From positions 682,001 through 746,000 of the forward strand of contig JAWAID010000001.1 of the NCBI GenBank assembly GCA_038888615.1: DNA of 64,000 nucleotides, written 5' to 3'. The notes beneath the pieces were generated by a model that ran no database searches, was not told the DNA's origin, and saw only the letters and a list, made by a program, of their open reading frames with translations. The position numbers and the translations under genes are program-made. The stretch comes from Candidatus Korarchaeum sp. (GTDB taxonomy: Archaea; Korarchaeota; Korarchaeia; Korarchaeales; Korarchaeaceae). Below are positions 1-64,000 of the stretch, piece after piece (positions within the stretch are counted from its first letter, which is position 1; each line of letters opens with the position of its first letter).

Positions 1-2
1 TA

Positions 3-638
3 AATATACCGATACAGCCTTACTTCAATACCCTAGCTTTCTTGATCATAGAAAACCCATTACTGAACTTATGGGCGAATCTGGGGTTCATCTTCTTGGG
101 TTGGATGTATATGGCCCAGAACCTCCTGAACGACAGTAGGCTGCTCTTCGCTTGGTCCTTCGATAGGCTAATCCCTGAGAAGTTCGCTGAGGTGAGCGAG
201 AGGTTTAAGTCCCCAATTTACGCACTTCTCACCGTTTTCATAATAGCAGAAATCTTCCTATTCGCTATAATCTTCGTTCCTGAGTTACAAGTGATCTCCA
301 GCATAATGGCGCTTTCCTTCTCAGTCATCATAATGTCATTGGCCGCGATATTCTTCCCCTACCTGAGGAGGGAGATGTTCGAGAGGTGTGAGGTGAATTG
401 GAGGGTATTTGGGGTCCCCGTGATAACGATATTGGGCGCCCTATCCCTCACAGTGAACTTGATCGCTAACTACTACTGGATAACGGATCCGAACTACGGT
501 GCGGTGAATGACATCTCAGTAGCGGCGATGCTGACCGTGATACTGGTGGGCATCGTGATATACTCGATCGGCATATACAGGATGAAGAGGAAGGGAATCG
601 ATGTATCTAAAGTCTACACGCAGCTCCCACCGGTCTGA
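3..638 (+). CDS. APC-family amino acid permease, C-terminal part (truncated by window start)
   Basis: This is the C-terminal part of a membrane transporter. The frame is open from the first base of the window, so the true start lies upstream. Several hydrophobic segments are visible (around LGFIFLGWMYMAQNLL, IYALLTVFIIAEIFLFAIIF and VAAMLTVILVGIVIYSIGIY). The sequence SRLLFAWSFDRLIPEKFAEV is typical of the conserved cytoplasmic loop of APC-superfamily amino acid permeases, where it links late transmembrane helices. It ends in a short charged cytoplasmic tail. The substrate is probably an amino acid, but nothing in the fragment fixes which one. The next gene has its own promoter. Confidence 0.75.
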   Translation, partial: NIPIQPYFNTLAFLIIENPLLNLWANLGFIFLGWMYMAQNLLNDSRLLFAWSFDRLIPEKFAEVSERFKSPIYALLTVFIIAEIFLFAIIFVPELQVISSIMALSFSVIIMSLAAIFFPYLRREMFERCEVNWRVFGVPVITILGALSLTVNLIANYYWITDPNYGAVNDISVAAMLTVILVGIVIYSIGIYRMKRKGIDVSKVYTQLPPV

Positions 639-694
639 GAACGGAACCCCTAACTATTTTTATCTTCCCCTCCAATAGGAGTTTGGGGGTCCTC

Positions 695-1588
695 ATGAGG
701 AGGGTAAGTAAGGAGAACGTGATATACACGTTCAGCCCAAAGCATAAACCAGTTGAAGCAGTCAGTCCGGGAGATTACGTGCTATTTGAGACGGAAGATG
801 CGTTCGGTGGCCAAGTGAGAGGGGAAGAGACCCCTCCAGATAAACTCGACTGGTCTAAAGTCGATGGAGCTACAGGACCCGTTTACGTAGAGGGGGCGGA
901 GCCCGGGGATACTCTAGTGATCGATGTACTCGATATAAAGCTTCAGGAGAGGGGTGCCATAGCCGTGATACCCGGATATGGGGGCTTATCTCACCTCGGC
1001 TTCTCACCTAAGGCGAAGGTCGTGAGAATAGACAGAAGCTTCGTTTACTTCGACGACCTCAGGATCGCTGTGAAACCCATGATAGGTACGATAGGCGTCG
1101 CTCCGGAGGATGGTGAGATCCAAACTGGCTATCCCGGAAGGCACGGGGGTAATATGGATGTGAGCGAGCTTGGGATAGGGAGTAGGCTTTACCTCCCGGT
1201 CTTCTGCAAGGGAGCGTTGCTGGCTTTAGGAGACCTCCACGCTGTTCAGGCGGATGGTGAGCTCTGTGTATCGGCTATAGAGTCCCCTGGTGAGGTGCTG
1301 GTGAAGTTAGACCTCATAAAGGGTAGGAGGGGTAGTTGGCCTATCCTAGAGACTGAGGAAAGCTTTCAAGTGATATCAGCCGGTAGGTCCCTGGATGAGG
1401 CGATGAGGGAGGCTGCAGAGGAAGCGGTCAAAGCTTTGATGAGGGCTAGGAGGATCCCCTTCGAGGAAGCCTACATGCTAGGGAGCCTCCTGGTGAACCT
1501 GAGGATAAATCAAGTGGTGGATCCCCTGCTAGGTGTGAGAGCAGTGATCCCGAAGAGCTTAGTTAGTATAAATGACTTCTTAACATAA
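695..1588 (+). CDS. acetamidase/formamidase family protein
   Basis: This is a cytosolic amidohydrolase of the FmdA/AmdA family, which releases ammonia from formamide, acetamide or related small amides. Family features are the N-terminal beta-rich start, GPVYVEGAEPGDTLVIDVLD, the segment PMIGTIGVAPEDGEI, GRHGGNMD, and LGDLHAVQADGELC with the His/Asp pair. At 297 residues it has the size of the archaeal/bacterial short form. An in-frame TTG lies at 683, but the ATG at 695 follows a GGGGGT ribosome-binding site and is preferred. A TATA-like ACTATTTTTATC lies about 30-40 bp upstream. It follows a permease gene, so an amide or amine salvage role is possible; the exact substrate is inferred, not shown. 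Confidence 0.85.
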   Translation: MRRVSKENVIYTFSPKHKPVEAVSPGDYVLFETEDAFGGQVRGEETPPDKLDWSKVDGATGPVYVEGAEPGDTLVIDVLDIKLQERGAIAVIPGYGGLSHLGFSPKAKVVRIDRSFVYFDDLRIAVKPMIGTIGVAPEDGEIQTGYPGRHGGNMDVSELGIGSRLYLPVFCKGALLALGDLHAVQADGELCVSAIESPGEVLVKLDLIKGRRGSWPILETEESFQVISAGRSLDEAMREAAEEAVKALMRARRIPFEEAYMLGSLLVNLRINQVVDPLLGVRAVIPKSLVSINDFLT

Positions 1589-1732
1589 CGTTAACGCTTG
1601 AACAAAGTTTCCCCCTATTTTAAGTTCGGTTCCCAATTTCCTGATCAGACGGTGTTTTCGCTTCAACCTCCTCGGAGCGATGCAGCCGTAGGTGAACAGC
1701 CCCGTTTTTAAATGTGGTTTCCCGTTCCCAGG

Positions 1733-3019
1733 ATGATAGAGGTACTCCCCTCAGTGATAGAGGGCAGTCTACTCGCCCCACCATCTAAGAGCTACTCACA
1801 TAGAGCTCTAGCTATCTCCCTGATATGCGAGCGGAGGTCTGAGATAGAGGGGGTATCGACCTCTAGGGATGTCGCTGCTACGCTGAACGCCATCTCAATG
1901 ATGGGAGCTAATATTGAGGTCAAAGGGGAGGGAAGCGGGCTGAAGGTGAGCGTAGATCCTCCGGAGAGGCCTAAGGTCCCGAACGATGTCGTGGACTGTG
2001 AGGGCTCCGGGACCACGATCAGGTTCTTCGCAGCCATATCGACGCTCACTGAGGACGGCTATACGGTGCTGACAGGTAACGAGAGCCTCAGAAGGAGGCC
2101 GATGGGCCCGATCATAGGGGCGATAATGAGGCTGGGAGGATGGGCCATCAGCACCAGGATGAACGGTCTCCCCCCTCTGGTGGTGAGAGGAGGTGGTCTG
2201 AGAGGAGGTTACGTCGAATTGGATGGGAGCATCAGCTCCCAGTTCTTCTCTGGTCTCATGATAGCCTCAACTAGATTTCATGAGGGCATCAGGCTGAAGC
2301 CGATGGGGGAGCTTGTGTCCGAGCCTTACGTCAGGATGACGGAGGAGGTGCTCAGGAGGAGCGGAGCCCGCGTCGAGCTTGGGGAGGAGATAGAGGTAGA
2401 TCCCGTTAGACCGAAAAAACTTGAATTTAGGGTCCCAGGGGACTTCGGACTCGCAGCTCCTCTGATGGCAATGGCCTCCATCACGGGCGGAAGAGTTAGA
2501 GTAGAGGGGCTAGATAGGTTCCTTCCTCAAGCGGATTCCCTCGTACTGGAATTGCTCAGGGAGTTCGGGGTTCAGGTGAGGGAAGGCGATAACTACGTCT
2601 CGGTTGAGGGGATGCCTAAGGAGGCCGTGAGGATCAACTTGAAGGACGCTCCTGACCTACTTCCTGTAGCCTGCGTTCTCGCAGCCTCCGTTGAGGGGAC
2701 CTCCGAGATAAGAGGGGTGGCTCACGCTAGAGTTAAGGAGAGCGATAGGGTGAGGAACATGGCGCTCGAGCTATCCAAGATGGGTACATGGGTTCAAGAG
2801 CTAGAGGACGGGCTCCTGATAAGAGGTGGGAGGTTGCGCGGAGGGGTTAGGTTAAGCCCTCACGGGGATCACAGGATACTCATGGCCCTAGTGGCGTTGG
2901 CTGCAGCGGCGGATGAGGGCTGCGTGATAGAGGATGAGGGCTGCGTGGCGGACTCCTACCCCAGCTTCTTGGAGGACTCCATCAAGCTGGGGCTGAGGGT
3001 GAGGACCCTTGGGATTTGA
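1733..3019 (+). CDS. aroA: 3-phosphoshikimate 1-carboxyvinyltransferase (EPSP synthase)
   Basis: This is the sixth step of the shikimate pathway: it joins PEP to shikimate-3-phosphate, releasing phosphate, in the cytosol. The protein has the two-domain EPSP synthase pattern: PPSKSYSHRALA at the N-terminus (PEP/S3P-binding Lys and Ser), EGSGTTIRFFAA, LTGNESLRRRPM, DGSISSQFFSGL, KESDRVRNMA and HGDHRILMAL. It is 428 aa from this start, normal for the family. An upstream in-frame ATG exists at 1712, but it sits inside the TATA-like TTTTTAAATG (about 1704-1713). Transcription should begin near 1733, which makes the ATG at 1733 a leaderless start. No other aro genes are in the window. Confidence 0.95.
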   Translation: MIEVLPSVIEGSLLAPPSKSYSHRALAISLICERRSEIEGVSTSRDVAATLNAISMMGANIEVKGEGSGLKVSVDPPERPKVPNDVVDCEGSGTTIRFFAAISTLTEDGYTVLTGNESLRRRPMGPIIGAIMRLGGWAISTRMNGLPPLVVRGGGLRGGYVELDGSISSQFFSGLMIASTRFHEGIRLKPMGELVSEPYVRMTEEVLRRSGARVELGEEIEVDPVRPKKLEFRVPGDFGLAAPLMAMASITGGRVRVEGLDRFLPQADSLVLELLREFGVQVREGDNYVSVEGMPKEAVRINLKDAPDLLPVACVLAASVEGTSEIRGVAHARVKESDRVRNMALELSKMGTWVQELEDGLLIRGGRLRGGVRLSPHGDHRILMALVALAAAADEGCVIEDEGCVADSYPSFLEDSIKLGLRVRTLGI

Positions 3020-3140
3020 CTTTCCTTAGTACAGCTCGAGGTCTTAAGTTCGTCGGGTTATCAAGGAGGCTCAATTCATCCCTATTGAAGAGCGTTGTTG
3101 AGCTTCTAGATAGTTCGGGAGCTCGTAGCTCTCTCTACGA

Positions 3141-3464
3141 TCAGCTATACTCCCTCCATGAGTACTTACACTTAGTACACGTGTATATCCTGGTTGGGGG
3201 TTCATCAGCAGCCCTAGTTTGCACTATTTCTACATAAGCTTGCTCATTTCCGCATCTAGGACATCTCGCCTCGACTATCGGTGCGACTATTCGCTCCTCG
3301 CTCTCTATGATGACATCGCCCTCATCTGAGGCTACTTTGGTCACCACTTGAGAGTTGCCCTTTGGGGCGTTCTCGTTCTCGTACCCACAGCTCGGGCAAT
3401 AGTAAGTGAGCCTTTTCCCAGCTTTCCTCGGTCTTAAAAGAGTTCCGCATTTAGGGCAGAACAT
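3141..3464 (-). CDS. tfs: transcription factor S (TFIIS/RPB9-like RNA cleavage factor)
   Basis: This archaeal transcript-cleavage factor rescues backtracked RNA polymerase. The 107 residues contain two zinc ribbons. The N-terminal one is CPKCGTLL then CPSCG; the C-terminal one is CPRCGNEQAYVEI then CTKCKYSWRE. Between the last Cys pairs is QTRAADEPPTRIYTC, whose acidic DE pair is the TFIIS finger that enters the polymerase active site. It is full length for TFS. It is transcribed divergently from the NYN-domain gene at 3528; the intergenic TATA element at 3491-3504 is nearly palindromic and could serve both. The GGGGGG stretch before the ATG is a plausible ribosome-binding site. Confidence 0.95.
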   Translation of the reverse strand: MFCPKCGTLLRPRKAGKRLTYYCPSCGYENENAPKGNSQVVTKVASDEGDVIIESEERIVAPIVEARCPRCGNEQAYVEIVQTRAADEPPTRIYTCTKCKYSWREYS

Positions 3465-3490
3465 ACCCGTCCCCCCTTCATTGAGCGTAG

Positions 3491-3504
3491 CTTATTTAAG
3501 TAAG
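3491..3504. promoter_or_regulatory. bidirectional TATA element between tfs and the NYN gene
   Basis: CTTATTTAAGTAAG reads almost the same on both strands. It is centred about 30 bp from the ATG at 3528 and about 33 bp from the ATG at 3464, the archaeal TATA-to-start spacing for short leaders in both directions. No other AT-rich element lies in this 63-bp gap. Confidence 0.55.
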
Positions 3505-3527
3505 GCGCCCCCGGGCATGCTGAGAAA

Positions 3528-4040
3528 ATGAGGGTACTAAAGGGAGTGAAAAGGAGGAAAATCAAACAATTAGCCGTAATAGTAGATGGGCCGAATATGC
3601 TGAGGAAGGAATTAGGAATAGATCTAGAGGAAATAAGGAAGTTAGCTGAGAGGGAGGGTAGGCTCAGGGTAGCGGCCGTCGTGCTCGATAGGAAGGCCCC
3701 TGAGAAGCTAGTTGAGGCGGTCACGAACGCGGGCTTCAAGCCACTGATCTCCACGGGGAAGGTAGAAGTTGACTTCTCCATAGCTTGCATGGAAGCTATA
3801 TACGATGAGAAGATAGATATGCTCGTCATAGCGGCTAGGAGCGCTGCTTACATGCCCCTCGTACATAAGGCTAAGGAGAGCGGGAAGGAGGTCATGGTGA
3901 TAGGAGCGGAGCCCGGCTTCAGCACCGCTCTGAAGAAGGCATGTGACGAGTACGTACTACTTCCATCCCCTTCCTCTCAGAACCTCGGCGAGCTTGAGGG
4001 TGATGATGAAGGAGGAGATGGCGACGATCAGAGCTCCTAG
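3528..4040 (+). CDS. NYN-domain (PIN-like) protein, TIGR00288/DUF88 type
   Basis: This is a predicted RNA-active nuclease-fold protein. The NYN/PIN-like core is seen in LAVIVDGPNMLRKELGIDL (first Asp), VEVDFSIACMEAIYDEKIDMLVI (second and third acidic positions) and the Rossmann-like VIGAEPGFSTALKKACDEYVLL. A basic N-terminus (KGVKRRKIKQ) may bind RNA. The last 30 residues are acidic and Gly-rich, with no predicted fold. Archaeal members of this family are conserved but poorly studied. The 3' end overlaps the convergent DUF373 gene by 84 bp, an unusually long antisense overlap in this window. Confidence 0.75.
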   Translation: MRVLKGVKRRKIKQLAVIVDGPNMLRKELGIDLEEIRKLAEREGRLRVAAVVLDRKAPEKLVEAVTNAGFKPLISTGKVEVDFSIACMEAIYDEKIDMLVIAARSAAYMPLVHKAKESGKEVMVIGAEPGFSTALKKACDEYVLLPSPSSQNLGELEGDDEGGDGDDQSS

Positions 4041-5054
4041 TTGGGTGATCATTAAACGGAGCAGACCTATGCCCCCCTCTAAATATTGCCCTATGGAGTA
4101 GAAGGAGATCCAGAATGAGATCACTAGACCCGTCATCATGAGCTTCTCGCAGGAGTTGAGCATCCTCCTAGCTGCGCTCTCTATGGAGCTACCTATGAAC
4201 ATGACTGATATGGATAGAGCTAGGAAACCGCTTATCTCCTGGATCATCCTGGCCGCTATCAGTTCCATCGGGTAGCCCTGGGATGCGAGCGACAGGGCCC
4301 TTGCATATGATAGCGAGATCGTGAGCACTATACCTACGAACCCTATGACTAGGGAGGCGAATCCCACCTGCTTACCGAAGTAACTCACTCCTCTAGCTAT
4401 TCTATCCCTCAGCGAGAAGCCCTTCTCGAGGAAGAACAGGCCCGCCAGTATCGAGACCCCTATGTAGAGGTACTTCTGGAATTCAACGAGCGAGAAGATA
4501 CCGTAGAGTATCAGGATAGCACCGGGTAATCCTAGGAAAAGGGATCTGGATGAGGGAGACCTCATGAGCTTCTCAAAGTACCTCTTCAGGAGCACGTACG
4601 TATGCTCTATCTCCCTGCTCTGCTGCACTATGACCCTCCTCACGCTCCTTATGGGCGCGTATCTCATCAGTATCGGGATTACTAGCTCATCATCAGCGCC
4701 ATCAGAGACCAGAACTATGCTTGTAGGCTTGAACAAATTAGAAACCTCTTTCATTTGCCTGTTTATTTCCTCATCGGCTAGGAGCTCCTTCTCATGATGT
4801 CCGGTGATCGTAACAACCTCCACCTCAGTTCCAGGGTCTGAGAAGATAGCTTTAGCTTCCTCATAGATCTTGATAGCTCCGAATATGGCGTTGGAGTCAG
4901 CTTCGGTTGGATCAGCGAGAGCTAGCTTAGACGCTGCCTCCAGATTAGCTTCCTTACCGATTACGGGTCCCTTTATCCCTGTCTTGACCCCTAGATCATC
5001 GTCCCTGTCCACGCAGACTATGAGTATCCTCTCCTCTAAGCCTCCTCTTTCCAT
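3957..5054 (-). CDS. DUF373 family archaeal membrane protein
   Basis: This is a conserved archaeal membrane protein of unknown function. The cytosolic N-terminal domain (residues 1 to about 165) has the DUF373 signature CVDRDDDLGVKTGIKGPVIG and ADPTEADSNAIFGAI, with a Rossmann-like VVTITGHHEKELLADEEI and SIVLVSDGADDELVIP. The second half has about six hydrophobic helices, from LFLGLPGAILILYGIFSLVEF through LMITQLGALIVAISSFIITL. The 365-aa length fits the family. The gene follows the coiled-coil gene at 5086 after about 30 bp, so the two may be cotranscribed. Its 3' end is antisense to the acidic tail of the NYN gene. Confidence 0.85.
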   Translation of the reverse strand: MERGGLEERILIVCVDRDDDLGVKTGIKGPVIGKEANLEAASKLALADPTEADSNAIFGAIKIYEEAKAIFSDPGTEVEVVTITGHHEKELLADEEINRQMKEVSNLFKPTSIVLVSDGADDELVIPILMRYAPIRSVRRVIVQQSREIEHTYVLLKRYFEKLMRSPSSRSLFLGLPGAILILYGIFSLVEFQKYLYIGVSILAGLFFLEKGFSLRDRIARGVSYFGKQVGFASLVIGFVGIVLTISLSYARALSLASQGYPMELIAARMIQEISGFLALSISVMFIGSSIESAARRMLNSCEKLMMTGLVISFWISFYSIGQYLEGGIGLLRLMITQLGALIVAISSFIITLKLAEVLRGRGWK

Positions 5055-5085
5055 CCCCGGGGAGGGGAGCCTCCCAAAGATAAAG

Positions 5086-5988
5086 CTAGCTAGTGGACCT
5101 ATCCAGGAGACCCATCTCCATCAGGAGCTTCAGCTCATCTATAGAGAGTTTCTCACCACTCCTGTACTTTTCCAGAGCTTCCTCCGCTAGTTTCTCCTTT
5201 ATCTTCCTTTCCACCTCCTTACTACTCTCGAGAGTCGCCTCGAACCTCTTCCTTATCTCCTCCTGTATCCCCGTCATATCGGCTCTCAACTTATCTATCT
5301 CTTCGTCGATCTTATCGACTCTCTCACTCCTCTCCTTAATTTCCTGAGTTAGAGTATCTATCTCCTTATTTGCACTCTCCAGTTCCTCTCTCCTCTTCGC
5401 GATCTCATCGTAAAGACCGTTGAGCTCCTCCCTTATCTTCCCAATCCTCTCCCCAGCATCCCTGACGAAGAACCTCCACTTCTCCATCTCAGTCATGAGC
5501 TCCAAGATCTTCCTCTTCAGCGACTTAGCCTTATTTAAGTTCTGGAGCATGGCTTCATATTGGCTTATCTGCATTACAAGATCTCTCTCCTGATCTCTAT
5601 TAAGGGGAAAGGTCTCTATCTTCCTCTCTAGCCTCGCTATCCTTCTCCTCAGCACTTTCTCAGGGATGCCCACGGAGCTGACGATGTACCTGTACTCCTC
5701 CCTCAGCTTGAGGACCTGATCCCTAACCTCCCTGAACCTCTCTAGAGCTTCTCTTCTCTCTTCTCTAACCTTAACTAACTCATCTTGTAATATTCTCTTT
5801 CTCTCAACAATTCTCCTGAAGATCTCCCTGTCCTTCCTGATCTTATTGATGAGCTCCGATCTCCTCGCTCTGAGTACCTTCAGCTCTTCGATAAGGGTTC
5901 TCCTACTCTCCCTAAGTTCAGCTATCTTACGCTTGAGCTCATTTTCCCTCTGCCTTAGGACGCCTATGGATTCGCTCACCGCGGTCAT
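5086..5988 (-). CDS. conserved archaeal coiled-coil protein
   Basis: This 300-aa protein is almost entirely heptad-rich, charged coiled coil. There is one central break, at SVGIPEKVLRRRIARLERK and ETFPLNRDQERDLVMQISQ, that I recognise as the conserved segment of an archaeal coiled-coil family found widely (a DUF7121-like group; this identification is from memory). The C-terminus has a short helical, non-coiled tail (EEALEKYRSGEKLSIDELKLL), resembling a small binding motif. The function is not known; related archaeal proteins have been suggested to associate with ribosomes or RNA. It lies upstream of the DUF373 membrane gene with about a 30-bp gap. No enzymatic motifs are visible. Confidence 0.7.
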   Translation of the reverse strand: MTAVSESIGVLRQRENELKRKIAELRESRRTLIEELKVLRARRSELINKIRKDREIFRRIVERKRILQDELVKVREERREALERFREVRDQVLKLREEYRYIVSSVGIPEKVLRRRIARLERKIETFPLNRDQERDLVMQISQYEAMLQNLNKAKSLKRKILELMTEMEKWRFFVRDAGERIGKIREELNGLYDEIAKRREELESANKEIDTLTQEIKERSERVDKIDEEIDKLRADMTGIQEEIRKRFEATLESSKEVERKIKEKLAEEALEKYRSGEKLSIDELKLLMEMGLLDRSTS

Positions 5989-6216
5989 GCAGTCTCCTCC
6001 TTCTACCCGTTCTCGAGCATGACATTAGCGATGGGTAGTCTCCTACTTAAAAATCATTCGGTCCGCACATACTTTAAAATAAATTTACTATAGATCGCCT
6101 TTCAATTGTATATAAATGCTGGATAGTGGTGAAAATATGATATTTCATAAAAATACAATGGCATGAATGAGTAAAATTTTTGATAAATGCCCTAAAATCC
6201 TCCTCGTAAGATTTAA
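5989..6216. other. AT-rich intergenic region, no gene seen
   Basis: This 228-bp gap separates divergent genes. Positions about 6060-6215 are far richer in A/T than the surrounding coding DNA and hold several TATA-like strings (around TTTAAAATAAATTT near 6073, GTATATAAAT near 6109 and GATTTAATTG near 6210). No ORF with normal codon use and no tRNA-like fold was found. The first and last strings could be promoters for the flanking genes; the middle may hold a small RNA or simply be unstructured promoter DNA. Confidence 0.4.
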
Positions 6217-6750
6217 TTGATCGATGGGCTCTTGAAACTTATGCTAGTGGATAACGGAATGAGGGTCCTCTGGTTAGCTAGAACTGGCTGGATGCAATCA
6301 GGTGTTCCCCATTGCCTCGCCGAGACGGTCGCTCAACACACATTCATCGCCTCCCTGATAGCTCTGGATCTCTTCCCGAAGATCAGGGCAAGCGGTAAGG
6401 AATTCAGCGAGAGCAAGGTGCTGAAGATGATATTGGTTCATGATTTAGCTGAGGGAGTGAGCGGAGATCTCCCGAAATGGACAGTGGATGTGATAGATAG
6501 GGAGGAACTGGAGGAGGAAGCTATGTCCAAGATGGGCCTACCTGAGGAAATCTCGGAGATCCTCAGGGACTACTCGACGATGGGGACCTATGAGGCGAAG
6601 ATAGCGAGACTCGCTGATCTAATGGCAACTTGGAGGATGGCCATATACTATAAGCAGCTGGGTTACGATGTCGATGATATCCTCAGGAGCTCTCAGAAGG
6701 AATCCATGGAGCTCGCTAAGAAGTTGGGGATACTCGTGGGTGAAGGCTAA
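6217..6750 (+). CDS. HD-domain phosphohydrolase (YfbR/HDDC2-like)
   Basis: This is a metal-dependent phosphohydrolase, probably a 5'-deoxynucleotidase-type enzyme. HD motifs in order: H in ETVAQHTFIA, the HD pair in ILVHDLAEGVSGDLP, and the distal D in ARLADLMATW. LARTGWMQSG near the N-terminus matches the conserved R-x-G-W region of the YfbR family. It is 177 aa, close to bacterial YfbR (about 200). The start is uncertain: TTG at 6217 keeps the first helix, while ATG at 6241 would suit a TATA box near 6210. It converges on moaA, the stop codons overlapping by a few bases. The nucleotide substrate is inferred from the family. Confidence 0.8.
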   Translation: MIDGLLKLMLVDNGMRVLWLARTGWMQSGVPHCLAETVAQHTFIASLIALDLFPKIRASGKEFSESKVLKMILVHDLAEGVSGDLPKWTVDVIDREELEEEAMSKMGLPEEISEILRDYSTMGTYEAKIARLADLMATWRMAIYYKQLGYDVDDILRSSQKESMELAKKLGILVGEG

Positions 6751-7685
6751 GCTTCCACTACATCACCGTACTTGGGTGAGGATCCGGGGAGCTTATAATA
6801 TGGCTCCCTAACCCTAAGGAACTGCTTGAACCTCTCAAGGATCTCCTCATCACTCCCCCCGCTCCTCATCAGGGTGAGGAAGTCCACTAGGTTGTCCTCC
6901 CTATGTATGCAAGGTTTGAAGAAGCCGTCGTGCGTCACCCTGGCTCGCGTGCACCTCATGCAGAAGAGGGGGTCCCCGCCCCCCCTGACGAGCTCCACAA
7001 TAGTGCCGTCCTCCAGATGGAATAGGGGTCTGTTGTGAAGCTCCCTGAAATCCCTCCTCACGGATACCCTCTCCAGCTCCCTCTCGAACTCCTCAAGGGG
7101 GTAGTGGTAGTCCGCTAGCGAGGGGTTGCGTTCCAGAATCTCTATGAACTGGACCCTCAGACCCCTCCTCCTGGCGAACTCCACCACGTCCCACAGTTCC
7201 CCCTCATTTATCCCCCTGATCACGGTGAAGTTAACCTTCACTGGGGCGATTCCCCACCTCAAAGCCTCATCTATGCCCTCTATTGCCCTCTCCAATCCAT
7301 CAACTCCCGTTATCCTGGTGTAAACATCTCTCCTAAGGGAATGGATGCTCACGTTCACTCTGTCGAGCCCAGCTTCCCTCAAAGATTTAGCTCTCTCCCT
7401 TAAGAAGAAACCGTTCGTCACGAGGCTCACCTCATCCACGCCGGAGGATCTGATCTCCCTTATCACGTCCTCCAGGTCCTCCCTCATCAGGGGCTCCCCT
7501 CCGGTTAGCTTTACCCTCCTTATGCCGTGCTTGGAGAGGACCCTCAAGAGCCTCCCGAACTCCTCAGGTCTCATCTCATCACCTCCGGAGCAGTGTCCCT
7601 CCCTGTGACAGAAGAAACAGCTGTAATTACACGATTTAGTCACGGATATCCTCAGCTCAGTGACGGGTCTGCCCCACCTATCCAT
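6747..7685 (-). CDS. moaA: GTP 3',8-cyclase (molybdenum cofactor biosynthesis MoaA)
   Basis: This radical SAM enzyme starts molybdopterin synthesis by rearranging GTP to 3',8-cyclo-7,8-dihydro-GTP. The first 4Fe-4S site is CNYSCFFC, followed by KLTGGEPLMREDLEDVI (SAM binding) and LVTNGFFL. The C-terminal second cluster is FCMRCTRARVTHDGFFKPC. It is 312 aa, normal for archaea. The usual C-terminal Gly-Gly is not present; the protein ends in DVVEA. The ATG at 7685 is preferred over the TTG at 7691 and overlaps the moaC stop, so the two genes are translationally coupled. Confidence 0.93.
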   Translation of the reverse strand: MDRWGRPVTELRISVTKSCNYSCFFCHREGHCSGGDEMRPEEFGRLLRVLSKHGIRRVKLTGGEPLMREDLEDVIREIRSSGVDEVSLVTNGFFLRERAKSLREAGLDRVNVSIHSLRRDVYTRITGVDGLERAIEGIDEALRWGIAPVKVNFTVIRGINEGELWDVVEFARRRGLRVQFIEILERNPSLADYHYPLEEFERELERVSVRRDFRELHNRPLFHLEDGTIVELVRGGGDPLFCMRCTRARVTHDGFFKPCIHREDNLVDFLTLMRSGGSDEEILERFKQFLRVREPYYKLPGSSPKYGDVVEA

Positions 7686-8115
7686 CAACAACGGATTTCA
7701 CCTTCCTCTCAACCGCTATACACTCTATCCTGGTGTGGGGATAGCTTCCACTTTCGTCCTTCTCCAGGTACTTCACCATGTCCCATATGTTGAGGAGAGC
7801 GGCAGCTACACCGTTAAGGGCCTCCATCTCGACTCCCGTCTGAGCGATCGCCTTAACGCATACCCTCACCTCTATAGAATCGTCATTCAGGCTGAAGTCC
7901 ACGTTAACGGATGTCACCCGGATGGGGTGGCACAGCAGTATGCTCCTCGGGGTATCCTTAACGGCCTGCACAGCAGCTACTCTAGCTACCGTGAGCACAT
8001 CCCCCTTCCTCACCTCCCCGACCCTTATCCTCTCGACGGTCTCCCTCCTCAACCTTATCCTTCCTCTAGCCACTGCCTCCCTGTAGACCTCCGGTTTCCC
8101 CGTTACGTCCACCAT
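7678..8115 (-). CDS. moaC: cyclic pyranopterin monophosphate synthase (MoaC)
   Basis: MoaC converts the MoaA product into cyclic pyranopterin monophosphate. Diagnostic segments are MVDVTGKPEVYREAVARG, the active-site LLCHPIRVTSVNVDF, KAIAQTGVEMEALNGVAAALLNIWDMVKYLEKD and the terminal basic strand. It is 145 aa, full length. The ATG at 8115 follows a GGTGAATC ribosome-binding site; a TTG lies one codon upstream. A TATA box (AAAAATTTAAGC on this strand, about 8154-8165) and a perfect dyad at 8130-8149 lie just ahead. It is the first gene of the moaC-moaA pair. Confidence 0.95.
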   Translation of the reverse strand: MVDVTGKPEVYREAVARGRIRLRRETVERIRVGEVRKGDVLTVARVAAVQAVKDTPRSILLCHPIRVTSVNVDFSLNDDSIEVRVCVKAIAQTGVEMEALNGVAAALLNIWDMVKYLEKDESGSYPHTRIECIAVERKVKSVVDG

Positions 8116-8129
8116 CAACGCGATTCACC

Positions 8130-8149
8130 GATCCCCTCGTCAGGGGATC
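8130..8149. promoter_or_regulatory. inverted repeat at the moaCA transcription start
   Basis: GATCCCCT and AGGGGATC form a perfect 8-bp dyad with a 4-base centre. It lies between the moaC TATA box (about 8154-8165) and the ribosome-binding site, at the place where transcription should begin. It could be an operator for a repressor or a 5' leader hairpin. No regulator gene for it is recognisable nearby. Confidence 0.4.
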
Positions 8150-8236
8150 AGAAGGCTTAAATTTTTCGGTTCAAATCGCGAAGAGCTTAGGTCTTCCCAT
8201 CAGAAGAAGCTCAATTTAATCGGCTTGTCGATGGCG

Positions 8237-8872
8237 CTACTGGGAGATCCACCTGCTCCTCCCGTTGGAGAATATCTCCTTCTTCCAGATAGCGGCCCTC
8301 CTCTTCACCTCATCCACTATCCAAATGGCGGCTTCGAAAGCCTCCCTCCTGTGAGTGGACTTCGTGATGACTAGAAGAGCCACTTCTCCCGCCGGTACGT
8401 CCCCAACCCTGTGCAGAACGATGGCATCCTTCAACCCGAACTTCTTCATCGCTTCCTCCCTTATCTCAGTCAGCTCCCTCTCAGCGACCTCAGGATAGCA
8501 GTCGTAGAAGATCCTCTCGACCTCTCCCTGATCGGACTCCCTCCTCACGATACCGAGGAATGACACCATCGCTCCGATGTCGCCCTCGGCCTGAAGGAGC
8601 TCCTCCACAGCTATCCTATCCCTCACGATTCCAGCTCTTCCAAAACCTCCTGAGAAGCTTGGGAAGATGGCGACAACATCCCTTCCACTCACCCTCACCG
8701 AGAGGTCCCTAACTAGCTCGTGATTGAGTGCTACGTGAACCCTACCCTCCTCAAACATCTTCTCCAGTTTTAGGGAACTTAAGAGCTCCTTCAAGCTACC
8801 ATCAAACTCCAATTCCCTATCCCTGAACCCCAGGAGATCTGAGAGCCACCCGAAAACCCTCAAGGAGACCAT
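8237..8872 (-). CDS. MoaD-MoaE fusion, molybdopterin synthase
   Basis: Both subunits of molybdopterin synthase are in one 211-aa chain. Residues 1-76 are the ubiquitin-like MoaD, ending at FPSFSGG, where the sulfur-carrying Gly-Gly (75-76) should be a free C-terminus. From about residue 82 the MoaE domain follows (GAMVSFLGIVRRES, HRVGDVPAGEVALLV, THRREAFEAAIWIVDEVKRRAAIWKKE with the catalytic lysines). The Gly-Gly is internal, so cleavage after residue 76 is probably needed before it can be thiocarboxylated, as reported for mycobacterial MoaX. The ATG at 8872 begins one base after the thiolase stop; an ORF extension to 8911 looks spurious. Confidence 0.92.
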   Translation of the reverse strand: MVSLRVFGWLSDLLGFRDRELEFDGSLKELLSSLKLEKMFEEGRVHVALNHELVRDLSVRVSGRDVVAIFPSFSGGFGRAGIVRDRIAVEELLQAEGDIGAMVSFLGIVRRESDQGEVERIFYDCYPEVAERELTEIREEAMKKFGLKDAIVLHRVGDVPAGEVALLVITKSTHRREAFEAAIWIVDEVKRRAAIWKKEIFSNGRSRWISQ

Positions 8873-8873
8873 A

Positions 8874-10055
8874 TCAATGCACCAGCTCAAGGGCCATGCT
8901 CTGAGCACCACCGCCTCCGTGGCATATGGTAGCTAAGCCCCTCCTCTTGCCCTTGATCCTAAGCGCGTTGAGCAAGGTAACCACTATCCTAGCCCCGCTG
9001 GCCCCGAGCGGGTGACCTATCGCCACAGCTCCACCGAAAGGGTTTATCTTGCTCAGGGGGACGTTTAATCCCTTGGATACGACTAGGGTCGCGAGAGCGA
9101 AGGCCTCGTTGTGCTCCACTATATCGAAGTCCTCTAAGCTCATGCCTATCCTCTCGAGGAGCTTCCTGGTCGAGTAGATAGGGGCCTCTATGAAGTCCTT
9201 AGGATCCACGGAAGCCGAGGCGGATCCTAATATCCTAGCTAGCGGCTCAATACCCCTCTCCTCAACGACCTCCCTATGAGCCAGCACTAGGGCAGCGGCC
9301 CCATCGCTGAGCTGGGATGCGTTAGCAGCCGTGATCACACCGTCTGGCCTGAAAGCTGGCTTCAGCTTTGAGATCTTCTCCATGCTGGTATCCGGCCTTA
9401 TCCCCTCATCCCTATCGAGGGGGGCTCCTACAATAACCCTCTCCATCTCCCTACCGAAGTACCCTCGCTCGGTCGCCTCACTGGCCTTCATGTGACTCGA
9501 GAGGGCGAACTCATCGCATTCCTCTCTGGTTATTCCCCACTTCCTGGCTGTCTCCTCAGCCTCCTCTCCCATCAGAAGCCCCGTATGGGGATCAGTCAGA
9601 CCGTCGTGGACCATCAGATCGACTAACTTCTCCCCGGTGAAGGAGAACCTCACGCCCCACCTCCACTGAGGGTGGATCGCGTAAGGAGCGTTACTCATGC
9701 TCTCCATCCCGCCGGCAACGACAACCCTGTTCTCCCCAAGGGCTATGCTCTGAGCAGCTAGAGATATGGCCTTCATCCCTGAGGCGCAGACCTTGTTGAC
9801 CGTGAACCCGGGGACATGCTTGGGGATGCCCGCGAGTATGGCCGCTTGCCTAGCGGGGTTCTGCCCAACCATCGCCTGGAGGACGTTCCCCATTATGACC
9901 TCATCCACGTCCTCGGGATCCAAACCGCTCCTCCTGATAGCGGATTCTATCGCCACAGCCCCCAGCTCCGGTGCCGTGAGCTTGCTCAGAGCCCCGCCGA
10001 ACCTACCTATCGGCGTCCTGGAGAAGCTGACGATGAACACATCGCCCAGATCCAT
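8874..10055 (-). CDS. acetyl-CoA C-acyltransferase (thiolase)
   Basis: This is a thiolase-fold enzyme that cleaves or condenses acyl-CoA with CoA or acetyl-CoA. The nucleophile Cys is in NKVCASGMKAIS; GGMESMSNAPY, HNEAFA and NPFGGAVAIGHPLGASGAR (catalytic His) follow, and the second Cys is in TICHGGGGAQSMALE. The last motif has CHGGG in place of the usual CIGGG. Both Cys and His are present, so this is the catalytic type, not the archaeal HMG-CoA-pathway thiolase that works with an OB-fold partner. The ATG at 10055 follows GGTGA and a TATA box at about 10082-10094. It forms a likely operon with moaDE downstream. Confidence 0.9.
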   Translation of the reverse strand: MDLGDVFIVSFSRTPIGRFGGALSKLTAPELGAVAIESAIRRSGLDPEDVDEVIMGNVLQAMVGQNPARQAAILAGIPKHVPGFTVNKVCASGMKAISLAAQSIALGENRVVVAGGMESMSNAPYAIHPQWRWGVRFSFTGEKLVDLMVHDGLTDPHTGLLMGEEAEETARKWGITREECDEFALSSHMKASEATERGYFGREMERVIVGAPLDRDEGIRPDTSMEKISKLKPAFRPDGVITAANASQLSDGAAALVLAHREVVEERGIEPLARILGSASASVDPKDFIEAPIYSTRKLLERIGMSLEDFDIVEHNEAFALATLVVSKGLNVPLSKINPFGGAVAIGHPLGASGARIVVTLLNALRIKGKRRGLATICHGGGGAQSMALELVH

Positions 10056-10112
10056 GAGGTCACCGATCACCCGGGGAGCGGATAATTTAAATATTCGAGG
10101 ATCGCTGACGCA

Positions 10113-11018
10113 CTACCTCCTCAGCCTCTCCACCAGGGCTGGTAAGAACTCGTAAAGATCCCTGACTACACCGTAATCCGAGTTCTCGAATATAGGAGCC
10201 TGTGGATCATTGTTAATGGCAACTATCACCTTGGAGTCCATTATCCCAGCTGAGAACTGCTGCTGTCCCGAAGCCCCTATCACGAGGAGAAGCTTAGGAG
10301 ATATCCTGACCCCACTTATCCCTATCCAAGACTCCTCCGGCATCCACTTAAGGTCGGCCGCTAAGGGCCTCGTGCATCCCACTACCCCACCGAGCGTCTC
10401 GGCTAACTCGTAAGCTAACTTCAGGTCCTCCTTCCTCCTGAAGCCCCTTCCCACCGCTATCACTACCTCAGCCTTATCCAGAGGAATGCCCAGCTTGGGC
10501 TTAGCCCTCCTCTCGACGACCTCATACCTCCTGGTCGCCCCTCCGAGCTTGACCTCAACTACCTCTTGGACGCTCGGGCCCTCGGGAGGCTTGAACTTAC
10601 CCTTCTGAACGGTCACGATGGCTGGTAGGGGGAGCTCCTCCACGGCGATGGCCTTCCCCCCTAAGGTCATCCTCTCCACGACGAGCTTACCCTCCTCCGA
10701 TCTCATCGATGATACCTCGGTAGCGATGGGTCTCTCCAACATCTGAGCCACTTGACCCGCGAGCTCCCTCGCTCTCTTATCGCTGGAGAGCACTAACAAG
10801 TCGTGATCCCTAGTTACCTCAGTTAGGAGGTCGATTAGGGCAGCTTGATCATCGGAGCTGATGGAATCGCATACAATCGCCCGCCTGGCCCCTCTCACCT
10901 GAGCTAGCTTATCCTTCTGATCGGATGTCAGGAGGAGCGAGACCTCACCTACCCCCATCCCAGCGGATATTAGCTCTCCGGCGAGATCTAGATAGTGACT
11001 GAAGACTAGAACTCTCAT
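10113..11018 (-). CDS. etfA: electron transfer flavoprotein, alpha subunit
   Basis: This FAD-binding subunit of ETF takes electrons from acyl-CoA dehydrogenases. The N-terminal alpha/beta domain begins MRVLVFSHYLDL. The C-terminal FAD domain contains RPLAADLKWMPEESWIG, GVRISPKLLLVIGASGQQQF, SKVIVAINNDPQAPIF and SDYGVVRDLYE, all standard EtfA/FixB elements. It is 301 aa, typical. Its ATG overlaps the etfB stop (ATGA) after a GAGGTGAGATC binding site, so it is coupled to etfB. An acyl-CoA dehydrogenase at 13450 is the obvious partner. Confidence 0.95.
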   Translation of the reverse strand: MRVLVFSHYLDLAGELISAGMGVGEVSLLLTSDQKDKLAQVRGARRAIVCDSISSDDQAALIDLLTEVTRDHDLLVLSSDKRARELAGQVAQMLERPIATEVSSMRSEEGKLVVERMTLGGKAIAVEELPLPAIVTVQKGKFKPPEGPSVQEVVEVKLGGATRRYEVVERRAKPKLGIPLDKAEVVIAVGRGFRRKEDLKLAYELAETLGGVVGCTRPLAADLKWMPEESWIGISGVRISPKLLLVIGASGQQQFSAGIMDSKVIVAINNDPQAPIFENSDYGVVRDLYEFLPALVERLRR

Positions 11019-11794
11019 GATCTCACCTCAATCAGGCCCTCTGACTTCAGGAACTTCAGAAGCTTCTCTAAGGATTCATCTAGATCTCCTTCGATTATTT
11101 CCCTCCTCCTCTCCACCTTAAGGGTCTTCAGTTCCCTCACCTTAACCTTAGGGCTGAAGGAGCCGACTTCCTTCTGGACTATCGGCTTCTTAGCTGCTTT
11201 CATTATATGAAGGACTGTGGGGATCCTCGGTTGATTTATCTCCTGAGTCACTGAGATCACCGCAGGTAACCTGAGGGATATGACCTCATCGTAGTCCTCA
11301 AGGCTTCTCGTGACCTTGAGCTCATTTCCGCTTACCTCTATAGCCGTCGCGTATGCCACGTAAGGCCACTCAAGCTCGGCCGCTACTCTGCCCGGTAAGA
11401 TCCCCGAGAAGTTATCCTCGCTCCCCTCGCCGGCCAGGACAAGCTGGTAGCTCCCCGCCCTCACCTCCTCCGCGATGACCTTAGAGGCGGCGTAACTGTC
11501 CATACCCTGACTGCCCAGCAGCAGGATGGCCTCATCCAACCCCATCGCTAGTAGCCTGGTGAGGGACTCCCTGGCCTCCTTTATCCTCCTCCCCGAGGTT
11601 CCCCAGCACGAGAGCATTATAGCGGTAGCCTTCCCCCCGACCCTCTCCTTTATCCTAACGGCCTCCTCAGCAGCATTTATCTCTATATCGCCGGCCTTCG
11701 TCGGCGCCTCATCCAGGTAGATCTTCCCGCTACTCCGATCAACGACGAGCTGTTGGACGTCCAGGGATTGCTTCACCAGCACGGCTATGTCCAT
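11015..11794 (-). CDS. etfB: electron transfer flavoprotein, beta subunit
   Basis: This is the AMP- (or FAD-) binding partner of EtfA. Family landmarks are the N-terminal MDIAVLVKQSLD, DIEINAAEEAVRIKE, GMDSYAASKVIAEE, GEGSEDNFSGILPGRVAAELEWPYV and LPAVISVTQEINQPRIPTVLHIMKAAKKPI. It is 259 aa from the ATG at 11794, the usual size. An upstream ATG at 11812 is less likely, because the TATA box (CTTAAATT on this strand, near 11822-11832) predicts transcription starting near 11800. First gene of the etfBA operon. Confidence 0.93.
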   Translation of the reverse strand: MDIAVLVKQSLDVQQLVVDRSSGKIYLDEAPTKAGDIEINAAEEAVRIKERVGGKATAIMLSCWGTSGRRIKEARESLTRLLAMGLDEAILLLGSQGMDSYAASKVIAEEVRAGSYQLVLAGEGSEDNFSGILPGRVAAELEWPYVAYATAIEVSGNELKVTRSLEDYDEVISLRLPAVISVTQEINQPRIPTVLHIMKAAKKPIVQKEVGSFSPKVKVRELKTLKVERRREIIEGDLDESLEKLLKFLKSEGLIEVRS

Positions 11795-11812
11795 ACCCCA
11801 TACCCCGCGCAT

Positions 11813-12144
11813 GCCTCAACAATTTAAGAAAAAGTTTGACCTAATGCGTGGCGGCACCCCCGATACGATTCCCCTTCGATACCCAAAATACCATCATGTT
11901 AAATAGCTTTACCACTGGTTCCTGATGAAGTTATTAATATTAAGCTCACGCTAAGCTGACACTCATTCAGCGAAGTGTACCTCATCCCCCACTAGCCATA
12001 GACCTCCCTTTGAGCTGGCTGAGGTTCCATACCGATCGCACGAGATCTATGAGGACAATTCCTTAGGGAAACCGCTGATCGCAGTGAGGTTTCGGAGCAC
12101 GGTATCTTAATATCCCACTCCCCTTGAATCTTCAGGTGACTCAT
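11813..12144. other. intergenic region without a gene
   Basis: This is about 330 bp between the divergent etfB and HEPN genes. The etfB promoter lies at the left end and a CTTAATATCC TATA-like element near 12107-12116 precedes the HEPN gene. No ORF, tRNA or clear hairpin was found. An AT-rich patch (around GTTATTAATATTAAGC near 11930) has no visible partner. Confidence 0.4.
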
Positions 12145-12579
12145 GTGGTTTCCCGCGTCTCTGACTGGTTAAGACAGGCTTTGAGGGATCTGAAGCATGC
12201 TGAGAGATCGATTGAACTCGGAGATTATGAGTGGGCCTGCTTCGCCGCTCACCAGGCCGCAGAGAAAGCAGTTAAGGCCCTTTACCAGAAGCTCGGAGTC
12301 GAGGTCTGGGGTCACTCCGTATCACGCATGCTCGATTCCCTTCCCGAAGAATACAGGCCCCCTGAGGAGCTCATTAATGAGGCCAAGGAGCTCGATAGGA
12401 ACTATATCCCCACCAGATATCCGAACTTTCATTCTGAGGGTGCACCAATGGATTATTATACTAGGAGGGATGCTGAGGAGGCGGTGAGTTACGCGCGTGA
12501 GATCCTGGAGTACTGCAGGAGTAAGGTTCTTCAAGATGGAGTACGAGGGGGTCCTCAAGAGGCTCGTGGACTACGCTGA
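12145..12579 (+). CDS. HEPN-domain protein (toxin partner of MNT)
   Basis: This small all-helical HEPN protein is of the PF05168 type, paired with a minimal nucleotidyltransferase. The typical pattern is SDWLRQALRDLKHAERSIE, YEWACFAAHQAAEKAVKAL and HSVSRMLDSLP, then YIPTRYPNFHSEGAP. RYPNFH fits the R-x4-H signature of HEPN RNases. HEPN members of such pairs are often RNA-cleaving toxins, but toxicity is not shown here. The GTG at 12145 follows AGGTGA; an ORF extension to 12124 starts with TTG. The 3' end overlaps the MNT gene by 44 bp. A second HEPN/MNT pair is at 53.3-54.0 kb. Confidence 0.8.
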   Translation: MVSRVSDWLRQALRDLKHAERSIELGDYEWACFAAHQAAEKAVKALYQKLGVEVWGHSVSRMLDSLPEEYRPPEELINEAKELDRNYIPTRYPNFHSEGAPMDYYTRRDAEEAVSYAREILEYCRSKVLQDGVRGGPQEARGLR

Positions 12580-12925
12580 GAGGGCAGTAGCTAGGGGTGC
12601 CAAGGCCGTGATCCTCGTTGGCTCTCTCGCCAGAGGGGACTACACAGCATTTTCCGATGCGGACATCATAATAATATCGGATGAGGTCCCCGAGAACCCC
12701 ATCAGGAGGATCTCGGATTTCATGGACCCCTCGCTGCCAGTGGACGTAGAACCCCTTGTCCTTACCACAGAGGAGTTCCTAAAAATGGCTAAGGAGGGAA
12801 GAAGGATAGTCAGAGAGGCTATATTTTACGGGAAGCTGTTGTTCGGAGATCCCGAGATAATCAAAGCGGCCAGCAGGTATCTTGAATCTGAGGACGGAAG
12901 CTCAGAGAGATGGGAAGGGGAGTGA
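12536..12925 (+). CDS. minimal nucleotidyltransferase (MNT), antitoxin-type
   Basis: This is a pol-beta-fold nucleotidyltransferase. The G-S-x10-D-x-D active site is GSLARGDYTAFSDADIIII, and the third acidic position is likely in LPVDVEPLVLT. It is 129 aa, the size of stand-alone MNT proteins. Paired MNTs can neutralise HEPN toxins by adding AMP to them, as reported for HepT/MntA; this function is inferred. It overlaps the upstream HEPN gene, so the two are coupled. The ATG at 12536 is used because the protein N-terminus (MEYEGVLKRLVDYAERAVARG) matches the family. Confidence 0.8.
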   Translation: MEYEGVLKRLVDYAERAVARGAKAVILVGSLARGDYTAFSDADIIIISDEVPENPIRRISDFMDPSLPVDVEPLVLTTEEFLKMAKEGRRIVREAIFYGKLLFGDPEIIKAASRYLESEDGSSERWEGE

Positions 12926-13449
12926 ATTACCTCATAGCGCTATTTTGAGTTGAGGACTTCCGCACCTATCGGAGGCTGAAGCGCCCACCGATTTGGGGAG
13001 AAGAAATGGACTTAGCCCTCAGACCATCGATCCTCCAGCCGAAGCGTGCATGACGCCAGCGTTATTTGAGCCTGGATACCCACAACTGGCTGCCAATAGC
13101 ATGGGAGCGAGCTCCTTGAAAGCCCCTGCTGACCGAAGCACCGTGGAGGAACATCGATGCAGACAATATGATCCCAGTAAGGAGCTGCCTAAGGATTTAG
13201 TCGCACCCCATCTCCGCTCTGCCTGAGTACTGCTTCACAAATCCAGCTGGGGGATTGCACTTAAGGAGTTTCATGTATTCCATCAGGCTTCAACTCGCCG
13301 CACAATCGCACCTGACTACCGACATAGACAGCCCCATAAACCTGAGTTAGCTCTCCCACCGATGCCGAGCTGGAGTACCGATGCGAATCTCGACCCAAGA
13401 AGCTAAAACTTTTTAATTTTCATCCCCGCATCCCCCGGGGGTATGTGGC
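12926..13449 (+). other. 524-bp region with no sure gene, possible transposon end remnant
   Basis: An open frame runs to 13226, but the protein is Pro/Ala-rich, lacks a ribosome-binding site and matches no family I know. At 12971-12980 the string GGAGGCTGAA recurs. Nearly the same string follows the TnpB remnant at 51834 and lies in the structured element at 22.37 kb; in all three the reading frame gives Glu-Ala-Glu. The segment may therefore be the degraded 3' end of an IS605-type element. At the right end, CTTTTTAATTTT (13409-13420) is the TATA box of the acyl-CoA dehydrogenase gene. Confidence 0.3.
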
Positions 13450-14655
13450 TTGGTCGATTTCTCGTTCAGCGAGGAGGAGGAGGTTTTCAGACGGACCCTC
13501 AGGGAGCTGCTCTCGGAGGTTCTGGCACCGAAGGCTAGGGAGATAGACAGGGGCTGCAGGATACCGGCAGATGTGATAAAAACGCTCGCTGAGAGCGGGA
13601 TCCTGCTCCTCACAGTGAAGCCGGAGTACGGTGGTCAGGGGGCTAGCTGGGTGATGGGCACGATAGCCACTGAGGAGATAGCAAGAGCCGATCCCAGTGT
13701 TGCGACTGCCGTCTTTCACTTGGTAGAGGCATCTTGGGGCAAGATAGTGGAGAGATACGCTAAGCCCGAGCTAGCGAAAGATATCCTAAGCAGGGCAGCT
13801 AAGGGGGAGGGCTTCGTGGGTATATGCTCTACGGAACCTCAGAGCGGTAGCGACGTAGCTGGGTTCAAGACCCTAGCTAAGAAGGAGGGAGATCACTGGG
13901 TACTGAACGGCGAGAAGACTTACATAAGCGGCATAGTTGAAGCTAAGGAGGTGGATGGAGGTTACGTCACCTTAGTTAAGACGAAACCTGAAGCGGGTTC
14001 TAAGGGGATCAGCCTCTTCTGGTTGCCGATAAATACTCCTGGGATAGAGACAGGGATCCTCGAGGACATGGGGAGATGTGGGATAAGCACTGGATGGATA
14101 AGGCTGAACAACGTGAAGCTTCCAGAGGATCACTTGATAGGTAAGGTGAATGAGGGCTTCGAGCTGGCCATGGAGGGGTTCAACAGAGCGAGGGTCTTCG
14201 TGGCAGCCGGATGCACGGGCTCAGCTATGGCTATGTTCGAGTACACGAGGGACTACGTTAAGAGTAGGACGGTATTCGGGAGGTCCCTAGCCTCCTTCGA
14301 GGGTATTCAGTTCCCGTTAGTTGATTATTATGCTAAGATAGAGGCGGCTAGACTGGTGATGTACAAGGCAGCCTGGATGGTCGATCAGTTCGATCAGGGA
14401 AATGCTACTCTCAGAGATGTAGGTATTTGGGCAGCCACTGCTAAGCTATTGGCTCCTGAGATAGCTGTGGATGCCTTAAAAGAGTTCATGAAAGCTACAG
14501 GAGCTTATGGATACACGAAGGACGCTCCCCTGGAGATGGCCCTCAGAGGGGTGATCAGCTACTACGTGGGGGCTGAGGGTGGTCAGAACATAATGAGACT
14601 CATCCTAGGGAGGTTCCTGTTCGGCCCTGAGCACCTTCCCTATAAGCAGAAGTGA
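13450..14655 (+). CDS. acyl-CoA dehydrogenase
   Basis: This FAD enzyme introduces the alpha-beta double bond in acyl-CoA and passes electrons to ETF. The order is as in the family: N-terminal helices, ICSTEPQSGSDVAGFKT (FAD/substrate), WVLNGEKTYISG, then the C-terminal helical domain with SRTVFGRSLASFEGIQF, GAYGYTKDAPLEMALRG and AEGGQNIMRLILGR. The Glu in AEGG aligns with the catalytic Glu of medium-chain enzymes. It is 401 aa, full length. The start is TTG at 13450, seven bases after GGGGGT; no in-frame ATG is available nearby. The chain-length preference cannot be read from sequence. Confidence 0.92.
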   Translation: MVDFSFSEEEEVFRRTLRELLSEVLAPKAREIDRGCRIPADVIKTLAESGILLLTVKPEYGGQGASWVMGTIATEEIARADPSVATAVFHLVEASWGKIVERYAKPELAKDILSRAAKGEGFVGICSTEPQSGSDVAGFKTLAKKEGDHWVLNGEKTYISGIVEAKEVDGGYVTLVKTKPEAGSKGISLFWLPINTPGIETGILEDMGRCGISTGWIRLNNVKLPEDHLIGKVNEGFELAMEGFNRARVFVAAGCTGSAMAMFEYTRDYVKSRTVFGRSLASFEGIQFPLVDYYAKIEAARLVMYKAAWMVDQFDQGNATLRDVGIWAATAKLLAPEIAVDALKEFMKATGAYGYTKDAPLEMALRGVISYYVGAEGGQNIMRLILGRFLFGPEHLPYKQK

Positions 14656-14783
14656 CCTCCTGAGCTCATGCTCTAAGCGGAACCAACTCAACATCTCGGG
14701 GCCTCCTCCTGGGAGGCCCTGGCGGTATTTACTAACTCCTAATCTGAGTTTAGGTTTTTAACTCGAGCGAGGTGAGGTGGCCC

Positions 14784-15902
14784 GTGGCCTACGAGTGCCC
14801 CAGGTGCGGCTCTACATCCAGCTCGAGCTGGAGGTGCCCCGACTGTGGCTCGCTAATGGAGATCAAACCTGAGAGGTTGTATTGGGAAGTTCAGGAGAGA
14901 GAGCCCTCGATCTGGAGGTACAGGAGACTCCTGCCTAGGGCTAAGAGGGTAGTGAGCTTAGGTGAGGGATTGACTGACTTGAGGAGATTAGACGGCACCC
15001 TCATAAAGGACGAGACCAAGAACCCCACCGGTTCATACATAGACAGGGGCTCATCGGTCATGGTGAGCTGCTCCGATGCCTCAGGCAAAGTAGAGCTCGA
15101 GTTCTCCCCTGATGTCACGATCTCCCTGGCGTCCTATCTCCTCAGATCGGGGAGCACCGTTGAAGTGAGGGTGGATCCGGAGGAGGCGGATGTAGATGAG
15201 CTGCTCTACCTATCTCAACTTGACCTCGAGATCACGTTCGGCCCTAAGTTAACTAGGGCATCCTATGAGAACCCGTTCATGGTAGAGGGATTTAAGACGA
15301 TAGCTTACGAGATATACGAGTTCAAGCGGGACATCGGGGGAATCGTGATACCCTCGGAGTCCGGTGTTTTAGCTTACGGTGTAATGAAGGGCTTTTTGGA
15401 GTTGGAGGAGATGGGTCTGATGGAGGTACCTCCCATCTACTTAGCGCATCACGGCCCCCTCCGGGGGGATCTAGTAGAGCTCCTGATCTCAAGAGGGGCG
15501 AAGTTGATCGAAGCTCATCCGAGGGATACCGTAGAATCCCTGATCAAACTCGCTAGGGTGGGGGTTTACGTCAAGCCCCTCTCGGCTATGGCTTATGCGG
15601 TGGCCTCCGAACTGGGGGGTGATGTGGTTGCTCTGCTCACGGGAACGGGGTTGAGGAGGTGGAGGAGCCCTAGCTCGCTGGGATCCCTCACTCGCCTGCA
15701 GAGGAGGGTGCTTGGCGTGATGAGGGAGGGGAGGGAGATGACGGCCTACCAGATATGGCGTGAGCTCAACGAAGCGACTCTACAAGGGATCTACAAGGCT
15801 TTACTCAAACTCAGCAAAATGGGATTAGTTTCCTCCAGGAAGGAGATGCGTAAGAGGAGGATGAGAAGGGTTTACTACATCGCCGGGAGGCGAACCGAAT
15901 GA
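14784..15902 (+). CDS. threonine-synthase-like pseudoenzyme fused to a winged helix, probable regulator
   Basis: The N-terminus has a zinc ribbon (CPRCG, CPDCG) and a threonine-synthase fold, but the PLP site is lost. NPTGSYIDRG has Ile where thrC at 56.6 kb has the PLP Lys (NPTGSFKDRG). The TGN motif is replaced (FSPDVTIS), and the phosphate-binding GNAGN is SESGV. The last ~70 residues (from LTRLQRRVLGVMREGREMTAYQIW) form a winged helix ending in a basic strand, typical of DNA binding. I infer a ligand-sensing transcription factor derived from threonine synthase. The GTG at 14784 follows GGTGA. Its stop overlaps the ATG of the corrinoid protein (ATGA), so the two are coupled. Confidence 0.75.
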   Translation: MAYECPRCGSTSSSSWRCPDCGSLMEIKPERLYWEVQEREPSIWRYRRLLPRAKRVVSLGEGLTDLRRLDGTLIKDETKNPTGSYIDRGSSVMVSCSDASGKVELEFSPDVTISLASYLLRSGSTVEVRVDPEEADVDELLYLSQLDLEITFGPKLTRASYENPFMVEGFKTIAYEIYEFKRDIGGIVIPSESGVLAYGVMKGFLELEEMGLMEVPPIYLAHHGPLRGDLVELLISRGAKLIEAHPRDTVESLIKLARVGVYVKPLSAMAYAVASELGGDVVALLTGTGLRRWRSPSSLGSLTRLQRRVLGVMREGREMTAYQIWRELNEATLQGIYKALLKLSKMGLVSSRKEMRKRRMRRVYYIAGRRTE

Positions 15903-16558
15903 TCGATGGTGCGAGGGAGATGCTCAAGAGGTCCCTGGTGGACCTCGATGAGGAGGGGTTCATGAAGTGGCTCGAGGAACTGCTGGCGATGGGAGAGGAA
16001 CCCTGGGGGATAGTACTGGGTCCGATGAGCGAGGCCATGGAGGAGATAGGGAGGCTCTTCGAGGAGGGCGAGTACTTCATAGCCGAGATGCTTGAGGCAG
16101 CGGATATCTTCAGGAAGGCCTTGGAGAGACTCGGCATAGGTGAGGAGAGCGGGAGCTCCGGGCTGGGGACCGTGGTAATAGGGACCGTGAAGGGGGACGT
16201 TCATGACATAGGCAAGAGCTTAGTGGTCGCGATGCTGAGGGCAGCTGGTTTTAGGGTGATAGACTTAGGCGTTGATATCGATGCCGATACCTTCGTAAGA
16301 GCCGTTAAAGAGCACGGCGCTGATATACTAGCTATGAGCTCCCTCCTGACGACCACCAGGGATTACATGAGGGTGGTCATAAGGAGGCTGGAGGAGGAGG
16401 GAATCAGGGATAGGGTCAAGGTGCTGATAGGGGGTCTCTCCACATCCCCCGAGTTTGCCAGGTCCATAGGCGCTGACGGATGGGGGAAGGACGCTGCGGA
16501 CGGGGTTAGGGTAGCTAAGGCCCTCATCGAGGAGAAGAGGGGAAGGTTGATCGGTTGA
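15899..16558 (+). CDS. corrinoid (cobalamin-binding) methyltransferase-type protein
   Basis: This is a B12-binding protein of the MtbC/MtaC/MetH type that shuttles methyl groups. Residues 1-85 form the helical cap (IVLGPMSEAMEEIGRLFEEGEYFIAEML). The Rossmann B12 domain follows, with the Co-ligating D-x-H-x-x-G in GDVHDIGKSLVVAMLRAAGF, then SSLLTTT and IGGLSTSPEF. It is 219 aa, standard for stand-alone corrinoid proteins. It is coupled to the threonine-synthase-like regulator. No methyltransferase partner (MtbA, MttB or MetE/MetH domain) is in the window, so the methyl donor is unknown. Confidence 0.9.
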   Translation: MIDGAREMLKRSLVDLDEEGFMKWLEELLAMGEEPWGIVLGPMSEAMEEIGRLFEEGEYFIAEMLEAADIFRKALERLGIGEESGSSGLGTVVIGTVKGDVHDIGKSLVVAMLRAAGFRVIDLGVDIDADTFVRAVKEHGADILAMSSLLTTTRDYMRVVIRRLEEEGIRDRVKVLIGGLSTSPEFARSIGADGWGKDAADGVRVAKALIEEKRGRLIG

Positions 16559-16654
16559 TACCTTTCGGGCTCTCGATACTCGCGGGCGGACTTACTGTTC
16601 CGCGATCCGGACCTCACCGGGGGACGGGATGGAGTTCCGTCGCTAGGAGCACTC

Positions 16655-17647
16655 TCAGGTGAGAAGGGAGAGGGCTCCATAGAACAGGGCATCGGATAGC
16701 GATCCCATCGAGGTGGGTATCGATAGGGTTGAGACGCTGCTCCCACCGGTCAACTCCACCGCTAACTTATTCCTAGCTGAGAAGTAGAGGGGATTTATGG
16801 GCAGCATCAGGAGCAGTACCATTGAGATGGGATCCCGCAGCGAGATGCACGCTACCAAGCTGATCAAGTAGATGAGACTTGAGCACAGGAAGGACCTCAG
16901 CCCGCCGATTTCATCAACTAGCTTACCTATTAGGGGGCTCATCGCTATCTCCAGTAGGATGGAGATGGAGTAGAGGGATCCGATGAGCGATGCAGACCTC
17001 CCCAGCGAGTCATAAAGTTTGATTTCCAGTAAGCTGTACGTTAATGGAATTACCAAGCCCTCGATGAGCATTATGGGTGCTAGGGCCCTCACGATCCCTC
17101 CCCAGGGGGTCCTGAGCCTCCCGCGTTCCTCCGTGCCACCGGGGATCGCGGGCGCCGCTAGGAGGGAGAGTAGAGATGAGAGAATGAGAAGGTCCTTCAG
17201 ACTTAGGGAATCGAGTAAAATCCCGCCTAAGAATGTTCCAACAGAGAATCCCATTCTAGAAGCGGCATAATACGTTCCAGAAGCCTCACCTTGCTCTAAC
17301 TCCTCCTCCAAGCGCGTTACAGCTATGGGTTCGTAGCTCTGCAGCAGACCCAGGAGGAAGCTCGTCAGGAACAGGTTAGCGCCGCTCAGGGCGCAGCAGG
17401 TGAGGGAGAGCGATATAGCAGAGATCATACTCACTATAAAAGACCTCCTTAAGTTCAAGAAGTCCGCCGTGATTCCGAATACGAGCGCTCCGATGAACCC
17501 CGCTAAGGAGTTGACGCTCATGGCCGCAAAGTAGCCGGAGAGGCCTAGTTCCTCGTATATCTCCAAAGCGAGGTAGATGGAGCCCAAGCCCCAAGCGGCA
17601 TCCATTATGAAGGTCACGGCTAGTACGCGAACGCTCTCCCCACTCAT
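16655..17647 (-). CDS. MFS transporter
   Basis: This integral membrane protein has about ten to twelve hydrophobic helices in 330 aa, shorter than the usual ~400. Features are AAMSVNSLAGFIGALVFGITADFLNLRRSF (the helix 2-3 loop) and, in the second half, SLIGSLYSISILLEIAMSPLIGKLVDEIGGLR, the equivalent loop of the repeat. The substrate cannot be told. The ATG at 17647 follows AAGGGAG. It is convergent with the corrinoid gene, about 97 bp away. Confidence 0.8.
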   Translation of the reverse strand: MSGESVRVLAVTFIMDAAWGLGSIYLALEIYEELGLSGYFAAMSVNSLAGFIGALVFGITADFLNLRRSFIVSMISAISLSLTCCALSGANLFLTSFLLGLLQSYEPIAVTRLEEELEQGEASGTYYAASRMGFSVGTFLGGILLDSLSLKDLLILSSLLSLLAAPAIPGGTEERGRLRTPWGGIVRALAPIMLIEGLVIPLTYSLLEIKLYDSLGRSASLIGSLYSISILLEIAMSPLIGKLVDEIGGLRSFLCSSLIYLISLVACISLRDPISMVLLLMLPINPLYFSARNKLAVELTGGSSVSTLSIPTSMGSLSDALFYGALSLLT

Positions 17648-17818
17648 CTCCCTTCACCCCCAACTGAAGGGGAACCTTTTCGGGAAACCCGATCTTTTGA
17701 AGGATTCAATGGGATCTTCTGGTATCTAAGACCACTAACTTACTCAGCTTTCGATATTCCCCGCTAAAATAGCTCGGAGAAACTATATTTAAATCTTTCT
17801 ATACAAAAAAGTGGGGGG

Positions 17819-18478
17819 TCAGGGCTTCTTGTAGCAGAACCACCAATCGTAGCACTCTATCATCTTCTCTTTCGCCATTTCTAACCTCTCCTTAGCGGTA
17901 ACAACGTCACTGGCCGGCCTTATTATGACCTTATCTCCTAGCAGCTCGTTGTTCGGCCAGTCCGCAGGGGTCGCGACCTCGTACTTGTCCGCGGTCTGCA
18001 GGGCCTTCAACGCCCTGAGTATCTCCTCTATGTTCCTACCTATCTCCTGCGGGTAGTAAAGTATCAGTCTTACGTTGGCGTGTGGATCCACGATGAAGAC
18101 AGCTCTAACGGTGTTAGTTCCCTTCCCGGGATGTATCAACCCGAGTTTACCGGCAACGGTACCGAGGTCGTCAGCTATAACTGGGAACTCTATCTTCACG
18201 CCCAGCTTCTCCTCTATCCACTCGATCCACTTGATGTGACTGAAGACCTGATCTATGCTCAGGCCTATGAGCTCGGTGTTCAGTTTCCTGAACTCGTTGT
18301 ACTTCCTCTGGAAGGCAATGAACTCAGTGGTGCAGACGGGGGTGAAGTCACCAGGATGGCTGAACAGGATGAACCACTTCCCCTTGTAGTGATCCGGTAG
18401 CTTGATCACGCCGTGCGTCGTCTTGACCTCCATCTCGGGAAACCTCTCACCCAGCAGGGGGATCCTACCCACCTCCAT
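17819..18478 (-). CDS. peroxiredoxin (archaeal Prx6-type)
   Basis: This reduces hydrogen and alkyl peroxides with a thiol. The peroxidatic Cys49 is in FTPVCTTEF, and the SHPGDFTP context is typical. The C-terminal arm has two more Cys, 209 and 215 ([11 protein letters not shown]), exactly as in the Aeropyrum pernix thioredoxin peroxidase, where they take part in the catalytic disulfide. It is 219 aa. The promoter is clear: GTTTATTAAATC on this strand at about 18507-18518, with AAGGTGATCTC before the ATG. A single gene facing away from the ABC transporter. Confidence 0.95.
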
Positions 18479-18676
18479 GAGATCACCTTAGAACCATAAT
18501 ATTCATGATTTAATAAACTTTCTGTTAGAAAAAGGAACCATATGGTGAAAATGTAGTAAATCATCGCGGAAATTTCAGTAGCATGTGGATTTTTTCAAAA
18601 TATCTCCAGATCTCACTAAAAATTAAATATATTTTCTCTAATAATAACATAAAAATAACAAAAATATCGAGCGGAA

Positions 18677-20260
18677 ATGCGGGAGCATCTGGTTAATATA
18701 GCATCGGTTGATCTCGGGGGGATTGGGATCTCATCGGTAGGGAAGCATGAGTACCTGGTGGAGATGGTTAACATCACGAAGAGATTCCATAACGTGGTAG
18801 CTAACGATAGGGTCAACTTCAATCTGAGGGAAGGGGAGGTCCATGCCTTATTGGGGGAGAACGGTGCCGGCAAGACCACTCTGATGAACATACTCTTCGG
18901 TCTCTACAGGCCTGATGGCGGGGAGATCTACGTGAGGGGTAAGAGGGTCCAGATAAGGAGCCCCAGGGATGCCATGAGCCTAGGGATCGGGATGGTTCAT
19001 CAGCACTTCCTCTTCGTCGAGGAACACACCGTCGCGGAGAACCTCGCCTTAAGTTACTCCAGGGGCTTCCTGAACCCTAAGAGGGAAGTGGAGGAAGGTG
19101 TTAAGATTATAGAGGAAAAATACGGGATAAAGTTAGATCTAGGGGCATACATATGGCAGCTTTCCCTAGGGGAGCAGCAGAAAGTGGAGATACTCAAGGT
19201 ACTGCTCTCAGGCGCCGATATACTGATCTTGGACGAGCCCACCTCGGTCCTGACGCCGACTGAGGTCGAAGAACTATTTAATTCTTTAAGGAAAATGAAG
19301 TTAAGTGGAAAGGGAATAGTATTCATAACACACAAACTCGATGAGGTTTTCAAAATTGCTGACAGGATCACCGTCATGAGGAACGGTAGCGTGGTGGCCA
19401 CCGTGAGCACGCGGGACGTGACGGAGGAGGAGCTAGCTAGGATGATGGTGGGCAGGGATCTCCCACCCAGACCGCTGAGATCCGAAACTCGTAGGGGAAA
19501 TGTGGTCCTCGATGTAAGGGACCTCGTGGTCCTAGGGGATAGGGGGAACGAGAGCGTCAGGGGGGTCTCCTTTCAGGTTAAGAGCGGTGAGATACTGGGG
19601 ATAGGAGGGGTTGCTGGAAACGGGCAGAGCGAACTAGCTCAGGCCCTAGTTGGACTCAGGAAAGTCAAGAGGGGGAGGATCTTTGTCAATGGAGCTGAAG
19701 TAACCAACAGATCCCCCAGGGAGATCTTCAAGCTAGGCGTAGCTTACGTGCCCGAGGAGAGGCTCAAGTACGGGATCATCAGGGATATGAGCATAGCTGA
19801 GAACTCGATCCTCAATAGGTATCATGAGAGTCCTTTCAGCTCTAGGTGCATCTTGAACTACCGCGAGATATTTGAGTTCGCCGAGAGGTTGGTTGAGGAG
19901 TTCGGTGTAGTGGCTCCATCGATTCACGTACCCGCTAAGAACTTATCGGGAGGTAATATCCAAAGGCTCGTGGTAGGTAGGGAGCTCATCAGAGAGCCCA
20001 AGCTGATAATAGCTTCTAATCCAACTCAGGGTCTGGATTTAGCGGCCTCAGAGTACATAAGGAGCCTCCTGATTGCTCATAGGGATAACGGCTCATCTAT
20101 CCTACTGATCTCAAGCGACTTGGACGAGCTGCTCGAGTTGAGCGATAGGATCGCGATCATGTTCAGGGGGGAGTTCGTCGGCGTCTTCGAGCCCGGGGAG
20201 GTGACCGCGGAGCAACTCGGGTTGATGATGTCGGGGGGACTGCGTCTTGAAGTTGGTTAG
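18677..20260 (+). CDS. ABC transporter ATPase, duplicated (sugar/nucleoside BMP type)
   Basis: This energises a BMP-type uptake system for nucleosides or simple sugars. There are two ABC domains in one chain. Domain 1 has GENGAGKTT, SLGEQQKVEIL and ILDEPTSVLTPTE. Domain 2 has the degenerate P-loop GVAGNGQSELA, signature LSGGNIQR and Walker B LIIASNPTQGLD with Asn for Asp. Such asymmetry is common in RbsA/MglA-like ATPases. It is 527 aa. The ATG at 18677 lies about 22 bp from the predicted transcription start (TATA near 18623-18634), but an ATG at 18764 also fits. It is followed by two permeases and, after a 700-bp gap, the binding protein. Confidence 0.9.
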   Translation: MREHLVNIASVDLGGIGISSVGKHEYLVEMVNITKRFHNVVANDRVNFNLREGEVHALLGENGAGKTTLMNILFGLYRPDGGEIYVRGKRVQIRSPRDAMSLGIGMVHQHFLFVEEHTVAENLALSYSRGFLNPKREVEEGVKIIEEKYGIKLDLGAYIWQLSLGEQQKVEILKVLLSGADILILDEPTSVLTPTEVEELFNSLRKMKLSGKGIVFITHKLDEVFKIADRITVMRNGSVVATVSTRDVTEEELARMMVGRDLPPRPLRSETRRGNVVLDVRDLVVLGDRGNESVRGVSFQVKSGEILGIGGVAGNGQSELAQALVGLRKVKRGRIFVNGAEVTNRSPREIFKLGVAYVPEERLKYGIIRDMSIAENSILNRYHESPFSSRCILNYREIFEFAERLVEEFGVVAPSIHVPAKNLSGGNIQRLVVGRELIREPKLIIASNPTQGLDLAASEYIRSLLIAHRDNGSSILLISSDLDELLELSDRIAIMFRGEFVGVFEPGEVTAEQLGLMMSGGLRLEVG

Positions 20261-21314
20261 GAGAGCGGAGGTTAGTAGGAAGCTGGTAGTGGGGATAAGG
20301 CTCCTATCCATCATAATAGCTTTCTCCCTGGCATCGCTCCTCCTCCTGCTGCATGAGGTGAATCCGATCGATTTCTACGCCAAACTGCTACTGAACGTGT
20401 TCGGTACTAAGGTCGGGGTGACGGAATCCGTGGTGAGGATGATACCACTTCTCCTGATAAGCTCAGGACTGGCTCTCTCATTCAGAGCTGGCTTCTGGAA
20501 CATAGGGGCTGAGGGGCAGCTGCTAGCTGGAGCTATGCTCGGCTACCTATTAGCATCCAACTTCGGGAGTTCACCTAGCTACTTGCTCATCCCCTCGCTC
20601 TTCATCGTGGGCTATCTAGCTGGAGCATCTTGGGGAATTATCCCAGCTTTCCTGAAGGCTAAGCTCAATGTGAACGATGTGCTATCCACCCTAATGTTGT
20701 ACTACGTCCTTTACTGGGTATTCCAGCACATGATACACGGCCCTTGGAAGGCGGTGGAGACCGTAGGGGGGCTCACCTACGGGGGTTTCGCTCACACCCA
20801 AGTGCTGCCTGAGAGCTCGCAGCTCCCAGTGATAGCTGGCACCAGAGTGCACTGGCCGACCCTCTTAATAGCGTTAGCATCCGCCACAGCGGTTTACATC
20901 CTCCTGAGGAGGACGACCCTGGGCTTCGAGATAAGGGCCTTCGGTGGGAATCCGGATGCGAGTAAGGCCGCCGGGATAAGCGGTACTAAGGTCCTGCTGC
21001 TGGTCGCCTCCATAAGCGGCGGTCTCTCCGGTGTCGCTGGCATAGGGGAACTCTGCGGGATCCAGAAGAGGTTCACACCGGAGTTCCTATCCGGCTACGG
21101 GTTCTCAGCGATAATAACGGCTTGGTTGAGTGGAAACAACCCTGCAAATCTGATCATCTCGAACTTCCTCTACGGAGGGCTCTTAGTGGGCGGTAGCTAT
21201 GCGATGATATCATACAAGCTCCCAATAGGCTTCATAAACATGTTCAACGGTTTGATACTCCTCTCCGTCCTAGTCGGCGAGTTCCTGATAAGGTACGAGT
21301 TGAGGAGGGATTGA
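20247..21314 (+). CDS. BMP-type ABC transporter permease 1
   Basis: Membrane subunit of the nucleoside/sugar transporter. The 355-aa chain has about eight to ten hydrophobic helices, and the family motif is LRRTTLGFEIRAFGGNPDASKAAGISGTKV. GLALSFRAGFWNIGAEGQ near the N-terminus is also characteristic. The start is TTG at 20247, inside the ATPase gene's last codons and after a GGGGGGAC binding site, so it is coupled. The second permease begins one base after its stop. It belongs to the branched-chain/ribose permease superfamily. Confidence 0.9.
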   Translation: MKLVRRAEVSRKLVVGIRLLSIIIAFSLASLLLLLHEVNPIDFYAKLLLNVFGTKVGVTESVVRMIPLLLISSGLALSFRAGFWNIGAEGQLLAGAMLGYLLASNFGSSPSYLLIPSLFIVGYLAGASWGIIPAFLKAKLNVNDVLSTLMLYYVLYWVFQHMIHGPWKAVETVGGLTYGGFAHTQVLPESSQLPVIAGTRVHWPTLLIALASATAVYILLRRTTLGFEIRAFGGNPDASKAAGISGTKVLLLVASISGGLSGVAGIGELCGIQKRFTPEFLSGYGFSAIITAWLSGNNPANLIISNFLYGGLLVGGSYAMISYKLPIGFINMFNGLILLSVLVGEFLIRYELRRD

Positions 21315-21315
21315 T

Positions 21316-22242
21316 ATGGAGCTTAGCGTCGTGGAGAACATAATCTGGGTAGGTTCTAGGACAGCAATCCCACTCCTGCTCGCGGCTCTAGGTGAGATAT
21401 ACGCTGAGAGGTCTGGGATACTGAACCTAGGCGTAGAGGGCATGATGGCGTTAAGTGCGGCGATATCGTTCATAGTCGCTTTTCAGACTCACAATGCCTG
21501 GTTGGGGATCTCGGTTGGGGTACTCTCAGCTATGCTACTCTCCCTGATACATGGGTTCATCAGCATCTCGCTGAGGTCCAACCAGGTGGTCTCGGGGTTA
21601 GCTATATCGATGCTGGGACTAGGATTAAGTAGCCTCATCGGAAGGAGGTACGTTGGGGCCCAGCTCCCTCCGGATGTGAGGTTCCTCCCAACGCCCCTGG
21701 AACCATTCTACGGAGTCCCGATTATCGGGAAGTTTCTCTTCGATCAAGACCCTATCTTCTACCTGAGCTTACTACTGACGTTCCTACTCTGGTTCCTACT
21801 CTCCCGCACTAGATACGGATTGATAATAAGGTCCACGGGAGGAAATCCATCGGCTGTCGATGCCGCGGGCATAAGCGTGGAGAGGGTGAGGTACGCAGCG
21901 ACCCTGCTAGGAGGGGCTCTCTCGGGTTTAGCCGGCTCCTACCTCTCGACATCATATAACCCGGTCTGGATCGAGGGTATAACGGCGGGTAGAGGATGGA
22001 TAGCCATCTCCCTAGTGATATTCTCCCTTTGGGACCCTGCTAAAGCGCTCCTAACGTCTCTACTCTTCGGTACAATAGAGGCAGCTAGCTACACACTTCA
22101 AGCGCTGGGTTACAGCCAGTGGCTCCTCAGCGCACTACCTTACCTCATGACGCTGGTGATACTCACGCTAGGGTCCTCCAGCAGGTTCAGGAGGAGGGTG
22201 GGGGCGCCGCGTTACCTCGGTATTCCATACGAGAGGGAGTGA
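21316..22242 (+). CDS. BMP-type ABC transporter permease 2
   Basis: Second membrane subunit of the same system. It is 308 aa with about eight to ten hydrophobic helices. Family motifs are GEIYAERSGILNLGVEGMM and LLSRTRYGLIIRSTGGNPSAVDAAGISVERV, equivalent to permease 1 but a different paralogue, as in bacterial YufP/YufQ pairs. The ATG at 21316 is one base past the preceding stop. The operon appears to end here; the binding protein has its own strong promoter. Confidence 0.9.
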   Translation: MELSVVENIIWVGSRTAIPLLLAALGEIYAERSGILNLGVEGMMALSAAISFIVAFQTHNAWLGISVGVLSAMLLSLIHGFISISLRSNQVVSGLAISMLGLGLSSLIGRRYVGAQLPPDVRFLPTPLEPFYGVPIIGKFLFDQDPIFYLSLLLTFLLWFLLSRTRYGLIIRSTGGNPSAVDAAGISVERVRYAATLLGGALSGLAGSYLSTSYNPVWIEGITAGRGWIAISLVIFSLWDPAKALLTSLLFGTIEAASYTLQALGYSQWLLSALPYLMTLVILTLGSSSRFRRRVGAPRYLGIPYERE

Positions 22243-22904
22243 GGATCGAGCTAGCGAATCAGAACCTGAAGTTTGATGAGAGACGGGCTCTGGTGACTGG
22301 TAACGCGTCTCACCTGAGTCATGACTAACCAGGTACCCCTAAACCGCGGTTCGATCGGGGAGGCCAACCCCCCATGAGGCTGAAACAGCCCGGCCTCCCC
22401 GGGCCGCCGCCCACGGCGGCCAGCTGAACTTGGGAGTCAGCTTCTTAATAAAATTATCGCTTTGATCTCGGCACCCTTGGTTTAGCTGTGGAGTCCCTTA
22501 ATCCAAGTTTGTCTTCTCCGTCGCTTGTTGTCCTCTTAGAAGCAAGAAACGTGCTTGTATCCAGGAACACAGTAAGCTCTCATCTGAGAGCTTTTCATCG
22601 CTCCTCATCCTCTCACTAGCGCTTTGCCGACCCTTACTTCGAGCCTCTTCCCGCGGATTGGTATGAGTGTACAGCACCTCGTCCCTATCGCACGAATGAT
22701 TCAATCTCCGCGATAAGGTGTGAACGCGGTCAGATGGTTCTCACCACCTAGCAACTTCCCCTAAGTCCATCGCCGCTCATGGCGAGATCTAAGACGATTT
22801 AGTTAAAAATTTTAACTTATGGGGGCCCATAAATTTACAAAAAATTGGGAGTTATGGGCTCTTTACAGAAGAAGATGCGGCCCTGGAGTGGAACCCTATG
22901 GGAA
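22243..22904. other. 661-bp gap between permease and binding protein, with hairpins and degraded DNA
   Basis: This gap holds a run of three strong hairpins (22356-22442, separate entry). To the right is a 9-bp inverted repeat (AAGCTCTCA/TGAGAGCTT, 22570-22589). A 68-codon frame on the minus strand (22498-22704) has no recognisable family or ribosome-binding site and I do not call it. Stop-broken stretches in all frames suggest a decayed insertion between two parts of one transport operon. The right edge is the TATA box of the binding-protein gene. Confidence 0.4.
22356..22442 (+). other. three consecutive perfect hairpins, possible transposon-end or structured RNA
   Basis: Stem A pairs CGGGGAGGCC (22356-22365) with GGCCTCCCCG (22392-22401), 10 bp perfect, with an inner stem GGCT/AGCC (22378-22390). 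Stem B is GGCCGCC/GGCGGCC (22402-22421). Stem C is AGCTGA/TCAGCT (22422-22442), followed by an AT-rich run. Sequence inside stem A includes GAGGCTGAA, also seen at 12.97 kb and just past the TnpB remnant at 51.82 kb. One reading is the 3' end of a decayed TnpB gene with its omega-RNA region; another is an independent structured RNA. Confidence 0.45.
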
Positions 22905-22919
22905 AATTTATATATAATG
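22905..22919 (+). promoter_or_regulatory. strong TATA box of the binding-protein gene
   Basis: AATTTATATATAATG is a near-ideal archaeal TATA element. Transcription should start near 22940, giving a ~17-base leader with GAGGTGGTG just before the ATG at 22957. The binding protein thus has its own promoter, allowing higher expression than the ATPase and permeases. Confidence 0.7.
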
Positions 22920-22956
22920 CGATGCAGCTGCGCGTAGCCCCCCATGAGGTGGTGTT

Positions 22957-24252
22957 ATGAGGTCCTACCAGGTAGCAGCCCTAGCTCTCGCGCTCCTGAT
23001 CGTAGGAGCAGTAGGAGGGTACTTCCTTTTCCCGAGATCGGAGGTCACAGTGACCAAAACGGTTACTCAGACCCTAACTGAGAAGGAGACAGTCACGCCC
23101 CCACAGGGGAAGATAAGAGCGGCTTTCATATACGTCGGACCGATAGGGGATTACGGCTGGACACACGCTCATCATCAAGCTAAGGAGCTGATCGATAGGA
23201 GGTACGATTGGCTTGAGACGACTCAAGTGGAGTCAGTTGACCCTGCTGCTTCAGCTGGCGTCATGGAGCAGCTGATCTCGCAGGGTTACAACGTCATATT
23301 CACCACAAGCTTCGACTTCATGGACCCGACTCTTGAGGAGGCTAGGAAGCATCCTAACGTCATATTCTGGCACTGCTCGGGCTACAAGAGGGCTCCCAAT
23401 ATGGGGACTTACTTCGTTGAGTTCTACCAAGTTTACTACTTGAATGGGCTGATGGCAGGGGCCCTCACTAAGAGCAAGAAGATAGGATACGTTGCGGCTC
23501 ACCTGATACCCGAGGTCGTGAGACACATAAACGCCTTCGCAATAGGCGTTAAGGAGGTCTGCCCTGACTGTAAGGTCTACGTTAGGGAGATAGGAGCTTG
23601 GTTCGATCCGACTAAGGCCAGGCAAGCAGCGGAGGCCTTAATATCCGAGGGAGTGGACATCCTGGCATTTACCGAGGACTCGCCCACCGTGGTGCAAGTG
23701 GCTCAGGAGCACTACATGAGGGGTAGGAGGGTGCTCGTGTTCGGTCACTACAGTCCCATGAAGGAGTACGGTAGGGATGTGTGCGTGAGCGGGCAGATCG
23801 CGCACTGGGAGGGGATATACGACGATATACTCTCTAAGATATACGCTGGCTCCTACACGAGCAAGAACCTTGAGAACGTTGATTACTGGTGGAAGCTCAA
23901 GGAGGGAGCTGCGGAGCTAGGTTGCGCTCATAACGAGCCGATCAACCCCAAGTTCGTGGAGGAACTGAGGTCAGTGAGGGTCAAGGGACAGGTCCAGTTG
24001 CCCAACGGGACGGTGCTCAGGGATCCGGATGCTTACACGCTGGTCTTCGCCAGGCTCGCTCAAATGGGTGCTATCTGGACGGGGAAGGGATGGGCCTACG
24101 TGAACGATGAGACGTTTGACCCATTCACCGGCCCGATATACGATAACGAGGGTAAGCTGAGGGTCCTCCCGGGCCAGAGGATTGGGCACGATGAACTCTG
24201 GTCCATGCAGTGGTGGGTCGATAACGTCGTCGGCCCCCGTCTCGGGGGCTGA
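22957..24252 (+). CDS. BMP-family ABC transporter substrate-binding protein
   Basis: This is the extracellular binding protein for nucleosides or simple sugars. Residues 1-25 form a membrane anchor (VAALALALLIVGAVGGYFLF), followed by a Thr/Val-rich linker. The BMP domain begins IRAAFIYVGPIGDYGWTHAH, with NVIFTTSFDFMD, VIFWHCSGYKR, NMGTYFVEFYQVYYLNGLMAGALT, and DILAFTEDSPTVVQVAQE. This is the pattern of the PnrA/Med family. It is 431 aa. There is no lipobox, so it stays anchored by the uncleaved helix or is processed like other archaeal binding proteins. It works with the ATPase and permeases at 18.7-22.2 kb. Confidence 0.92.
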   Translation: MRSYQVAALALALLIVGAVGGYFLFPRSEVTVTKTVTQTLTEKETVTPPQGKIRAAFIYVGPIGDYGWTHAHHQAKELIDRRYDWLETTQVESVDPAASAGVMEQLISQGYNVIFTTSFDFMDPTLEEARKHPNVIFWHCSGYKRAPNMGTYFVEFYQVYYLNGLMAGALTKSKKIGYVAAHLIPEVVRHINAFAIGVKEVCPDCKVYVREIGAWFDPTKARQAAEALISEGVDILAFTEDSPTVVQVAQEHYMRGRRVLVFGHYSPMKEYGRDVCVSGQIAHWEGIYDDILSKIYAGSYTSKNLENVDYWWKLKEGAAELGCAHNEPINPKFVEELRSVRVKGQVQLPNGTVLRDPDAYTLVFARLAQMGAIWTGKGWAYVNDETFDPFTGPIYDNEGKLRVLPGQRIGHDELWSMQWWVDNVVGPRLGG

Positions 24253-24275
24253 TCCTTTTCTCTTTTCCTCTAGAA

Positions 24276-25151
24276 CTACTTCAGTAGCTTCCTCATCCAC
24301 TTGACCCTCTTCATAGGTTCAAAGCCAGCCGCTTCGAAAGCGGCCCTGTACTTACACCAAGTCTGCGTCCTCAAACGCGTAACCCCCATCTCGTAAGCTA
24401 CTGTTAGGGCCATCTCAGCGGAGTCGAATATCTGACCCAACCCGGATTTCTCAGGACCCCATATCAGAACGTAGAGGTAGTTATCCTCGAAAACAGGCTT
24501 GAAGAGACCCATGATGAACTCCCAAAGACCTACCCTAACTTTGAGCACCTTGGGGGGCGGTAAGCCGACCTCCTCCCTCCCCCAGAGGAGCTCCCAGAGG
24601 AGGGCCGATGGCCTAGTCTGACCCGCTATCATCTGCGCTGCCACCGGAAACTCCTTCCTCCCCAACTCCTCGACCTTAGGTTGCTCAGGAGCGGGCCTAG
24701 GTTGAGCCTCCATCAAGACCTGAGATTCTATCTCAGAGAAGCCCAGGGTTTCGAAGAAAGCGATTGCCTCGTCGTTCGGTATGGTATCGAGGGCATTGAA
24801 GCCCATCTCCCTGGCTATCTCGCAGCACTCATCCACGAGCTTCCTACCCACTCCAGCCCTCCTCTCCTCCTCCCTCACCCAGACCATCTGGAGGTAAGCG
24901 TGTTCCCCCACCGGGGACCTGAACCTCTCGGGGACCACCTCAGCCTCCCCCACCACTTCCTCATCCTTGAGAGCGACCACTATCCTCCCGCCGACGGAAA
25001 GCAAGTTCTCCACGTACCAGCTGAGGACCCTGGGATCTCCCCAGTAACCGCAATCCCTCAACCTCATGCTTAGAGACATCGTCCTCCACTTAGGGCAGTG
25101 TATTCGGACTATGTCCTCCAAGAAGCTCGGATTGAACTTAGCTATCCTCAA
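24276..25151 (-). CDS. two-domain GNAT acetyltransferase
   Basis: The N-terminal GNAT domain (residues ~1-150) is complete: LQMVWVREEERRAGVGRKLVDECCEIARE is motif A (R-x-x-G-x-G/A), followed by IPNDEAIAFFETLGF. The C-terminal half (~155-291) looks like a degenerate second GNAT copy, ending YRAAFEAAGFEPMKRVKWMRK. Substrate unknown. The start is TTG at 25151, overlapping the Sir2 stop as TTGA after a GGGGGGAACT binding site. As last gene of the operon with Sir2 and a radical SAM enzyme, it could acetylate a protein or small molecule that Sir2 deacetylates, which is inference. Confidence 0.8.
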   Translation of the reverse strand: MRIAKFNPSFLEDIVRIHCPKWRTMSLSMRLRDCGYWGDPRVLSWYVENLLSVGGRIVVALKDEEVVGEAEVVPERFRSPVGEHAYLQMVWVREEERRAGVGRKLVDECCEIAREMGFNALDTIPNDEAIAFFETLGFSEIESQVLMEAQPRPAPEQPKVEELGRKEFPVAAQMIAGQTRPSALLWELLWGREEVGLPPPKVLKVRVGLWEFIMGLFKPVFEDNYLYVLIWGPEKSGLGQIFDSAEMALTVAYEMGVTRLRTQTWCKYRAAFEAAGFEPMKRVKWMRKLLK

Positions 25152-25894
25152 GAAGTTCCCCCCAAATACCTATCTATACTCAGGAGGGCCTCACTAGCCC
25201 CCCTCCTCATCCTGAAGCGCGCGAACCCACTTAAATTGGTTTCCTCTGGGTTTATCTCCACAAGCGTAGCCCCATGCTTCAAGGAGATCAGCGGTAGGGA
25301 GGCAGCAGGCATGACGAGACCGCTAGTTCCTATTACTAACACGACCCTGGCTTCCCTCATCATACCCTCAGCCCTGGACCAGGCATCCAGAGGGAGAGGC
25401 TCGTGGAACCAGACTACGTCGGGCCTCATCAGGGAGTTACAGCTGCAGATCGGAGGGACCTTATCCGGAATATTACCGAAGCCTAGGTCAATCTTGAGGC
25501 CGCATGATGTGCATCTGATCCTCCAGATCGATCCATGGAGCTCTACCACGTTAACGGATCCAGCTTCCTGATGCAAACCATCGACGTTCTGGGTCACGAC
25601 GCCCATCACTATACCCTCCCTCTCCCACCTAGCCAGCACCTCGTGAGCTAAGCTGGGTCGGACCTCCCTGATGAGGGACATCCTCCACCTGTACCAATCC
25701 CAGACGAGCTCAGGGTTCCTTCTGAAGGCCTGCGGTGTAGCTAGCTCCTCGGGATCGTACTTATCCCAAAGACCGCCCTTTCCCCTGAAAGTGGGTACCC
25801 CTACCTCCGCCGATATGCCGGCGCCCGTGAAAGCGACTACCCTCCCTGAGCCCCTCCTCAGGAGCCCCGCTACCTCCTCAGCTTCTGAGTTCAT
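25148..25894 (-). CDS. Sir2-family NAD-dependent protein deacylase
   Basis: This removes acyl groups from lysine using NAD. Motifs in order: AFTGAGISAEVGVPTFRG (NAD), TQNVDGLHQEAGS with ELHGS (catalytic His), zinc Cys CTSCG and CSCN, and VIGTSGLVMPAASLP. It is 248 aa, class U/III size. The ATG at 25894 follows GGAGGTCG and overlaps the end of the radical SAM gene; the longer reading frame to 25945 is not needed. In archaea Sir2 acts on Alba and other proteins. Here its position between a radical SAM enzyme and a GNAT suggests a dedicated role. Confidence 0.93.
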   Translation of the reverse strand: MNSEAEEVAGLLRRGSGRVVAFTGAGISAEVGVPTFRGKGGLWDKYDPEELATPQAFRRNPELVWDWYRWRMSLIREVRPSLAHEVLARWEREGIVMGVVTQNVDGLHQEAGSVNVVELHGSIWRIRCTSCGLKIDLGFGNIPDKVPPICSCNSLMRPDVVWFHEPLPLDAWSRAEGMMREARVVLVIGTSGLVMPAASLPLISLKHGATLVEINPEETNLSGFARFRMRRGASEALLSIDRYLGGTS

Positions 25895-27194
25895 GAGGCT
25901 CGACCTCCGGAGGGTTAGGGGGATAAGGCCTGACCTCGGACTCAAGAGGGCAACCTCCTCTACAGGCTCCTAATGCTGGACAGCTCAAGCAGGCATCACC
26001 TACGTAAGCGGCTTCCCTTATCCTCCTGCATCCCTCAGAGTACCAGATTCTCTCCCAGTCATCCCTCAGTATGTTTCCGAGCCTCAGGTAGTGGCTCTGG
26101 CAAGGTATGACCGATCCATCCGGCTCCACAGCTATCGCTATACTGCAAGCCGAGCAGAACTTCGGGCCCAACCCAAGCTCGATGGGATCGATCTCACAGT
26201 ACCTGGTGACCCCGTACCAAGTGAAATCCAGACCAAGCTGTAAGCAGAGCTCTTTCGCCTCAGAAACGACCCTCCTCATCTCATCGAAGTCCGGCTCTAG
26301 GTCCTCGGCTAGCTTAGCCCTTCCGCTGTAAATCAACCTGTTCAATGAGTAGCCATGGACCCCCAGCCCAGCGACGAACCTCAGGGTGTCCGCTATCCTA
26401 CTCGAGTTCTCCCTCAAGAGTGTTGAGTTCACGCTAACGTAAACCCCGGTCCTCAGAATGTTCCTTATACCTTCAACGGTCCTCTCCCAGCTCCCCCTCA
26501 CTCCCGTGATCCTCTCATGCACCTCAGGGTCACTAGCTTCCAGGGTGATCTGGATGTAGTCTAAACCAGCCCTGGCGAGCCTCTCCGATAGCTCCTCGCT
26601 TAACAGAGTTCCGTTAGTTACTACACCCGATACGATCCCCAGCCTCTGAGCCTCCTCTACCAGCTCCACCAGGTCCTCCCTGAGGGTGGGCTCGCCTCCG
26701 GTGAAGGTCACCTGAGGGACTCCCAGATCCCTGAGGATCCTCAGGACCTCCTTCCACTCATCCGTGGTGAGTTCCCTCACCTCAGCGGGGCTATCGGAGT
26801 AGCAGTGGAGGCATATGTTATTGCAATCGTAGGTCAACGCTAGATCCACCCTAAGGGGAGCGGAGAGGAGTGAAACATCCGGGAACTGATACCTGAATCC
26901 CAAGTCCGTTACGGGATCACCGTAACCCTCTATGAACTTACTTACCTTATCAACTATCTCCTTGAAGTGCTCCCTAATATCCCTCTTCCTCAACCCCCTG
27001 TAGTGTGCCCTCAGTTCCCTCAAAGCGTCTCTCCAGTCACCTCCTGAGAGGAATGCCTTCACCATGAGAGCAGCCGTGTGGTTCAGGTAAGCTAGCCTAC
27101 TGGCATCCACGACTAGCGAGCCCATGCTGTAAGGTTCGATCCTCAGCTGAACCTTATGGCCCTTGTAGTTGAACTGCATGAACCTTTCGCTCAA
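25878..27194 (-). CDS. radical SAM/SPASM enzyme with N-terminal PqqD-like domain
   Basis: This is likely a peptide- or protein-modifying radical SAM enzyme. Residues ~1-95 resemble PqqD/RRE (SLVVDASRLAYLNHTAALMVKAFL and the following helices), a domain that binds precursor peptides. The radical SAM core has CNNICLHC, FTGGEPTLRED and GVVTNGTLL. The SPASM domain has CSAC, GSVIPC, CLSC and CRGGC for extra clusters. It is about 438 aa. The start is TTG at 27194, overlapping the stop of the upstream membrane-protein gene as TTGA, with GGAGGCGGTG as binding site, which itself encodes part of the Cys tail. It is thus coupled to its likely substrate. Confidence 0.88.
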   Translation of the reverse strand: MSERFMQFNYKGHKVQLRIEPYSMGSLVVDASRLAYLNHTAALMVKAFLSGGDWRDALRELRAHYRGLRKRDIREHFKEIVDKVSKFIEGYGDPVTDLGFRYQFPDVSLLSAPLRVDLALTYDCNNICLHCYSDSPAEVRELTTDEWKEVLRILRDLGVPQVTFTGGEPTLREDLVELVEEAQRLGIVSGVVTNGTLLSEELSERLARAGLDYIQITLEASDPEVHERITGVRGSWERTVEGIRNILRTGVYVSVNSTLLRENSSRIADTLRFVAGLGVHGYSLNRLIYSGRAKLAEDLEPDFDEMRRVVSEAKELCLQLGLDFTWYGVTRYCEIDPIELGLGPKFCSACSIAIAVEPDGSVIPCQSHYLRLGNILRDDWERIWYSEGCRRIREAAYVGDACLSCPALGACRGGCPLESEVRPYPPNPPEVEPHELRS

Positions 27195-28795
27195 CGGACA
27201 CCGCCTCCCGCGCAAGCACAGGCGCAGCTAACACAAGCGCAAGCACAGGCGCAGCTAACACAAGCGCAAGCCACTCTGACTCTCCTACTGCTCCCACTAG
27301 GCCTCTCGGGGACTATGGCCTTGGCTACTCTCTCAGAGAAGTCCTCCAGGTTGGTCACGATGGATGAGGAGAACCTCTCGATGGACCTGGCTACGGAGTC
27401 AGCGGCTTTCTCCAAGTCAGTGACCACCGGTACATCGCGGGCTGGCTCCTGGGGAGTAGGGACGTATACGGTCCCCCTCCTCGGGATCCATATCAGGACA
27501 TCCGGAGGCTCTCGCACAATCACGGTAGCGGGGGCTCCCTCCCTCATGTACCTCCTCAGCTTCCCATCGAAGTCCTCATCGGTCAGGAGCCAGGGTAGGT
27601 TCTCCCTGAGGAACTCGAGCCTCCTATCCGGCACCTCCTCCGAGAGCCTTCTCCAGAGCGAGCTGACGAGCTTCTCGTAGTGAGTTAGGGTCTCAAGTCT
27701 CGAGTATCCCGAGAGCTCCTTATTCACTCTCCTGTGGAGGACCCTAATCACGTTGACCAAGCATTCCTCCTTGGGCCTCACTCCCTCTAAGCAACTGAGG
27801 AACTCACTCTCGTAAGCCCTAAGCTGAACGGTGGTCTCGCTCAGCCTCTCCATCTCCAGGGGCTCCAATCTCCTGATGTTGAGAAGACCCTTGTTAGATA
27901 GGACCAGAGCTAATATAGCCAGTATCCTGCCGTAACTGATCCTCCTTCCCTCTAGCTTCTTCAAGTAGGCTACCTCAGGTGGCTCAAGGTTCTTATTGAT
28001 CCCCAAGCTCTCGACAACGACCTCCGGGACCTGATAAGGTCTCTTCTCCATCAGGACCTTAGCGTACCTCACTATGAGGAAGATGGACGCTAGGAGCGCC
28101 CCCAGGAGGATGAGGGCCAACATGACGTACAGCGTATCGTTCTCCTCAGAGCTGACGTAGGCAGAGACGTAATCCTTCGGGAATGAGACACCGACATCCA
28201 GCTTGAAGTTAGGCTGAAGCATTCTCCTCTCCCAGTAGAGAGCGATCCTGTTGTCCTCTAGAACGATCAAGTTATCGTAATCCGGTTGGTTCCTCACCTC
28301 CTCGCTCCTGACGCCGGGTGGAAGGACGACCCACAACCTGAGCCTCCTGACCATCGCATCGAACCAAGATGGTATGAACCTAAGTCCCACGTTCCCGGGG
28401 TTCGTCAGGTCCTCGTATATGAAATCCCTCAGCCTGACCTCCAGGTAGTAGGTTCTGGACTCTCCAGCGTGTATCGGCGTACCAGGGTGCATCCTAACAG
28501 CGTAGTAACTACCCTCAATGACCTTCTCGTAACTGATCCTCCTAGCTTCCCCCTCGTAAATCTCTAAAGCCGTTAAAACATCGAAGTTCCTGGAGGGCAT
28601 ACCGATTGAGACGTAGCTAGTCACCGTACCGGCTGTGATGCGGATGGTTAAGTTGTAGGAGAGGAGGATATCCCCGGATCCCTCTATAACGAGCGTCACG
28701 TCCTCCTCCTCTACCTCGTAGCTTACTTGCGCTGATACGGCAGCTAGGGGTATCAAAAGGAGCAGCATTAGGACAGGAGTGATTACCCTATTCAT
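27191..28795 (-). CDS. DUF2207-like membrane protein with Cys-Ala repeat tail
   Basis: A signal peptide (VLMLLLLIPLAAVSA) and a ~200-residue extracellular beta domain are followed by one strong helix (LYVMLALILLGALLASIFLIV, ~225-250). A cytosolic part follows, with a DUF2207-like PPEVAYLKKLEGRRISYGRILAIL region. The C-terminal 25 residues are unique: two perfect copies of CACVSCACA (510-518, 519-527), then CAGGGVR, nine Cys in 19 residues. The tail should be cytosolic, where the adjacent radical SAM enzyme could modify it or metal could bind. Leaderless ATG at 28795, TATA near 28818-28828. First gene of the four-gene operon. Confidence 0.82.
   Translation of the reverse strand: MNRVITPVLMLLLLIPLAAVSAQVSYEVEEEDVTLVIEGSGDILLSYNLTIRITAGTVTSYVSIGMPSRNFDVLTALEIYEGEARRISYEKVIEGSYYAVRMHPGTPIHAGESRTYYLEVRLRDFIYEDLTNPGNVGLRFIPSWFDAMVRRLRLWVVLPPGVRSEEVRNQPDYDNLIVLEDNRIALYWERRMLQPNFKLDVGVSFPKDYVSAYVSSEENDTLYVMLALILLGALLASIFLIVRYAKVLMEKRPYQVPEVVVESLGINKNLEPPEVAYLKKLEGRRISYGRILAILALVLSNKGLLNIRRLEPLEMERLSETTVQLRAYESEFLSCLEGVRPKEECLVNVIRVLHRRVNKELSGYSRLETLTHYEKLVSSLWRRLSEEVPDRRLEFLRENLPWLLTDEDFDGKLRRYMREGAPATVIVREPPDVLIWIPRRGTVYVPTPQEPARDVPVVTDLEKAADSVARSIERFSSSIVTNLEDFSERVAKAIVPERPSGSSRRVRVACACVSCACACACVSCACACAGGGVR
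27212..27271 (-). repeat. 27-bp tandem duplication encoding the Cys-Ala tail
   Basis: The unit, 27 bp (27212-27238), is repeated exactly at 27239-27265, followed by six bases of a third copy. Each copy encodes the nonapeptide CACVSCACA. Because even synonymous positions are identical, the duplication is recent or kept uniform by recombination. The copy number probably varies between strains. Confidence 0.9.
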
Positions 28796-29011
28796 CCCGC
28801 TACCCTACTGAGAGCACTATTTAATAGTGAGTCACGAGCTTAGCGGTGCAGCGTGCCCCCTCCGTGGAGGCATCGCCCGAATGACGGGATCCATGTTCCG
28901 GGATCATCCAATTGGGAGCACCCCGATGGAGCATCTCCACTTCGGTGCAACCTCGGACTTCTGATGGGGTCGAAGGAACACCCTTATTAGCTTTCAAGGT
29001 CTCCCTTACCG

Positions 29012-29689
29012 ATGCTGATAGTCCCGGGGGTCGAGTTCGACGAGGAGAGGCTGAGACTATCGGTCGAGGGTAGAGAGGTGAAACCCGAGGTCAGATGGGT
29101 GAGCGACCTGAGGAAGGTCTTAATGAGACCCGAGTCCCTTGAGAAGGACTTCCCAGCTTACCTCATGTACAGGGACCTACCTCCTCTGACTAGCAGCTGG
29201 GCCAGGTTTGATCTAACGGTGATACTACCTTGGGAGGTAGGAGGGGAGCTAGCTAAGACAAAAGGGCACTATCATCTTCCCTTTAATGGAAAGCACCTTC
29301 CTGAGATATATTGTGTGCACTCAGGTGAGGCTGAGTTCCTCCTACAGAGGATGGGTGCTTCCCCCTACGACATAGAGGACTTCGTAGTGGTGACGGCGAG
29401 GGAGGGGTCGATCGTGACGGTACCCCCGCGGTACGGGCACGTCACGGTGAATCCCATAAACGGGGTTCTTGTGATGAGCAACGTGATACACAGGGGAGTT
29501 AAGCCCGATTACGGGACCTACGAGCTGACTAGGGGTGCAGCGTACTACATGACGAGGGATGGCATTGTCAGGAACGAGAACTACGCCTCAGTCCCCGAAC
29601 CGAGGTACGAGGAACCGATCGAATCGGAAGGGAATATCTCAAAATTGCTCATCGATGAGGGCTTCTTGAGGATCCTAAACGGGGCTTAG
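29012..29689 (+). CDS. pgiA: cupin-type glucose-6-phosphate isomerase
   Basis: This archaeal PGI interconverts glucose-6-P and fructose-6-P. The metal-binding cupin motif is TKGHYH (29270 region), then PEIYCVHSGEAEFLLQ, and the third His is in VPPRYGHVTVNP. It is 225 aa, slightly longer than the Pyrococcus/Thermococcus enzymes (~190). A TATA-like CTTATTAG near 28984 would start transcription at about the ATG, so it is leaderless. Its stop overlaps that of eIF2-gamma by a few bases (convergent). Confidence 0.92.
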   Translation: MLIVPGVEFDEERLRLSVEGREVKPEVRWVSDLRKVLMRPESLEKDFPAYLMYRDLPPLTSSWARFDLTVILPWEVGGELAKTKGHYHLPFNGKHLPEIYCVHSGEAEFLLQRMGASPYDIEDFVVVTAREGSIVTVPPRYGHVTVNPINGVLVMSNVIHRGVKPDYGTYELTRGAAYYMTRDGIVRNENYASVPEPRYEEPIESEGNISKLLIDEGFLRILNGA

Positions 29690-30933
29690 AGGGGCCTCAG
29701 CTTGTACTCGACCCCTCCCTTGATGTGACCGTAGCCTATCAACCTCCACCTGTTCCCCACTCTCGCGGATATAGCCACCCTCTGCTCCAGCTCCGCCACC
29801 GCTGGTATCCTGATGACGAGCCTCATCAAGTTCTCACCACTGAGCTCCTTCAATACGGCTGGTACGGTAGCCGTACCTACGTTCAGCTGGATGAAATCAC
29901 CGCTCTTAGGCTTACTCACAGGTACCTCCTCCTTCATGCCTACTATCTTATCGAAGAACCTAGCTTCCACATCCAGCTCAGACCAGGTAGGCGGTAGTTC
30001 GTTCGGCATACCCACGACACTACCGACCATGTTATCCGCCTTAGTGAGGGCCGGATCCAGGAGCGTGCCAACGCCTATGAGGCCGCCCGGGTGGGCTTCG
30101 TCCAACGGGGTTTCCTCGCTCTTCAGGCTCACTATCCTCGTAGTTAAAGGGATGAACCTACCTCCTCTATAGGCACCAGGCCTTATCTCTATCTCATCAC
30201 CGACCCTGAACCTTCCCTGGATTATGGTACCACCTAGAACACCGCCCACGAGCTTCTCAGGCCTAGTCCCCGGCCTGTTGACGTCGAAGGACCTAGCTAC
30301 GTACATCTTAGGGGGCTTGCTCGGATCCCTCCTCGGGGGGGTGAAACGCCTCGTCATCTCCCTCACTAAGAAGTTTATGTTGACCCCGTGAAGAGCTGAA
30401 ACAGGTATTACAGGAGGTACCTCATCGAGATTCGACTCTAGGAACCTTATGATCTGCTCGTAGTTCCTCAGGGCTTCTTCCTCGCTCACGAGCTCTATCT
30501 TAGTCTGGACCACTATCATCTGAGTAACCCCCATTATCTTGAGGGCCATCAGGTGCTCCCTGGTCTGGGGTTGCGGCACGGGCTCGTTCGAAGCTATCAC
30601 GAAGAGGACAGCGTCCATCAGCGTGGAGCCAGCTAGCATCGTGGCCATGAGCGTATCGTGACCCGGGCAGTCAACTAGCGATATCTTCCTGAGGAGGACC
30701 GTCTCGCTCCCATCTAAAGGGCATGTCCTCGATGTCGTGTAGTAGTCGCATGAGGGGCACCTCCTTAGCTCCGCGTTAGCGTAACCCAGCTTTATCGTGA
30801 TCCCCCTCCTGAGCTCCTCGCTGTGCCTCTCGGGCCAGATCCCGGTTAACGCTTGTACTAGCGTTGACTTGCCGTGATCAACGTGACCCGCGGTGCCCAC
30901 GTTCATCTCCGGCTGTAGTGGCCCTTGAACCAT
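29686..30933 (-). CDS. translation initiation factor aIF2, gamma subunit
   Basis: This GTPase delivers Met-tRNAi to the small subunit with aIF2 alpha and beta. G1 GHVDHGKSTLVQALTG, G2 region RRGITIKLGY, zinc knuckle CPSCDYYTTSRTCP, G3 DCPGHDTLMATML and EF-Tu-like beta barrels (RSFDVNRPGTRPEKLVGGVLGGTI) are all present. G4 is unusual: QTKIEL, with Thr for the Asn of NKxD/E. It is 415 aa. The ATG follows AAGGTGATTCC, nine bases past the S6e stop, so S6e and aIF2-gamma are one operon, with a TATA box near 31395-31407. Confidence 0.97.
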   Translation of the reverse strand: MVQGPLQPEMNVGTAGHVDHGKSTLVQALTGIWPERHSEELRRGITIKLGYANAELRRCPSCDYYTTSRTCPLDGSETVLLRKISLVDCPGHDTLMATMLAGSTLMDAVLFVIASNEPVPQPQTREHLMALKIMGVTQMIVVQTKIELVSEEEALRNYEQIIRFLESNLDEVPPVIPVSALHGVNINFLVREMTRRFTPPRRDPSKPPKMYVARSFDVNRPGTRPEKLVGGVLGGTIIQGRFRVGDEIEIRPGAYRGGRFIPLTTRIVSLKSEETPLDEAHPGGLIGVGTLLDPALTKADNMVGSVVGMPNELPPTWSELDVEARFFDKIVGMKEEVPVSKPKSGDFIQLNVGTATVPAVLKELSGENLMRLVIRIPAVAELEQRVAISARVGNRWRLIGYGHIKGGVEYKLRPL

Positions 30934-30942
30934 GGAATCACC

Positions 30943-31365
30943 TTATGAAGCCTCGCTCTTCCCTAATACCTCTTCTAGAGACTTTTCTCCACGTCTCAAT
31001 ACCTTCAGATTTATCTGCCTAGTGGCATCGGAGACGATGCTCCCTCTGACGAGCTTAGCTCTCCTCTCCCCCTCTCTCCTGGGATGGAAACCGGGAGGTG
31101 AGGATAGAAGAACCCTCTTCTTCCCGGGAGTCGGAAGAGAAGGGTGCATGGGGAAGCCGTCCCTATCGGTCCCGCCGGTTATCAAGAACGTGTAGCCCGC
31201 CAAACCGATCGGATCACCGGAGATCTCCTCCCCCACCCTCTTACCGACGAAGTACCTCAGGCTATCCCTCGGTAGTTTCAGGTGGAAGGTCCTTCCGGTG
31301 CTGGGGTCCCCTATATCGAGCACCAGGAACTCCTCAACGATACCCCTCCTCCTACTCGTCGACAT
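30943..31365 (-). CDS. rps6e: 30S ribosomal protein S6e
   Basis: Small-subunit ribosomal protein shared by archaea and eukaryotes. Hallmarks are VLDIGDPSTGRTFHLKLP, the middle GYTFLITGGTDRDGFPMHP, and the basic LLSSPPGFHPRREGERRAKLVRGS. It is 140 aa, the archaeal short form, lacking the eukaryotic phosphorylated tail. GAGGTGATCG precedes the ATG and a GCTTTTATAG TATA box lies about 35 bp upstream. It leads the S6e-aIF2gamma operon. Confidence 0.97.
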   Translation of the reverse strand: MSTSRRRGIVEEFLVLDIGDPSTGRTFHLKLPRDSLRYFVGKRVGEEISGDPIGLAGYTFLITGGTDRDGFPMHPSLPTPGKKRVLLSSPPGFHPRREGERRAKLVRGSIVSDATRQINLKVLRRGEKSLEEVLGKSEAS

Positions 31366-31410
31366 TCGATCACCTCGAGGAGGGCCCCCAAGTAATCTAT
31401 AAAAGCTGAA

Positions 31411-33210
31411 CTACTCCTCGGGCTCTCCCCTACCGGAGTACCTCAACCAGATTATCTTCCTGTAGAGGGACCTCTCATCCTCGCTCATCTTACTGAAGTA
31501 GATGTCCCTGGATCTCTCATCATCGAATTCACTGACGTCCGTGTAGAGGACTCTTCCCTCCTTCACGTTCCTCCCAACGACTCCTCCCTTTATCGAGATG
31601 GCCACCCTCTGGCCTGTCCTGGCCTCAGGTATCCTGTTACCCTCGTGCTGTATGTCGAGAACGACCCCCACCCTCCTACCTCTCTCGTTCAAGAGAGGGT
31701 AGCCGGGTCTGAGGCAGCCCGAGAGGACCTCAACACCGACTATAGCTGGATCGCTCCTCCTGAAGACGAAGTTAGGGAGTACCAAAATCTCAGCCGGGAA
31801 GATGGCTTGTGATAGAACTCTCTCCTCCTCCCTCCTCCTCAGGTCCTCTAAGTAGGACTTGAACTTATCTATCAGCGTGTATATTATCACGTCCTCGAAG
31901 ATAGCCACTCCCCTGGATAGAGCCTCCCTCCTGATCTCCTCACTCACCCTCACGTTGAACGCTAGTATGGCTGCGTACCTCTCGTCGCTCCCCCTCATCA
32001 CCGAAGCCTCGAACACGTCAGCCTTGGTGACCTCGCCTATATCAGCCCTCCTCACGGGTATCCCTTCCCTCTCGATCTGCGAGACGAGGGCTTCTAATGT
32101 ACCGAGAGCGTCCGCCTTCACTATAACCCCGATCCTATCGGTCCTTATCATTATCCTCTCAACTTCCTCCTGGACCTCCCTCTTCACGCTCTCCAAATTA
32201 CCGGGATCCCTTATCACGTAAATAGGGGAGCCAGCGAGGACCTCGTCGAGGTCGGGAGCCGCTATCATCACTCCAGCGGCAGCCGATATCTCATCTATTC
32301 CCCTGAACTTCTTGGTCATCCTCATCTCCTGAAGCGGCTCGGGCACCAGAAGGGTCCTTACCTTAGTCACTATGGGCCCCTCGGCCCCAGCTACCACTAT
32401 CGTATCCCCTTTCCTAAGCGTACCATCGTATATTATAGCGGTGAGCACCGTGCCCAGGCCTGGGTGTTGCCTGACCTCTAGCACAGTCCCCCTCCCCTCC
32501 TCGGAGGTCACCTCAAGCCTGTCGAGCATGTACCTCTGCACCAGGCCGAAGAGTATCGCGAGGAGGTCGGGAACTCCCTCGCCGGTGATGGCGCTGGTGG
32601 GTATGATGGCGAAGCTCTTAGTGAAGTCCCTTATCCTATCGTACCTCTCAGCGTTTATCCCGTGCTCCATCAACTGATCCACCACTCTGTAGAGCCTCCT
32701 CTCAAGCTCAGCCAGAGCTGAGGCGGACTGGCTCCTCTCCGATACTATGAAGGGCTTCCCCTCCTGGGGCTTCCACCCGTATATGGTGTCTATCTTGTTG
32801 AGGGCTATGACGAAGGGGACCCTCCTCTCCCTGAGTATGTTTATGGACTCCACCGTCTGGGGCTGCACACCCCCGTTCACGTCTATGACTAAGATCGCGA
32901 TGTCGGCGACCGAGCCCCCTCTCCTCCTCAGGTTGGAGAAGGCCTCATGCCCCGGGAGGTCTATGAAGAGCAAGCCTCTTGTCTTTATCTCGAACTTCAG
33001 GTTAAGGGCATCCATCACCGGCTTGCAGACCTCGTAGATGACATCAACCGGTATCTCGGAAGCGCCGACGTGTTGAGTTATCGAGCCTGGTTCCTTAATA
33101 GCGACTCTCGTCTTCCTTATGTAATCCAGAAGGGTGGTCTTCCCGGAGTCGACGTGCCCTAGGACTGAGACGAGAGGCTGCCTGTATCTCTTCTGGACAT
33201 TAGCTCCCAA
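31411..33210 (-). CDS. infB: translation initiation factor aIF5B (IF-2 homologue)
   Basis: This GTPase helps join the ribosomal subunits. G1 VLGHVDSGKTTLLDYIRKT, G2 SITQHVGASEIP, G3 FIDLPGHEAF, G4 ALNKIDTIYGW, then barrels and the IF2 domain III (VIVKADALGTLEALVSQIE). It is 599 aa, the standard archaeal length, with no intein. The start is TTG at 33210 after GGTGAAC; no nearby ATG fits. Last gene of the S28e-L24e-aIF5B operon. Confidence 0.97.
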   Translation of the reverse strand: MGANVQKRYRQPLVSVLGHVDSGKTTLLDYIRKTRVAIKEPGSITQHVGASEIPVDVIYEVCKPVMDALNLKFEIKTRGLLFIDLPGHEAFSNLRRRGGSVADIAILVIDVNGGVQPQTVESINILRERRVPFVIALNKIDTIYGWKPQEGKPFIVSERSQSASALAELERRLYRVVDQLMEHGINAERYDRIRDFTKSFAIIPTSAITGEGVPDLLAILFGLVQRYMLDRLEVTSEEGRGTVLEVRQHPGLGTVLTAIIYDGTLRKGDTIVVAGAEGPIVTKVRTLLVPEPLQEMRMTKKFRGIDEISAAAGVMIAAPDLDEVLAGSPIYVIRDPGNLESVKREVQEEVERIMIRTDRIGVIVKADALGTLEALVSQIEREGIPVRRADIGEVTKADVFEASVMRGSDERYAAILAFNVRVSEEIRREALSRGVAIFEDVIIYTLIDKFKSYLEDLRRREEERVLSQAIFPAEILVLPNFVFRRSDPAIVGVEVLSGCLRPGYPLLNERGRRVGVVLDIQHEGNRIPEARTGQRVAISIKGGVVGRNVKEGRVLYTDVSEFDDERSRDIYFSKMSEDERSLYRKIIWLRYSGRGEPEE

Positions 33211-33223
33211 TAAAGTTCACCAG

Positions 33224-33409
33224 CTAGCTCTTCTTAGCTCTCCTAACCCATCCAACCTTCTTAGGGTTCCTCCCGAGTTTCAGGTAGTTCTTAGCGCACT
33301 TAGAGGAGCAGAAGTACATTATGGTACCATCGGCCCTGACGTACATCCACCCGAACCCGGGCTCGATATCGCTCCCGCAGAAGGAGCATTTCCTGAGGAG
33401 GACAGCCAT
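33224..33409 (-). CDS. rpl24e: 50S ribosomal protein L24e
   Basis: Small zinc-finger ribosomal protein. [18 protein letters not shown] and [15 protein letters not shown] hold the four Cys; the basic C-terminus is [12 protein letters not shown]. It is 61 aa from the ATG at 33409, which follows AGGTGA. An upstream GTG overlapping the S28e stop is less likely. Coupled with S28e and aIF5B. Confidence 0.96.
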
Positions 33410-33414
33410 CTGAC

Positions 33415-33633
33415 TCACCTTGGCTTCAGCTTCCTAGCCTCTATCTCAGTCTCCCTGAGTATCAGTATGTCTCCGACTCTCACGGGGCCCTTGACGTTCC
33501 TCGTCAGGACCCTGCCCTTGTCCTTACCGACCAATATCTTGGCTCTGACCTGCATGACCTCACCAGCGACACCGGTACGCCCTATTATCTCAACGACCTC
33601 GGCGTAGAACCCCTTATCGGCTTCCTGTGACAT
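33415..33633 (-). CDS. rps28e: 30S ribosomal protein S28e
   Basis: An OB-fold small-subunit protein. The diagnostic segments are [24 protein letters not shown] and [24 protein letters not shown]. It is 72 aa, standard. A TATA box (CTTTAAATTTC on this strand, about 33662-33672) shows that a new transcript starts here, separate from L7Ae. Confidence 0.97.
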
Positions 33634-33685
33634 TCAGCCCACCAGTCCGAAAAATATCTTGATGAAATTTAAAGGTACCTCGACC

Positions 33686-34069
33686 TCACGATCCCTTTAT
33701 CTCCTTCACCTTATCCTTGAGGGCCTCAAGTAAGCTCTTAGCCTGCCCTGCATCGACGACAGCGATTGATGAGGCTGACACTTCCAAGCCAGCAGCCTTT
33801 CCCAGATCCCCCTTCGATGGAACGTAAGCGTAGGGTATTCCCTTGTCCTCGCAGAGCAGGGGTAAGTGCGCCACTATCTCCGGCGGGTTGACGTCCTCGG
33901 CTATTACGACGAAGAGGGCTTCTCCTCTCTCAACGGCCTTCGTAGTCTCATTAACTCCCTTCCTCAGCTTCCCGCCCGTGGTCCTCGACATCTGGACGAG
34001 CTCGAGTATCTTGGGTACGAGGTCCTTGGGGACCTCGAACTTCACGTAAGAGGGTTTGTCCCGCGTCAT
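33686..34069 (-). CDS. rpl7ae: ribosomal protein L7Ae / kink-turn RNA-binding protein
   Basis: L7Ae binds kink-turns in 23S rRNA and in C/D and H/ACA guide RNAs. [39 protein letters not shown] and [18 protein letters not shown] are the RNA-binding elements. It is 127 aa, full length. The ATG follows the fni stop by three bases, so it ends the RpoN-S2-MEMO-Fni-L7Ae operon. Confidence 0.97.
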
Positions 34070-34072
34070 CCT

Positions 34073-35170
34073 TCATTCCCCCAGCCTCGCTGAACTAGAA
34101 ATATAAAAACCTGATCTCGATCTGGCTAGGGAGAGCAGGGGATCTGAGAGGGAGTAGGGCCTCCTCAACCTGAGCTGATCCGGAGTTAGAGATCCCGTGA
34201 GGAACATCGCTAGCTTCAGCTCGAACTTAAACATCCTTATCGTCGAGATGACGCTCTCACTACCTCTAACCGCTGCTAAGAGGAAGGGCCTAGCGGCTCC
34301 CGCCGCCCTCGCCCCGAGGGCTATGCACTTCGCCGCATCCAGACCTGAGCGGACCCCTCCGGAACCTATCACCTTCAGATCGGTTCCCGATGCCTCAATG
34401 ATGGATAGAGGAGTCGGTATTCCCCAATCAGCGAACCTTATAGAGGCTTCCCTCCCGAAAGATCCCTCAGTGGATCTTCTTCCCTCTATGAGGGACCAGC
34501 TAGTCCCTCCTTGGCCAGCGACATCCACGTACTCCACACCAACTCCCCTCAGGGTGAGCGAGAGCTCTCGGGAGATGCCACTGCCCACCTCCTTAACGAT
34601 CACTGGAACATCAAGCTCTCTCACCAAGTCCCTTATCGATACTAATGAGTCTGAGAAGTCTCTATCACCCTCAGGTTGTATCAGTTCCTGAAGAGGATTT
34701 AAGTGTATAGCTATAGCGTCTGCATCTATCATTTCGACAGCCCTCTTAGCGTTATCGATCCCCTCATCCCTCAGGACATGGGATATACCCAGGTTAGCTA
34801 TGACCGGGACATCGTGAGCGATTTCCCTAACTACCCTATACGTTTGGATCAGCGAGCTATCCTTGAGGGCCGCTCTCTGGCTACCGACACCTATAGCTAT
34901 CCTCTCAACGTGAGCAGCCCTAGCTAGGGCCTCGTTTATCGGTAAAGAGCTCTCATGACCTCCTGTCATCCCCTCTATGAGCAGGGGAGCGTTGAGCTCG
35001 TAACCCAGGAACCTCCAGCTCAAGTCTACGTCTTCGAAAGAGCGATCGGGTAGTGCGTTATGCAGTAACCTCACCGAATCGAACCAGCTGAACCTTAGTG
35101 AGAGGTCCACCTCATCTGAGAGGGCTATGCTTATGTGGTCAGCTTTCCTCCCCTTCGTTGGATCGCTCAT
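34073..35170 (-). CDS. fni: isopentenyl-diphosphate delta-isomerase, type 2 (FMN)
   Basis: This converts IPP to DMAPP for archaeal lipid synthesis, using FMN. RKADHISIAL, LLIEGMTGG, IAIGVGSQRAAL, AIHLNPLQELIQPEGDRDF, VIVKEVGSGIS, and the phosphate-binding IGSGGVRSGLDAAKCIALGA are all present. It is 365 aa. Its ATG overlaps the MEMO stop as ATGA. The operon with ribosomal proteins and MEMO is a common archaeal arrangement. Confidence 0.95.
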   Translation of the reverse strand: MSDPTKGRKADHISIALSDEVDLSLRFSWFDSVRLLHNALPDRSFEDVDLSWRFLGYELNAPLLIEGMTGGHESSLPINEALARAAHVERIAIGVGSQRAALKDSSLIQTYRVVREIAHDVPVIANLGISHVLRDEGIDNAKRAVEMIDADAIAIHLNPLQELIQPEGDRDFSDSLVSIRDLVRELDVPVIVKEVGSGISRELSLTLRGVGVEYVDVAGQGGTSWSLIEGRRSTEGSFGREASIRFADWGIPTPLSIIEASGTDLKVIGSGGVRSGLDAAKCIALGARAAGAARPFLLAAVRGSESVISTIRMFKFELKLAMFLTGSLTPDQLRLRRPYSLSDPLLSLARSRSGFYISSSARLGE

Positions 35171-36027
35171 CTCCTGAACACCACTGAAGCGTAACCTACG
35201 ACGAAGCTCCTATCGCCACTGGCCTCAGCGCTCGTTGAGTACCTCACTAGCTCCCCTCTCGAGACTCCCTTGAGCCTCGCGAAGGATATTGCTGCTGATG
35301 CGGGCCCAGGCCCGCACATGCTCACATCGAGATCACGCAGCACGTTGAAGAGAGCCCTTACATCCATGCTCAGGATCGCCTCCAGAGCGGCTCTATCTCT
35401 CCTCATGGCTTCCTCCTCAGGCAGGTAGTGGGACATATCTGAGGAGGCTATCAAGACGACGTCCCTTCTCATCCTCTCTGAGGCCAGAGCCACAGCCCTC
35501 CCCAGTTCCACAGATCTCTCGGGCTCCTGAAGGCCCATCACTATGGGGACCATCTTGAACCTGGAGCCGTATATCGCTTGTAGGAACGGTACCTGGACCT
35601 CGACCGAATGCTCCCATGCGTGGGCTAAATCATCGAAGTCCAGCTCCCCGAAGTAATCCGCTATAGCCTCAGCCAGCTCAAAATCAACCTCGATCCTCCC
35701 CAGCGGTGTCTCCCAGAACCTGGATTTGGTCACGGCGAAGGCCGATCCCAGGCCGGTGTGATTGGGACCTACGATCACGAAGCTATCTGGAACGCCGTCT
35801 TGAGCTAGAAGGTTATATACTGAAGCGGCTGTCCTCCCTGAGTAAACATAGCCTGCGTGCGGTGATATGATTGAAGCTATCCTCCTCTCGCCGGTCTCAT
35901 TAGGTGGGGGTATTCCGCTGGCCCCCGAGTCCTTGAAGAGGGATTCTACCATCTTCAGGAGATCGTTACTCCTCGAGGGGTAGAAGGAGCCCGCTACAGC
36001 TGGTCTCCTCACCCCCAAAAGTATCAC
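35167..36027 (-). CDS. MEMO family protein
   Basis: Homologue of eukaryotic MEMO1 and relative of extradiol dioxygenases. RRPAVAGSFYP, ISPHAGYVYSGRTAA, IVGPNHTGLG, HAWEHSVEVQVPFLQ, ASSDMSHYLP and the Cys in SMCGPGPASAAI are the family's conserved positions, including the His and Cys that can bind metal. It is 286 aa from the GTG overlapping the S2 stop; a TTG at 36018 after AAGGTGA is an alternative. Function in archaea is unknown. It is nearly always beside rps2 and fni. Confidence 0.92.
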   Translation of the reverse strand: MILLGVRRPAVAGSFYPSRSNDLLKMVESLFKDSGASGIPPPNETGERRIASIISPHAGYVYSGRTAASVYNLLAQDGVPDSFVIVGPNHTGLGSAFAVTKSRFWETPLGRIEVDFELAEAIADYFGELDFDDLAHAWEHSVEVQVPFLQAIYGSRFKMVPIVMGLQEPERSVELGRAVALASERMRRDVVLIASSDMSHYLPEEEAMRRDRAALEAILSMDVRALFNVLRDLDVSMCGPGPASAAISFARLKGVSRGELVRYSTSAEASGDRSFVVGYASVVFRR

Positions 36028-36677
36028 CTTACTCCCATTATCCTCGTAGCGAAGTCATCGTAGCTCTCAGGGAGATCACCGTCCATAGGGATGGCCTTCC
36101 TCTGCCTCAGGACCTCCCTAGTCAGGAGCCAGTAGACGAGGGCTAGGGACCTCCTTCCCTTGTTGTTAGCAGGTATCGCCAGGTCTATGTTCTCCAGCAT
36201 GCTATCCGCATCGACTAGAGCTACTACGGGGATCCCCATCTTAACCGACTCGATGTGGATCTGCCTATCGACTCTGGGGTCCGATAGGAGCACCACATCG
36301 GGTTCGAGGTGAAGGGGGGCTTGAGGGTTCGTTAGGGTTCCGGGGAGTATCCTCCCAGTTATGTGCATGGCTCCTGTGTACTCAGCGAACTTCCTGACTG
36401 GCTTGAATCCGTATATCCTAGCTGAGACAGCTAGAACCCTCTCAGGGTCGAACCTAGCTAGGAACTTCCCAGCGATCCTGATCCTCTTGTCTATCTCCCT
36501 TATATCGATTATGCAGAGGCCGTCAGGTCTCACCCTGTATATGAACTTCTCCATGTCCTTGGTCCTTATCCCAGTCCCCACGTGAACTCCGGAGAGGAGG
36601 TACTTCTGCTTAGGTACTAGAAGATCCTTATCCTCAACAGGAGGGACGTTAGCTAGGCTCGTCTCATCGTAGCTCAT
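36024..36677 (-). CDS. rps2: 30S ribosomal protein S2
   Basis: Small-subunit protein of the archaeal uS2 type. LLSGVHVGTGIRTKDMEKFIYRVRPDGLCIIDI, GRILPGTLTNPQ, EPDVVLLSDPRVDRQ and VALVDADSMLENIDLAIPANNKGRRSLALVYWLL are family hallmarks. It is 217 aa from the ATG at 36677, which follows GAGGTGATCGC; the longer TTG frame is not needed. Part of the RpoN-S2-MEMO-Fni-L7Ae operon. Confidence 0.97.
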   Translation of the reverse strand: MSYDETSLANVPPVEDKDLLVPKQKYLLSGVHVGTGIRTKDMEKFIYRVRPDGLCIIDIREIDKRIRIAGKFLARFDPERVLAVSARIYGFKPVRKFAEYTGAMHITGRILPGTLTNPQAPLHLEPDVVLLSDPRVDRQIHIESVKMGIPVVALVDADSMLENIDLAIPANNKGRRSLALVYWLLTREVLRQRKAIPMDGDLPESYDDFATRIMGVR

Positions 36678-36681
36678 GCGA

Positions 36682-36885
36682 TCACCTCTCAATCAAGGGC
36701 GAGAAGGATAGCTCGAGGTCAGCTAGCTCTATGTGGGATAGGAACATCCTCCTGCAGCAATACCTAGTTATATTCATCGAGTCCAGCACCCTCCCTGGCT
36801 CTTCTCCGGATATGACCCTCCTCGAGAACTCCTCCCACTTGTCCCCTATCACGCTACCGCAGGTGAAGCACCTCACTGGGAACAT
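36682..36885 (-). CDS. rpoN: DNA-directed RNA polymerase subunit N (Rpb10)
   Basis: A small zinc-bundle subunit of RNA polymerase. [20 protein letters not shown] and the paired [14 protein letters not shown] are diagnostic. It is 67 aa from the ATG at 36885 after GAGGTAAG. The TATA box is GATAATTTAATAAC on this strand (36917-36930). It leads the operon. Confidence 0.97.
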
Positions 36886-36962
36886 ACGCTTACCTCGCGG
36901 CCAAGCGCCAGACTGAGTTATTAAATTATCTCGACCCATTACCCTGAGGAAGGTGGTAGACC

Positions 36963-37964
36963 ATGACTTTCGAACTTTGGGTGGAGAAGTACAGACCTAA
37001 GACTCTCGACGATATCGTAGGTCAGGATGACATAGTAAGGGCCCTGAAGGGTTTCGTGGAGAGGAGATCCATGCCCCACCTACTGTTCGCCGGGCCAGCT
37101 GGTACGGGGAAGACCACCACCGCCCTAGCGTTAGCCAACGACATCTACGGGTCGGAGGAGCTCGTCACCTCCAACTACCTGGAGCTGAACGCGAGTGATG
37201 AGAGGGGGATAGACACGATAAGGACTAAGATAAAGGACTTCGCTAAGACAGCTCCATTCGGAAACGTTCCATTCAAGATAATACATCTAGATGAGGCTGA
37301 TAATCTGACTGCAGACGCTCAACAAGCTTTAAGGAGGATAATGGAGATGTACTCGGCTACTACAAGGTTCATATTCGCCTGCAACTACTCATCTAAGATA
37401 ATAGAGCCGATACAGTCTAGGTGCGCTGTCTTCAGGTTCGGCCCAATCCCTGAGGAGGCCGTGAAGGGGAGGCTCATCATGATAGCTGAGAGGGAGGGCG
37501 TGGATTACACGGATGACGGGATATCCGCTATAATATACGTGGCTGAGGGGGACCTGAGGAGGGCCATAAACCTGCTCCAGACGGCCTCAGCTATGGCCAG
37601 CAAGGTCGACTCGAAGGTGGTCTACAGGGTGGCTGGGCTAGCTCACCCCGAGGAGGTCAGGGCGATGATAAGCTCGGCCCTCAAGGGGAAGTTCCTATCG
37701 GCTAGGGAGGCCCTGAGGAACCTGATGATAAACTACGGGATGTCGGCCCAGGACGTCATAAGGCAGTTGAATAGGGAGATAATGGCGAGTAAGACGATAC
37801 CTGAAAGGGAGAAAGCTAAACTAATGATATTCTTGAGTGAGGTAGACTTCAGAGTGACTGAAGGAGCTCATGGGGATGTCCAGCTCGCTGCGATGTTAGC
37901 TAAGCTGGTTGAGGTTGGTGAGTCGCATGAGAGAGGTTCCCTGGGTGGAGAAGTACAGACCTAG
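36963..37964 (+). CDS. rfcS: replication factor C small subunit
   Basis: AAA+ subunit of the sliding-clamp loader. It has [16 protein letters not shown], Walker [30 protein letters not shown], Walker [28 protein letters not shown] (SRC sensor) and the C-terminal collar. It is 333 aa with no intein. GAAGGTGGT precedes the ATG. Overlaps the start of rfcL by 38 bp. Confidence 0.97.
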
Positions 37965-39165
37965 GACTTTGGATGGGATAAAGGGGCAGAAGGAAGCTGT
38001 AGAGGAGATAAGGAAATGGATTGAAGATGTGAAAGGGGGGAAGAGGGTAAAGCCACTGCTCATAGTGGGTCCACCTGGTTCCGGGAAGACATCCGCAGCC
38101 CACGCCATAGCTAACGAGTTGGGCTACGATGCCGTGGAGGTGAACGCGAGTGATCTGAGGGACAGGGAGCATTTGCAGTACATAGTTGAGAGCTCTAACG
38201 CTGTTAGCTTGCTCACCGGGAGCAGGAGACTCATCATACTGGATGAGATAGATGCCCTCCCGAGCGAGGGCTACGCCATAGTCTCCCTAGTGAGGGAGCT
38301 CATGGCTAGGGTCCCGATCGTGATGACCGCAAACGATCCCTATGAGAGGCACCTTTACGAGATAAGGTCCCTCTCCACGATGGTGAGGTTCTCCAGGGTG
38401 AGGTGGCAGACGGTGGTGAGCGTCCTGAGGGAGATATGCAGGAGGGAGGGGCTGAGCGTCCCCGAGGAGGCCCTAGTTAGGATAGCTAAGTCGAGTCAGG
38501 GGGACCTGAGAGCCGCCATAAACGATCTAGAGGGGTTTGCTAAGGGCTCATTCGACTTACTGAAGTACTTGGGTGATAAGTACGGGAAGAGAGACGTGGA
38601 GACCGATGTCTTCAAGGTGCTGAGCGCTATATTCTACGGGGAGAACTGCTACCCGGCTTACCTCTCATCCCTGAACTTGGACATGGATCCAGATATGCTC
38701 TTCAGGTGGATCGAGGGGAACGTGGCTCACGTCTACAAGGGGGCTTCCCTAGCCAGGGCTTACGAGATGCTCTCCTTAGCCGATGTCATGAGGGGGAGGA
38801 TAGTGAGGACGAACAACTGGAGGTTCCTAGCCTACTTCACCCAACTGATGACCTTCGGGGTGTGCGTCGCTAAGGAGGGGAAGCCCGAGGGGGAGAGGTT
38901 CAGGCCCCCGGATCTGATAAAGCAGTTAGCGGCCACTAAGGAGATGAGAGCTAGGACTAAGAGGTTCCTAGCGGACATAGCTAAGAGGATCCACTTATCC
39001 ACAGCTTCCGTTAGGATGGAGATCGTCCCAATACTGATAGCTGATGCTAAAGCTAAGGGGAAACTCTTGAGAAGCCTGGAAAGGGAGCTGGGGATAAGGG
39101 AGAGCGAGATGAAGGAGATATTAGCTGATCTGGAGGAGATATATAAGCTAGAAGCCGGGGGGTAG
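37927..39165 (+). CDS. rfcL: replication factor C large subunit
   Basis: Large subunit of the clamp loader. [21 protein letters not shown], Walker A GPPGSGKTSAAH, VEVNASDLRDREHLQ, Walker B IILDEIDAL, and the RFC1-like C-terminal collar with a basic, helical end. There is no SRC motif (TMVRFSRV instead), normal for RfcL. It is 412 aa from the ATG at 37927 after GGTTGGTGAG. Its end overlaps the convergent orc1 gene by 18 bp. Confidence 0.95.
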   Translation: MREVPWVEKYRPRTLDGIKGQKEAVEEIRKWIEDVKGGKRVKPLLIVGPPGSGKTSAAHAIANELGYDAVEVNASDLRDREHLQYIVESSNAVSLLTGSRRLIILDEIDALPSEGYAIVSLVRELMARVPIVMTANDPYERHLYEIRSLSTMVRFSRVRWQTVVSVLREICRREGLSVPEEALVRIAKSSQGDLRAAINDLEGFAKGSFDLLKYLGDKYGKRDVETDVFKVLSAIFYGENCYPAYLSSLNLDMDPDMLFRWIEGNVAHVYKGASLARAYEMLSLADVMRGRIVRTNNWRFLAYFTQLMTFGVCVAKEGKPEGERFRPPDLIKQLAATKEMRARTKRFLADIAKRIHLSTASVRMEIVPILIADAKAKGKLLRSLERELGIRESEMKEILADLEEIYKLEAGG

Positions 39166-40269
39166 GGGGCTCAGGTCCTCCCTAAGCATCTCCCTGATCT
39201 TATCGACCAGCTTATCAGCTGGGATGGAACCAAGTGATATCAGCGTCGTCTGACCCCTCATTCCCTCCCCGGATTTCTTCGTATCCAAGAAACCCATGTT
39301 CCTAAGCTCCCTAACCTTCTTCCATATGGCTGTGTACTTGTAAGGGGTTACGCCGATCTCCTCGCAGAGGAGCTTGTACTCCTCGAGTAGATCTCCCATC
39401 CTTATCCAGGACTTACCCGTGGAAGCCAACCTCCTACCGGTAGCCAGTAGGAGGAGCTTATCGTGGACATCGAGAGGTGCTATGGTCTCCTCACTCACCC
39501 CGACGATCCCCACCCTAGCGGCTGCCTCGCTGACGGCATCAGGGGTTATGAGGCTGAGTCCCCTCTCCTCAGAGAGTTTAGCCGCCAGGTAAAGTATCTT
39601 CAAAGCTGTTCTAGCGTTTCCAGTGTGCTTAGATAGATCTACTACCTTCTCTATCACCTCCTCATCGTAGCTACCTTCCTCCAGGGCCTCGCTAGCCCTG
39701 TACCTCACTATATCCCTCAACTGCTCCTCCGTATACCTCTCGAGCGTCATCCTGAGTAGTAGAAAGCTCCTTATCGAGTCGTCCAGGGTGTAGGGAGGTT
39801 CCCACCTGGCTATAGCCATGACGGTCGGGGATCTCGATGCCCCTCCCTCGTGCAACCTGAGCATCGTGTAGACGAGGTAATCACCGTTCCTCACGTAATC
39901 TACCTCATCTAGAACAATGACCAGGAGCTTCTCCTCCCTTGACATCGCCCTCTCGAGGACGAGCGTCATCTCCTCATGGGAGAGCCCCCTCTCCGGTATC
40001 CCGGGGACCAGTGTTGAAGCTACCTTCTGTAGGACGGACGAAGGGGTCCTGTAAGTCCTGCAATTCACGTGAATGACCTCGATGCGTGTGCCCTCAGCCA
40101 GTCTCCTCGTGGAGACCCTGGCCACGGAGGTCTTCCCTATCCCCGGCTCCCCCTTGATCAGGACCAAACCTTCACTCAGATCGGAGCCTGAGGAGAGGGT
40201 TTTGAGGATCAACTCGACCTCCCTCTCCCTGTGAGGTAGCTTACGCGGTGTGTAGGAATCCGAGAACAT
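39148..40269 (-). CDS. cdc6: Orc1/Cdc6 replication initiator
   Basis: Origin-binding AAA+ protein that loads MCM. REREVELILKTL, Walker A GEPGIGKTSVARV, Walker B IVLDEVDYV, sensor-2 GNARTALKILYLAA, and a C-terminal winged helix (EYKLLCEEIGVTPYKYTAIWKKVRELRNMGFL). It is 373 aa. The ATG at 40269 has a TATA-like AATTATTTTTCC on this strand near 40322-40333. It faces the clamp-loader genes. An origin is often next to cdc6 in archaea; see findings. Confidence 0.93.
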   Translation of the reverse strand: MFSDSYTPRKLPHREREVELILKTLSSGSDLSEGLVLIKGEPGIGKTSVARVSTRRLAEGTRIEVIHVNCRTYRTPSSVLQKVASTLVPGIPERGLSHEEMTLVLERAMSREEKLLVIVLDEVDYVRNGDYLVYTMLRLHEGGASRSPTVMAIARWEPPYTLDDSIRSFLLLRMTLERYTEEQLRDIVRYRASEALEEGSYDEEVIEKVVDLSKHTGNARTALKILYLAAKLSEERGLSLITPDAVSEAAARVGIVGVSEETIAPLDVHDKLLLLATGRRLASTGKSWIRMGDLLEEYKLLCEEIGVTPYKYTAIWKKVRELRNMGFLDTKKSGEGMRGQTTLISLGSIPADKLVDKIREMLREDLSPLPPGF

Positions 40270-40368
40270 CCTGGGATCTCTCAGTATGGGTATGGTAACA
40301 CCCAGTAGCGGGGCGGTGGAAAAATAATTCCTTTGCGGTGCTATAGAGTAGGAGGGGGGTGCGTGAAA

Positions 40369-41352
40369 CTATCGCTTCCTCATCGTGAGGTAGAAGGCTA
40401 TCTCGATGGCAACTATTACAGCGGATGCCATCAGGACGATTGCATCAAATCCCACCGGAAGCTTGGGTATCTCATTCGCGAGCTTCAGGGCGTAACTCAT
40501 GTCCTTTCCAACATCATAGGGGGCTCTGGTCGAGAACTTGTAGAAGAGGTCGAATAACTCCCCGACCTTCCCCTTCCCTCCCTCATCCAGGGGCACGAAC
40601 TGCCTCCTGATATCCACTATGCTGCTCCTCAGCGAGCTCAGCATCTCCAGCTCCTCCCTAGTTAGGTTGACGACTCCTATGTGGAACCAGCCGCTGTAAC
40701 CAGCGGATCCCCTGGTATCGACAGCTGGGTTCCTTATCACCCAAGAGGCGACTACCCTCATGCCGTCGGTCGAGTTGATGGTGTAGATGGAATTGGGCGT
40801 CGGTCTCACGAGGGATATCACGTAATCCTTGGGTAGGATGACGGTCACGTTCAGCAGGTCCACTTCCCTCACGTACACCTTGGACAGGTTGCACAGGTCC
40901 TCCCTGGTCGAGTATATGATGCCCTTCCTATCCCTGCTGATCCTCGGAGCGCCTTTCTTAGCATCGAGCTCAGCTATGAGGGTGAGGCTCACTCTCCTGG
41001 TGTAGTTCCCCTCCCTCTCCCTAGATACCTTAGCTTCCATCTTGCTGGGGTAGAACTCGAAGTCCCCCGCTATGAAAGGCCCCTCAACGCTCCTCCTAAC
41101 GTAATCTAGAAAGCCCTGAGTGTAGTTAGCCTCACCCAACTTCGATATCAAGCTATCGATATCCGTTGCCATCATCCCATACCAGCTGTAATTCAGTATG
41201 AGCGTGGCTCTGGACTCGCTTCGGAAGAGGACGGTCAGCTCCGTGAGTATATAGTAGGGCTTATCGGACAGTATATCAGCTGCAGTGACTCCGAGGGGAA
41301 CTGAGGTCAGTAGGATCACTAAGGAGGCCAAAGTCACTCCGGCGCATTTCAT
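40369..41352 (-). CDS. predicted surface protein with C-terminal membrane anchor
   Basis: I do not recognise the family. The 327-aa protein starts with a signal peptide (VTLASLVILLTSVPLGVTA), has a beta-rich domain of ~270 residues with several Asn-x-Ser/Thr sites, and ends in one helix (GFDAIVLMASAVIVAIEIAFYL) plus TMRKR. It is thus an externally exposed, single-anchored protein. The ATG at 41352 follows AAGGTGAT; a longer open frame to 41718 is Ser/Pro-rich antisense to the AAA gene and is rejected. Transcribed divergently from the AAA gene. Confidence 0.75.
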   Translation of the reverse strand: MKCAGVTLASLVILLTSVPLGVTAADILSDKPYYILTELTVLFRSESRATLILNYSWYGMMATDIDSLISKLGEANYTQGFLDYVRRSVEGPFIAGDFEFYPSKMEAKVSREREGNYTRRVSLTLIAELDAKKGAPRISRDRKGIIYSTREDLCNLSKVYVREVDLLNVTVILPKDYVISLVRPTPNSIYTINSTDGMRVVASWVIRNPAVDTRGSAGYSGWFHIGVVNLTREELEMLSSLRSSIVDIRRQFVPLDEGGKGKVGELFDLFYKFSTRAPYDVGKDMSYALKLANEIPKLPVGFDAIVLMASAVIVAIEIAFYLTMRKR

Positions 41353-41453
41353 CGAAATCACCTTCTCCTTAGGACGTATAACATTTTTACTGAAGGGAAG
41401 AGTATATAAACTCGACACGCTCCCGTAAGCGTGGGGAAGGAGAGGGTAAACGG

Positions 41454-42575
41454 ATGCCTGATGAGAGCGACATAAAGGTGATAGAAGCGGGCTATCTGAG
41501 GTGGATGCTGAGAGCGAACCCTTTCGCTTACCTGAGTAGTGAGAGCTTGGAGGAAGTGAGGGATGTTCACGTCGATACCGATGTCGATGAGAGGTTAGCC
41601 GAGCTCCTCCGAGATGTCGTGAGGGGTGAGGGTAAGAGGATAGTGTTCCTGGTCGGGGAGTTCGGGACGGGGAAGACGCATAGGCTGAGGCTAATAGGGG
41701 AGGTGTTGGAGGAGGCATCCACTTTCTACGTTAAGATAGACGTCGATGACTACGCCTCCTCGATCTACAGGATAGCTAACGTCGTCAAGAGCACCCCCAT
41801 TAAGGTGATCAGGAGGAAGCTACCGAAGGACCCCGATGTCCTACTGGGCATGATAAGGGATGAGCTCAACAGCTACGAGGTCTCTGTACTCCTGCTAGAT
41901 GAGGTAGAGAACGTCGTAGTCTTCGGGACTAGAAAGGACGCTGAGCTCTTCTCTAAGGCAATATCCAAGCTATTTCAAGAACTGAGGGAGGGCAGGGCGA
42001 TAGTGATAGGCTGCATACCGCCCGCTTACGATATAATGAAGAGGCTGATAGAGGCGCCTCACGATAAGATCGAGATGAGGAGGCTCAGTCCCGCGGAAGC
42101 CAGTCGTATCCTTAAGAGGAGGTTGGAATACTACAGGACCGTTATGAATAGGGAAGCCAGGGAACTAGGACTCGAAGAACCCTTCACCGAGGACCTAGTG
42201 ATCAAGATGAATGAGATGGCTGAGGGAAACCCGAGGAAGCTCATGAAGATAGCTAGGAACGTTTTAGCTGTCCTCACCAAGGAGTTGAGGGAGAGCGGAA
42301 AGCTGAGCAAGGAGAAGGTCCTTCAGATCGTGAGATCGGCTGACGAGGGTAAGGAGGCCCCTCACGAGGGGGACCATACGGAGGTGGTGGAGGGCATGAG
42401 ACCCGAGTTCTCCCTCTTAAGGCAGAAGTTCCCACCCGGCACTTCTTTCTCCCTGATACAGGCTTCTAAAGTATGGGGACTTAAGCTGACTCAGGCTAAC
42501 GCTCTCCTGAATGAGCTCCTGAGGGAGGGAGTGATCTACAAGACGGAATCCGGGAGGTACTCCTTCAGGAAGTAG
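41454..42575 (+). CDS. AAA+ ATPase with C-terminal winged helix
   Basis: Family not specifically recognised. Walker A is FLVGEFGTGKTHRLRL, Walker B VLLLDEVENVVVFG, with IVIGCIPPAYDIMKR (sensor 1) and EMAEGNPRKLMKIARN (sensor 2-like). The last ~60 residues look like a winged helix (LIQASKVWGLKLTQANALLNELLREGVIYKTES). The layout resembles Orc1/Cdc6 and ExeA-like ATPases. It is 373 aa. AGTATATAAAC (41401-41411) and AAGGAGAGG give it a strong promoter and binding site. A role in DNA metabolism or gene control is inferred only. Confidence 0.75.
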   Translation: MPDESDIKVIEAGYLRWMLRANPFAYLSSESLEEVRDVHVDTDVDERLAELLRDVVRGEGKRIVFLVGEFGTGKTHRLRLIGEVLEEASTFYVKIDVDDYASSIYRIANVVKSTPIKVIRRKLPKDPDVLLGMIRDELNSYEVSVLLLDEVENVVVFGTRKDAELFSKAISKLFQELREGRAIVIGCIPPAYDIMKRLIEAPHDKIEMRRLSPAEASRILKRRLEYYRTVMNREARELGLEEPFTEDLVIKMNEMAEGNPRKLMKIARNVLAVLTKELRESGKLSKEKVLQIVRSADEGKEAPHEGDHTEVVEGMRPEFSLLRQKFPPGTSFSLIQASKVWGLKLTQANALLNELLREGVIYKTESGRYSFRK

Positions 42576-42942
42576 TCCTTTTCGAGGACCTCCTCTCCCT
42601 GGCTAAGTCCCTCAGCACCAACCTCCAGAACTCGAAGATCCCCCTGGATTCTAGCTCATCGAAGGGATCCTCATACGAGAACTCCTGAAGGGCATCTAGG
42701 ATCTTAGGGAGATCCGAGATATCGTAGGAGATCAGCTTCGCCAGTATATCGCTCTCCCCGTACTCACCCCTCCCTATCTCCCGGAGGACCGTGAGCAAGT
42801 GCTCCCTGAGATAAGGATCCTCCAGGTCAGATAACTTGCTCATTAGCTCCTCGATCTCGGTCTTGCTAACGCTACCTCCTGACCTTATCCTCCTTATGAT
42901 CTCCGTTAAGCCGGTGGCTAGCTCCTCCTGAGGACCCATCAT
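42565..42942 (-). CDS. hypothetical helical protein
   Basis: I do not recognise this gene. The 125-aa protein is helical and rich in Glu/Arg/Leu; it has no Cys, no membrane helix and no known motif. The start is a run of TTG-ATG-ATG at 42945-42939, and I use the ATG at 42942. Its 3' end overlaps the convergent AAA gene by 11 bp. Codon use resembles its neighbours. Confidence 0.6.
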   Translation of the reverse strand: MMGPQEELATGLTEIIRRIRSGGSVSKTEIEELMSKLSDLEDPYLREHLLTVLREIGRGEYGESDILAKLISYDISDLPKILDALQEFSYEDPFDELESRGIFEFWRLVLRDLARERRSSKRTTS

Positions 42943-43153
42943 CAAGGCAATCCGTCACGCTTTTTAAAAATCCCTCCCCTCGATCGAGGGGATGAAGTAA
43001 AAGGCCCACCGAGTTTATGAGAGAGGATCTTGAGTACTGACCCCTCAGTTGAAAATGAAGTGGACTGGATGCGGATTACCGTCAATTACCTTGAAGGGAG
43101 ATTCCCCCTCTCACTACGGAAAATTTTATTTAGTGAAGCCCCCACTAAGCTGA

Positions 43154-43226
43154 GGGCCGGTGGTCTAGTGGCTATGACGCCGCCTTGACGAGGCGGAGGC
43201 CGTGGGTTCGAGTCCCACCCGGCCCA
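43154..43226 (+). tRNA. tRNA-Val (GAC)
   Basis: Cloverleaf: acceptor GGGCCGG/CCGGCCC, D-arm from GTGGTCTAGTGG, anticodon stem CCGCC/GGCGG around TTGACGA giving anticodon GAC, and T-arm GTGGG-TTCGAGT-CCCAC. Discriminator A; no CCA encoded; no intron seen. An AAATTTTATTTAG TATA-like element lies about 30 bp upstream. Close relative of the Val(CAC) tRNA at 54.4 kb. Confidence 0.97.
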
Positions 43227-43244
43227 TTAAAAAGCGGTGAGAGG

Positions 43245-43526
43245 ATGGCGAGGTACTCTATCGCTAGGTTAGCGAGCAAACCCGTGATCACTGACCAGGG
43301 GCTGCTGCTGGGCGAGGTCACCGACTTGGTCGTAGATGAGATATCCGGGAAGGTCCTCTCACTGATAATAAGGAGCAACAGGGGAGCTGCTGACGCGCTA
43401 CTCCAGAAGCTCAAGAGGGACAGGAAGGGGAACGTCCTAGTCCCCTACTCCACGGTGAAGTACATAAGGGAGATGATAGTGATAGATGAAAGGCTCCTCA
43501 AGGTCTACATAGCTACGAAGAGCTAG
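43245..43526 (+). CDS. PRC-barrel domain protein
   Basis: A small beta-barrel protein of the PRC type, found in archaea as short proteins of unclear role (RNA- or cell-division-related links reported). VITDQGLLLGEVTDLVVDEISGKVLSLIIRS is the PRC core. It is 93 aa from the ATG at 43245 after GGTGAGAGG, just past the tRNA. The longer ORF into the tRNA is not real. It overlaps the next convergent ORF by 14 bp. Confidence 0.8.
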   Translation: MARYSIARLASKPVITDQGLLLGEVTDLVVDEISGKVLSLIIRSNRGAADALLQKLKRDRKGNVLVPYSTVKYIREMIVIDERLLKVYIATKS

Positions 43527-43779
43527 TTTCATACTCTGAACCGATACTCCTGTAGAGGAGATCAGCTAGGTCCTCAGATAGGTTGGTGAGGATCACCTTG
43601 AGTCCCAGCCTCGGTTCCCTCATCAGGTCCCAGACATCAGGCCTAGGTGCCCCCATCTCCTCATATACCTCCTCCAAGAGCTCGGAGAATTCCTCCAAGA
43701 GTTCCCTGTCTCCCTCAGCTAGGTACCTCCTGGCTAGGGCCCTCAGCCTCAGATTCAACTCGAGCAACCTCTCGAGCAT
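43513..43779 (-). CDS. hypothetical small helical protein
   Basis: Not recognised. The 88 residues are Leu/Glu-rich, with predicted helices and a Pro-rich turn (MGAPRPDVWDLMREP). The ATG at 43779 is preceded by GGGTGACC. It lies between the PRC-barrel and rpoG genes on the opposite strand. The good binding site and codon use favour it being real. Confidence 0.55.
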   Translation of the reverse strand: MLERLLELNLRLRALARRYLAEGDRELLEEFSELLEEVYEEMGAPRPDVWDLMREPRLGLKVILTNLSEDLADLLYRSIGSEYETSSS

Positions 43780-43842
43780 CGGTCACCCGGGCCACGCTGC
43801 CTTTTTATTCTGGAGGAGTCGCGAGGTGAAGGTGAAAGTTAC

Positions 43843-44175
43843 GTGAGAGCCCTGCTCAAGTCCCTGAGGAAGGATCCCCTGTTCGATGTAGATGTGCTGG
43901 AGTTCTCAGCGACTGACGGCTCCTTCGAGTTCACCCTGGAGTTCCCGAGAGGTCTGCTCGCGTTCAGGGAGGGAAGCGAGGTTGAGGTGAGCTTGGGTGA
44001 GGAGGAAGAAAATGCAGATGTCCTGATGAAGGGCATAGTTTACAGGGTCGATGACGCCTCCAAGGTGATCGAGGTATCTTTCCACGGTCTCCTCCTCAGG
44101 ATGACCTACCGCAAGAGGCCCCCGTTCGATCTCAGCGAGGGGAGCGAGGTCTACCTATCCCTGAGGTTCCGATAA
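43843..44175 (+). CDS. rpoG: RNA polymerase subunit G (Rpb8 homologue)
   Basis: This resembles eukaryotic Rpb8. The conserved middle is VLMKGIVYRVDD, then VIEVSFHGLLLRMTY, and the last strand GSEVYLSLRFR, matching the Rpb8 pattern V-M-x-G-x-V-Y-R, S-x-G-G-L-L-M-R and V-Y-L. It is 110 aa, the archaeal size. The start is GTG at 43843 after AAGGTGAAAG; CCTTTTTATTC near 43800 is the TATA box. Archaeal Rpb8 is known only from crenarchaea and korarchaea, so this helps place the organism. Confidence 0.8.
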   Translation: MRALLKSLRKDPLFDVDVLEFSATDGSFEFTLEFPRGLLAFREGSEVEVSLGEEEENADVLMKGIVYRVDDASKVIEVSFHGLLLRMTYRKRPPFDLSEGSEVYLSLRFR

Positions 44176-44242
44176 TCATGAAACTTTTTATCCACATTTC
44201 CGGAGGAAAATATTAATATTTTAGGGATAGAGCGGTATATTG

Positions 44243-44857
44243 ATGAATGAACTTTCAACGTATGATGAACCCGAGCTCATCGGGGAGGCCGGGGGTCGCT
44301 CACCACTCCCGAGGAGGAGTCATCCAGCGGTGAGGAGGATAGCTGAGTCACTGGGAGTACCTGAGGAGGTTGAGAGGACAGCTAACAACCTATTGCTGTG
44401 GTACAAGCTAGTTAAGAGGAGGAGAGCGACTCCTCCAGTCAGCTTGGCGTCTATCGTACTAGCGAGCAGGATGCACGGGGTTGCTATACCGATCAAATCG
44501 TTGAACGTATCTGGGAGGGCTCTGATGAGGGCCTTGGGGGAGCTGAAGTCCCTGGCGAGGAAGGAGGACGACTGGGACTCCTACTTGAACTACGTCATGA
44601 CGAGACTCATGTTAGCCTTGAGCCTGGAGAACAAGCACCTGGTGAGGGAGAGGATACTCGTTAGAGCGAAGAGGGAGCTCAGGGTACTCAGGGAGAGGGC
44701 TCCCGGTAAGAACCCCTTGGGGGTAGTCGCTCTCGCGGTTTACTCAGCGACCAAGGGGTGCGGTCTTAGGGTATCGCTCGATACGGTGGCTAGGTGCTCG
44801 GGGGTCCACAGGAACACGCTCTACAGGATAGCGAGGGGGCTGAGGGATGGAGGATGA
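44243..44857 (+). CDS. TFB-like protein lacking the zinc ribbon
   Basis: It has two cyclin-like repeats as in TFB/TFIIB: about residues 25-110 and 115-204, the second ending GKNPLGVVALAVYSATKGCG then a helix-turn-helix (VSLDTVARCSGVHRNTLYRIARGL). The N-terminal zinc ribbon and B-finger are missing; instead there is a 25-residue acidic, Gly-rich start. It could bind TBP/DNA but not recruit polymerase normally, so a repressor or alternative factor is possible. Leaderless ATG at 44243 (TATA TTAATATTTTAG about 44212-44223). The stop overlaps the next tiny gene by 11 bp. Confidence 0.72.
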   Translation: MNELSTYDEPELIGEAGGRSPLPRRSHPAVRRIAESLGVPEEVERTANNLLLWYKLVKRRRATPPVSLASIVLASRMHGVAIPIKSLNVSGRALMRALGELKSLARKEDDWDSYLNYVMTRLMLALSLENKHLVRERILVRAKRELRVLRERAPGKNPLGVVALAVYSATKGCGLRVSLDTVARCSGVHRNTLYRIARGLRDGG

Positions 44858-44975
44858 GCTGAGGTTCGAGATGGAGATCATCAGGAACCAGATAGAGTAC
44901 CTCTTCTTCAAGCTGGAGGAGGTGATCAGGAGGATCGAGAGGATAGAGGAGAGCTTAACCGAGCTTCGACGGTGA
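44847..44975 (+). CDS. 42-aa coiled-coil peptide
   Basis: This short gene begins within the TFB-like gene (ATG at 44847, after GGGGGCTGAGGG) and ends four bases before the HerA ATPase start. The peptide is one amphipathic Glu/Arg/Ile helix with regular heptads (EYLFFKLEEVIRRIERIEE). Its location and codon use suggest it is translated and works with one of its neighbours, for example as an oligomerising partner. No homologue known to me. Confidence 0.55.
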   Translation: MEDELRFEMEIIRNQIEYLFFKLEEVIRRIERIEESLTELRR

Positions 44976-44979
44976 GCGG

Positions 44980-46641
44980 ATGGAGAGGGACCTATTAACA
45001 ATCGCTATAGCCGTAGCTTTTCCAATAGCGCTTCTGATGATCTATCGCAAGGAAATAGGGACACTCACGGTGTACGGGGCCTCAGCTGCACTGATACTAG
45101 CTGCATTAGCGCCCCCGCTCCTCCTCCTAATCAGGCGCCGCGGGCCGAGGGCTACTAGCAAAAGGGAAGTTATTTTAGCTAAGATCAATATTTATGATAA
45201 AAATACAAGTATAAATGTTAATAAGATTAAAGAAATAGCGGAATCAATGGGAATAGGAGCAGCTTTGCTCTCAGCGGTCAACGGCGGGAGGAGGGTCATG
45301 GGGAGGAGCTTGGGCAGCAGGGTGAGCTACGGCATGCTCATATGGGCCGATGGGAGAGGGAAGGAAGGGAGGGAGGTAATAAGAGCAGCTGTTTCAGCGA
45401 TAAACAGCTCTTCTGAGGGATTTAAGCTTGAGATAATCGAGAGAAGGATTGATCCCGAGGTAATATCGCTCCTCCTCGGGATGCCTGATGTCAAGGAGCC
45501 GATCCCCGTGGAGGTGGGGAGGGAGGAGAGAAGGAGCGAGCTCCTGATAGAGATAGGGGAGAGGAGGGGAAAGGTGATAAGTATAGGAGCCGAGGAATTA
45601 ACTAAGCACGTCCTGATAGCTGGTCAAACAGGCTCAGGGAAGACGACGACGGCTAAGAGGATAGTTTACGAGGCCTGGAACCTGGGGATACCCTCGCTCA
45701 TAATGGACTCCCACTGGGAGTACAGGAACCTCGTCCTGCAGCTAGGGGGGAGGGTCTTCTTCAACAGGCAGGGCTACCCTCAGGTATGCGTCAACCCCCT
45801 GGCCTCGATACCTAGGGGTGAGAAGGAGGTCTTCCTTGTCGCTGAGACCCTATCTACACTCCTAGATCTGACTCCCTCTCAGTTCTACATCCTCCTGAAG
45901 GCATTACGTAGGCTTAGCGATTTATCGACCGAGAAGAATCCCCCAAACATGCTCGATCTGATCGTCGAGGTTAAGGCGATGGCATCCGGCTCCCAACCCG
46001 AGGAGGAGAGCAAGGCTGCTCTCATTAGGAAGCTGGAGCCCCTAGTTTCGGGAGGCGGTGAGACCCTCTTCTCCTGCGATAACATCCTCTCGACGGGCTT
46101 CGAGGACGCGCTGACGCTGGTCGAGCTGGGGGATATAGAGAGCGACCTGCAGAAGCAGTTACTGGCCACCTTCATCCTGAAGAAGGTGAAGGACCGCTTC
46201 ATAAGGGAGGAAGCCAAATCCAACTTCCCAAGGCTCCTAATAGTTTTGGAGGAAGCTGAAAAGCTCATACCTAAGTATAAGGATTCTATTGGATTTGAGC
46301 TAGTGAGCAGGCTATTCGCTGAGCTCAGGAAGTTCGGTATCTCGCTCGTAATGGTATCCCAGAGCCTCTCCGAGGTACCTGAGGCCGCCATCAGGAACAC
46401 CGGGGTTAAGCTGATACATAGGGTGGACTCGCCCAGCGACCTGAGGCTCCTGAGGGGATCGGGTGAGAGGGGCGTCATCGAGAAGGCGAGAACTCTCATG
46501 CCGGGGGAGTGCATCCTGATAGCCCCCTACAGCGTGGAGGTTCTGCAGGTTAGGGCCGTTGATGAATTGCCCCTCAGGAGGGAGAGGGCAGATGATCTGG
46601 TGAGGACGAACAGCTTCTACTGGCCCCTATCCCAGTTTTGA
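44980..46641 (+). CDS. membrane-anchored HerA/FtsK-like ATPase
   Basis: Residues 1-55 include two hydrophobic helices (LLTIAIAVAFPIALLMIY and VYGASAALILAALAPPLLLLI). After a linker, the ATPase domain has Walker A LIAGQTGSGKTTTAKR (~residue 210), SLIMDSHWEYRNL, Walker B LLIVLEEAEKLIPKY (~415) and an arginine-finger-like end. It is of the HerA/VirB4 class that moves DNA. Membrane tethering points to DNA transfer or segregation instead of NurA-linked resection; no nurA, mre11 or rad50 is here. GGTGAGCGG precedes the ATG. A low-GC patch lies at 45180-45245. Confidence 0.75.
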   Translation: MERDLLTIAIAVAFPIALLMIYRKEIGTLTVYGASAALILAALAPPLLLLIRRRGPRATSKREVILAKINIYDKNTSINVNKIKEIAESMGIGAALLSAVNGGRRVMGRSLGSRVSYGMLIWADGRGKEGREVIRAAVSAINSSSEGFKLEIIERRIDPEVISLLLGMPDVKEPIPVEVGREERRSELLIEIGERRGKVISIGAEELTKHVLIAGQTGSGKTTTAKRIVYEAWNLGIPSLIMDSHWEYRNLVLQLGGRVFFNRQGYPQVCVNPLASIPRGEKEVFLVAETLSTLLDLTPSQFYILLKALRRLSDLSTEKNPPNMLDLIVEVKAMASGSQPEEESKAALIRKLEPLVSGGGETLFSCDNILSTGFEDALTLVELGDIESDLQKQLLATFILKKVKDRFIREEAKSNFPRLLIVLEEAEKLIPKYKDSIGFELVSRLFAELRKFGISLVMVSQSLSEVPEAAIRNTGVKLIHRVDSPSDLRLLRGSGERGVIEKARTLMPGECILIAPYSVEVLQVRAVDELPLRRERADDLVRTNSFYWPLSQF

Positions 46642-47157
46642 GATCTCATCAAGTATCGAGAGGAAGTCCTGAGTCCAATCGAACCTCCTACGTTTCCCAC
46701 TTATAGCCACCTCGAGCTCCTCCTCCAGAGTCCCCTCGCAGCCATCCACCTCGAGTACCCTATCGCTAATCTCCATGGCGTCGAAGAGGGGTCCATCTAT
46801 GGCTTCGTACTCAACGTTCTCCCTTATCTTCCTCCCGCTGTAACCCCTCTCCCTCAACCTCCTGAGCAGTAGGGAGGGCCTGCACCTTACGACCACGACG
46901 AGGGAGACCCTCTCCTTAGGGATGGCGTAGGGGCTGATGGTCTCTATGACTAAGCAGCTTGCCTTCTCGAGGATTCCGGAGATCTCCTCTCTCACCCTAT
47001 CCTCATCTATCACGTAACTGTCCCTTTCAACGTCCCTCTCAATGATAAAACCCTTCTCCAAGGCTAAATCGCCTACGTTCAAGTAAGCGCAGTTCAATCT
47101 CTCGGAGAGGGCCTTAGCCACCGCAGTCTTACCCGAGCCGGGCGCGCCCAGGACCAC
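46627..47157 (-). CDS. adenylate kinase-like NTPase (AK6/Fap7)
   Basis: A small P-loop kinase/ATPase needed for late 18S/16S rRNA processing in eukaryotes and archaea. VLGAPGSGKTAVAKAL, YLNVGDLALEKGFI, IDEDRVREEI and the AK6 motif ENVEYEAIDGPLFDAMEISDRVLEVD. It is 176 aa. GTG at 47157 is leaderless, since the TATA at 47175-47186 is about 25 bp away. Its 3' end overlaps the HerA gene by 15 bp. Confidence 0.9.
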   Translation of the reverse strand: MVLGAPGSGKTAVAKALSERLNCAYLNVGDLALEKGFIIERDVERDSYVIDEDRVREEISGILEKASCLVIETISPYAIPKERVSLVVVVRCRPSLLLRRLRERGYSGRKIRENVEYEAIDGPLFDAMEISDRVLEVDGCEGTLEEELEVAISGKRRRFDWTQDFLSILDEISKLG

Positions 47158-47174
47158 GATAGCGCCTACGCTAA

Positions 47175-47186
47175 GATTTATATTTC
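47175..47186. promoter_or_regulatory. shared TATA box of tRNA-Glu and fap7
   Basis: GATTTATATTTC lies about 26 bp from both the GTG start of the Fap7 gene on the left and the first base of tRNA-Glu on the right, so one AT-rich element may drive both transcripts. Confidence 0.5.
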
Positions 47187-47206
47187 TCAGGATCCCATCC
47201 CCCTGG

Positions 47207-47284
47207 GCTCCGGTGGTGTAGCCCGGTTGAGCATAGGGGCCTCTCGAGCCCCAGACCCGGGTTCAAATCCCGGCCGGAGCACCA
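47207..47284 (+). tRNA. tRNA-Glu (CTC)
   Basis: Acceptor GCTCCGG/CCGGAGC, anticodon stem GGGGC/GCCCC around CTCTCGA giving anticodon CTC, T-arm CCGGG-TTCAAAT-CCCGG. Discriminator A followed by encoded CCA (47282-47284), unlike the Val tRNA at 43.1 kb. No intron. Confidence 0.97.
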
Positions 47285-47327
47285 TCAAATAAATCATCTC
47301 CTCCTAACCCTTCCCGGCTTCAGATAA

Positions 47328-47771
47328 TTAAATTAATGCATTATAGATGCTCAACAGTCTCTCAATAGCCCTCCTCGGTGAGTGATGCTCCTTCAGGTAA
47401 GCGTACTCCTCCTGCCATAGCCTGATATCAGCCCCTCTCACGGAATTTATGATCCCCTCCTCATCAGAGACGTCCTTCAACGGGGAGCCCCTGTACTCCT
47501 CGTATTCCGATGACACGTACGTTATCACGGGCCTACCGCACGCTATGGCCTCAAGAGAGATCATTCCGAGCGCCCCTAATCTGAACTGATCGATCACTAT
47601 ATCTGCGTTCCAATAGTACTCGCACATCTCCTCATGCGACGTTTTCGGGAGCACCCTCAGGCGTAAGCCCAAGGAGGACGCTAGAGCTAAGGTCCTCTCG
47701 AGATCCACACCGTGCCCGATGATGCTGACCTCGACCTCATCCTTAATCTTACTTAGCGGGATCGAGGAGGA
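47328..47771 (-). pseudogene. truncated GT4 glycosyltransferase, C-terminal half only
   Basis: The open frame runs from a stop at 47772-47774 to 47328. It reads as the C-terminal Rossmann domain of a GT-B glycosyltransferase: SIIGHGVDLERTLALASSLG, EMCEYYWNADIVIDQF, LGALGMISLEAIACGRPVITY. No N-terminal acceptor domain exists upstream; that DNA is occupied by the plus-strand gene at 47719. So the gene was cut by a rearrangement. A GTG at 47708 could allow a 126-aa protein, but it would be inactive. Confidence 0.7.
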
Positions 47772-48189
47772 CTATGACTTCGATCACGACGAGATCGTTG
47801 AGAAGCTTGTTGCGTTGGGCGAGGGACTGGGGTTTGAAGCCGAGAGCGAAGTCCCCGTAGCCACCGGAGCTAGGGTTGATGTCGTTTGGAGGGCCAAGAT
47901 CGGGAACCTCGGTATCGTAAACTACGTCTTCGAGGTGCACAGGGCTGGCTCGATCGATTCAGCGATACTGAACTTGATGAAAGCCAAGAACAACCCTACG
48001 GTGCAGAAGCTAATAATAGTCTCGAACACGAGGAACTTGAAAATCATGGAAAGGGAGATCTCGGCACTAGCGGAGGAGTTCAGGAAATTCGTATCCTACA
48101 TGGAGGCGAAGGACGTATTGGAGGCATCACAGCTGCTTCAACGATTAAGTGAGATATTAGAGAAGCTGGAACTCGTGAGAGTATCGTGA
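47719..48189 (+). CDS. hypothetical protein, possible PD-(D/E)XK-like fold
   Basis: Not firmly recognised. The middle (GARVDVVWRAKI, then GIVNYVFEVHRAGSIDSAILNLMKAK) has the D...E-x-H/K spacing and strand-helix pattern of PD-(D/E)XK nucleases, with His where Lys is usual. The end is helical. The N-terminus (before IEEDYDFDHDEIVEKL) is antisense to the broken glycosyltransferase and may be an artefact; the true start is unclear and the gene may itself be truncated at the same junction. Confidence 0.5.
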   Translation: MMLTSTSSLILLSGIEEDYDFDHDEIVEKLVALGEGLGFEAESEVPVATGARVDVVWRAKIGNLGIVNYVFEVHRAGSIDSAILNLMKAKNNPTVQKLIIVSNTRNLKIMEREISALAEEFRKFVSYMEAKDVLEASQLLQRLSEILEKLELVRVS

Positions 48190-48274
48190 AAAATCTTTTA
48201 CCACACATGAGTGCAAACAGCATCTGAAGACCGATCCACCTGACGACCTAAGTCGTAAAAGCCCAAGATCCCAT

Positions 48275-48658
48275 TCAGTACGGGAGATTACCGAAGAGAG
48301 TGGTCACGGGATCGAAGGAAGCTATTGAGACGAGCGCGCTCCAAATGATGTACGCGACCAAAGAGGCGAATATCAAGCGGATCGGTTGCTTATTGTAAGC
48401 CGGTATTAACAGGAACAGGGCTTGGATCAGGACCAAGGTGAGGTAGAAGTGGCTTAATATCACATCAAGGGGCTGCATCCAAACTATCATCACCCAAACC
48501 CCGAGCTCGGCTATGAACAGGGATATTGGGAATGTGAAAAGGGCGAGGAGGGAACCGTAAACGGCTTCCTCAAGGGTCGTTTTGACAGAAGGTGAGAGGA
48601 ACCTCCTTCTCCTCCTAGCCGCTGGTACTCTCCTCCTCCAACTTCTTCCAGTCAGCAT
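48275..48658 (-). CDS. hypothetical membrane protein
   Basis: Not recognised. 127 aa with a strongly basic N-terminus (RRRVPAARRRRRF) and three hydrophobic helices (AVYGSLLALFTFPISLFIAEL, LTLVLIQALFLLIPA, LIFASLVAYIIWSALVSI). The ATG at 48658 follows GAGGTGAAATGC, which overlaps the pyrH stop, so it is coupled with UMP kinase. Confidence 0.6.
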   Translation of the reverse strand: MLTGRSWRRRVPAARRRRRFLSPSVKTTLEEAVYGSLLALFTFPISLFIAELGVWVMIVWMQPLDVILSHFYLTLVLIQALFLLIPAYNKQPIRLIFASLVAYIIWSALVSIASFDPVTTLFGNLPY

Positions 48659-48663
48659 GCATT

Positions 48664-49344
48664 TCACCTCACTAAGCTACCCACTCTCTTACCCTCGAGT
48701 AGGCCCCTGAGGGCTCTCGGATCATCAGCACTTAAAATTATCGTCTTTATCGACGATCTCCTCAGTATCCTTATCGAGGTTACGTCGAGGAGCTCATACC
48801 TCCCCGGGTCGTAGGGCTTCCCAGAGACTATCCTCTCGAGCTCATCGTAACTCAGCTCCTCAATCCTCCTTGCCTCCGGGTTCTCCCTAGGATCCTCCTC
48901 GTAGACCCCATCCACCCCCGTCATCTTCACCAGGGTATCGAAGCCCAGCCTCTCGGCGATTATCGCGGCAACGGTATCCGTTGAGTACCCGGGGTGGATG
49001 CCTCCAGCCACGGCAACCCTGCGCATCGCATTGGCTAGGGCAGCCTCCTCGTAGCTCTCTATGACCTTCGGGTAAGCTATCTCACCTAAGGCCGATATCG
49101 TCAGCAGAGCGTGGAGCCTCGTCACGAGGATACCAGCGTAGTCCTGCATGTACTTGCTCCCTCCCACCTTGCTCACTGCATCTATGTACCTCCTAGCCAC
49201 ATCGCTTCCTCCAGTTACCACGGCCACGCTCATCCTGGCGTGCAGCTCCCTGATGGTATCGGCTACGCTCAGCAGCCTCCGAGGGCCCTCATCCAATATA
49301 CCTTCGAAGACCCTTCCCCCGAGCAGCAGGACGATCCCCCTCAA
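48664..49344 (-). CDS. pyrH: uridylate (UMP) kinase, archaeal type
   Basis: Makes UDP from UMP in pyrimidine synthesis; amino acid kinase fold. VLLLGGRVF, VAVVTGGSDVARRYIDAV, VAGGIHPGYSTDTVAAIIAE, VKMTGVDGVYEEDP. It is 226 aa as in other archaea. The start is TTG at 49344 with GAGGTGATAAC, directly after the taw1 stop. Confidence 0.93.
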   Translation of the reverse strand: MRGIVLLLGGRVFEGILDEGPRRLLSVADTIRELHARMSVAVVTGGSDVARRYIDAVSKVGGSKYMQDYAGILVTRLHALLTISALGEIAYPKVIESYEEAALANAMRRVAVAGGIHPGYSTDTVAAIIAERLGFDTLVKMTGVDGVYEEDPRENPEARRIEELSYDELERIVSGKPYDPGRYELLDVTSIRILRRSSIKTIILSADDPRALRGLLEGKRVGSLVR

Positions 49345-49353
49345 GTTATCACC

Positions 49354-50331
49354 TCAGTAGAACCTTATGGCCCTCTCAAGCCTAGATAGCAGGACTATGC
49401 CGCTCTCCTCGGACTCGTCCAGGATCCTGTAGCCAGTTAGCTCAGCCAACCTCCCGGCGAACTCCCTGACCTCACTGTGCCAAGGCATGTTAGCCTTCGA
49501 CAACCTCCTCCTGGAGTACCCAACCCACTCGTAAGCTTTGGGCTCGACGTAGGTCGGCTGATATCTCTCTATCAGCCTTGAAAACCCCTCTAAGGATTTC
49601 CCATCCATGTTGAGTCCCCTTATGAGGGGTATCCTCATGACCGTGGGGCACGACAGGGACTGAAGCAGCTCCAGCGTCCTCATGAGCCTGTTCCAAGCAT
49701 CCGGCCAGAGGGGCCTCGTTATCTCAGCATAAAGCCTCTCGAAGGGGGCTGGAACCGTCACGTAAAGTTGAGTTGGCTCCCTTTCCAATCCCTCTATCCT
49801 CTCCGGAAGCGTACCGTTCGTCACTATGAAGGTGGTCATCCCCCTCCTGGAGAAGGCCTCGACCAAGCTCCCTATCCTGGGGTAGAGCATGGGCTCCCCC
49901 GTCAGCGAGATCGCCGCATGCTTGGGCTCCTCGGCCTCCCTAACCCACTCCCTCCTGAAGACTTTAACGCCCTTGTAACCCTGAACGAGCATCCTCTGGA
50001 CCCTTATGCTCCCCTCAGCTATCTCCTCAGGATCATCCCAAACCCCGTCGGGGACCTCCACCCACCTGTAGTTCTGAGGCACATCGCTGGCGTTTAGCCT
50101 CCAGCAGTAGCTACATTGCATGTTGCAGAAGGAAGCCGTAGGGCTCATCTGTATGCACCTCCAGGTAGGGATACCGAAGAACCTGTTCTTGTAGCAGGTC
50201 TTACCCTCCATCATCGCCTTCCTGAACCAGTAGCAGGGCTTCACCGCCGAGTGATTCAGGACGAACTTGTAGCCCTGCTTCTCCATCAGCCTCCTAACGT
50301 GATCGGGTGTGCTCACCAGCGAGCTCAACAT
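49354..50331 (-). CDS. taw1: tRNA 4-demethylwyosine synthase (Taw1)
   Basis: Radical SAM enzyme that makes the tricyclic wyosine base at tRNA-Phe position 37. CNMQCSYCWR binds the SAM cluster; other conserved parts are PTWRCIQMSP, AISLTGEPMLYPR, FIVTNGTLP, VEPKAYEWVGYSRRRLSKANMPWHSEV. It is 325 aa. The ATG at 50331 is leaderless (TATA in 50358-50367). A longer ORF to 51018 is antisense to translin and rejected. The other wyosine genes are not here. Confidence 0.95.
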   Translation of the reverse strand: MLSSLVSTPDHVRRLMEKQGYKFVLNHSAVKPCYWFRKAMMEGKTCYKNRFFGIPTWRCIQMSPTASFCNMQCSYCWRLNASDVPQNYRWVEVPDGVWDDPEEIAEGSIRVQRMLVQGYKGVKVFRREWVREAEEPKHAAISLTGEPMLYPRIGSLVEAFSRRGMTTFIVTNGTLPERIEGLEREPTQLYVTVPAPFERLYAEITRPLWPDAWNRLMRTLELLQSLSCPTVMRIPLIRGLNMDGKSLEGFSRLIERYQPTYVEPKAYEWVGYSRRRLSKANMPWHSEVREFAGRLAELTGYRILDESEESGIVLLSRLERAIRFY

Positions 50332-50366
50332 CTTTATCCTGGATACGGTACGGGACTCGATAAAAA
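50331..50366. promoter_or_regulatory. interlocked divergent leaderless promoters of taw1 and translin
   Basis: The two start codons are only about 34 bp apart. The translin TATA (TCTTTATCC, about 50331-50339) overlaps the taw1 start, and the taw1 TATA (ATTTTTATCG on the minus strand, 50358-50367) overlaps the translin start. Each would be ~26 bp from its own leaderless start, so polymerase binding should be mutually exclusive. Confidence 0.55.
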
Positions 50367-50989
50367 TGGTTAAGGTGCTGGACAGGTTGGGGTTGGCCAT
50401 AAGCGAGGTGGAGGGGCTCAGCGAGCTCAGGGAGGAGGCCCTGAGGAGGTCCAGGAGGTGGTTATCGGTAGCTAGATCCTCTATGCTCAATGCTAGGAGG
50501 ATGAGGGACCTTAAGGGAGAGGAGAGAAAGCTCATTGAGGTCTTGAAGGAGATTAGGGATTTCATGGATGAGGCTGAGTCGAAGCTAGGGCCATTGAGCT
50601 GCCACCTGAGGTCAGTCCTGCAGGACCCGGTGCAGGAGGTAGTCGAGGCGATGGTGTTATGCAAGCTCCTGATGGGGGAGGAGGTACCTAGCCACCTGGA
50701 GCTCGGTATCGGGGCTAGGGAGTACTTGCTGGGGATCGGTGATGCGGTAGGGGAGCTGAGGAGAGTATGCCTGGATTTCATGAAGCGGGGGGATGTTGAG
50801 AGGGCTGAGAGCCTGTTGGAGTTGATGGAGGAGATATACGAGGGGTTGAGCTCAGCGGCCCTACCTGACTCACTGGTGCCCCTGAGGAGGAAGGTCGATG
50901 AGGCTAGGATATTAATAGAGAAGACCCTATCTGAACTGGTGTTCGTCAGAGCGAGCAGGAGGGGTGAGAGTGGAGTTAATGAGGGCTGA
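50366..50989 (+). CDS. translin family protein
   Basis: Archaeal translin/C3PO-like, an RNA- and ssDNA-binding helical protein. LREEALRRSRRWLSVARSSMLNAR, LRSVLQDPVQEVVEAMVLCKLL, and RVCLDFMKRGDVERAESLLELMEEIYEGL are family features. It is 207 aa. Leaderless ATG at 50366. Eukaryotic C3PO trims passenger strands and tRNA ends; archaeal forms can cleave RNA. It overlaps ribK by 11 bp. Confidence 0.88.
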   Translation: MVKVLDRLGLAISEVEGLSELREEALRRSRRWLSVARSSMLNARRMRDLKGEERKLIEVLKEIRDFMDEAESKLGPLSCHLRSVLQDPVQEVVEAMVLCKLLMGEEVPSHLELGIGAREYLLGIGDAVGELRRVCLDFMKRGDVERAESLLELMEEIYEGLSSAALPDSLVPLRRKVDEARILIEKTLSELVFVRASRRGESGVNEG

Positions 50990-51641
50990 CCCTTCAGTAA
51001 CACACTTGATAGTCTCACTGGCCCTACTCGGGGCTACCAAGAGGCCAGTGAGGGCGAGGGATCTGAGCAAGTTCATGAGTACGTCGAGAGCAACTCTCTC
51101 GAGATGGGTCTCGAGGGCTGAGGAGCTGGGGTTCGTGAGATCAGCGACATCGAAGAAGAGTCAGTATATCATGCTATCCGAGAAGTCGGTTGAGCTCCTA
51201 AGATCGATAGGTGAGTCCATAGAGGGTCTAGGTTGGGGTGATAGGGTGGTGATGGGTGAGGTCTTCTCCGGTATGGGTGAGGGAGCTTACTACATGTCCA
51301 GAAGTGGGTATATAGAGGGCTTCATCAGGATAATTGGCTATAAGCCCTTCCCAGGTACCCTGAACCTCAAGCTGAGCTACGAGGACGCTGTGAAGGTGAG
51401 CGAGTGGAGGAGGAAGGTGGTGCCTTACTCGATACCGGGGTTCTTGGAGGGAGGACGCACCTTCGGTGATGTGGAGGTCTATCCAGTGGTGATAAACGGC
51501 GAGGTAGAGGCTCTATCCGTTTTCCCTAAGAGGAGACATTACGGTCAGGACGTGCTCGAGCTGGTTCACGAGGAGAACCTTAGGGAGAAGCTGAAACTGA
51601 GGGACGGGGATATGGTGGCGGTCACGCTGAGGAGCTGGTGA
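50979..51641 (+). CDS. ribK: CTP-dependent riboflavin kinase with N-terminal winged helix
   Basis: Archaeal enzyme that makes FMN using CTP. The C-terminal domain (residues ~95-220) has GEVFSGMGEGAYYMSR, IIGYKPFPGTLNLKL, and VEVYPVVINGEVEALSVFP. The N-terminal ~80 residues are a wHTH (ARDLSKFMSTSRATLSRWVSRAEELGFV), as in other archaeal RibK (RbkR), where it can repress riboflavin genes. It is 220 aa. The ATG at 50979 follows GGGGTGAGAGTGG. Confidence 0.93.
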   Translation: MRADPSVTHLIVSLALLGATKRPVRARDLSKFMSTSRATLSRWVSRAEELGFVRSATSKKSQYIMLSEKSVELLRSIGESIEGLGWGDRVVMGEVFSGMGEGAYYMSRSGYIEGFIRIIGYKPFPGTLNLKLSYEDAVKVSEWRRKVVPYSIPGFLEGGRTFGDVEVYPVVINGEVEALSVFPKRRHYGQDVLELVHEENLREKLKLRDGDMVAVTLRSW

Positions 51642-51833
51642 CTATATCCGAAGCCTCGCTCCTTATGAGCGCATCTTCATCGATTCTCAGCGCATTTTGA
51701 CCCTTATCCCTTAAGATAGCCCCTTAAAATTCCTTAGCTCGTTCTTTAAACCGTTATATGATGCTCCTATCAGTGTTCTGAGCCAAATATGGATAAGTAT
51801 TCATACTTAGCCCTTGGGACTTCAGCCTCTCGA

Positions 51834-52799
51834 TCATCGGCCTCCCGTTAGGGTGAACCCGCTCCGAGCCCTCATCAGCTCCTCGAAGAGCTCGGAGAAA
51901 GTCTCCATCTGAAGGTTTAAGGCAGCGTTAAGCTGCCTATCTATCCTCAACCCGCATTCGTAAGCTCCTTTCGGGGCATTGATCTTCCCACATCTGGAGC
52001 ATCCCTTACTCGTATCCTTAGGGTTGAGGAACACAACACTCGACTTATATGACATAAGAGACTGTATGATTTTCCAATCGCTCTTCGCAACTTCCCTGAT
52101 ATGTTTTTCGATTTATTGAACATCCTCTCCTTCCTTAAATCCTCGAAGCCATGTATATAGCCTCTGTACTTCCTAGAGAGAGAAGTGGTTAGCTTGTGAA
52201 CGAAGTCTTTAGCCCTGTTCCTCTCCCTCCTCGAGTACTTAGCCAGAATTCTCTTGAGAGAGGGCTTCCTCAATGCTTTAGACTGCAGCCTCCCCCTCTT
52301 TAATTCATAGATCCTATGAATGTGGAAGAGCTCTCCTAACTCCCCTCACCCTCCTCGAGAACCAAGCTTTCGAGATACCGAAAACCAAATATTCCTCGTA
52401 GGGTCTTATACTAACCTTTATTTTCCCCTCCTTATAGCTGTAAAGCGTCCCCTTTACCCTAACGAACCTTTTCTTTACAACTGGCTTCTCCTCACCTCTC
52501 CCCCTTCTATAGTTCCTTTTCCAGATTTCAGGAGGCTGTAAGCCTTCCTTATGGCTGAATCAACGTAATGCTTTGAGTAGCCCCAATCCTCCATTAACTT
52601 ATCCCTTAGCTGCTTCTTGAACTCCCTACTTTTCGGTATTACTAGGTTACGTCCATCATGCTTCCATACGACCGCCCATATCCAAAGCCCTCTGAAGCAG
52701 CAGCCTGTACGCTTCTAGGAACTCCGAGACATCATAGCTATGCTTGATGTTGTAAGCCCTGTAACTTGGCATTCGCTTGATGTTGCAAGTCACTGGCAT
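51834..52799 (-). pseudogene. tnpB: IS605-family TnpB, multiply frameshifted remnant
   Basis: Pieces in different frames read as TnpB from N- to C-terminus. They are an N-terminal helix (YNIKHSYDVSEFLEAYRLLL, near 52799), SREFKKQLRDKLMEDW, KPVVKKRFVRVKGTLYSY with FGISKAWFSRR, then LAKYSRRERNRAKDFVHKLT, and the zinc ribbon SKGCSRCGKIN to GLRIDRQLNAALNL. One of the zinc-ribbon Cys is missing and the first RuvC part is shortened. At ~970 bp it is smaller than intact genes (~1.2 kb). No tnpA partner is here. Beyond the stop lies a TAAGTAT/ATACTTA dyad (51794-51809). Confidence 0.85.
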
Positions 52800-52829
52800 T
52801 CGGCTTCCTATTAGCTCATCTTATTTTAA

Positions 52830-53042
52830 AATATTCCCATCTACCTCCGCATCTCCGTACTTATACCTATTTTGAAACTGCCGATGACGGCTATCGTTGT
52901 AAGGATGGCCTACAGCATGAACTTCTTCAGGGGCTTTGAAGTTAAAGAAATAATAGTTAAGCCGTTGTATCGTGTAAGAAAACTTCCAGAATACGAGGGT
53001 GAAAAATGGAAAGGGACGTGGACAGTTACTACGCACAACTGA
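52830..53042 (+). pseudogene. small ORF remnant, possible transposase fragment
   Basis: An open frame of 70 codons, with an ATG at 52884, contains AYSMNFFRGFEVKEIIVKPLYRVRK. The order strand, helix, strand-K-P resembles the C-terminal part of DDE transposases (Asp-Tyr then V-I-K-P), but this is a weak match. There is no ribosome-binding site. It lies next to the TnpB remnant. The following 290 bp (53043-53333) show no gene. Confidence 0.3.
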
Positions 53043-53333
53043 CGCATTAATTGACCCACATCTTCATCTCTAATATTTCATAAGTGAGGATCTAACTGAT
53101 CACCCCCTTTCAGATCTGTCTTTAACAATCTCGGGACACTTTGTAAGCGCAAGAGTCAGTTTTGTCCCCGGGAAATCTATGATGCTGTGATAATGGTGTC
53201 AATGAGCTCCATCACACGGAGCGGTACTTAAAGGCTTAGAATTCGAACAATTCCATCAGTAGCGTGAGGCCCCAGCTGTTCGATGAGCATCCATGCTATG
53301 GAGTATGTGGTTTAATGCACTCTGCCTGTCTTA

Positions 53334-53687
53334 TCACAGGATTCTGATACCCTCCTCATCTATCGTTTTGATCCATTTTGAATTCCTCATTTCCTCATAC
53401 TCCTTTAAGGAGAGGATGTGTAACTCCAGTCTCGGCAGCTTGATGTTCTTCATTAGGGTCTTATACACATCATCCTCCTCGCATTGCGTGTCGTCGAAAA
53501 CCACGAGGAGGTCTATATCACTGCCCGCAGTATAGCGCTTCTTGGCGTAGGAGCCAAAGATTACAACCTTTTTCAAGGCCAGACTTTCAGATAGAAGAGA
53601 AACTACTCTACTCACCTCTCTTATAACGTCCTCTTGGCTAAGCTTTGGAAAGAAGACCCTTACAGAACTCGAGTATTTCCTCCGCAT
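53334..53687 (-). CDS. minimal nucleotidyltransferase (MNT) of second HEPN pair
   Basis: Active site GSYAKKRYTAGSDIDLLVV matches G-S-x10-D-x-D; the third acidic position is probably in RLELHIL. 117 aa. It overlaps the upstream HEPN gene by 50 bp and is presumably coupled. It differs clearly from the MNT at 12.5 kb. The role (AMP-adding antitoxin) is inferred from related pairs. Confidence 0.8.
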   Translation of the reverse strand: MRRKYSSSVRVFFPKLSQEDVIREVSRVVSLLSESLALKKVVIFGSYAKKRYTAGSDIDLLVVFDDTQCEEDDVYKTLMKNIKLPRLELHILSLKEYEEMRNSKWIKTIDEEGIRIL

Positions 53688-54033
53688 ACCTAATCAGCCT
53701 CTCAGCCTCCTCCCTAGTGTATCGCCTCCTCGGCGAAGAGGAGGGATGAGCATTTGGATACCTAGTGGGGATATAAGCCTTATCAAGTTCGAGAGAATGC
53801 TCTAGCAGCGTTGTACTGACGGGTTCTTTCTCCTTGAGATGTAGTAGAAGATCGTAGACCGAGTGTCCCCATGCCTCTGCACCCAGCCTCTGAAGCACCG
53901 CCTTAACTGCCTTCTCCGCTGACTGCTGCGCTGAGAAACAGGCCCAGTCGTAGAAGCCATATTTCAAATCATGCTTCGCATGCTCCAAATCGCCCTCAGC
54001 CTGGTCGATCCAGTCCGCGCTTCTCTCAACCAT
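53638..54033 (-). CDS. HEPN-domain protein of second HEPN pair
   Basis: SADWIDQAEGDLEHAKHDL, YDWACFSAQQSAEKAVKAV, GHSVYDLLLHLKEKE and IPTRYPNAHPSSSPRR. The RYPNAH segment fits R-x4-H of HEPN RNases. 131 aa. Leaderless ATG at 54033 with a strong TATA (AATTTAAATATAT on this strand, near 54056-54068). About half its residues are shared with the HEPN at 12.1 kb by eye. Confidence 0.82.
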   Translation of the reverse strand: MVERSADWIDQAEGDLEHAKHDLKYGFYDWACFSAQQSAEKAVKAVLQRLGAEAWGHSVYDLLLHLKEKEPVSTTLLEHSLELDKAYIPTRYPNAHPSSSPRRRYTREEAERLIRYAEEILEFCKGLLSKA

Positions 54034-54419
54034 AACGTGTCTTTAGGGGGCGAGAATATATTTAAATTGTGATGATTGCTCGTCCTCCGAACCCCTAAAC
54101 AATGAATTATGTCCCAGAGGGACCTTAACCTTGGGTCGTGGAGTGGTTCAAGCATTCATGTCATATAAGGTTACCGCCTTGACATATGTGCCCTTAAACA
54201 TAAATCCCTCGCCCCTCATGAATAGCTTCAAGGAAGTACTCGTTAGCTTCCTGCCTAATGGTCCACCTCGAGCGTTAGGATCATGTCTAGCGCCTAGCTC
54301 GCAAGTGTTAGAGTTATGCCTAGTGCTCTTGCTGGGAGCGTTAGTGCCTAGCCTAACGCTTTGAGCTATCTCCGGAATCCCCAAGGAAAAATGCTCCAAA
54401 GCCCTCCGAAAAGCCAGAG
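54034..54419. other. 386-bp intergenic region with short repeats
   Basis: The left end is the HEPN promoter. Open frames on both strands around 54130-54444 have no binding site or known family. The only structure found is the 33-bp imperfect tandem repeat listed separately. Confidence 0.4.
54271..54359. repeat. three imperfect 33-bp tandem repeats
   Basis: AGCGTTAGGATCATGTCTAG at 54271, AGTGTTAGAGTTATGCCTAG at 54304 and AGCGTTAGTGCCTAG at 54337 begin exactly 33 bp apart; the third unit is internally shortened. Roughly two thirds of bases agree between units 1 and 2. They lie between a HEPN gene and tRNA-Val. Confidence 0.5.
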
Positions 54420-54492
54420 TGGGCCGGGTGGGAGTCGAACCCACGACCTCCGCCGTGTGAGGGCGGCGTCATGACCACTAGACCACCGGCCC
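54420..54492 (-). tRNA. tRNA-Val (CAC)
   Basis: Read on the minus strand: acceptor GGGCCGG/CCGGCCC, anticodon stem CCGCC/GGCGG around CTCACAC giving anticodon CAC, T-arm GTGGG-TTCGACT-CCCAC, discriminator A, no CCA encoded. Very similar to tRNA-Val(GAC) at 43154, so the two probably arose by duplication. Confidence 0.96.
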
Positions 54493-54575
54493 CCTGGAGC
54501 TAAGGGTTCCCAAATTTTAATCTTTGCGTCCTTTACCCTCGCTGAGGACGGGCTGAAGTTGGGATAGCCCGGGGT

Positions 54576-55661
54576 TCACTGGAAGAGCCCTCTGACTGTG
54601 GAGTCATTAGGACATTGAACTACGCCTCTGTAGTAAGGGCAGAAGGAGCAGGACGGCGAGTTCCCCCAGCAGTCGTACTGGTTGCTCTCGGATATCTGAC
54701 ACCCATCCCAAGCCGGGCAGTCGTTGCACGAAGGGTACTGCGAGAGCCTCACGAGCGATCTGAAGGTTACGTATTCCTCAGAGAACCAGATATCCATGAG
54801 AGGCTTTTTTCTCAGGTCACCGAAGCTTACTTGCATAACCTCCACCCTCTTTCCATCTAACCAAGCTACGTAACCGTGGATGGTGAATAGGCAGGGAGAG
54901 ACCTTCCCATCGTAGCTGATCGCGAGCGACTCCCTCTCCACGAAGGGGCACCACCTCTCGGTCTTGTAGCGGAATGAGGGGACCACTAACTTCATGTTGC
55001 TTCCCGTAGCTATGAGCCAGGCTTCTCTAAGTACCTCAGAAACGTGATCGACCTCGAACGCACCGTAGAGCCTCTCCCCATCTACCTCCTCACTCGTAGG
55101 TATTACGTTCGAGAGGAGCAACCCCCTCACGCCCAGTTCGGAGGCCCACCTGACCAAGGAGGGGAGATCGCGGTAAGTGCTCCTCATGAGGACGCTGGAT
55201 AACCATACCCTGGTTCTCCCCGCGATGGCCCTTATTCCCTCCTCCACGGAGATCACATCAGACCCCCTAATCCCGCGGTACCTCTCCGGGATCGCCGATT
55301 CCACGCTGACGAATACGTTGGAGAACGCATCAGCTAAGGGAACGACCCTGTCCCTCAAAAGCGTCCCGTTGGTGACTAGGTTCAGATCGAAGTCCCTGGA
55401 CGCTAGCTTAACTAGACCCTCGAACTCGGGGTGGAGGGTTGGCTCCCCGAAGCCGTCTAACCAGATGCTCCTCACTTCCCCCTTTAGCTCCATCAATAAG
55501 GTCCCGAAGAGGTCTGGGCTCATGAACCCGGTCTCAGGGTACCAGCTCCTCCTGTAACAGAAGCTGCAGCTCAGGTTGCACTCGTTGGTGAGTTCCAAGT
55601 GGACCTCCCTGGGGAGTCGGAGGTCCGGGACGAAGAAACCGCCTCTAACCCTGACCCTCAT
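54576..55661 (-). CDS. radical SAM/SPASM protein, tungsten-cofactor oxidoreductase maturase type
   Basis: Radical SAM core: CNLSCSFCYR, IWLDGFGEPTLHPEF, LVTNGTLL. The C-terminal cluster region is CNDCPAWDGCQ then QYDCWGNSPSCSFC and VVQCP, an arrangement I recall from the family found beside aldehyde:ferredoxin (tungsten) oxidoreductases. It is about 361 aa from the ATG at 55661; GTG at 55664 is equally possible. TATA near 55682-55692. No tungsten oxidoreductase gene is in this window. General radical SAM/SPASM status is certain; the tungsten link is likely. Confidence 0.78.
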   Translation of the reverse strand: MRVRVRGGFFVPDLRLPREVHLELTNECNLSCSFCYRRSWYPETGFMSPDLFGTLLMELKGEVRSIWLDGFGEPTLHPEFEGLVKLASRDFDLNLVTNGTLLRDRVVPLADAFSNVFVSVESAIPERYRGIRGSDVISVEEGIRAIAGRTRVWLSSVLMRSTYRDLPSLVRWASELGVRGLLLSNVIPTSEEVDGERLYGAFEVDHVSEVLREAWLIATGSNMKLVVPSFRYKTERWCPFVERESLAISYDGKVSPCLFTIHGYVAWLDGKRVEVMQVSFGDLRKKPLMDIWFSEEYVTFRSLVRLSQYPSCNDCPAWDGCQISESNQYDCWGNSPSCSFCPYYRGVVQCPNDSTVRGLFQ

Positions 55662-55690
55662 CACGGGACTCCCCTGTCGCTCGCTAAAAA

Positions 55691-56584
55691 TCATAGTGGT
55701 GATGCGCCCTCGGCTAGAGCCGCCCCCAGGATGGTAACCGGTACGCTCAGCTCCCTGCACCTCTCCCTCATCCTCCTCGATAAAGCCTCGCAGTCCTCAC
55801 AAAGCGCGATCAAAGTGGGTCCAGCTCCACTCAGGGAGATCCCCAGGGCTCCCGACCTCATGGCCTCCTCCCTCAGCTCGTTGAGTCCGGGGATGAGCCC
55901 GGCCCTCACCTCATCCACGAAGGAGTAACTCATCCCCTCGCCGAACAGCTTAGCATCACCCAGGGTGAGACCCAGTAGCAGGCGGGACAGGTGGGAGCAA
56001 TGACTCAGGAAGCTCTCAAGCGGTACCTCCTTAGGGATCACGCTCCTCATGTACCTCGTCTTTTCCTCAGGCACTTCCACCCAGGGGATCAGGAGGAGGA
56101 ACTCGAAGTCCGGCTTGAACCTGACGATCCTACTGCCCAACACGACCAAGCCGCCTAAGAGGGATGGAGCCACGTTATCGGCATGAGGGGATCCCGAAGC
56201 TATTCTCTCACCCTCACTAGCGGCTTTAACGAGATCCTCATCATCTAGAAGTCCTCCCAGCATCTCGTCTATCGCTCTAACGGTGGCCGCTGCTGAGGCA
56301 CCGCTGCTCCCGAGTCCCCTACGCGGTGGAACCCCCTTCCATATCCTTATCGAAGCGTCGAGCCTCTGCTCAGCCATCCTGAGGGCCGCCCTAGCGGCTT
56401 CAGCGGCCGAGTTGAGCTCCCCCAAGGGTACCGAGGAGGAGTAGGGACCGCTCACCTCAACCACCCTGGCCTCGCCCCTCCCGCTGCTCAGCTCCACCTC
56501 CACCACATCGTGGAAGGCATCCAGGGCCACGCCCATCAGGTCGTAGCCGGGCCCCAGGTTAGCGCTGGAGCAGTAGGCCCTCAC
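55691..56584 (-). CDS. thrB: homoserine kinase
   Basis: GHMP-family kinase that phosphorylates homoserine for threonine synthesis. CSSANLGPGYDLMGVAL, the ATP loop PPRRGLGSSGASAAATVRA, and the C-terminal LGISLSGAGPTLIAL. 297 aa. The start is GTG at 56584 overlapping the thrC stop (GTGA), so it is coupled to thrC. Confidence 0.95.
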   Translation of the reverse strand: MRAYCSSANLGPGYDLMGVALDAFHDVVEVELSSGRGEARVVEVSGPYSSSVPLGELNSAAEAARAALRMAEQRLDASIRIWKGVPPRRGLGSSGASAAATVRAIDEMLGGLLDDEDLVKAASEGERIASGSPHADNVAPSLLGGLVVLGSRIVRFKPDFEFLLLIPWVEVPEEKTRYMRSVIPKEVPLESFLSHCSHLSRLLLGLTLGDAKLFGEGMSYSFVDEVRAGLIPGLNELREEAMRSGALGISLSGAGPTLIALCEDCEALSRRMRERCRELSVPVTILGAALAEGASPL

Positions 56585-57765
56585 CCTCGTGCTAACACCT
56601 CCCTCAGGAGCCTGATCGCCTCGTCGCTGCTCCTCACCCTGATCGCCTCAGGTACCTGCACCACATCAGGGTCCTTAAGAGCGTGTCCCGTCGCGATCAA
56701 GACTACAGTATCGTCTTGTTCTATCTCATTACCAACCAACTTCGTGTAAGCCGCGTAAGGGGAAGCTGAAGCAGGCTCCACTCCTATTCCCATCCTTCCC
56801 AGCTTTCTCTGAGCTTCTAAGATCTCCTGATCACTCACCTCAACGGCTAAGCCTCCGCTCTCCCTCAACGCCCTCATCGCCTTAGGCCAGTTCACGGGCC
56901 TCCCGATCCTTATGGCCGTGGCCACAGTCTCAGGGCTCTCCACGAATAGGGGCTCGCTCCTCCCCTCCCTGTAAGCCCTGGCTATCGGGGAGGCACCCTC
57001 AGCTTGCACACCGATCAGTCTGGGGAGCCTAGGTATGAGTCCTCTCTCCCTGAGCTCCTTGAACCCCTTCCAAACCGCTGATATGTTTCCGGCATTCCCC
57101 ACGGGCAGTATTATCCAGTCAGGAACCCCTATCTCATCCGCTATCTCGTAAGCCAAGGTCTTCTGACCCTCCAACCTCCAGGGGTTGAAGGAGTTCAGGG
57201 GGTAGAGGCCTAGTTCCCTGCTGAAGGCTCCCATAACGGACTCCAGAGCGTCGTCGAAGGAGCCCTCTATCTCTATCACGGTAGCCCCATGCAGGACAGC
57301 TTGGAAGAGCTTTCCCTTAGCTACCTTACCCCTAGGGAGTATGATAAAGCTCTTGAGACCCGCTCTAGCAGCGTAAGCTGACATAGAAGCGGCTGTGTTC
57401 CCCGTGGAAGCGCAGACCACGCTGCTGACCCCCTCCTCCTTAGCCACGCTGATGGCCACCGACATCCCCCTGTCCTTGAAGGACCCGGTCGGGTTGGACC
57501 CCTCGAACTTGACGAGGAGTTTGTTCCCCACCTCCATGAGGGGAGTTCCCCCCTCCAGCATCGTGATCGGAGGGACCCTGGGTAGGAGCTCTCTGTACCT
57601 CCAGACACCGAACCTCCTAGACCTGAAGAGCTCCCAAGATACCTCAGGAGTCTCCTTGAGCTTCGGTTCCAGGAGCCCGTTGCAATTGGGACACCTCATC
57701 AACCAGGCGTCCGCCCCGTAGGACGATCCGCAGCTGACACACTCGAGCTCGTACTCTTGGAGCAT
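56581..57765 (-). CDS. thrC: threonine synthase
   Basis: PLP enzyme making threonine from O-phosphohomoserine. N-terminal zinc ribbon CVSCG, CPNC; PLP lysine in NPTGSFKDRGMS; CASTGNTAASMSAYAARAG; PVGNAGNISAVWKGF; VLIATGHALKDPD. 394 aa. All catalytic residues are intact, in contrast to the relative at 14784. Leaderless ATG at 57765 with a TATA (GGTTATTAATCG on this strand, 57784-57795) that could also serve glyA on the other strand. Confidence 0.96.
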   Translation of the reverse strand: MLQEYELECVSCGSSYGADAWLMRCPNCNGLLEPKLKETPEVSWELFRSRRFGVWRYRELLPRVPPITMLEGGTPLMEVGNKLLVKFEGSNPTGSFKDRGMSVAISVAKEEGVSSVVCASTGNTAASMSAYAARAGLKSFIILPRGKVAKGKLFQAVLHGATVIEIEGSFDDALESVMGAFSRELGLYPLNSFNPWRLEGQKTLAYEIADEIGVPDWIILPVGNAGNISAVWKGFKELRERGLIPRLPRLIGVQAEGASPIARAYREGRSEPLFVESPETVATAIRIGRPVNWPKAMRALRESGGLAVEVSDQEILEAQRKLGRMGIGVEPASASPYAAYTKLVGNEIEQDDTVVLIATGHALKDPDVVQVPEAIRVRSSDEAIRLLREVLARG

Positions 57766-57852
57766 TGGGCAGTACAGTCAAAACGATTAATAACCTATTC
57801 CCTCAGTGCAACTTAGGGTGGTAAGCTGGACCCGTTTGAGGCTTACAGGAAG

Positions 57853-59130
57853 GTGCAGTCTTCCATAGCTGAACACCATAAGTGGTTCGATTCATCCCTC
57901 CCGATGATAGCCAGTGAGAACCTAGCTAGTCCGGCGGTCAGGAGGGCCATGAGCTCGGACTTCGGCCACAGGTACGCTGAGGGCTGGGTGGGGGAGAGGG
58001 TCTACGCCGGCACCAGGTACATAGATGAGGTGGAGTTCATAGCTATGGAGCTCGTTAAGAGGATGTTCAACGTGAAGTTCGCTGATGTCAGGCCAATAAG
58101 TGGTGTGGTAGCTAACTTAGCGGTTTACACGGCCTTCACACAGCCAGGAGATGTGGTGATGGCCCTGCCCATAACGAAAGGGGGGCACATAAGCATGGGA
58201 CCCCTCAGGGGGAGCGAGGGGCAGTTCATAGGGGGCACCGCGGGTGCCGTGAGGGGGCTTGACGTGAGGTATTTGGCTTTCGACGACCAAAACATGAACA
58301 TAGATGTGGATAAGAGCTTGAGGAGGATGGAGGAGAGCAGGCCAAAGCTAGTGATACTGGGAGGAAGCGTGATACTCTTCCCCCACCCGGTGAGGGAGAT
58401 AGCTGAGGGGTGCAAGTCGATAGGGGCACTGCTTCACTACGATGCCGCTCACGTAGCTGGCTTGATAGCTGGCAAGAGGTTCCAACAGCCGATGGAGGAG
58501 GGAGCTGATGTCATGACCATGAGCACTCACAAGACCTTCTTCGGCCCTCAACACGGTGCCGTCGTGACTAACGATGAGGAGAAGTTCGAGAGGATAAAGC
58601 TAGCGAACTTCCCAGGTTTGCTGAGCAATCATCACCTCCATTCCGTTGCGGCCCTAGCCTTAGCTGCGGCCGAGATGCTAGCGTTCGGCGAGGAGTACGC
58701 GGAGCAAGTTATCAGGAACGCTAAGTCACTGGCTCAAGCCCTGCACGATGAGGGATTCAACGTGGTTGCGGAGCACCTGGGGTTCACCGAGAGCCACCAA
58801 GTGCTCCTCGACGTGGATGCGCTGGGAGGAGGTTACAAGTGCGAGAAGCTGCTGGAGGAGGCCAACATAATAGTGAACAGGAACCTCCTGCCCTGGGACA
58901 TAAAAAGGGGGAGGAGCTTCAGGGACCCGGGGGGCCTGAGGCTTGGCGTAGCTGAGCTCACCAGACTCGGTATGCGTGAGGATGAGATGATGGAGATAGC
59001 CAAGCTATACAGAAGGGTCCTGCTCGATAAGGAGGATCCTAAGAAAGTAGCTGAGAGCGTAGCTGAGCTCAGGAGGAGTTTCAGGAACGTGAAGTACGCT
59101 TTCGAGGAGGGTCCGGCTTACGGGTATTGA
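57853..59130 (+). CDS. glyA: serine hydroxymethyltransferase
   Basis: PLP enzyme interconverting serine and glycine with a folate/pterin carrier. SLPMIASENLASPAVRRAM, GHRYAEGWVGERVYAGTRYID, HYDAAHVAGLIAG, PLP lysine in MSTHKTFFGPQHG, DPGGLRLGVAELTRLGM. It is 425 aa from the GTG at 57853, but the first helix seems short. The frame stays open upstream to a TAG at about 57814, with no ATG, GTG or TTG; a CTG at 57826 after GGGTGGT would add nine residues. The start is therefore uncertain. Confidence 0.95.
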   Translation: MQSSIAEHHKWFDSSLPMIASENLASPAVRRAMSSDFGHRYAEGWVGERVYAGTRYIDEVEFIAMELVKRMFNVKFADVRPISGVVANLAVYTAFTQPGDVVMALPITKGGHISMGPLRGSEGQFIGGTAGAVRGLDVRYLAFDDQNMNIDVDKSLRRMEESRPKLVILGGSVILFPHPVREIAEGCKSIGALLHYDAAHVAGLIAGKRFQQPMEEGADVMTMSTHKTFFGPQHGAVVTNDEEKFERIKLANFPGLLSNHHLHSVAALALAAAEMLAFGEEYAEQVIRNAKSLAQALHDEGFNVVAEHLGFTESHQVLLDVDALGGGYKCEKLLEEANIIVNRNLLPWDIKRGRSFRDPGGLRLGVAELTRLGMREDEMMEIAKLYRRVLLDKEDPKKVAESVAELRRSFRNVKYAFEEGPAYGY

Positions 59131-59137
59131 GGGGCTA

Positions 59138-59881
59138 TTGAGGGACAGGAGGAGGGGTTCATTCGAGATATTCGAGGAAGCCCTGAGCATCCTAATCAAC
59201 TCTCAGGACCCTTGCAGCGAGGCCAGGCTCTTAGCTGACGCTCATCCCGAGATGTCAGTCCTCCAGCACTTGGTCAGGGCTTCTTGCAGAGGTTCGCTCA
59301 GCGCACTGAAGGAGTTCTTCGATAACTCGAAAGCGCTGCTAGCTAGGACCTGCGCTGAGCACCTAGATGAGTTAGGGGTTGAGAGGGTCGCAACCCTCAG
59401 CAGGAGCTCCGCGGTCATCAACTGCATCAGGAGGTGCGGTGTCAGCGAGGTAATAGTCGGCGAGTCCCTCCCGGGGGGAGAGGGGTTTGAGACAGCGAGT
59501 ATCCTGAGGGAAGCCGGCCTCTCAGTTCTCCTGGTGAGGGACTCCCTCCTCCCCTGGGTAGCGGTGAGGAGGGGGGCCATCGGACTGGTCGGAGCGGATA
59601 GGGTCACCAGGACTCACCTGGTGAATAAGGCCGGGACCTTCGCATTAGCATCGGCCGTGAGAACAGTTGCAGTTCCGGGCCTGTTGAAGCTACAGGATGC
59701 CCCTCACGGCTTAAGTGAGGAGATCGTTGAGAGGTATGGGATCAGAAGCTTAGAATCGGCTTTCGACGAGACACCCCTGGAGAAGTTCCTCTGCATAATC
59801 TTCGAGGGCCTGGTTGTGCGTTACGATGAGATAGGAAGGGCCTTCGATAAGCTAGATGCCCTGCTCAGCTTGAATCAGTGA
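59138..59881 (+). CDS. eIF2B alpha/beta/delta-related protein
   Basis: Belongs to the family of eIF2B subunits, ribose-1,5-bisphosphate isomerase and methylthioribose-1-phosphate isomerase. ATLSRSSAVINCIRRC, EVIVGESLPGGEGFETASIL, GLVGADRVTRTHLVNKAGTFALA fit. It is only 247 aa versus ~320 for R15P isomerase, and mostly lacks the N-terminal helical extension. The substrate or role is not clear. TTG start at 59138, eight bases after the glyA stop, so the two are probably cotranscribed. Confidence 0.75.
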   Translation: MRDRRRGSFEIFEEALSILINSQDPCSEARLLADAHPEMSVLQHLVRASCRGSLSALKEFFDNSKALLARTCAEHLDELGVERVATLSRSSAVINCIRRCGVSEVIVGESLPGGEGFETASILREAGLSVLLVRDSLLPWVAVRRGAIGLVGADRVTRTHLVNKAGTFALASAVRTVAVPGLLKLQDAPHGLSEEIVERYGIRSLESAFDETPLEKFLCIIFEGLVVRYDEIGRAFDKLDALLSLNQ

Positions 59882-60258
59882 AGCGGCCTCGCTAAGATCA
59901 GCAGCATCCATTTGGGGCCTGGTGCGGAGAAGGTGAGCAGCCCCAAGAGGAAGCGCGCTAGGAGCATTATCAACCACGCTACTAGCGATATCATGGCCGC
60001 TTGAAACCAGCCCACCTTGAACCAAGCTTTCAGGACCCATATCCATATCAGCAACGTTATCAGCTTCTCAAGGATTCCTAACGGTGTGAAGGAGAAGATG
60101 AAGTATAGGACTGACTCTATGATCGACCATACGAATGCTAAAGAGAGCACTGAGAGGAAACCCCTTTCCCTTTCCCTCGGAAGAACTAACTTCTGAGCTA
60201 CCCATATGATCACGCTGCTCACGATGAGCGTCACTATGAAGCCCCACACAGCGCTCAT
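59875..60258 (-). CDS. hypothetical four-helix membrane protein
   Basis: Not recognised. 127 aa with about four hydrophobic helices (FIVTLIVSSVIIWVAQKL, LAFVWSIIESVLYFIF, LITLLIWIWVLKAWF, ISLVAWLIMLLARFLLGLL). It shares the AT-rich promoter at 60284-60299 with the JAMM gene. Its end overlaps the eIF2B-like gene by 7 bp. Confidence 0.65.
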   Translation of the reverse strand: MSAVWGFIVTLIVSSVIIWVAQKLVLPRERERGFLSVLSLAFVWSIIESVLYFIFSFTPLGILEKLITLLIWIWVLKAWFKVGWFQAAMISLVAWLIMLLARFLLGLLTFSAPGPKWMLLILARPLH

Positions 60259-60283
60259 CTCGGATCACCGCGCACGATCCTCG

Positions 60284-60299
60284 AAAAATTTAAATATTT
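60284..60299. promoter_or_regulatory. bidirectional TATA element (membrane protein / JAMM)
   Basis: AAAAATTTAAATATTT is nearly palindromic. It is about 26-35 bp from the ATG at 60258 and the TTG at 60323, fitting TATA spacing in both directions. Confidence 0.55.
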
Positions 60300-60322
60300 C
60301 GGCCCATGTGGAGAGGAGCCCC

Positions 60323-60739
60323 TTGCGAGGATCGAGGCGGAGGCTCTTCATCCGGAGGGAAGTCCTCAGCGATATAGTCGAGCATATGGATGAGGAGATC
60401 CCGAGGGAGGCTTGCGGTTTACTCTTGGGGATCAGTGGAGGTGATGTCGTATTCGTAAGGGCCAGCATCAGAGCTAGGAATCTGAGCGAGTCCCAGTTGC
60501 TGTATGAGGTAGATCCCCTGGACACCTACAGGGCTCTGAGGGAAGCTGAATCTCTGGGCTTGGAGTTGGTGGGCGTCTACCACAGCCACTGCTTCGGAGA
60601 ACCACTGCCCTCACGCATCGACTTAGAGAGAGCAGTTCCGGGGCTGATATACTTGATAGTCTCTGGAGATAGGAGATTTAAGGCTTTTGAAATGGTAGAA
60701 GGGGAATTTAAGGAACTAGAGGTCTCCGTAGAGTTCTAA
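60323..60739 (+). CDS. JAMM/MPN+ metalloprotease
   Basis: Zinc isopeptidase fold. Glu29 in REACGLLLG, and HSHCFGEPLPSRID gives H-x-H-x7-S-x2-D, the complete JAMM motif. 138 aa, the size of archaeal stand-alone JAMMs such as those that cut ubiquitin-like SAMPs. It lacks a Cys/cap extension. TTG at 60323 after GGAGAGGAG is preferred; a GTG at 60308 and longer frame are less likely. A possible substrate is the MoaD-MoaE fusion at 8.2 kb, or other beta-grasp conjugates. Confidence 0.9.
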   Translation: MRGSRRRLFIRREVLSDIVEHMDEEIPREACGLLLGISGGDVVFVRASIRARNLSESQLLYEVDPLDTYRALREAESLGLELVGVYHSHCFGEPLPSRIDLERAVPGLIYLIVSGDRRFKAFEMVEGEFKELEVSVEF

Positions 60740-60806
60740 ATGGAACACAACCCAGCGTTCCGTGAGTAAGCTTTTTTAATTCCCCCGACTCATGAGTTGG
60801 AGCCGC

Positions 60807-61817
60807 ATGAGCCTCCTGCACTCGCTCACGGATCTCGAATCAACCGAGGGACCTAGACCCCGATCCAACTTGGAGTTAATAGATAAGGTGCTCTCAGGGG
60901 AGCTCACCGGAAGGCTGGCGAGCTTCGTGAGGAGAAGGTACGCTACCTGCCCCAACTCCACCCTTAATCTCTCCGAACTGGCTTCGAGCTTAGCCAGATC
61001 CAAGGAGGAGGCCTTATCGGGGCTGGATTCCCTTCTAGCCACAGCTTGTAAGGAGTTGGAGGAGAACAGGATGAAGTGCTACGTCGCCGAGACGCGCGAC
61101 GAGGCTAGGAAGATAGTGGGGGAGATAGTGGGTAGTGGGAAGCTCGTCCTCAAGTCCTTCTCCCTGACGCTGGAGGAGTGCGGTTTAGGGGAGCAATTGG
61201 CTGCAGCTGGCAATGACGTCTACGATACCGAGTTCCCCAGCGCTGCTAGCGAGCTAGGTGAGGAGATCGACCTTAGAGCTTACAGGGAGAAATTGGAGAA
61301 GGCTGACTTCGGGATCACCGATGTAGCGTCCCTCTCAGTGGACCCGGGGGCCCTCTTCCTCCTCCCCAGGAGCGGCATCGAGAGGTTGATTTCCATGGTT
61401 CCCCTGAAGCATATAGCCGTAGTTGGCATTGATCAGCTCGTTAGGAGCTACGAGGAGGGATTTAAATACGTGGAGCTAGCGATGAGGCTCGATAGGGAGC
61501 TCAGCTACGCTGGAGTCGTGGGCGGTCCGAGCAAGACCGGGGATATCGAGAAGAAGGTGGTCTACGGTGCTCATGGGCCCAAGGAGGTGCACGTGATACT
61601 CCTTGACGATGGGAGGAGGGAGGCATCGACCAGGAGCCCCTTCAGGGAAGCCCTCTCAATACCCTCGCTCGGGAAGGTACCCTGCCACCACTTATGGCCT
61701 TTCTGGAAGGCTATTCTCCGTATGGATGGCTCTAAGGAGCTCGCGAGCTCCTTACTGAGGAATGGTGATACTAAGCACTTGGGCATCGATTTAACCCATC
61801 TGCTCGAGCTCCTCTGA
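60807..61817 (+). CDS. LUD-domain protein, LutB paralogue without Fe-S ligands
   Basis: Resembles the LUD part of the LutB protein on the opposite strand: CYVAETRDEARKIVGEIV, GKLVLKSFSLTLEECGLGEQL, VASLSVDPGALFLLP, PLKHIAVVGIDQLV, GPKEVHVILLDDGRREA. Where LutB has CLRCGACQYLCPVFW, this has SIPSLGKVPCHHLWPFW, so the ferredoxin Cys are gone but the surrounding residues remain. The second cluster is missing. The ATG at 60807 suits a TATA at 60769-60781; 60792 is an alternative. It overlaps lutB by 27 bp (convergent). Confidence 0.75.
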   Translation: MSLLHSLTDLESTEGPRPRSNLELIDKVLSGELTGRLASFVRRRYATCPNSTLNLSELASSLARSKEEALSGLDSLLATACKELEENRMKCYVAETRDEARKIVGEIVGSGKLVLKSFSLTLEECGLGEQLAAAGNDVYDTEFPSAASELGEEIDLRAYREKLEKADFGITDVASLSVDPGALFLLPRSGIERLISMVPLKHIAVVGIDQLVRSYEEGFKYVELAMRLDRELSYAGVVGGPSKTGDIEKKVVYGAHGPKEVHVILLDDGRREASTRSPFREALSIPSLGKVPCHHLWPFWKAILRMDGSKELASSLLRNGDTKHLGIDLTHLLELL

Positions 61818-62972
61818 TCTCATCACCCTGCTCCTGATGCCCCTCAGGATCCTCGCTTGGTCTATGCGCATGGGACAGGCCTCCTTACACCTACCGCAGA
61901 GCAGACAGGCGAAGGAGTGCTTACCAGCCTCCTCCTTACTCCCCGTGATGTACTCCCATATCACGCCTATCCCACCGGAGTAGACCGACTTGAGGCCTCC
62001 CCAGTAGCCGGCGACCATCCAGAAGACGGGGCATAGGTACTGGCAGGCACCGCACCTCAGGCATAACAGAGCCTCCCTGAGGAGAGGGTCCCTGGAGCTC
62101 TCGATCCTACCGTTATCGAGGAAGATCACGTGAAGCTCCCCCGGGCCCATGTCCCTCTGCGGTCCTCTCACCAGGTTCACGTAGGAGGAGACCTTGTAAC
62201 CGCTGTACCTGGTTATGACCTCCACCACCCTCCAAGCGTCCCCCATCGTGGGCACCACCTTATCCATGCCCACTAAGATTATGTGCTTCCTGGGCAGCGA
62301 TATCGATAGCCTCACGTTCGACTCGTTCTCCATTATGAACGCACATCCCTCGTCAGCGGCGAAGACGTTAGCTCCACTGATCCCGACATCGGCTTCAAAG
62401 TACTTCCTCCTCAGGAATCCCCTGACCAAGGAGACCATGCCCTCCACATCGTCCCCATCCACGTCGACCCCCAGGAAGCCCCTCAGGAACTCAGCGATCC
62501 TCTCCCTGTTCAGGTGGATCGATACCGTTATGAAGTGCATTGACTTCGGCCCCATGAACTGCACCAGGAACTCCCCCAAGTCCGTCTCGTAGACCTCCTT
62601 ACCTCCCTCAGCCAGGTGCTCCCTTAGCCTCACCTCCTCGCTGACTATGCTCTTGCCCTTCACCAACACCCTGCCGTCACCCACGATCTCGTCCACTATC
62701 CTCCTCGCCTCCTCAGCCGTGCCAGCTGCGTAAGCGAAACCACCGTTCCTCTCCACGCTCTCCATAGCGGCTTTCGTGAGGTCCTCGATCCTATCCAAGC
62801 AGCTCACCTTGACCCTCCTAACCTCATCAGCTAGCTCCCTCAATCTAGGGTACTTAGCGAACACGCTCTTCCTCAGTTCCCAGTAGGAGAGGATGGCTCT
62901 ATCGAGGGAAAGCCTGAGGAACTTGTCAGAGCTAGCCTTAACCAATAACCTACTGACATCAGCCAAGTTCAT
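61791..62972 (-). CDS. lutB: LutB-like LUD and 4Fe-4S protein
   Basis: Part of the LutABC-type lactate oxidation complex. The LUD domain (~80-290) includes YAAGTAEEARRIVDEIVGDGRVLVKGKSIVSEE, ISGANVFAADEGCAFIMENESNVR and PRKHIILVGMDKVVP. Two clusters follow: CLRCGACQYLCP and CLLCGRCKEACP. 393 aa. ATG at 62972 overlaps the lutA stop as ATGA. Confidence 0.85.
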   Translation of the reverse strand: MNLADVSRLLVKASSDKFLRLSLDRAILSYWELRKSVFAKYPRLRELADEVRRVKVSCLDRIEDLTKAAMESVERNGGFAYAAGTAEEARRIVDEIVGDGRVLVKGKSIVSEEVRLREHLAEGGKEVYETDLGEFLVQFMGPKSMHFITVSIHLNRERIAEFLRGFLGVDVDGDDVEGMVSLVRGFLRRKYFEADVGISGANVFAADEGCAFIMENESNVRLSISLPRKHIILVGMDKVVPTMGDAWRVVEVITRYSGYKVSSYVNLVRGPQRDMGPGELHVIFLDNGRIESSRDPLLREALLCLRCGACQYLCPVFWMVAGYWGGLKSVYSGGIGVIWEYITGSKEEAGKHSFACLLCGRCKEACPMRIDQARILRGIRSRVMRSEELEQMG

Positions 62973-63910
62973 AGTAAGACCTCCGCGAGATCCAGTACCC
63001 TAACCCCGGTCCCCTTGGACTCCCTCTCCAGGTTCACCAGGCATATCGGGCAGGAGACTATCACACATCCAGATCCGGTCGACTTGAGCTCCTCGAATCT
63101 CTTCTTGGCTATCTCGGAGGATAACCTCGGGAAAATGGATTCAATAGGACCCCCGCAACACCCTGTGAACTCTCTAGAGAACTCAGGCTCCTTCAAATGG
63201 ATTCCAGCCCTCTCCAATAGCTCCCTAGGCTGCTCTATCAGGCCGTTCCACCTGGCGAAGTAGCAGGGATCGTGGAGCGTAGCTTCCATCCCTCCCTGAG
63301 GTCTCGGCTCGTAGCCCCTCTCCAAGAGCAGCTCCGTGTAATGAACTACCTCGAGGTCGAAGCTCTCGATGTGCTCTCCAACGAGGTACCTTAGCATGTA
63401 GGTGGTGTGAGGATCCACCGTTATCACCCTCCTGGCCCCGGCCCCGTAAAGCCTCTCAACCACCCTCTTAACCTGGGCCTCGAATAGGGAGTCCATCCCC
63501 AGGTCGTGGTAGAGGACGCCGTTGTAGGGCTCCCTCCTGATGTAGGCGAAATCTATGCCCGAGGTCCTGAGGGCCAGGGCTATCCTCCTCAGTAAGCTGA
63601 GGTATCTCCCACCGGGGGGCCTGAGCAGCCCAGCGGCATCCAGGCCCAGTGAGAGCATCAGCTTATCCATCTTCATAGCGGCTCCCAGGAAGCTGGGTCC
63701 GAGGGACTCGAGTCGTTTGAGTAGCCCCGAGAGGGCTCTTATCCGGGGGACCATCTGGTAGAGGCAACCCGTGTAAAGCACGGAGTCGCCTCTCTCAGGG
63801 ATCCCCAAGCCCTTAGCCCATTCCCCACAGCTCTCCTCGCTAACGCCGAGGGGGTTTCGAGTCCTACTAGCGTTGATCTCCATAAGTTCCCTCAGCGTGC
63901 CTAGATCCAT
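62969..63910 (-). CDS. lutA: LutA-like CCG-domain (heterodisulfide reductase-type) protein
   Basis: Two cysteine-rich CCG repeats: the first LYTGCLYQM, degenerate, the second HDPCYFARW with FTGCCGGPIES and SCPICLVNLE. Such proteins act with LutB to oxidise lactate or pass electrons at FeS centres. 313 aa, longer than bacterial LutA (~240). Leaderless ATG at 63910, with TATA (AACTTTATTTAG on this strand, about 63931-63945). The right end of the window carries no other gene. Confidence 0.82.
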   Translation of the reverse strand: MDLGTLRELMEINASRTRNPLGVSEESCGEWAKGLGIPERGDSVLYTGCLYQMVPRIRALSGLLKRLESLGPSFLGAAMKMDKLMLSLGLDAAGLLRPPGGRYLSLLRRIALALRTSGIDFAYIRREPYNGVLYHDLGMDSLFEAQVKRVVERLYGAGARRVITVDPHTTYMLRYLVGEHIESFDLEVVHYTELLLERGYEPRPQGGMEATLHDPCYFARWNGLIEQPRELLERAGIHLKEPEFSREFTGCCGGPIESIFPRLSSEIAKKRFEELKSTGSGCVIVSCPICLVNLERESKGTGVRVLDLAEVLL

Positions 63911-64000
63911 ACCGCGTCCGGCTGACCCGAGACTAAATAAAGTTAACTTTCCACTGCAGTTGCGCGTTCCGGCTGATCCTTTTTTCGATCGTCCGGACGA

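Follow-up and report, generated by a model that had tools for sequence, protein, structure and literature searches.

An archaeal family of threonine synthase–winged helix fusions with candidate regulators of vitamin B6 supply, and its derived member in Korarchaeum

The window, a stretch of 64,000 nucleotides from a Candidatus Korarchaeum genome, encodes a degenerate threonine synthase (ThrC) that is joined to a winged helix (TS-wH). The protein is a member of a wide archaeal group which is mostly filed as 'threonine synthase', and whose members are most likely transcription regulators; their DNA binding, ligand and sign of regulation are what we infer, and fold, fusion, lysine loss, single origin, operator and gene context are what was computed. 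New in this analysis is a putative operator, a dyad common to the TS-wH, pdxST and PF07155/EamA genes of the branch that has Ile, Val, Leu, Met or Thr at the site of the PLP lysine. With a probability of roughly two in three, we consider TS-wH an archaeal regulator family of single origin, whose operator branch adjusts vitamin B6 supply and whose Korarchaeum copy is derived, being probably a regulator of its own operon. Our confidence is slightly lower, though still on the favorable side, that archaea thereby possess a B6 regulator family of their own, an independent counterpart of PdxR/MocR that was redeployed to a corrinoid/acyl-CoA operon in the Korarchaeum branch.

The fusion protein of the window

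The relevant features of the window are the following (coordinates, strand, description):

13450..14655 (+): acyl-CoA dehydrogenase (Pfam), the upstream neighbor of TS-wH kept in the genus (gene-order comparison)
14784..15902 (+): TS-wH, the ThrC pseudoenzyme–winged helix fusion; starts with GTG at 14784, or with a GTG further upstream at 14772; 372-376 aa
14796..14846 (+): N-terminal zinc ribbon, Cys5/Cys8/Cys18/Cys21
15039..15041 (+): PLP-lysine site, Ile86 in NPTGSY-I-DRG (homolog alignment)
15102..15125 (+): former TGN loop, now FSPDVTIS (alignment)
15351..15377 (+): former phosphate-binding Gly loop, now PSESGVLAY (alignment)
15684..15899 (+): basic winged helix, residues 301-372 (HTH_27 match, AlphaFold2 model, pI)
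15899..16558 (+): corrinoid protein, MtbC/MtgC-like (PF02607 and PF02310, DVHDIG motif), in ATGA overlap with TS-wH
56581..57765 (-): authentic threonine synthase with lysine and STGN loop kept; adjoins a putative homoserine kinase

An AlphaFold2 model of the protein (mean pLDDT 89.2) contains the ThrC fold: it aligns with Arabidopsis threonine synthase (2c2b) over 291 residues at Z 30.6 and rmsd 2.5. Like the plant- and Thermus-type enzymes, the protein has a zinc ribbon, whose four cysteines are invariant in 43 homologs, and the invariant KDE..NPT..DR framework; both are also retained in comparison with the ThrC at 56581-57765. What distinguishes it from these enzymes is the loss of the PLP site and the addition of a winged helix of 60-70 residues. 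According to the alignment, the Schiff-base lysine of functional ThrC (GSFKDRG; consensus NPTGS[FY]-K-DR) is replaced by Ile, the TGN loop reads FSPDVTIS instead of STGNTAAS, and the Gly loop reads PSESGVLAY instead of PVGNAGNIS. In Pfam, the protein matches PALP (5.6e-16) and HTH_27 (1.8e-05), and the latter segment is modeled as three helices (304-314, 321-327, 333-345) followed by a two-strand wing (349-356, 359-366). The pI of the winged-helix segment is 11.8, versus 5.0 for the ThrC part. Orthologs from Korarchaeum yield dN/dS values of 0.06-0.15; TS-wH is thus a protein maintained under purifying selection.

An earlier note, made from the letters of this DNA alone, had read the protein as a threonine-synthase framework with zinc ribbon that lost the lysine and both loops and gained a basic winged helix. 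The alignment and the structure prediction bear this out, and so do the gene positions: a real, lysine-bearing thrC is indeed present elsewhere in the window, and the open reading frames 14772/14784-15902 and 15899-16558 overlap by ATGA as described. A further ThrC homolog with intact lysine site is encoded elsewhere in the same genome.

Two other regions of the window may be mentioned. The open reading frame at 27191-28795 (-) ends in a run of Cys-Ala repeats (VACACVSCACACACVSCACACAGGG; 27191-27280, its 3' end), which is odd in a protein of a thermophile and may reflect a tandem repeat of the DNA that is translated in frame. At 8237-8911, within a molybdopterin gene cluster, lies what looks like a MoaD-MoaE fusion protein.

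Extent and origin of the family

The earlier note had been aware of no described regulator of this build. The build is not unique: a search for the same fusion, in which named genomes were scanned with a wide alignment, revealed a large family distributed over Korarchaeia, Bathyarchaeia, Nitrososphaeria, Culex-, Njord-, Hel- and Lokiarchaeota, Geothermarchaeota, Thermococci and Desulfurococcales. In a tree inferred from columns of the ThrC domain only, with wing and lysine columns excluded and after removal of the longest branches (including L016 and L017), one branch divides the fused from the unfused proteins (SH-aLRT 99), and the TS-wH of the window falls within the fused family. Because the split rests on a single branch of this support, the fusion very probably arose once. 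The C-terminal wing of the relatives matches the PadR model, and is thus shared with PadR-family regulators. PadR proteins are small and possess no PLP-enzyme domain.

At least seven different residues replace the PLP lysine across the family. Most members carry Arg, together with an altered TGN motif, [ST]NGN; in another branch the residue is Ile, Val, Leu, Met or Thr; and in the Korarchaeum group, including a relative with 38% identity from a genome outside the window's phylum (G053), the site is occupied by Ile, Val, Ala or Ser, but never by Lys. Ten Bathyarchaeia-type fused proteins, which form one subclade, and one Lokiarchaeote keep the lysine; STGN is altered even in these. Common retention of the lysine by homologs had been named beforehand as an observation that would speak against a pseudoenzyme: close homologs and most of the family lack it, and the one subclade is the part of this objection that stands. 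Separate Lys-bearing ThrC copies are present in the genomes checked.

The nearest named family is NCBIfam PRK05638 (NF004170), 'threonine synthase', which has the same domain build and corresponds to the Thermococcales part of the family, so that the group is partly covered by an existing model. PRK05638 is also the best NCBIfam model for the protein of the window, although the score of 133.9 bits stays under the curated cut-off of 421. The cut-off is passed in 69 out of 115 genomes of the Thermococcales phylum. All 30 Thermococcales members that were read (L039-L068) have Arg at the PLP-lysine site, and each of the seven further ThrC-like copies that were read from this phylum has Lys. The equivalog appears to be made up of winged-helix fusions devoid of the lysine, and its name is probably wrong. 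In our literature searches the family is undescribed; a study of the threonine synthase zinc ribbon (Kaur and Subramanian 2017) may mention the fusion.

A palindromic operator and its vitamin B6 context

In the Ile/Val/Leu/Met/Thr branch, the dyad ATATATARG-N6-CCYATATAT is located 5' of TS-wH, pdxST, PF07155 or EamA transporter genes. As judged from sequence only, it precedes pdxST in five genomes, adjoining TS-wH in four of them and at a separate locus in the fifth, and CCATATATGG is perfectly conserved in four pdxST intergenic regions. The motif C[CT]ATATAT[AG]G occurs in 9 out of 29 upstream regions of this branch, as against 0.05 expected in shuffles, and in 0 of 59 from the Arg/Lys/Ser branch and 0 of 16 from the Korarchaeum group; paired copies lie 18 bp apart in 17 of 26 regions (1.5 in shuffles), counts in which related genomes enter more than once. 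When 24 whole genomes were searched at a tolerance of two mismatches, few sites emerged, mostly at TS-wH. Some of the sites lie away from TS-wH and had no part in the definition of the pattern, among them those before PF07155 genes of G205 and G210, which are homologous and therefore count as one event, and a site with two mismatches in a GC-rich Nitrososphaerales genome, which ends 23 bp before the start of pdxS; the sole other site of the latter genome is found at its TS-wH. ATATATAAGTTAGAGCCCATATAT represents the predicted target DNA of TS-wH from the operator branch (e.g. Nitrososphaerales L084, Bathyarchaeia L189). The dyad overlaps a TATA-like sequence, a position that would fit repression by occlusion. 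De novo dyad searches in the Arg, Lys and Thermococcales branches returned nothing convincing.

Several sites were not counted as support: two-mismatch sites of G218 (C26) and G206 (C3), near other membrane/ECF-type genes, have a different core, and the targets of one-mismatch sites in G351 (C127), G198 (C41) and G175 (C155) are ambiguous. A related dyad of the ATTTATGGGTTATTACCTATAAAT type, at L247:3486 and L248:3652, lies 5' of the gene for a membrane protein without annotation, close to a thiD-like gene, and may belong to another regulator, one of thiamine.

The gene context is consistent with these targets. A gene for a PF07155 membrane protein lies at most two genes away from TS-wH in 32 out of 57 fused loci with visible neighbors. 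PF07155 corresponds to the PdxU/PdxU2-HmpT family; few other transporters have been assigned to B6 vitamers, and PdxST is the only B6 route reported for archaea (PMC9997740). In Njordarchaeota, genes that we read as EcfA/EcfT-like adjoin the PF07155 gene. TS-wH is divergently oriented to pdxS-pdxT in four Bathyarchaeia (G218, G351, G354, G355) and to EamA transporter genes in two further Bathyarchaeia genomes. PdxS is missing in 30 out of 31 fusion-carrying genomes, and ThiC is present in 16 of the 31. As PdxS is rare across Bathyarchaeia in general (17 out of 256), its lack indicates B6 dependence but cannot, taken alone, count as correlated with the fusion. These numbers – ThiC in about half of the genomes, PdxS almost always missing – also weaken HMP/thiamine as a general reading of the PF07155 link; the family includes HmpT, so uptake of a thiamine precursor is still conceivable for the transporter. 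In Thermococcales, no anticorrelation of TS-wH and PdxS is seen, as both often coexist, and according to our reading of the neighbor clusters TS-wH adjoins psmB and a CPSF-like gene, not B6 genes.

An AIR-synthase-like gene often follows the PF07155 gene near TS-wH. In many Bathyarchaeia, the product (L075:8210-9235 and relatives) is an AIR-synthase-family protein, HypE/ThiL-like and outside known equivalogs, which may represent a kinase-like enzyme, so far missing, of B6 or thiamine metabolism.

We propose the following model. A threonine-synthase-type PLP enzyme would have been joined once to a PadR-like winged helix; the dimeric ThrC-like sensor domain would hold two winged helices, which could then read the dyad, and a small ligand in the degenerate pocket would set their affinity for DNA. 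In the operator branch, binding to the dyad before its own gene, pdxST and PF07155/EamA genes would tune vitamin B6 supply. The ligand of this branch is probably PLP or a B6 vitamer, which is the simplest assumption because the fold is that of a PLP enzyme and the targets are B6 supply genes.

A similar solution is known from Bacteria: PdxR/MocR proteins likewise combine a PLP-enzyme fold with a winged helix and recognize repeated or palindromic operators; PdxR targets pdxST and pdxU, and PdxQ targets DMT-family transporters (PMC5320631). The putative targets of the operator branch – pdxST, pdxU-type and DMT transporters – match these. The architectures differ: in MocR, a GntR-type wing at the N-terminus is combined with an aminotransferase domain of fold type I; TS-wH begins with a zinc ribbon, continues with a ThrC domain of fold type II, mostly without PLP lysine, and ends in a PadR-like wing. 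Accordingly, Pfam finds only PALP and the C-terminal wing in the protein of the window. TS-wH is not a member of PdxR/MocR; its operator branch would be an analog, invented independently.

The Korarchaeum branch and alternative readings

A full or near-full TS-wH ortholog exists in 14 other genomes of the genus, and fragments alone were found in G007. The gene order acyl-CoA dehydrogenase, TS-wH, corrinoid protein is kept within the genus, with the corrinoid gene directly 3' of TS-wH in 12 out of 14 informative genomes, that of the window included. The corrinoid gene is not adjacent in G002 (the most divergent Korarchaeum copy), in G003 and at the G053 homolog. Several Korarchaeum genomes have an EamA transporter and an ABC transporter further downstream; in G003 and G002, the EamA gene directly adjoins TS-wH. 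PdxS is present in 2 out of 16 Korarchaeum genomes. The dyad has no site with up to two mismatches anywhere in the window's genome or in G010, and 5' of the Korarchaeum acyl-CoA dehydrogenase and TS-wH genes there is no conserved dyad, only TATA-like elements. As the operator is absent here and was not found in the Arg and Lys branches, we do not extend the claim of B6 control to the protein of the window. This protein is a derived family member on a long branch, with both PLP loops lost from its pocket. It probably continues to bind DNA and to regulate its own operon, and its ligand may no longer be PLP. The targets would probably be the genes for acyl-CoA dehydrogenase, TS-wH and the corrinoid protein, and in relatives the EamA transporter.

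Between etfB and the acyl-CoA dehydrogenase gene, at 12124-12925, lies a HEPN/nucleotidyltransferase pair of the toxin-antitoxin type, which looks inserted, since the corresponding gap measures only about 130-350 bp in relatives.

The earlier note had interpreted the protein as a sensor of an amino acid or phosphorylated amino acid that controls transcription, and had suggested that it regulates a corrinoid methyl-transfer pathway, perhaps related to methionine or threonine. A ligand-sensing transcription regulator is still the most likely reading, and one branch of the family has an operator that is conserved and palindromic. The choice of ligand fares less well. A pocket derived from ThrC would suit threonine, homoserine phosphate or methionine, and the ATGA-overlapping corrinoid gene, adjacent in most of the genus, makes the coupling real in Korarchaeum. 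Yet this neighbor is absent in all other lineages seen, where pdxST, PF07155 and EamA genes take its place and the informative context points to vitamin B6/PLP supply; it is missing already at G002, the deepest Korarchaeum copy, and at the G053 homolog. Moreover, no methyltransferase gene accompanies the cluster in the loci examined, and genes of the threonine and methionine pathways are not neighbors. We therefore regard control of corrinoid-dependent methyl transfer by such an amino acid as unlikely.

A little less probable still is that TS-wH is no transcription factor, and that its pseudoenzyme and winged helix mediate contacts with other proteins, for instance allosteric ones with ThrC or the corrinoid protein. 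The tight coupling to the latter within the genus would agree with this, as would the operator-free results for the Korarchaeum, Arg and Lys branches; but the PadR-like wing is strongly basic, and in a sister branch built from the same domains a conserved palindromic operator accompanies B6 genes as well as the regulator gene itself. That the fused proteins are still enzymes, by lysine-free PLP chemistry or, in the Lys subclade, as threonine synthases with an extra domain, is very improbable: in spite of the retained lysines and the NCBIfam name, the variety of residues at the lysine site, the altered STGN, the separate ThrC copies and the Gly loop, also lost in Korarchaeum, speak against it.

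For the preferred reading, a regulator family with a B6-directed operator branch, the consequences are as follows. Our literature searches returned no account of how archaea regulate vitamin B6. With its operator readable and its predicted regulon short, the family opens this regulation to direct tests, including in Thermococcales, where genetic tools are available, and a curated 'threonine synthase' model is flagged whose members, as far as read, lack the catalytic lysine. If the reading is true, a likely group of B6 transporters can be named in uncultured archaea, and PLP-enzyme folds of different types would have given rise to transcription factors on at least two occasions.

Follow-up and report, generated by a model that had tools for sequence, protein, structure and literature searches.

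A near-invariant Cys-Ala tail on an archaeal membrane protein as the candidate substrate of a co-inherited radical SAM/SPASM enzyme

RiPP-type radical SAM enzymes have been studied mainly on small bacterial peptides. A small peptide is also the target of the ACGX system (TIGR04340), which resembles the case described here in that its radical SAM/SPASM enzyme is named after a Cys repeat in the target. The sacti- and ranthipeptide maturases SkfB, AlbA, and CteB share with our enzyme the combination of an RRE with radical SAM and SPASM/twitch domains as well as Cys-containing substrates. On the substrate side, DUF2207 membrane proteins have a layout similar to that of the membrane protein analyzed here, and their typical tails are Gly/Ser-rich without Cys. 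By its description, the QhpD/quinohemoprotein amine dehydrogenase system is comparable in that radical SAM thioethers are formed in a protein that stays working (PMC8326336). The nearest described case is that of the TIGR04222 (near_uncomplex) membrane proteins of bacteria, which have Cys-rich tails and are proposed MNIO substrates (Antoine et al. 2025, PMC12452194): Like the proteins of our locus, they combine extracytosolic domains with Cys-containing low-complexity C-terminal tails and an adjoining gene for a RiPP-type enzyme. For an archaeal pairing of such a tail with a radical SAM enzyme, we found no description in the open-access papers searched, and a text search of open-licence papers for the letters of the tail returned no paper concerning it.

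The pairing is encoded in a window of 64,000 nucleotides, by which we mean the whole stretch of DNA that was analyzed. Its features are the following:

27191–28795, minus strand: tail-bearing membrane protein of 534 amino acids with a putative remote DUF2207/TIGR04222-like scaffold
28178–28723, minus strand: extracytosolic beta domain (residues 25–206) following the signal peptide, as assigned by structure model and Foldseek
28046–28138, minus strand: single transmembrane helix (approximately residues 220–250), positive-inside
27542–27982, minus strand: cytosolic, mostly helical domain (residues 272–418), as assigned by structure model
27194–27268, minus strand: Cys-Ala tail CACVSCACACACVSCACACAGGGVR, the proposed core for modification
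27204–27209, minus strand: GGGAGG, resembling a ribosome-binding site of the radical SAM gene, within the AGGG codons of the tail
25878–27194, minus strand: PqqD(RRE)/radical SAM/SPASM enzyme, with a TTG start that overlaps the TGA of the tail gene
26931–27182, minus strand: RRE (PqqD-like) domain of the enzyme, supported by Pfam in orthologues, AF2 fold, and a TfuB1 RRE match
26241–26858, minus strand: radical SAM core with the motif CxxxCxxC (C131, C135, C138)
25950–26156, minus strand: SPASM domain with the invariant or nearly invariant C354, C372, C409, C412, C418, and C422
25148–25894, minus strand: Sir2 deacylase (Pfam SIR2) with ATG start, a genus-level neighbor and not core
24276–25151, minus strand: GNAT acetyltransferase (Pfam GNAT), a genus- or family-level neighbor and not core

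A first-pass annotation of this DNA had described four overlapping genes with TTGA at two of the three junctions, and this layout holds at the sequence level: All four genes lie on the minus strand, TTGA is found at 27191–27194 and at 25148–25151, and the radical SAM and Sir2 genes overlap by 17 bases. The ribosome-binding site that it had placed in the AGGG codons can likewise be located, as GGGAGG precedes by 9 bases the likely TTG start of the radical SAM gene at 27194–27192 (the mechanical open reading frame starts at 27215). No RNA family or tRNA was found at the locus. The window contains two further radical SAM genes (6909–7652 and 54696–55688), which are more distant from the cassette enzyme, and a scan of genome contigs with the single enzyme sequence as query returned two distant radical SAM genes only.

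Pfam searches with the window proteins matched Radical_SAM, SPASM, SIR2, and GNAT. The annotation of the second gene as a radical SAM/SPASM enzyme with a PqqD-like domain is confirmed: The radical SAM domain (match at 3e-33, CxxxCxxC motif) and the SPASM domain with its six invariant or near-invariant cysteines are present in 55 of 55 orthologues each, and PqqD is detected by Pfam in 28 of the 55, the window protein alone remaining below threshold. In the AF2 model of the enzyme (pLDDT 90), residues 12–95 fold as an RRE, and this N-terminal domain matches the RRE of TfuB1. Among solved structures, SkfB, SuiB, CteB, and PqqE ranked first or near first in profile and fold searches, and the match to TIGR04340 is weak (77.7 bits, far under the cut-off of 400).

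The membrane protein consists, in this order, of a signal peptide, a beta ectodomain, a transmembrane helix, a cytosolic helical domain, a disordered linker, and the tail. Its description as a single-pass membrane protein with a cytosolic C-terminus agrees with the signal peptide and the one transmembrane helix with its positive-inside flank; in some families there are apparently three such helices. A hydropathy estimate puts the tail in the cytosol, since the number of transmembrane helices after the signal peptide is odd and the flanks are positive-inside in most members. The sequence relationship of the scaffold to DUF2207 and TIGR04222 appears remote: Among 44 scaffold members, three match TIGR04222, two match DUF2207, and one matches DUF2207_C, the window protein matching none of these, and the best DUF2207 score in a relative is 21.6 bits, below the Pfam cut-off of 24.4. 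For the modeled ectodomain, the best solved matches in Foldseek were the beta domains of ribophorin I (OST1) and of M1 aminopeptidases. A weak profile match (E 0.0014) together with the model points to a possible relationship between the ectodomain and OST1 of the eukaryotic oligosaccharyltransferase. One scaffold relative (L051, G025:C183) carries an Ala/Gly-rich tail without Cys, AAATAGAAAAAGGGAGAGAGGGAG, and represents a natural control.

The C-terminus of the membrane protein reads CACVSCACACACVSCACACAGGGVR and contains nine cysteines within 19 residues. Comparison of homologues reveals a near-invariant tail (0–3% amino-acid difference) as opposed to a codon difference of 60%, mostly synonymous, on scaffolds that are 36–57% identical. 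Among 16 homologues from the phylum of the window, 60% of the comparisons between tail codons show a difference and 95% of these differences are synonymous, whereas the tail amino acids differ by 3.1% and the remaining protein is on average 42% identical; the tail, referred to in the following as type I, is almost unchanged even though protein identity within this phylum drops to 32%. In nine proteins from two other phyla, CACACACACACAGGGR shows 0% amino-acid differences on a scaffold that is 36% identical. Since the codons differ by 60% and the amino acids by 0–3%, the tail is not a product of chance, and since the amino acids are fixed while the codons vary, selection acts on the peptide and not on the DNA. 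The synonymous variation rules out a DNA repeat. It also rules out a by-product of the ribosome-binding site, in conjunction with the retention of AGGGR where no enzyme gene follows, which means that AGGGR does not serve as a ribosome-binding site only.

The first-pass annotation had proposed to look for C-A-C tails next to PqqD-radical SAM genes. We searched 394 archaeal genomes with the tail pattern and conducted follow-up searches, the sampling being archaeal throughout, and obtained linked pairs in three phyla. Besides the phylum of the window, the tail occurs in two others, with variants including CACACAGCACACAGGGR and SCACVSCACVSSCACACACAGGGAAGCAPK; the three phyla would be Korarchaeota, Asgard archaea, and Thermoplasmatota, as judged in part from a Rab-like GTPase at one locus (L156). 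Some pattern matches in other archaea were discarded as out of frame or due to chance. Pattern and profile scans of viral contigs and a search of plasmids yielded no real member of the cassette; one match (L154) lies within a phage-like region without a sensible gene. Within the phylum of the window, a search of 29 genomes (G000–G028) found the membrane protein in 25, and by match coordinates 19 genomes, including that of the window, have the enzyme gene directly adjoining the tail gene; genome G025 has the tail with only a weak and partial enzyme match. Relatives thus retain both the tail and the neighboring enzyme, the joint loss of which would have spoken against the annotation. Most other lineages keep the same gene order, with a reversal in family f148. 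In families f179 and f186 the enzyme gene is unlinked to the tail gene and located elsewhere in the genome beside a methyltransferase gene. In the phylum represented by genome G334, the 12 of 243 sampled genomes that have the enzyme are exactly the 12 that have an in-frame C-terminal tail (Fisher p 1.5e-20, uncorrected for relatedness). In the phylum of G360, 66 genomes have both, four the tail only, eight the enzyme only, and 150 neither, and the four and eight exceptions are mostly incomplete drafts. Families such as f57 and f176 have either both tail and enzyme or neither.

A second enzyme clade (approximately 36% identity), which was returned by the enzyme search, adjoins genes for the same scaffold with a different tail: This invariant type II tail is composed of ACHS repeats that end in SGGFR, with a terminal (F/Y)R. 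In the enzyme tree, type I, type II, and the f148 type fall into separate clades that match the type of tail in every case; the type II enzyme from the family of the window itself (G017, G021) clusters with type II from the phylum of G360. As the scaffold tree agrees with the enzyme tree, both genes move as a cassette. Three arrangements were observed in addition: The tail proteins of f148 (L184:7736-9199) have a TFIIB-type zinc ribbon, a C-terminal extension AAGCAPK beyond the tail, and the reversed gene order; L168 (G697:C1) has a hybrid tail, in a sequence that contains masked letters, of ACHS repeats joined to CACACACAGGGW; and in L169 (G704:C572) one tail gene is followed by two tandem radical SAM genes, both of the type I clade.

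These distributions bear on the question of whether the tail is modified at all. It might instead be an unmodified metal-, Fe-S-binding, or redox array, with the enzyme acting elsewhere in the protein or on a different partner, and the regular spacing of the cysteines, which is two residues in type I and mostly four, with His, in type II, would suit metal binding. Moreover, co-inheritance is compatible with another part of the scaffold as the substrate, and the tree of the scaffold, too, agrees with that of the enzyme. We nevertheless regard this alternative as improbable: The enzyme clade tracks the type of tail, gains and losses of tail and enzyme coincide even where the two are unlinked, and the enzyme has an RRE and resembles peptide maturases. 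Given that nearly every genome with the tail also has a matching radical SAM enzyme of the peptide-modifying kind, comparison of the sequences indicates that the cytosolic tail of this membrane protein very probably undergoes chemical modification in situ.

The remaining two genes of the operon had been interpreted as acylation/deacylation partners of a RiPP-style modification. In a four-gene acyl-chemistry system, GNAT would acylate and Sir2 deacylate the tail or the protein in addition to the radical SAM step, as the start-stop overlaps across all four genes and the conservation of their order in most of the genus could suggest. Sir2 and GNAT, however, occur jointly beside the cassette solely in the genus of the window, with GNAT found once beyond it and a divergently oriented Sir2 gene in one family of another phylum; most cassette lineages have neither, and in others a class I methyltransferase takes their place, which renders such a system highly unlikely. 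Their absence next to the cassette in lineages other than the genus and its close kin rules out Sir2 and GNAT as core components, and this part of the first-pass annotation had to be abandoned: The core is a two-gene cassette, to which they are accessories at best. The class I SAM methyltransferase gene lies beside the enzyme gene outside the phylum of the window (L100:6902-7654, L158, L160, L182), the two genes sharing a strand in one phylum and converging in the other, and its product might add a further modification. In several lineages outside the phylum of the window, the tail gene is preceded by a gene whose small membrane-protein product ends in a zinc-ribbon-like segment (L158, L172, L102, L177). 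The neighborhoods are informative for a further alternative, according to which the membrane protein would serve as an unusually large RiPP precursor, its tail being cleaved off after modification to yield a free small peptide or cofactor, like PQQ from PqqA. Several of the best enzyme relatives (SkfB, PqqE, SuiB) make released products, and a released cofactor would be invariant too. Yet the cassette neighborhoods yielded no conserved gene for a peptidase or an exporter, the scaffold is a large and conserved membrane-bound protein, and the near-invariance of the tail is unlike that of antimicrobial cores, so that we consider release unlikely.

The best explanation, and in our judgment a probable one, is a two-gene archaeal cassette for RiPP-like modification of a tail that stays attached to its protein. 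The core of the first-pass proposal, RiPP-style modification, is thereby strongly supported by comparison (co-occurrence, linkage, correspondence of clade and tail, maturase neighbors). The analysis directly establishes the tail, the enzyme architecture, purifying selection, co-occurrence, the correspondence of enzyme and tail types, and a predicted cytosolic location, whereas we infer that the tail is the substrate, which bond is formed, that the protein retains the tail, and what the tail does. Mechanistically, the RRE domain would dock the membrane protein, the positive-inside transmembrane helix predicting a tail that shares the compartment of the enzyme, and the enzyme would work iteratively on the regularly spaced cysteines. 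The simplest bond, a sactionine-type thioether, would connect the Cys sulfur with the alpha carbon of residues in the tail, for example Ala: Ala is an S-C-alpha partner in Trn-beta of thuricin CD (Cys9-Ala25; PMC8172795), and SkfB tolerates Ala at the acceptor position (PMC8326336). Once modified, the tail would stay on the protein and serve as a rigid structure that might bind metal or be redox-active. Both the S-C-alpha thioethers and the metal or redox role are guesses on our part. The two types of tail may call for different bond patterns, as the cysteines of type II mostly recur every four and not every two residues; this spacing, together with His, would at most render a metal role plausible. 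SPASM enzymes such as SuiB and PqqE perform non-thioether chemistry. More tentatively, and with slightly less than an even chance in our estimation, the cassettes of the three phyla could form an undescribed archaeal class of membrane-anchored proteins in which a dedicated radical SAM enzyme cross-links a genetically fixed Cys-Ala or Ala-Cys-His-Ser array of the cytosolic tail, which the protein then retains as a metal- or redox-active element.

If this is true, the cassette is a widely conserved case from deep archaeal lineages in which RiPP chemistry serves a resident membrane protein. There are two types of tail, each with its own enzyme clade, and the cassette provides a directly testable pair of enzyme and substrate with a scarcely varying tail. 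Among the known systems, the substrates of SkfB, AlbA, and CteB are small peptides with a leader and a removable core; the sactipeptide hallmark of a short precursor with a leader and a cleaved core is absent here, the partner being an integral membrane protein of 534 amino acids. QhpD differs in its acceptors, which are Asp and Glu, and in its substrate, which is a soluble enzyme subunit. The TIGR04222/MNIO systems, in contrast to ours, are mostly from Actinomycetota, have Ser/Gly-rich tails that are predicted to be periplasmic, and lack the enzyme in a third of genomes, whereas the cassette is archaeal and combines a radical SAM enzyme with cytosolic, near-invariant Cys-Ala tails in near-perfect co-occurrence; the genome of the window has no match to PF05114 (MNIO). 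Their scaffold nevertheless appears remotely homologous to that of the cassette, and the parallel would suggest that unrelated enzymes were co-opted to modify the Cys-rich tails of a shared membrane scaffold.

Follow-up and report, generated by a model that had tools for sequence, protein, structure and literature searches.

A near-invariant Cys-Ala tail on an archaeal membrane protein and its adjoining radical SAM/SPASM gene suggest a protein-modification system

The DNA analyzed in the present study (hereafter, the window) is a stretch of 64,000 nucleotides from Candidatus Korarchaeum sp. Its minus strand carries a gene for a membrane protein that ends in a tail of cysteine and alanine residues, part of which is encoded by an exact tandem repeat. 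The features of this gene are as follows.

27191-28795, minus strand: tail-bearing membrane protein gene, 534 aa, ATG start, stop 27191-27193 (ORF; full-length homologs)
28730-28795, minus strand: N-terminal hydrophobic signal-type helix, residues 1-22 (sequence; helix 2-20 in the AlphaFold model)
28178-28723, minus strand: beta-rich ectodomain, residues 25-206, distant DUF2207 N-terminal domain (AlphaFold model; Foldseek; Pfam in few relatives)
28046-28138, minus strand: single transmembrane helix, residues 220-250 (AlphaFold model; hydrophobic sequence)
27542-27982, minus strand: helical domain, residues 272-418, putatively cytosolic (AlphaFold model; side from predicted topology)
27194-27271, minus strand: Cys-Ala tail, residues A509-R534, nine Cys (alignment; codon-position test)
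27210-27271, minus strand: exact 27-bp tandem repeat, 2.3 copies, within the tail coding sequence (Tandem Repeats Finder)

The beta-rich domain was modeled with a pLDDT mostly >93, and Foldseek matched its fold to the beta domains of ribophorin I and M1 peptidases. The window protein matched neither DUF2207 (PF09972) nor TIGR04222. Among its 54 aligned homologs, four matched DUF2207 at E<=0.01 (best 1.6e-5) and three matched TIGR04222 (best E 1.3e-5), all of which are weak matches; a relative with a different tail type, described below as ACHS, scored 21.6 bits against DUF2207, for which the cut-off is 24.4. The tail was disordered in the AlphaFold model. Since a signal helix is followed by one transmembrane helix, the helical domain and tail are predicted to lie on the cytosolic side, and the tail should be within reach of the enzyme encoded next to it.

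The initial annotation had placed an exact 27-bp duplication within the Cys-Ala tail at 27212-27271. This was confirmed, with coordinates correct to within 2 bp: Tandem Repeats Finder, run on the 64-kb window, reported an array with a period of 27, 100% matches, and no indels. Its sole other row in the window, a 15-bp repeat, was rejected as a separate repeat because it is the same array viewed again. On the minus strand, the units occupy 27271-27245 and 27244-27218 and are followed by 8 bases of a third. They are in frame in the ORF, which ends in VACACVSCACACACVSCACACAGGGVR followed by the stop codon, and encode two C-terminal nonapeptides, ACVSCACAC, within the tail ACACVSCACACACVSCACACAGGGVR. 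With the codon usage of this genome, the chance of all nine codons matching between two copies of this peptide is ~2.6e-4; therefore, the DNA identity of the units is not attributable to chance. A second copy of the tail was not found in the source genome. A viral or mobile origin was also considered and rejected because viral contigs contained no match to the tail.

Directly downstream of the tail gene, on the same strand, lies a gene for a radical SAM/SPASM protein.

27204-27209, minus strand: GGGAGG, Shine-Dalgarno-like, in tail glycine codons, 9 nt before the TTG start (sequence)
25878-27194, minus strand: radical SAM/SPASM protein gene, TTG start 27194-27192, alternative ATG 27179 (sequence)
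26928-27179, minus strand: PqqD-like RiPP recognition element (RRE) (Pfam PqqD in relatives; fold)
26373-26837, minus strand: radical SAM domain, CX3CX2C at 26802-26825 (Pfam; cysteines invariant)
25977-26156, minus strand: SPASM domain, CX2CX5CX3C (Pfam; near-invariant cysteines)

The TTG start of this gene overlaps the stop codon of the tail gene (TTGA), and the corresponding overlap is ATGA in relatives L004 and L005. The GGGAGG in the glycine codons of the tail may be the ribosome-binding site of the radical SAM gene. Together with the stop/start overlap (27191-27209, minus strand), this motif suggests that the two genes are translationally coupled. A longer radical SAM ORF starting from TTG 27215 inside the tail was discarded because, in relatives, the start lies at the codon overlapping the stop or farther downstream.

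Pfam detected Radical_SAM and SPASM in 58 of the 58 aligned members of the enzyme family and PqqD in 24 of them. The AlphaFold model of the enzyme (pLDDT 91) had its best structural matches in SkfB (Z 29.8), SuiB (Z 27.9), PqqE (Z 25.4), and CteB (Z 24.6), and a sequence search of the PDB also ranked SkfB and PqqE first. The enzyme was below the cut-off in all 25 NCBIfam SPASM equivalog models listed (PqqE, SkfB, ACGX, PTO1314, and others), the best score among them being 150.3 bits for PqqE against a cut-off of 381.35. An MNIO was rejected as the modifying enzyme since PF05114 was absent in the 31 genomes examined, with positive controls.

The tail was strongly conserved. In the alignment of 54 homologs, which share 23-73% identity with the window protein, no variation was observed at residues 515-522 and 524-529, and S523 was at least 90% conserved; the 15-residue core thus has 14 invariant positions, the exception being this Ser. 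The Ala residues between the Cys residues were as invariant as the Cys residues themselves. Among 15 members of the genus, the third positions varied in 17 of 17 core codons, and no first or second position varied. Judged from this codon pattern, the amino acids of the tail are under strong purifying selection.

The same core, CACACACVSCACACA, was also present in Bathyarchaeota, Theionarchaea and other Methanobacteriota, one Hermodarchaeote, and Bacillota. Searches with the full-length membrane protein yielded homologs from 25 of the 101 genomes sampled, and a profile search (E<=1e-10) identified them in 33 of 394 archaeal genomes, neither search depending on the tail alone. A larger set of 78 loci was partly collected with the tail pattern CACACACV, and the invariance of the tail is therefore overstated in that set. 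The exact core was found in 22 of the 33 profile-positive genomes. Among the others, the contig ends at or before the tail in G005 and G021, the tail is a CA run in G243, G334, and G360, and it consists of ACHS repeats in G017, G100, G191, G209, G226, and G277. The number of Cys residues in the counted stretch ranges between 6 and 10 across lineages, and tail length also differs.

The ACHS-repeat tails constitute a second type with its own radical SAM clade (loci L171, L172, L174, L183, and L184; L176). Bacterial versions were observed in the Bacillota loci L119, L123, and L124, which have the tail SCACACACVSCACACACAGGGGCT; two of these, L119 and L124, have the enzyme gene on the other strand. 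One carrier paralog (L185, G025:C183) has a Gly-Ala tail without Cys.

The initial annotation had proposed that the tail expands or contracts by 9-residue steps and that repeat number is under selection. No relative differed from the window by a whole nonapeptide, and a comparison of repeat number among relatives revealed the same two-unit peptide without the gain or loss of a unit. Tail length was uniform in genus members with a complete tail, except in G003/L014, in which five residues were lost; the other loss seen removed ~10 residues of the ACHS tail of G100. Selection on the tail is strong, as described above. However, it does not appear to act on copy number: among the 25 genomes with two identical nonapeptides, only seven had units that were identical at 27 of 27 bases, which points to recent homogenization instead. 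Six relatives, from independent assemblies, also had 27/27 identical units, but with codons that differed between genomes. L001 and L002, which are more closely related than any other pair in the enzyme tree, differed in 5 of the 9 unit codons, and every difference was present in both copies. Since unit sequences differ between genomes yet match within them, the units homogenize each other while the encoded length is fixed. These results indicate local and recent homogenization, or concerted evolution, with protein length held constant. The tail peptide is ancient, in contrast to the DNA identity of its units, which arose locally and recently. An assembly error is an unlikely source of the duplication and was rejected because the two-unit peptide is also present in independent assemblies of relatives. 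The exact DNA repeat would then be a by-product, in that tandem copies of a constrained peptide homogenize each other and selection maintains their length.

The tail gene and the enzyme gene adjoin in most loci and are usually co-directional; the enzyme gene is not directly adjacent in G026 and G027. With an enzyme profile threshold of E<=1e-60, the enzyme was detected in 33 of the 394 archaeal genomes, the same number as the membrane protein, and 32 genomes had both, these counts coming from related genomes rather than independent samples. The protein of the sole enzyme-only genome (G036) grouped with the outgroup in the enzyme tree. The sole carrier-only genome (G025) is tail-positive, and no enzyme was detected in its 91%-complete assembly of 210 contigs. 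Furthermore, the partners of ACHS-type tails formed a single clade in the enzyme tree (support 100/99). G017 and G021 belong to the window's own family, in which their relatives have CA-type tails, yet their enzymes fall within the ACHS-type clade. The ACHS tail was read in G017; in G021, the enzyme and the carrier were seen and the contig ends before the tail. The ACHS-type enzymes of these two genomes indicate that tail type goes with enzyme type and not with host taxonomy.

Neither a protease or exporter nor a second processing enzyme was recurrent among the neighbor families of 76 loci, and no immunity gene was recurrent beside the tail gene. A gene for a small two-TM zinc-ribbon protein, which ends in EEPKW or a close variant, was present in 37 loci (e.g., L076:5576-5920 and L072:5558-5890), in most cases immediately upstream of the tail gene; in the window, the two are not adjacent. 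Genes for SPFH-domain/zinc-ribbon proteins were located near the tail gene in six loci (L076, L103, L114, L118, L122, and L133), and in L076 a coiled-coil gene adjoins the SPFH/zinc-ribbon gene, an arrangement that recalls PSP-type membrane-stress operons. At L214:1267-2445 in the source genome, a gene for a two-TM protein lies beside a gene that appears PspA-like by eye. Only the TM part of this protein matches the zinc-ribbon family, and this match is too weak to support further conclusions. In L171, L172, L173, and L175, the ACHS-type radical SAM gene adjoins a gene whose product carries Ala_racemase_N and D-ser_dehydrat domains (as tested in L172), and several of these loci have a conserved ~140-aa protein gene near the carrier gene.

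We consider it probable that the tail is a RiPP-like core peptide that is fused to a membrane-protein carrier and modified in place by the partner enzyme. The RRE-radical SAM-SPASM enzyme would dock on the carrier, abstract hydrogens from tail residues, and join Cys sulfurs to neighboring residues, most likely Ala, through thioether bonds; the product would remain tethered to the membrane on the cytosolic side. The elements of this proposal are not equally strong. It is quite likely that the tail is the substrate of the partner enzyme. The product may well stay on the carrier, because no protease or exporter recurs beside the tail gene. Judging from the closest structural relatives of the enzyme, we lean slightly towards thioethers as the links in the tail. 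A role in membrane surveillance is conceivable, but rather unlikely. The near-invariance of the tail points to a single, fixed structure that serves a housekeeping function (e.g., metal/redox chemistry or membrane surveillance) and speaks against an antimicrobial peptide. The mention of a multiply modified peptide in the initial annotation fits the presence of a dedicated RRE-radical SAM-SPASM gene adjoining the tail gene.

Alternatively, the tail may be an unmodified, metallothionein-like module that binds metal or an Fe-S cluster, with the radical SAM enzyme acting on something else. Nine Cys residues with CxC spacing suit soft metals, ACHS-type tails bring His, and zinc-ribbon proteins are often encoded nearby. 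However, the near-perfect co-occurrence of the two genes and the tracking of the enzyme clade by tail type are difficult to explain in this manner, and metal binding alone does not require Ala to be as invariant as Cys. We regard this explanation as improbable. A secreted antimicrobial RiPP of the sactipeptide type, with the tail cut off and exported, is more doubtful still. The enzyme fold matches sactipeptide maturases, and radical SAM RiPP clusters have been predicted, in general terms, to be widespread in archaea (PMC12144867); however, the protease, exporter, and immunity genes of such a system are not recurrent at these loci, the core is nearly invariant across phyla, unlike those of diversifying antimicrobials, and the carrier is a membrane protein that is both large and conserved. 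It is slightly less probable again that the tail is the precursor of a redox cofactor, trimmed to a small product as in PQQ or mycofactocin. Invariant cores are typical of cofactor precursors, and the enzyme has a PqqE-like RRE-SPASM architecture. However, no second processing enzyme recurs nearby, and lineage differences in tail length and Cys number are not expected for one small product. Finally, that the duplication is a functionless result of replication slippage in low-complexity sequence or of an assembly artifact is hardly credible: slippage does produce exact repeats, and the units are identical in some genomes only, but the conservation of the peptide across phyla despite DNA divergence contradicts this explanation at the protein level.

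Collectively, the results obtained suggest that the tail-bearing carrier and its radical SAM partner, modifying the tail in place, constitute an undescribed protein-modification system. No published description of the tail motif or of the gene pair was found in a literature search that mostly covered papers outside subscription. We tentatively speculate, at a little under even confidence, that the pair represents a RiPP-like class in which the core never leaves its carrier and the Cys-Ala (or Ala-Cys-His-Ser) tail is cross-linked in place as a permanent, tethered modified-cysteine module, in several archaeal phyla and some Bacillota. If this is the case, archaea modify a membrane protein in a conserved, non-diversifying manner, with two tail types each having its own enzyme clade. 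The pair would also be a compact two-gene system for direct tests of new thioether chemistry and its cellular role.

Most characterized radical SAM peptide modifications yield short, released, often antimicrobial bacterial products. The enzyme described herein shares its predicted fold and its RRE, radical SAM, and SPASM/Twitch architecture with the sactipeptide maturases SkfB, AlbA, CteB, and SuiB, and its putative substrate is similarly rich in Cys. In contrast to sactipeptide and ranthipeptide systems, this putative substrate is the terminal segment of a 534-aa membrane protein rather than a short precursor peptide with its own gene, and a leader protease or exporter was not recurrent in the 76 loci. 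SkfB forms thioethers between Cys and an alpha carbon (PMC6231123), and RumMC2 is able to use Ala as an acceptor (PMC8188230). The NCBIfam ACGX-system radical SAM model (TIGR04340) also describes a SPASM enzyme linked by name to Ala-Cys-containing repeats; however, the present enzyme scored 77.7 bits against its cut-off of 400. The SPFH/zinc-ribbon genes near the tail gene resemble the pspA-ydjGHI membrane-stress operon of B. subtilis (PMC8581546), a likeness of neighborhood only; neither a radical SAM enzyme nor a Cys tail is described in that operon. The Cys clusters of the tail, with their CxC spacing, resemble those of metallothionein-like proteins. The closest idea in the literature holds that MNIO (DUF692) enzymes act on TIGR04222 membrane proteins with Cys-rich tails as their substrates (PMC12452194). 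As in these TIGR04222/DUF2207-type proteins, a disordered C-terminal Cys-rich tail is present on a membrane protein, and a neighboring RiPP-type enzyme is the proposed modifier. However, the enzyme is a radical SAM protein in the present system and an MNIO in many of theirs, and the tail is a near-invariant Cys-Ala sequence rather than a variable Ser/Gly-rich one. Moreover, the tail described herein is mostly archaeal and predicted to be cytosolic, whereas theirs are periplasmic.

Follow-up and report, generated by a model that had tools for sequence, protein, structure and literature searches.

TFB-like factor, 42-residue coiled-coil protein and CedD-like membrane ATPase genes in a conserved chromosomal cluster of Candidatus Korarchaeum

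The window, that is the whole stretch of 64,000 nucleotides analysed here, corresponds to positions 682,001-746,000 of contig 1 of the 1.67-Mb genome of Candidatus Korarchaeum sp. Three open reading frames (ORFs), all found on the plus strand at the positions listed in Table 1, encode in this order a TFB-like factor, a small coiled-coil protein and a membrane ATPase, to which we refer as CedD-like. The small ORF overlaps the end of the TFB-like gene by 11 nt and is separated from the ATPase start by 4 nt, and the trio is enclosed between an rpoG-type gene and a convergent gene of the adenylate-kinase family.

Table 1. Features of the trio locus (positions refer to the window)
Feature	Position	Strand	Remarks
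rpoG/rpo8-like RNA polymerase subunit gene	43843..44175	+	Pfam RNA_pol_RpbG 1.2e-5, just below gathering score
Conserved box TGAAANTTTTTA	44179..44190	+	GAAANT/T-rich; candidate operator, or U-tract terminator of rpoG
BRE/TATA-like promoter of the TFB-like gene (predicted)	44202..44220	+	read from sequence
TFB-like factor, 204 aa	44243..44857	+	two cyclin repeats, without zinc ribbon, without B-reader/linker
42-aa coiled-coil protein	44847..44975	+	heptad pattern; invariant Q15, F20, F21
CedD-like membrane ATPase, 553 aa	44980..46641	+	TM 3-25, 34-53; alpha/beta 62-166; HerA/VirB4 ATPase 186-530
AK6/Fap7-like adenylate-kinase-family gene	46627..47157	-	NCBIfam PRK03839 3e-27, under cutoff; convergent with the ATPase gene

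Upstream of these features, a tRNA-Val gene (43154-43226) overlaps the mechanical start of a PRC-barrel ORF (43185-43526), whose true start is therefore probably at 43245. Two small uncharacterised genes lie on the minus strand: the one at 42565-42945 recurs here in most genus genomes having that flank, and the one at 43513-43779 recurs at the locus in fewer relatives. Elsewhere in the window, two adjacent small gene pairs (12124-12925 and 53334-54033) appear by eye to be of the HEPN/MNT nucleotidyltransferase toxin-antitoxin type.

About 29 nt 5' of the ATG of the TFB-like gene we read a BRE/TATA-like stretch, GGAGGAAAATATTAATATT, in agreement, at the level of prediction, with an earlier note on this DNA, which had credited the gene with a promoter of its own. 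Placed as it is, GGAGGAAAATATTAATATT could serve as the promoter of a leaderless transcript, and a similar stretch of the AATATTAATATT type is found upstream in four genomes (G011, G012, G014 and G003). In addition, 14 of the 15 upstream regions of the genus carry a GAAANT/T-rich box between rpoG and the putative promoter, at 16-20 nt from the BRE, with an N that differs between subclades; the sequence TGAAANTTTT is present in a single exact copy in the window. Read as TGAAANTTTTAT, the box corresponds in reverse complement to A(N)TTTC, the damage element of Sulfolobales, but its orientation and distance are wrong for that element; A(N)TTTC in its Sulfolobales position and orientation was not found upstream of the Korarchaeal operon. 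The box TGAAANTTTTAT may also act as the rpoG terminator.

The TFB-like protein matches the Pfam TFIIB repeat twice (4.2e-6, above the gathering score) and, like canonical TFB, carries two cyclin repeats, the second of which ends in a helix-turn-helix. A Foldseek search with its AF2 model (pLDDT 81) retrieved TFIIB and archaeal (Pyrococcus) TFB at 3e-5, the relative placing of the two repeats being uncertain in this model (pTM 0.54, rmsd ~11 A over both). The other hallmarks of canonical TFB, zinc ribbon and B-reader/linker, are lacking; specifically, the N-terminal CxxC motif is absent from the window protein, which is therefore devoid of a zinc ribbon. In the tree, the TFB-like proteins form a clade apart from canonical TFB (support 100/100), and a canonical TFB is additionally present in every Korarchaeum genome checked.

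Orthologs of the factor were found in 25 Korarchaeia genomes, and all of them retain the two cyclin repeats. An N-terminal zinc ribbon is carried by 16 of the 25, including both outgroups (G024 and G025), and is absent from the remaining nine, which belong to at least four lineages according to our reading of the groups. The earlier description of the factor as a zinc-ribbon-less TFB thus suits the window protein and fails as a family trait: on the sequences compared, absence of the ribbon is a derived trait of the subclade to which the window belongs. The ribbon-to-core spacing is about 25 residues in the ribbon-bearing TFB-like proteins vs about 75 in canonical TFB, and the B-reader and linker are therefore missing from the TFB-like proteins. 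Selection would appear to keep the TBP/DNA binding of the factor and to tolerate the loss of polymerase recruitment.

The 42-residue ORF, which had been put forward as an overlapping coiled-coil gene, proved to be real. It is present in every one of the 15 genus genomes whose locus could be read, and a search for the peptide elsewhere, as the earlier note had proposed, returned one copy per genus genome, solely at this locus. Its pN/pS values (0.08-0.35, ten pairs) denote purifying selection, and the sequence combines the invariant Q..FF residues with a regular 3-4 spacing of hydrophobic positions. Therefore, based on conservation, pN/pS, invariant residues and spacing, we conclude that the small ORF is, by these criteria, a translated gene. 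Outside the genus, the coiled-coil profile gave weak matches (E 1e-4 to 1e-2) to short stretches in other frames, which were rejected as generic coiled-coil matches.

As for the third gene, the proposal of a two-helix membrane ATPase of the HerA/FtsK type agrees with our data. Two hydrophobic helices at the N-terminus are predicted to be transmembrane (TM), and hydrophobic N-termini are found in the complete orthologs too. The HerA/VirB4 core matches Pfam DUF87 and displays the Walker motifs, with G218/G220/K221, D243 and E425 invariant in the ortholog alignment. The AF2 model (pLDDT 83.5) comprises the TM helices, an alpha/beta domain and the ATPase domain; when the latter was compared through VIA-align, the highest score was obtained with VirB4 (Z 30.4, rmsd 2.9, 326 residues aligned), followed by HerA (27.7) and TrwB (25.3). 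The alpha/beta domain, a candidate counterpart of part of the VirB4 N-terminal domain, has a moderate pLDDT, and the structural matches are dominated by the ATPase domain.

The best NCBIfam match of the ATPase is CedD (8.2e-40, 137 bits), ahead of HerA (4e-14) and CedB (2e-8). In a tree of ATPase domains, computed on a set without CedB, the Korarchaeal proteins group with Thermoproteia CedD at 97% SH-aLRT, apart from the soluble HerA proteins of the same genome. The CedD equivalog cut-off (600 bits) is not reached by the window ATPase; 26 of 229 genomes have a protein above it, most CedD-clade members in Thermoproteia scoring too low as well. We are highly confident of the annotation and orthology of the protein as CedD-like, and we use this name, and not CedD, because neither a score above the equivalog cut-off nor the remaining Ced system was found.

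The comparison was extended to 29 Korarchaeota genomes across the phylum. The order rpoG, TFB-like gene, small ORF and ATPase gene is kept in 15/15 genus genomes with a readable locus (in another one, G005, the locus is interrupted by a contig end), and the wider context, consisting of an AAA+ gene, the PRC-barrel gene and the convergent kinase gene, is largely retained. In ten more Korarchaeia genomes, belonging to other genera, families or orders, the TFB-like gene lies directly 5' of the ATPase gene, and the small ORF was not detected at this pair. Throughout Korarchaeia, rpoG is directly upstream of the pair and the AK6-like kinase gene is convergent downstream; outside the class, G026 carries the ATPase with a different upstream gene. 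An unconserved small ORF with neighbours unlinked elsewhere, which the earlier note would have held against the trio, is not what these genomes contain. Altogether, a conserved chromosomal operon, vertically inherited, appears to be the best explanation of the trio.

The same chromosomal slot is occupied by cedD in Thermoproteia. In a sample of 42 Thermoproteia cedD loci, cedD is directly downstream of rpoG in 20 and convergent with an AK6-like kinase gene in 15. The Korarchaeal slot is thus the Thermoproteia cedD slot, with the TFB-like gene inserted between rpoG and the cedD-like gene.

We then turn to the partners of CedD. CedA is present in 21/21 Thermoproteia genomes tested, and CedA, CedA1 and CedA2 were verified in a Sulfolobaceae genome (G550). 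In 21 Korarchaeota, CedA gave no match beyond noise; custom CedA and CedA1 profiles gave no match in the 29 Korarchaeota, and no CedB-level match was obtained in the phylum, so that CedA, CedA1 and CedB were not found by either family or custom profiles. With no channel detected, it is therefore the motor that carries the argument for a transport role. This leaves room for the view that the CedD-like ATPase performs another membrane DNA job (segregation of chromosomes, export of DNA, defence or secretion) and that the Ced role came later, in Thermoproteia: the 29 Korarchaeota yielded neither a Ced channel or pilin nor CedB, and the ATPase fold fits FtsK, HerA, TrwB and VirB4 equally. However, both the clade and the chromosomal slot of the ATPase are those of cedD. 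Furthermore, the Ced and Ted components have no recognisable mutual sequence similarity (PMC9905601), and therefore a diverged Korarchaeal channel could be missed and undetected channel proteins are to be expected. We consider this other role somewhat unlikely, although it is the alternative that survives best.

TFB paralogs were also found near cedD in other archaea. In Sulfolobaceae (family f76), the order in G550 is rpoG, proteasome beta, hisS, a small gene, tfb3, thermosome and a convergent cedD; tfb3 and cedD are 1.7-1.8 kb apart in seven of ten Sulfolobaceae loci and 5.5 kb apart in an eighth. This order agrees with the published locus numbers SiRe_1717 for Tfb3 (PMC10470591), SiRe_1716 for the thermosome (PMC12625751) and SiRe_1715 for CedD (PMC11868833). 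In a further Thermoproteia family, f134, a TFB3-type zinc-ribbon gene (~223 aa) is immediately upstream of cedD and co-directional with it in 4/4 genomes. With the Korarchaeal factor included, three lineages have a TFB paralog in the vicinity of cedD; in most other Thermoproteia, cedD lacks a TFB neighbour. The f134 pairs (L157:8012-10200 in G365 and L169:6011-8219 in G361; also G360 and G364) are operon-like, and the two that were checked have, upstream, a ATATTTTCACCCA motif that includes A(N)TTTC.

These neighbourhoods bear on a second alternative, according to which the TFB-like gene has no regulatory link to the ATPase and stands beside rpoG by clustering of transcription genes, the ATPase being there by ancestral position. 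Most Thermoproteia have cedD straight after rpoG and no TFB, and a TFB duplicate could have landed between the two. We find this reading improbable, as short overlaps or gaps join the TFB-like gene, the coiled-coil gene and the ATPase gene, the order is kept across Korarchaeia, and in f134 cedD directly follows the TFB3-type gene in genomes where our scan found no rpoG adjoining cedD.

Lastly, archaeal plasmids and viruses can carry TFB homologs as well as ATPases of the HerA/VirB4 type, and two tRNA genes flank the region; nonetheless, the idea, also raised in the earlier note, that the trio is what remains of a conjugative or viral element once integrated here is extremely improbable and was rejected, since the slot rpoG-(TFB)-cedD with the convergent AK6-like kinase gene is common to two archaeal phyla, Korarchaeota and Thermoproteia, a search for flanking att-like repeats gave none, and searches of plasmid, phage or viral contigs gave no close relative, only distant matches to the ATPase domain, all of them with a query coverage below 80%. 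The CedD clade in the tree, the best profile and the shared rpoG/kinase slot therefore indicate that the ATPase is not a mobile-element relic. A scan of genome contigs returned one real close relative, on a genus contig, and as second match a distant bacterial ATPase.

The mechanism that we favour, with a confidence slightly above even, is that a CedD-like DNA pump of the membrane is under the control of a TFB-type regulator encoded at the same locus. A TFB paralog with the TBP/DNA-binding core and without the polymerase-engaging parts would regulate a gene set including its own operon. Specifically, the targets of the factor would be TBP-promoter complexes, those of its own operon and perhaps of further ones, where it would act either as a competitor of canonical TFB or as a specificity factor or activator together with it, and the level of the factor would be altered by DNA damage or another signal. 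By homology, the CedD-like ATPase, anchored by its two TM helices and probably hexameric, would move DNA across the membrane, most likely for the exchange of chromosomal DNA in repair. For the 42-residue coiled coil, a role as adaptor or as oligomerisation partner, either of the TFB-like factor or of the ATPase, is probable; our guess is that it oligomerises one of the two or bridges both. The earlier thought that the trio couples gene control to DNA movement at the membrane thus receives support from homology, through the CedD clade of the ATPase and the TFB paralogs near cedD.

More tentatively, and with rather more doubt than belief, one may picture an ancient TACK-wide module coupling TFB-paralog regulators to a CedD-type pump, in which the Korarchaeal factor would have given up recruiting polymerase and become a ribbon-less TBP/DNA-binding competitor or specificity factor, and the coiled coil would link it to a DNA-exchange machine with an unrecognised type of pore and pilus. 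In Sulfolobales, where CedD and TFB3 have been investigated, activation of the DNA-exchange genes after damage is aided by TFB3; the pair found across Korarchaeia and the TFB3-type gene of f134 suggest a much longer association between regulator and motor, and that the link between TFB-type regulators and DNA exchange, discovered in Sulfolobales, extends further among archaea. Two questions can now be put to the test: do Korarchaeota pass chromosomal DNA from cell to cell, and how do TFB paralogs without one or another module (the zinc ribbon here, the second cyclin fold in TFB3) act at promoters?

Among known systems, HerA of the HerA-NurA-Mre11-Rad50 locus shares with the trio ATPase the core of the HerA/FtsK superfamily; however, HerA is soluble and paired with NurA, whereas the trio ATPase has TM helices. 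No nurA was found in the neighbourhood of the trio, as the earlier note had stated, and the two soluble HerA proteins of the genome are encoded at separate loci, with NurA-like genes. One of these loci (L202:8639-11228; contig 2 of the same genome, G000, about 485.6-488.2 kb) holds a second soluble HerA-like ATPase of 472 aa, followed by a 389-aa gene that is NurA-like by position and size, and is separate from the HerA-Mre11-Rad50 locus (L203:6976-13570).

A closer likeness is found with CedD of the Sulfolobales Ced system (SiRe_1715/SSO0283 family, arCOG00286), which likewise has an N-terminal TM anchor and a HerA/VirB4-like ATPase, as well as an N-terminal alpha/beta domain of the kind predicted in the Korarchaeal protein, and shares with the Korarchaeal protein the clade, the ancestral chromosomal slot and a TFB paralog nearby. 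The Korarchaeal ATPase gene is co-directional with the TFB-like gene, whereas cedD of Sulfolobaceae is convergent with the tfb3-thermosome pair. CedD is required for DNA import in Saccharolobus (PMC11868833); for the Korarchaeal protein, import would be a putative role.

Finally, TFB3 (SiRe_1717/Saci_0665) is a DNA-damage-induced coactivator of ced/ups genes (PMC9738581, PMC2246294, PMC5817253), is under Orc1-2 control (PMC9738581, PMC10470591) and combines a zinc ribbon with an abbreviated core, the B-finger being absent (PMC2246294). It is, like the Korarchaeal factor, a truncated TFB paralog near cedD without B-finger/reader. A first hhalign match (96%) seemed to support orthology of the two, a claim that we gave up when separate comparisons pointed to generic cyclin-repeat and zinc-ribbon homology. 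If the two factors were recruited to cedD independently, as is possible, this would in itself be noteworthy. In our profile comparison, the TFB3 core aligns with the first cyclin repeat of canonical TFB; the Korarchaeal factor is therefore a different truncation, in that TFB3 keeps the ribbon and about one cyclin fold, whereas the window protein keeps both repeats and no ribbon.
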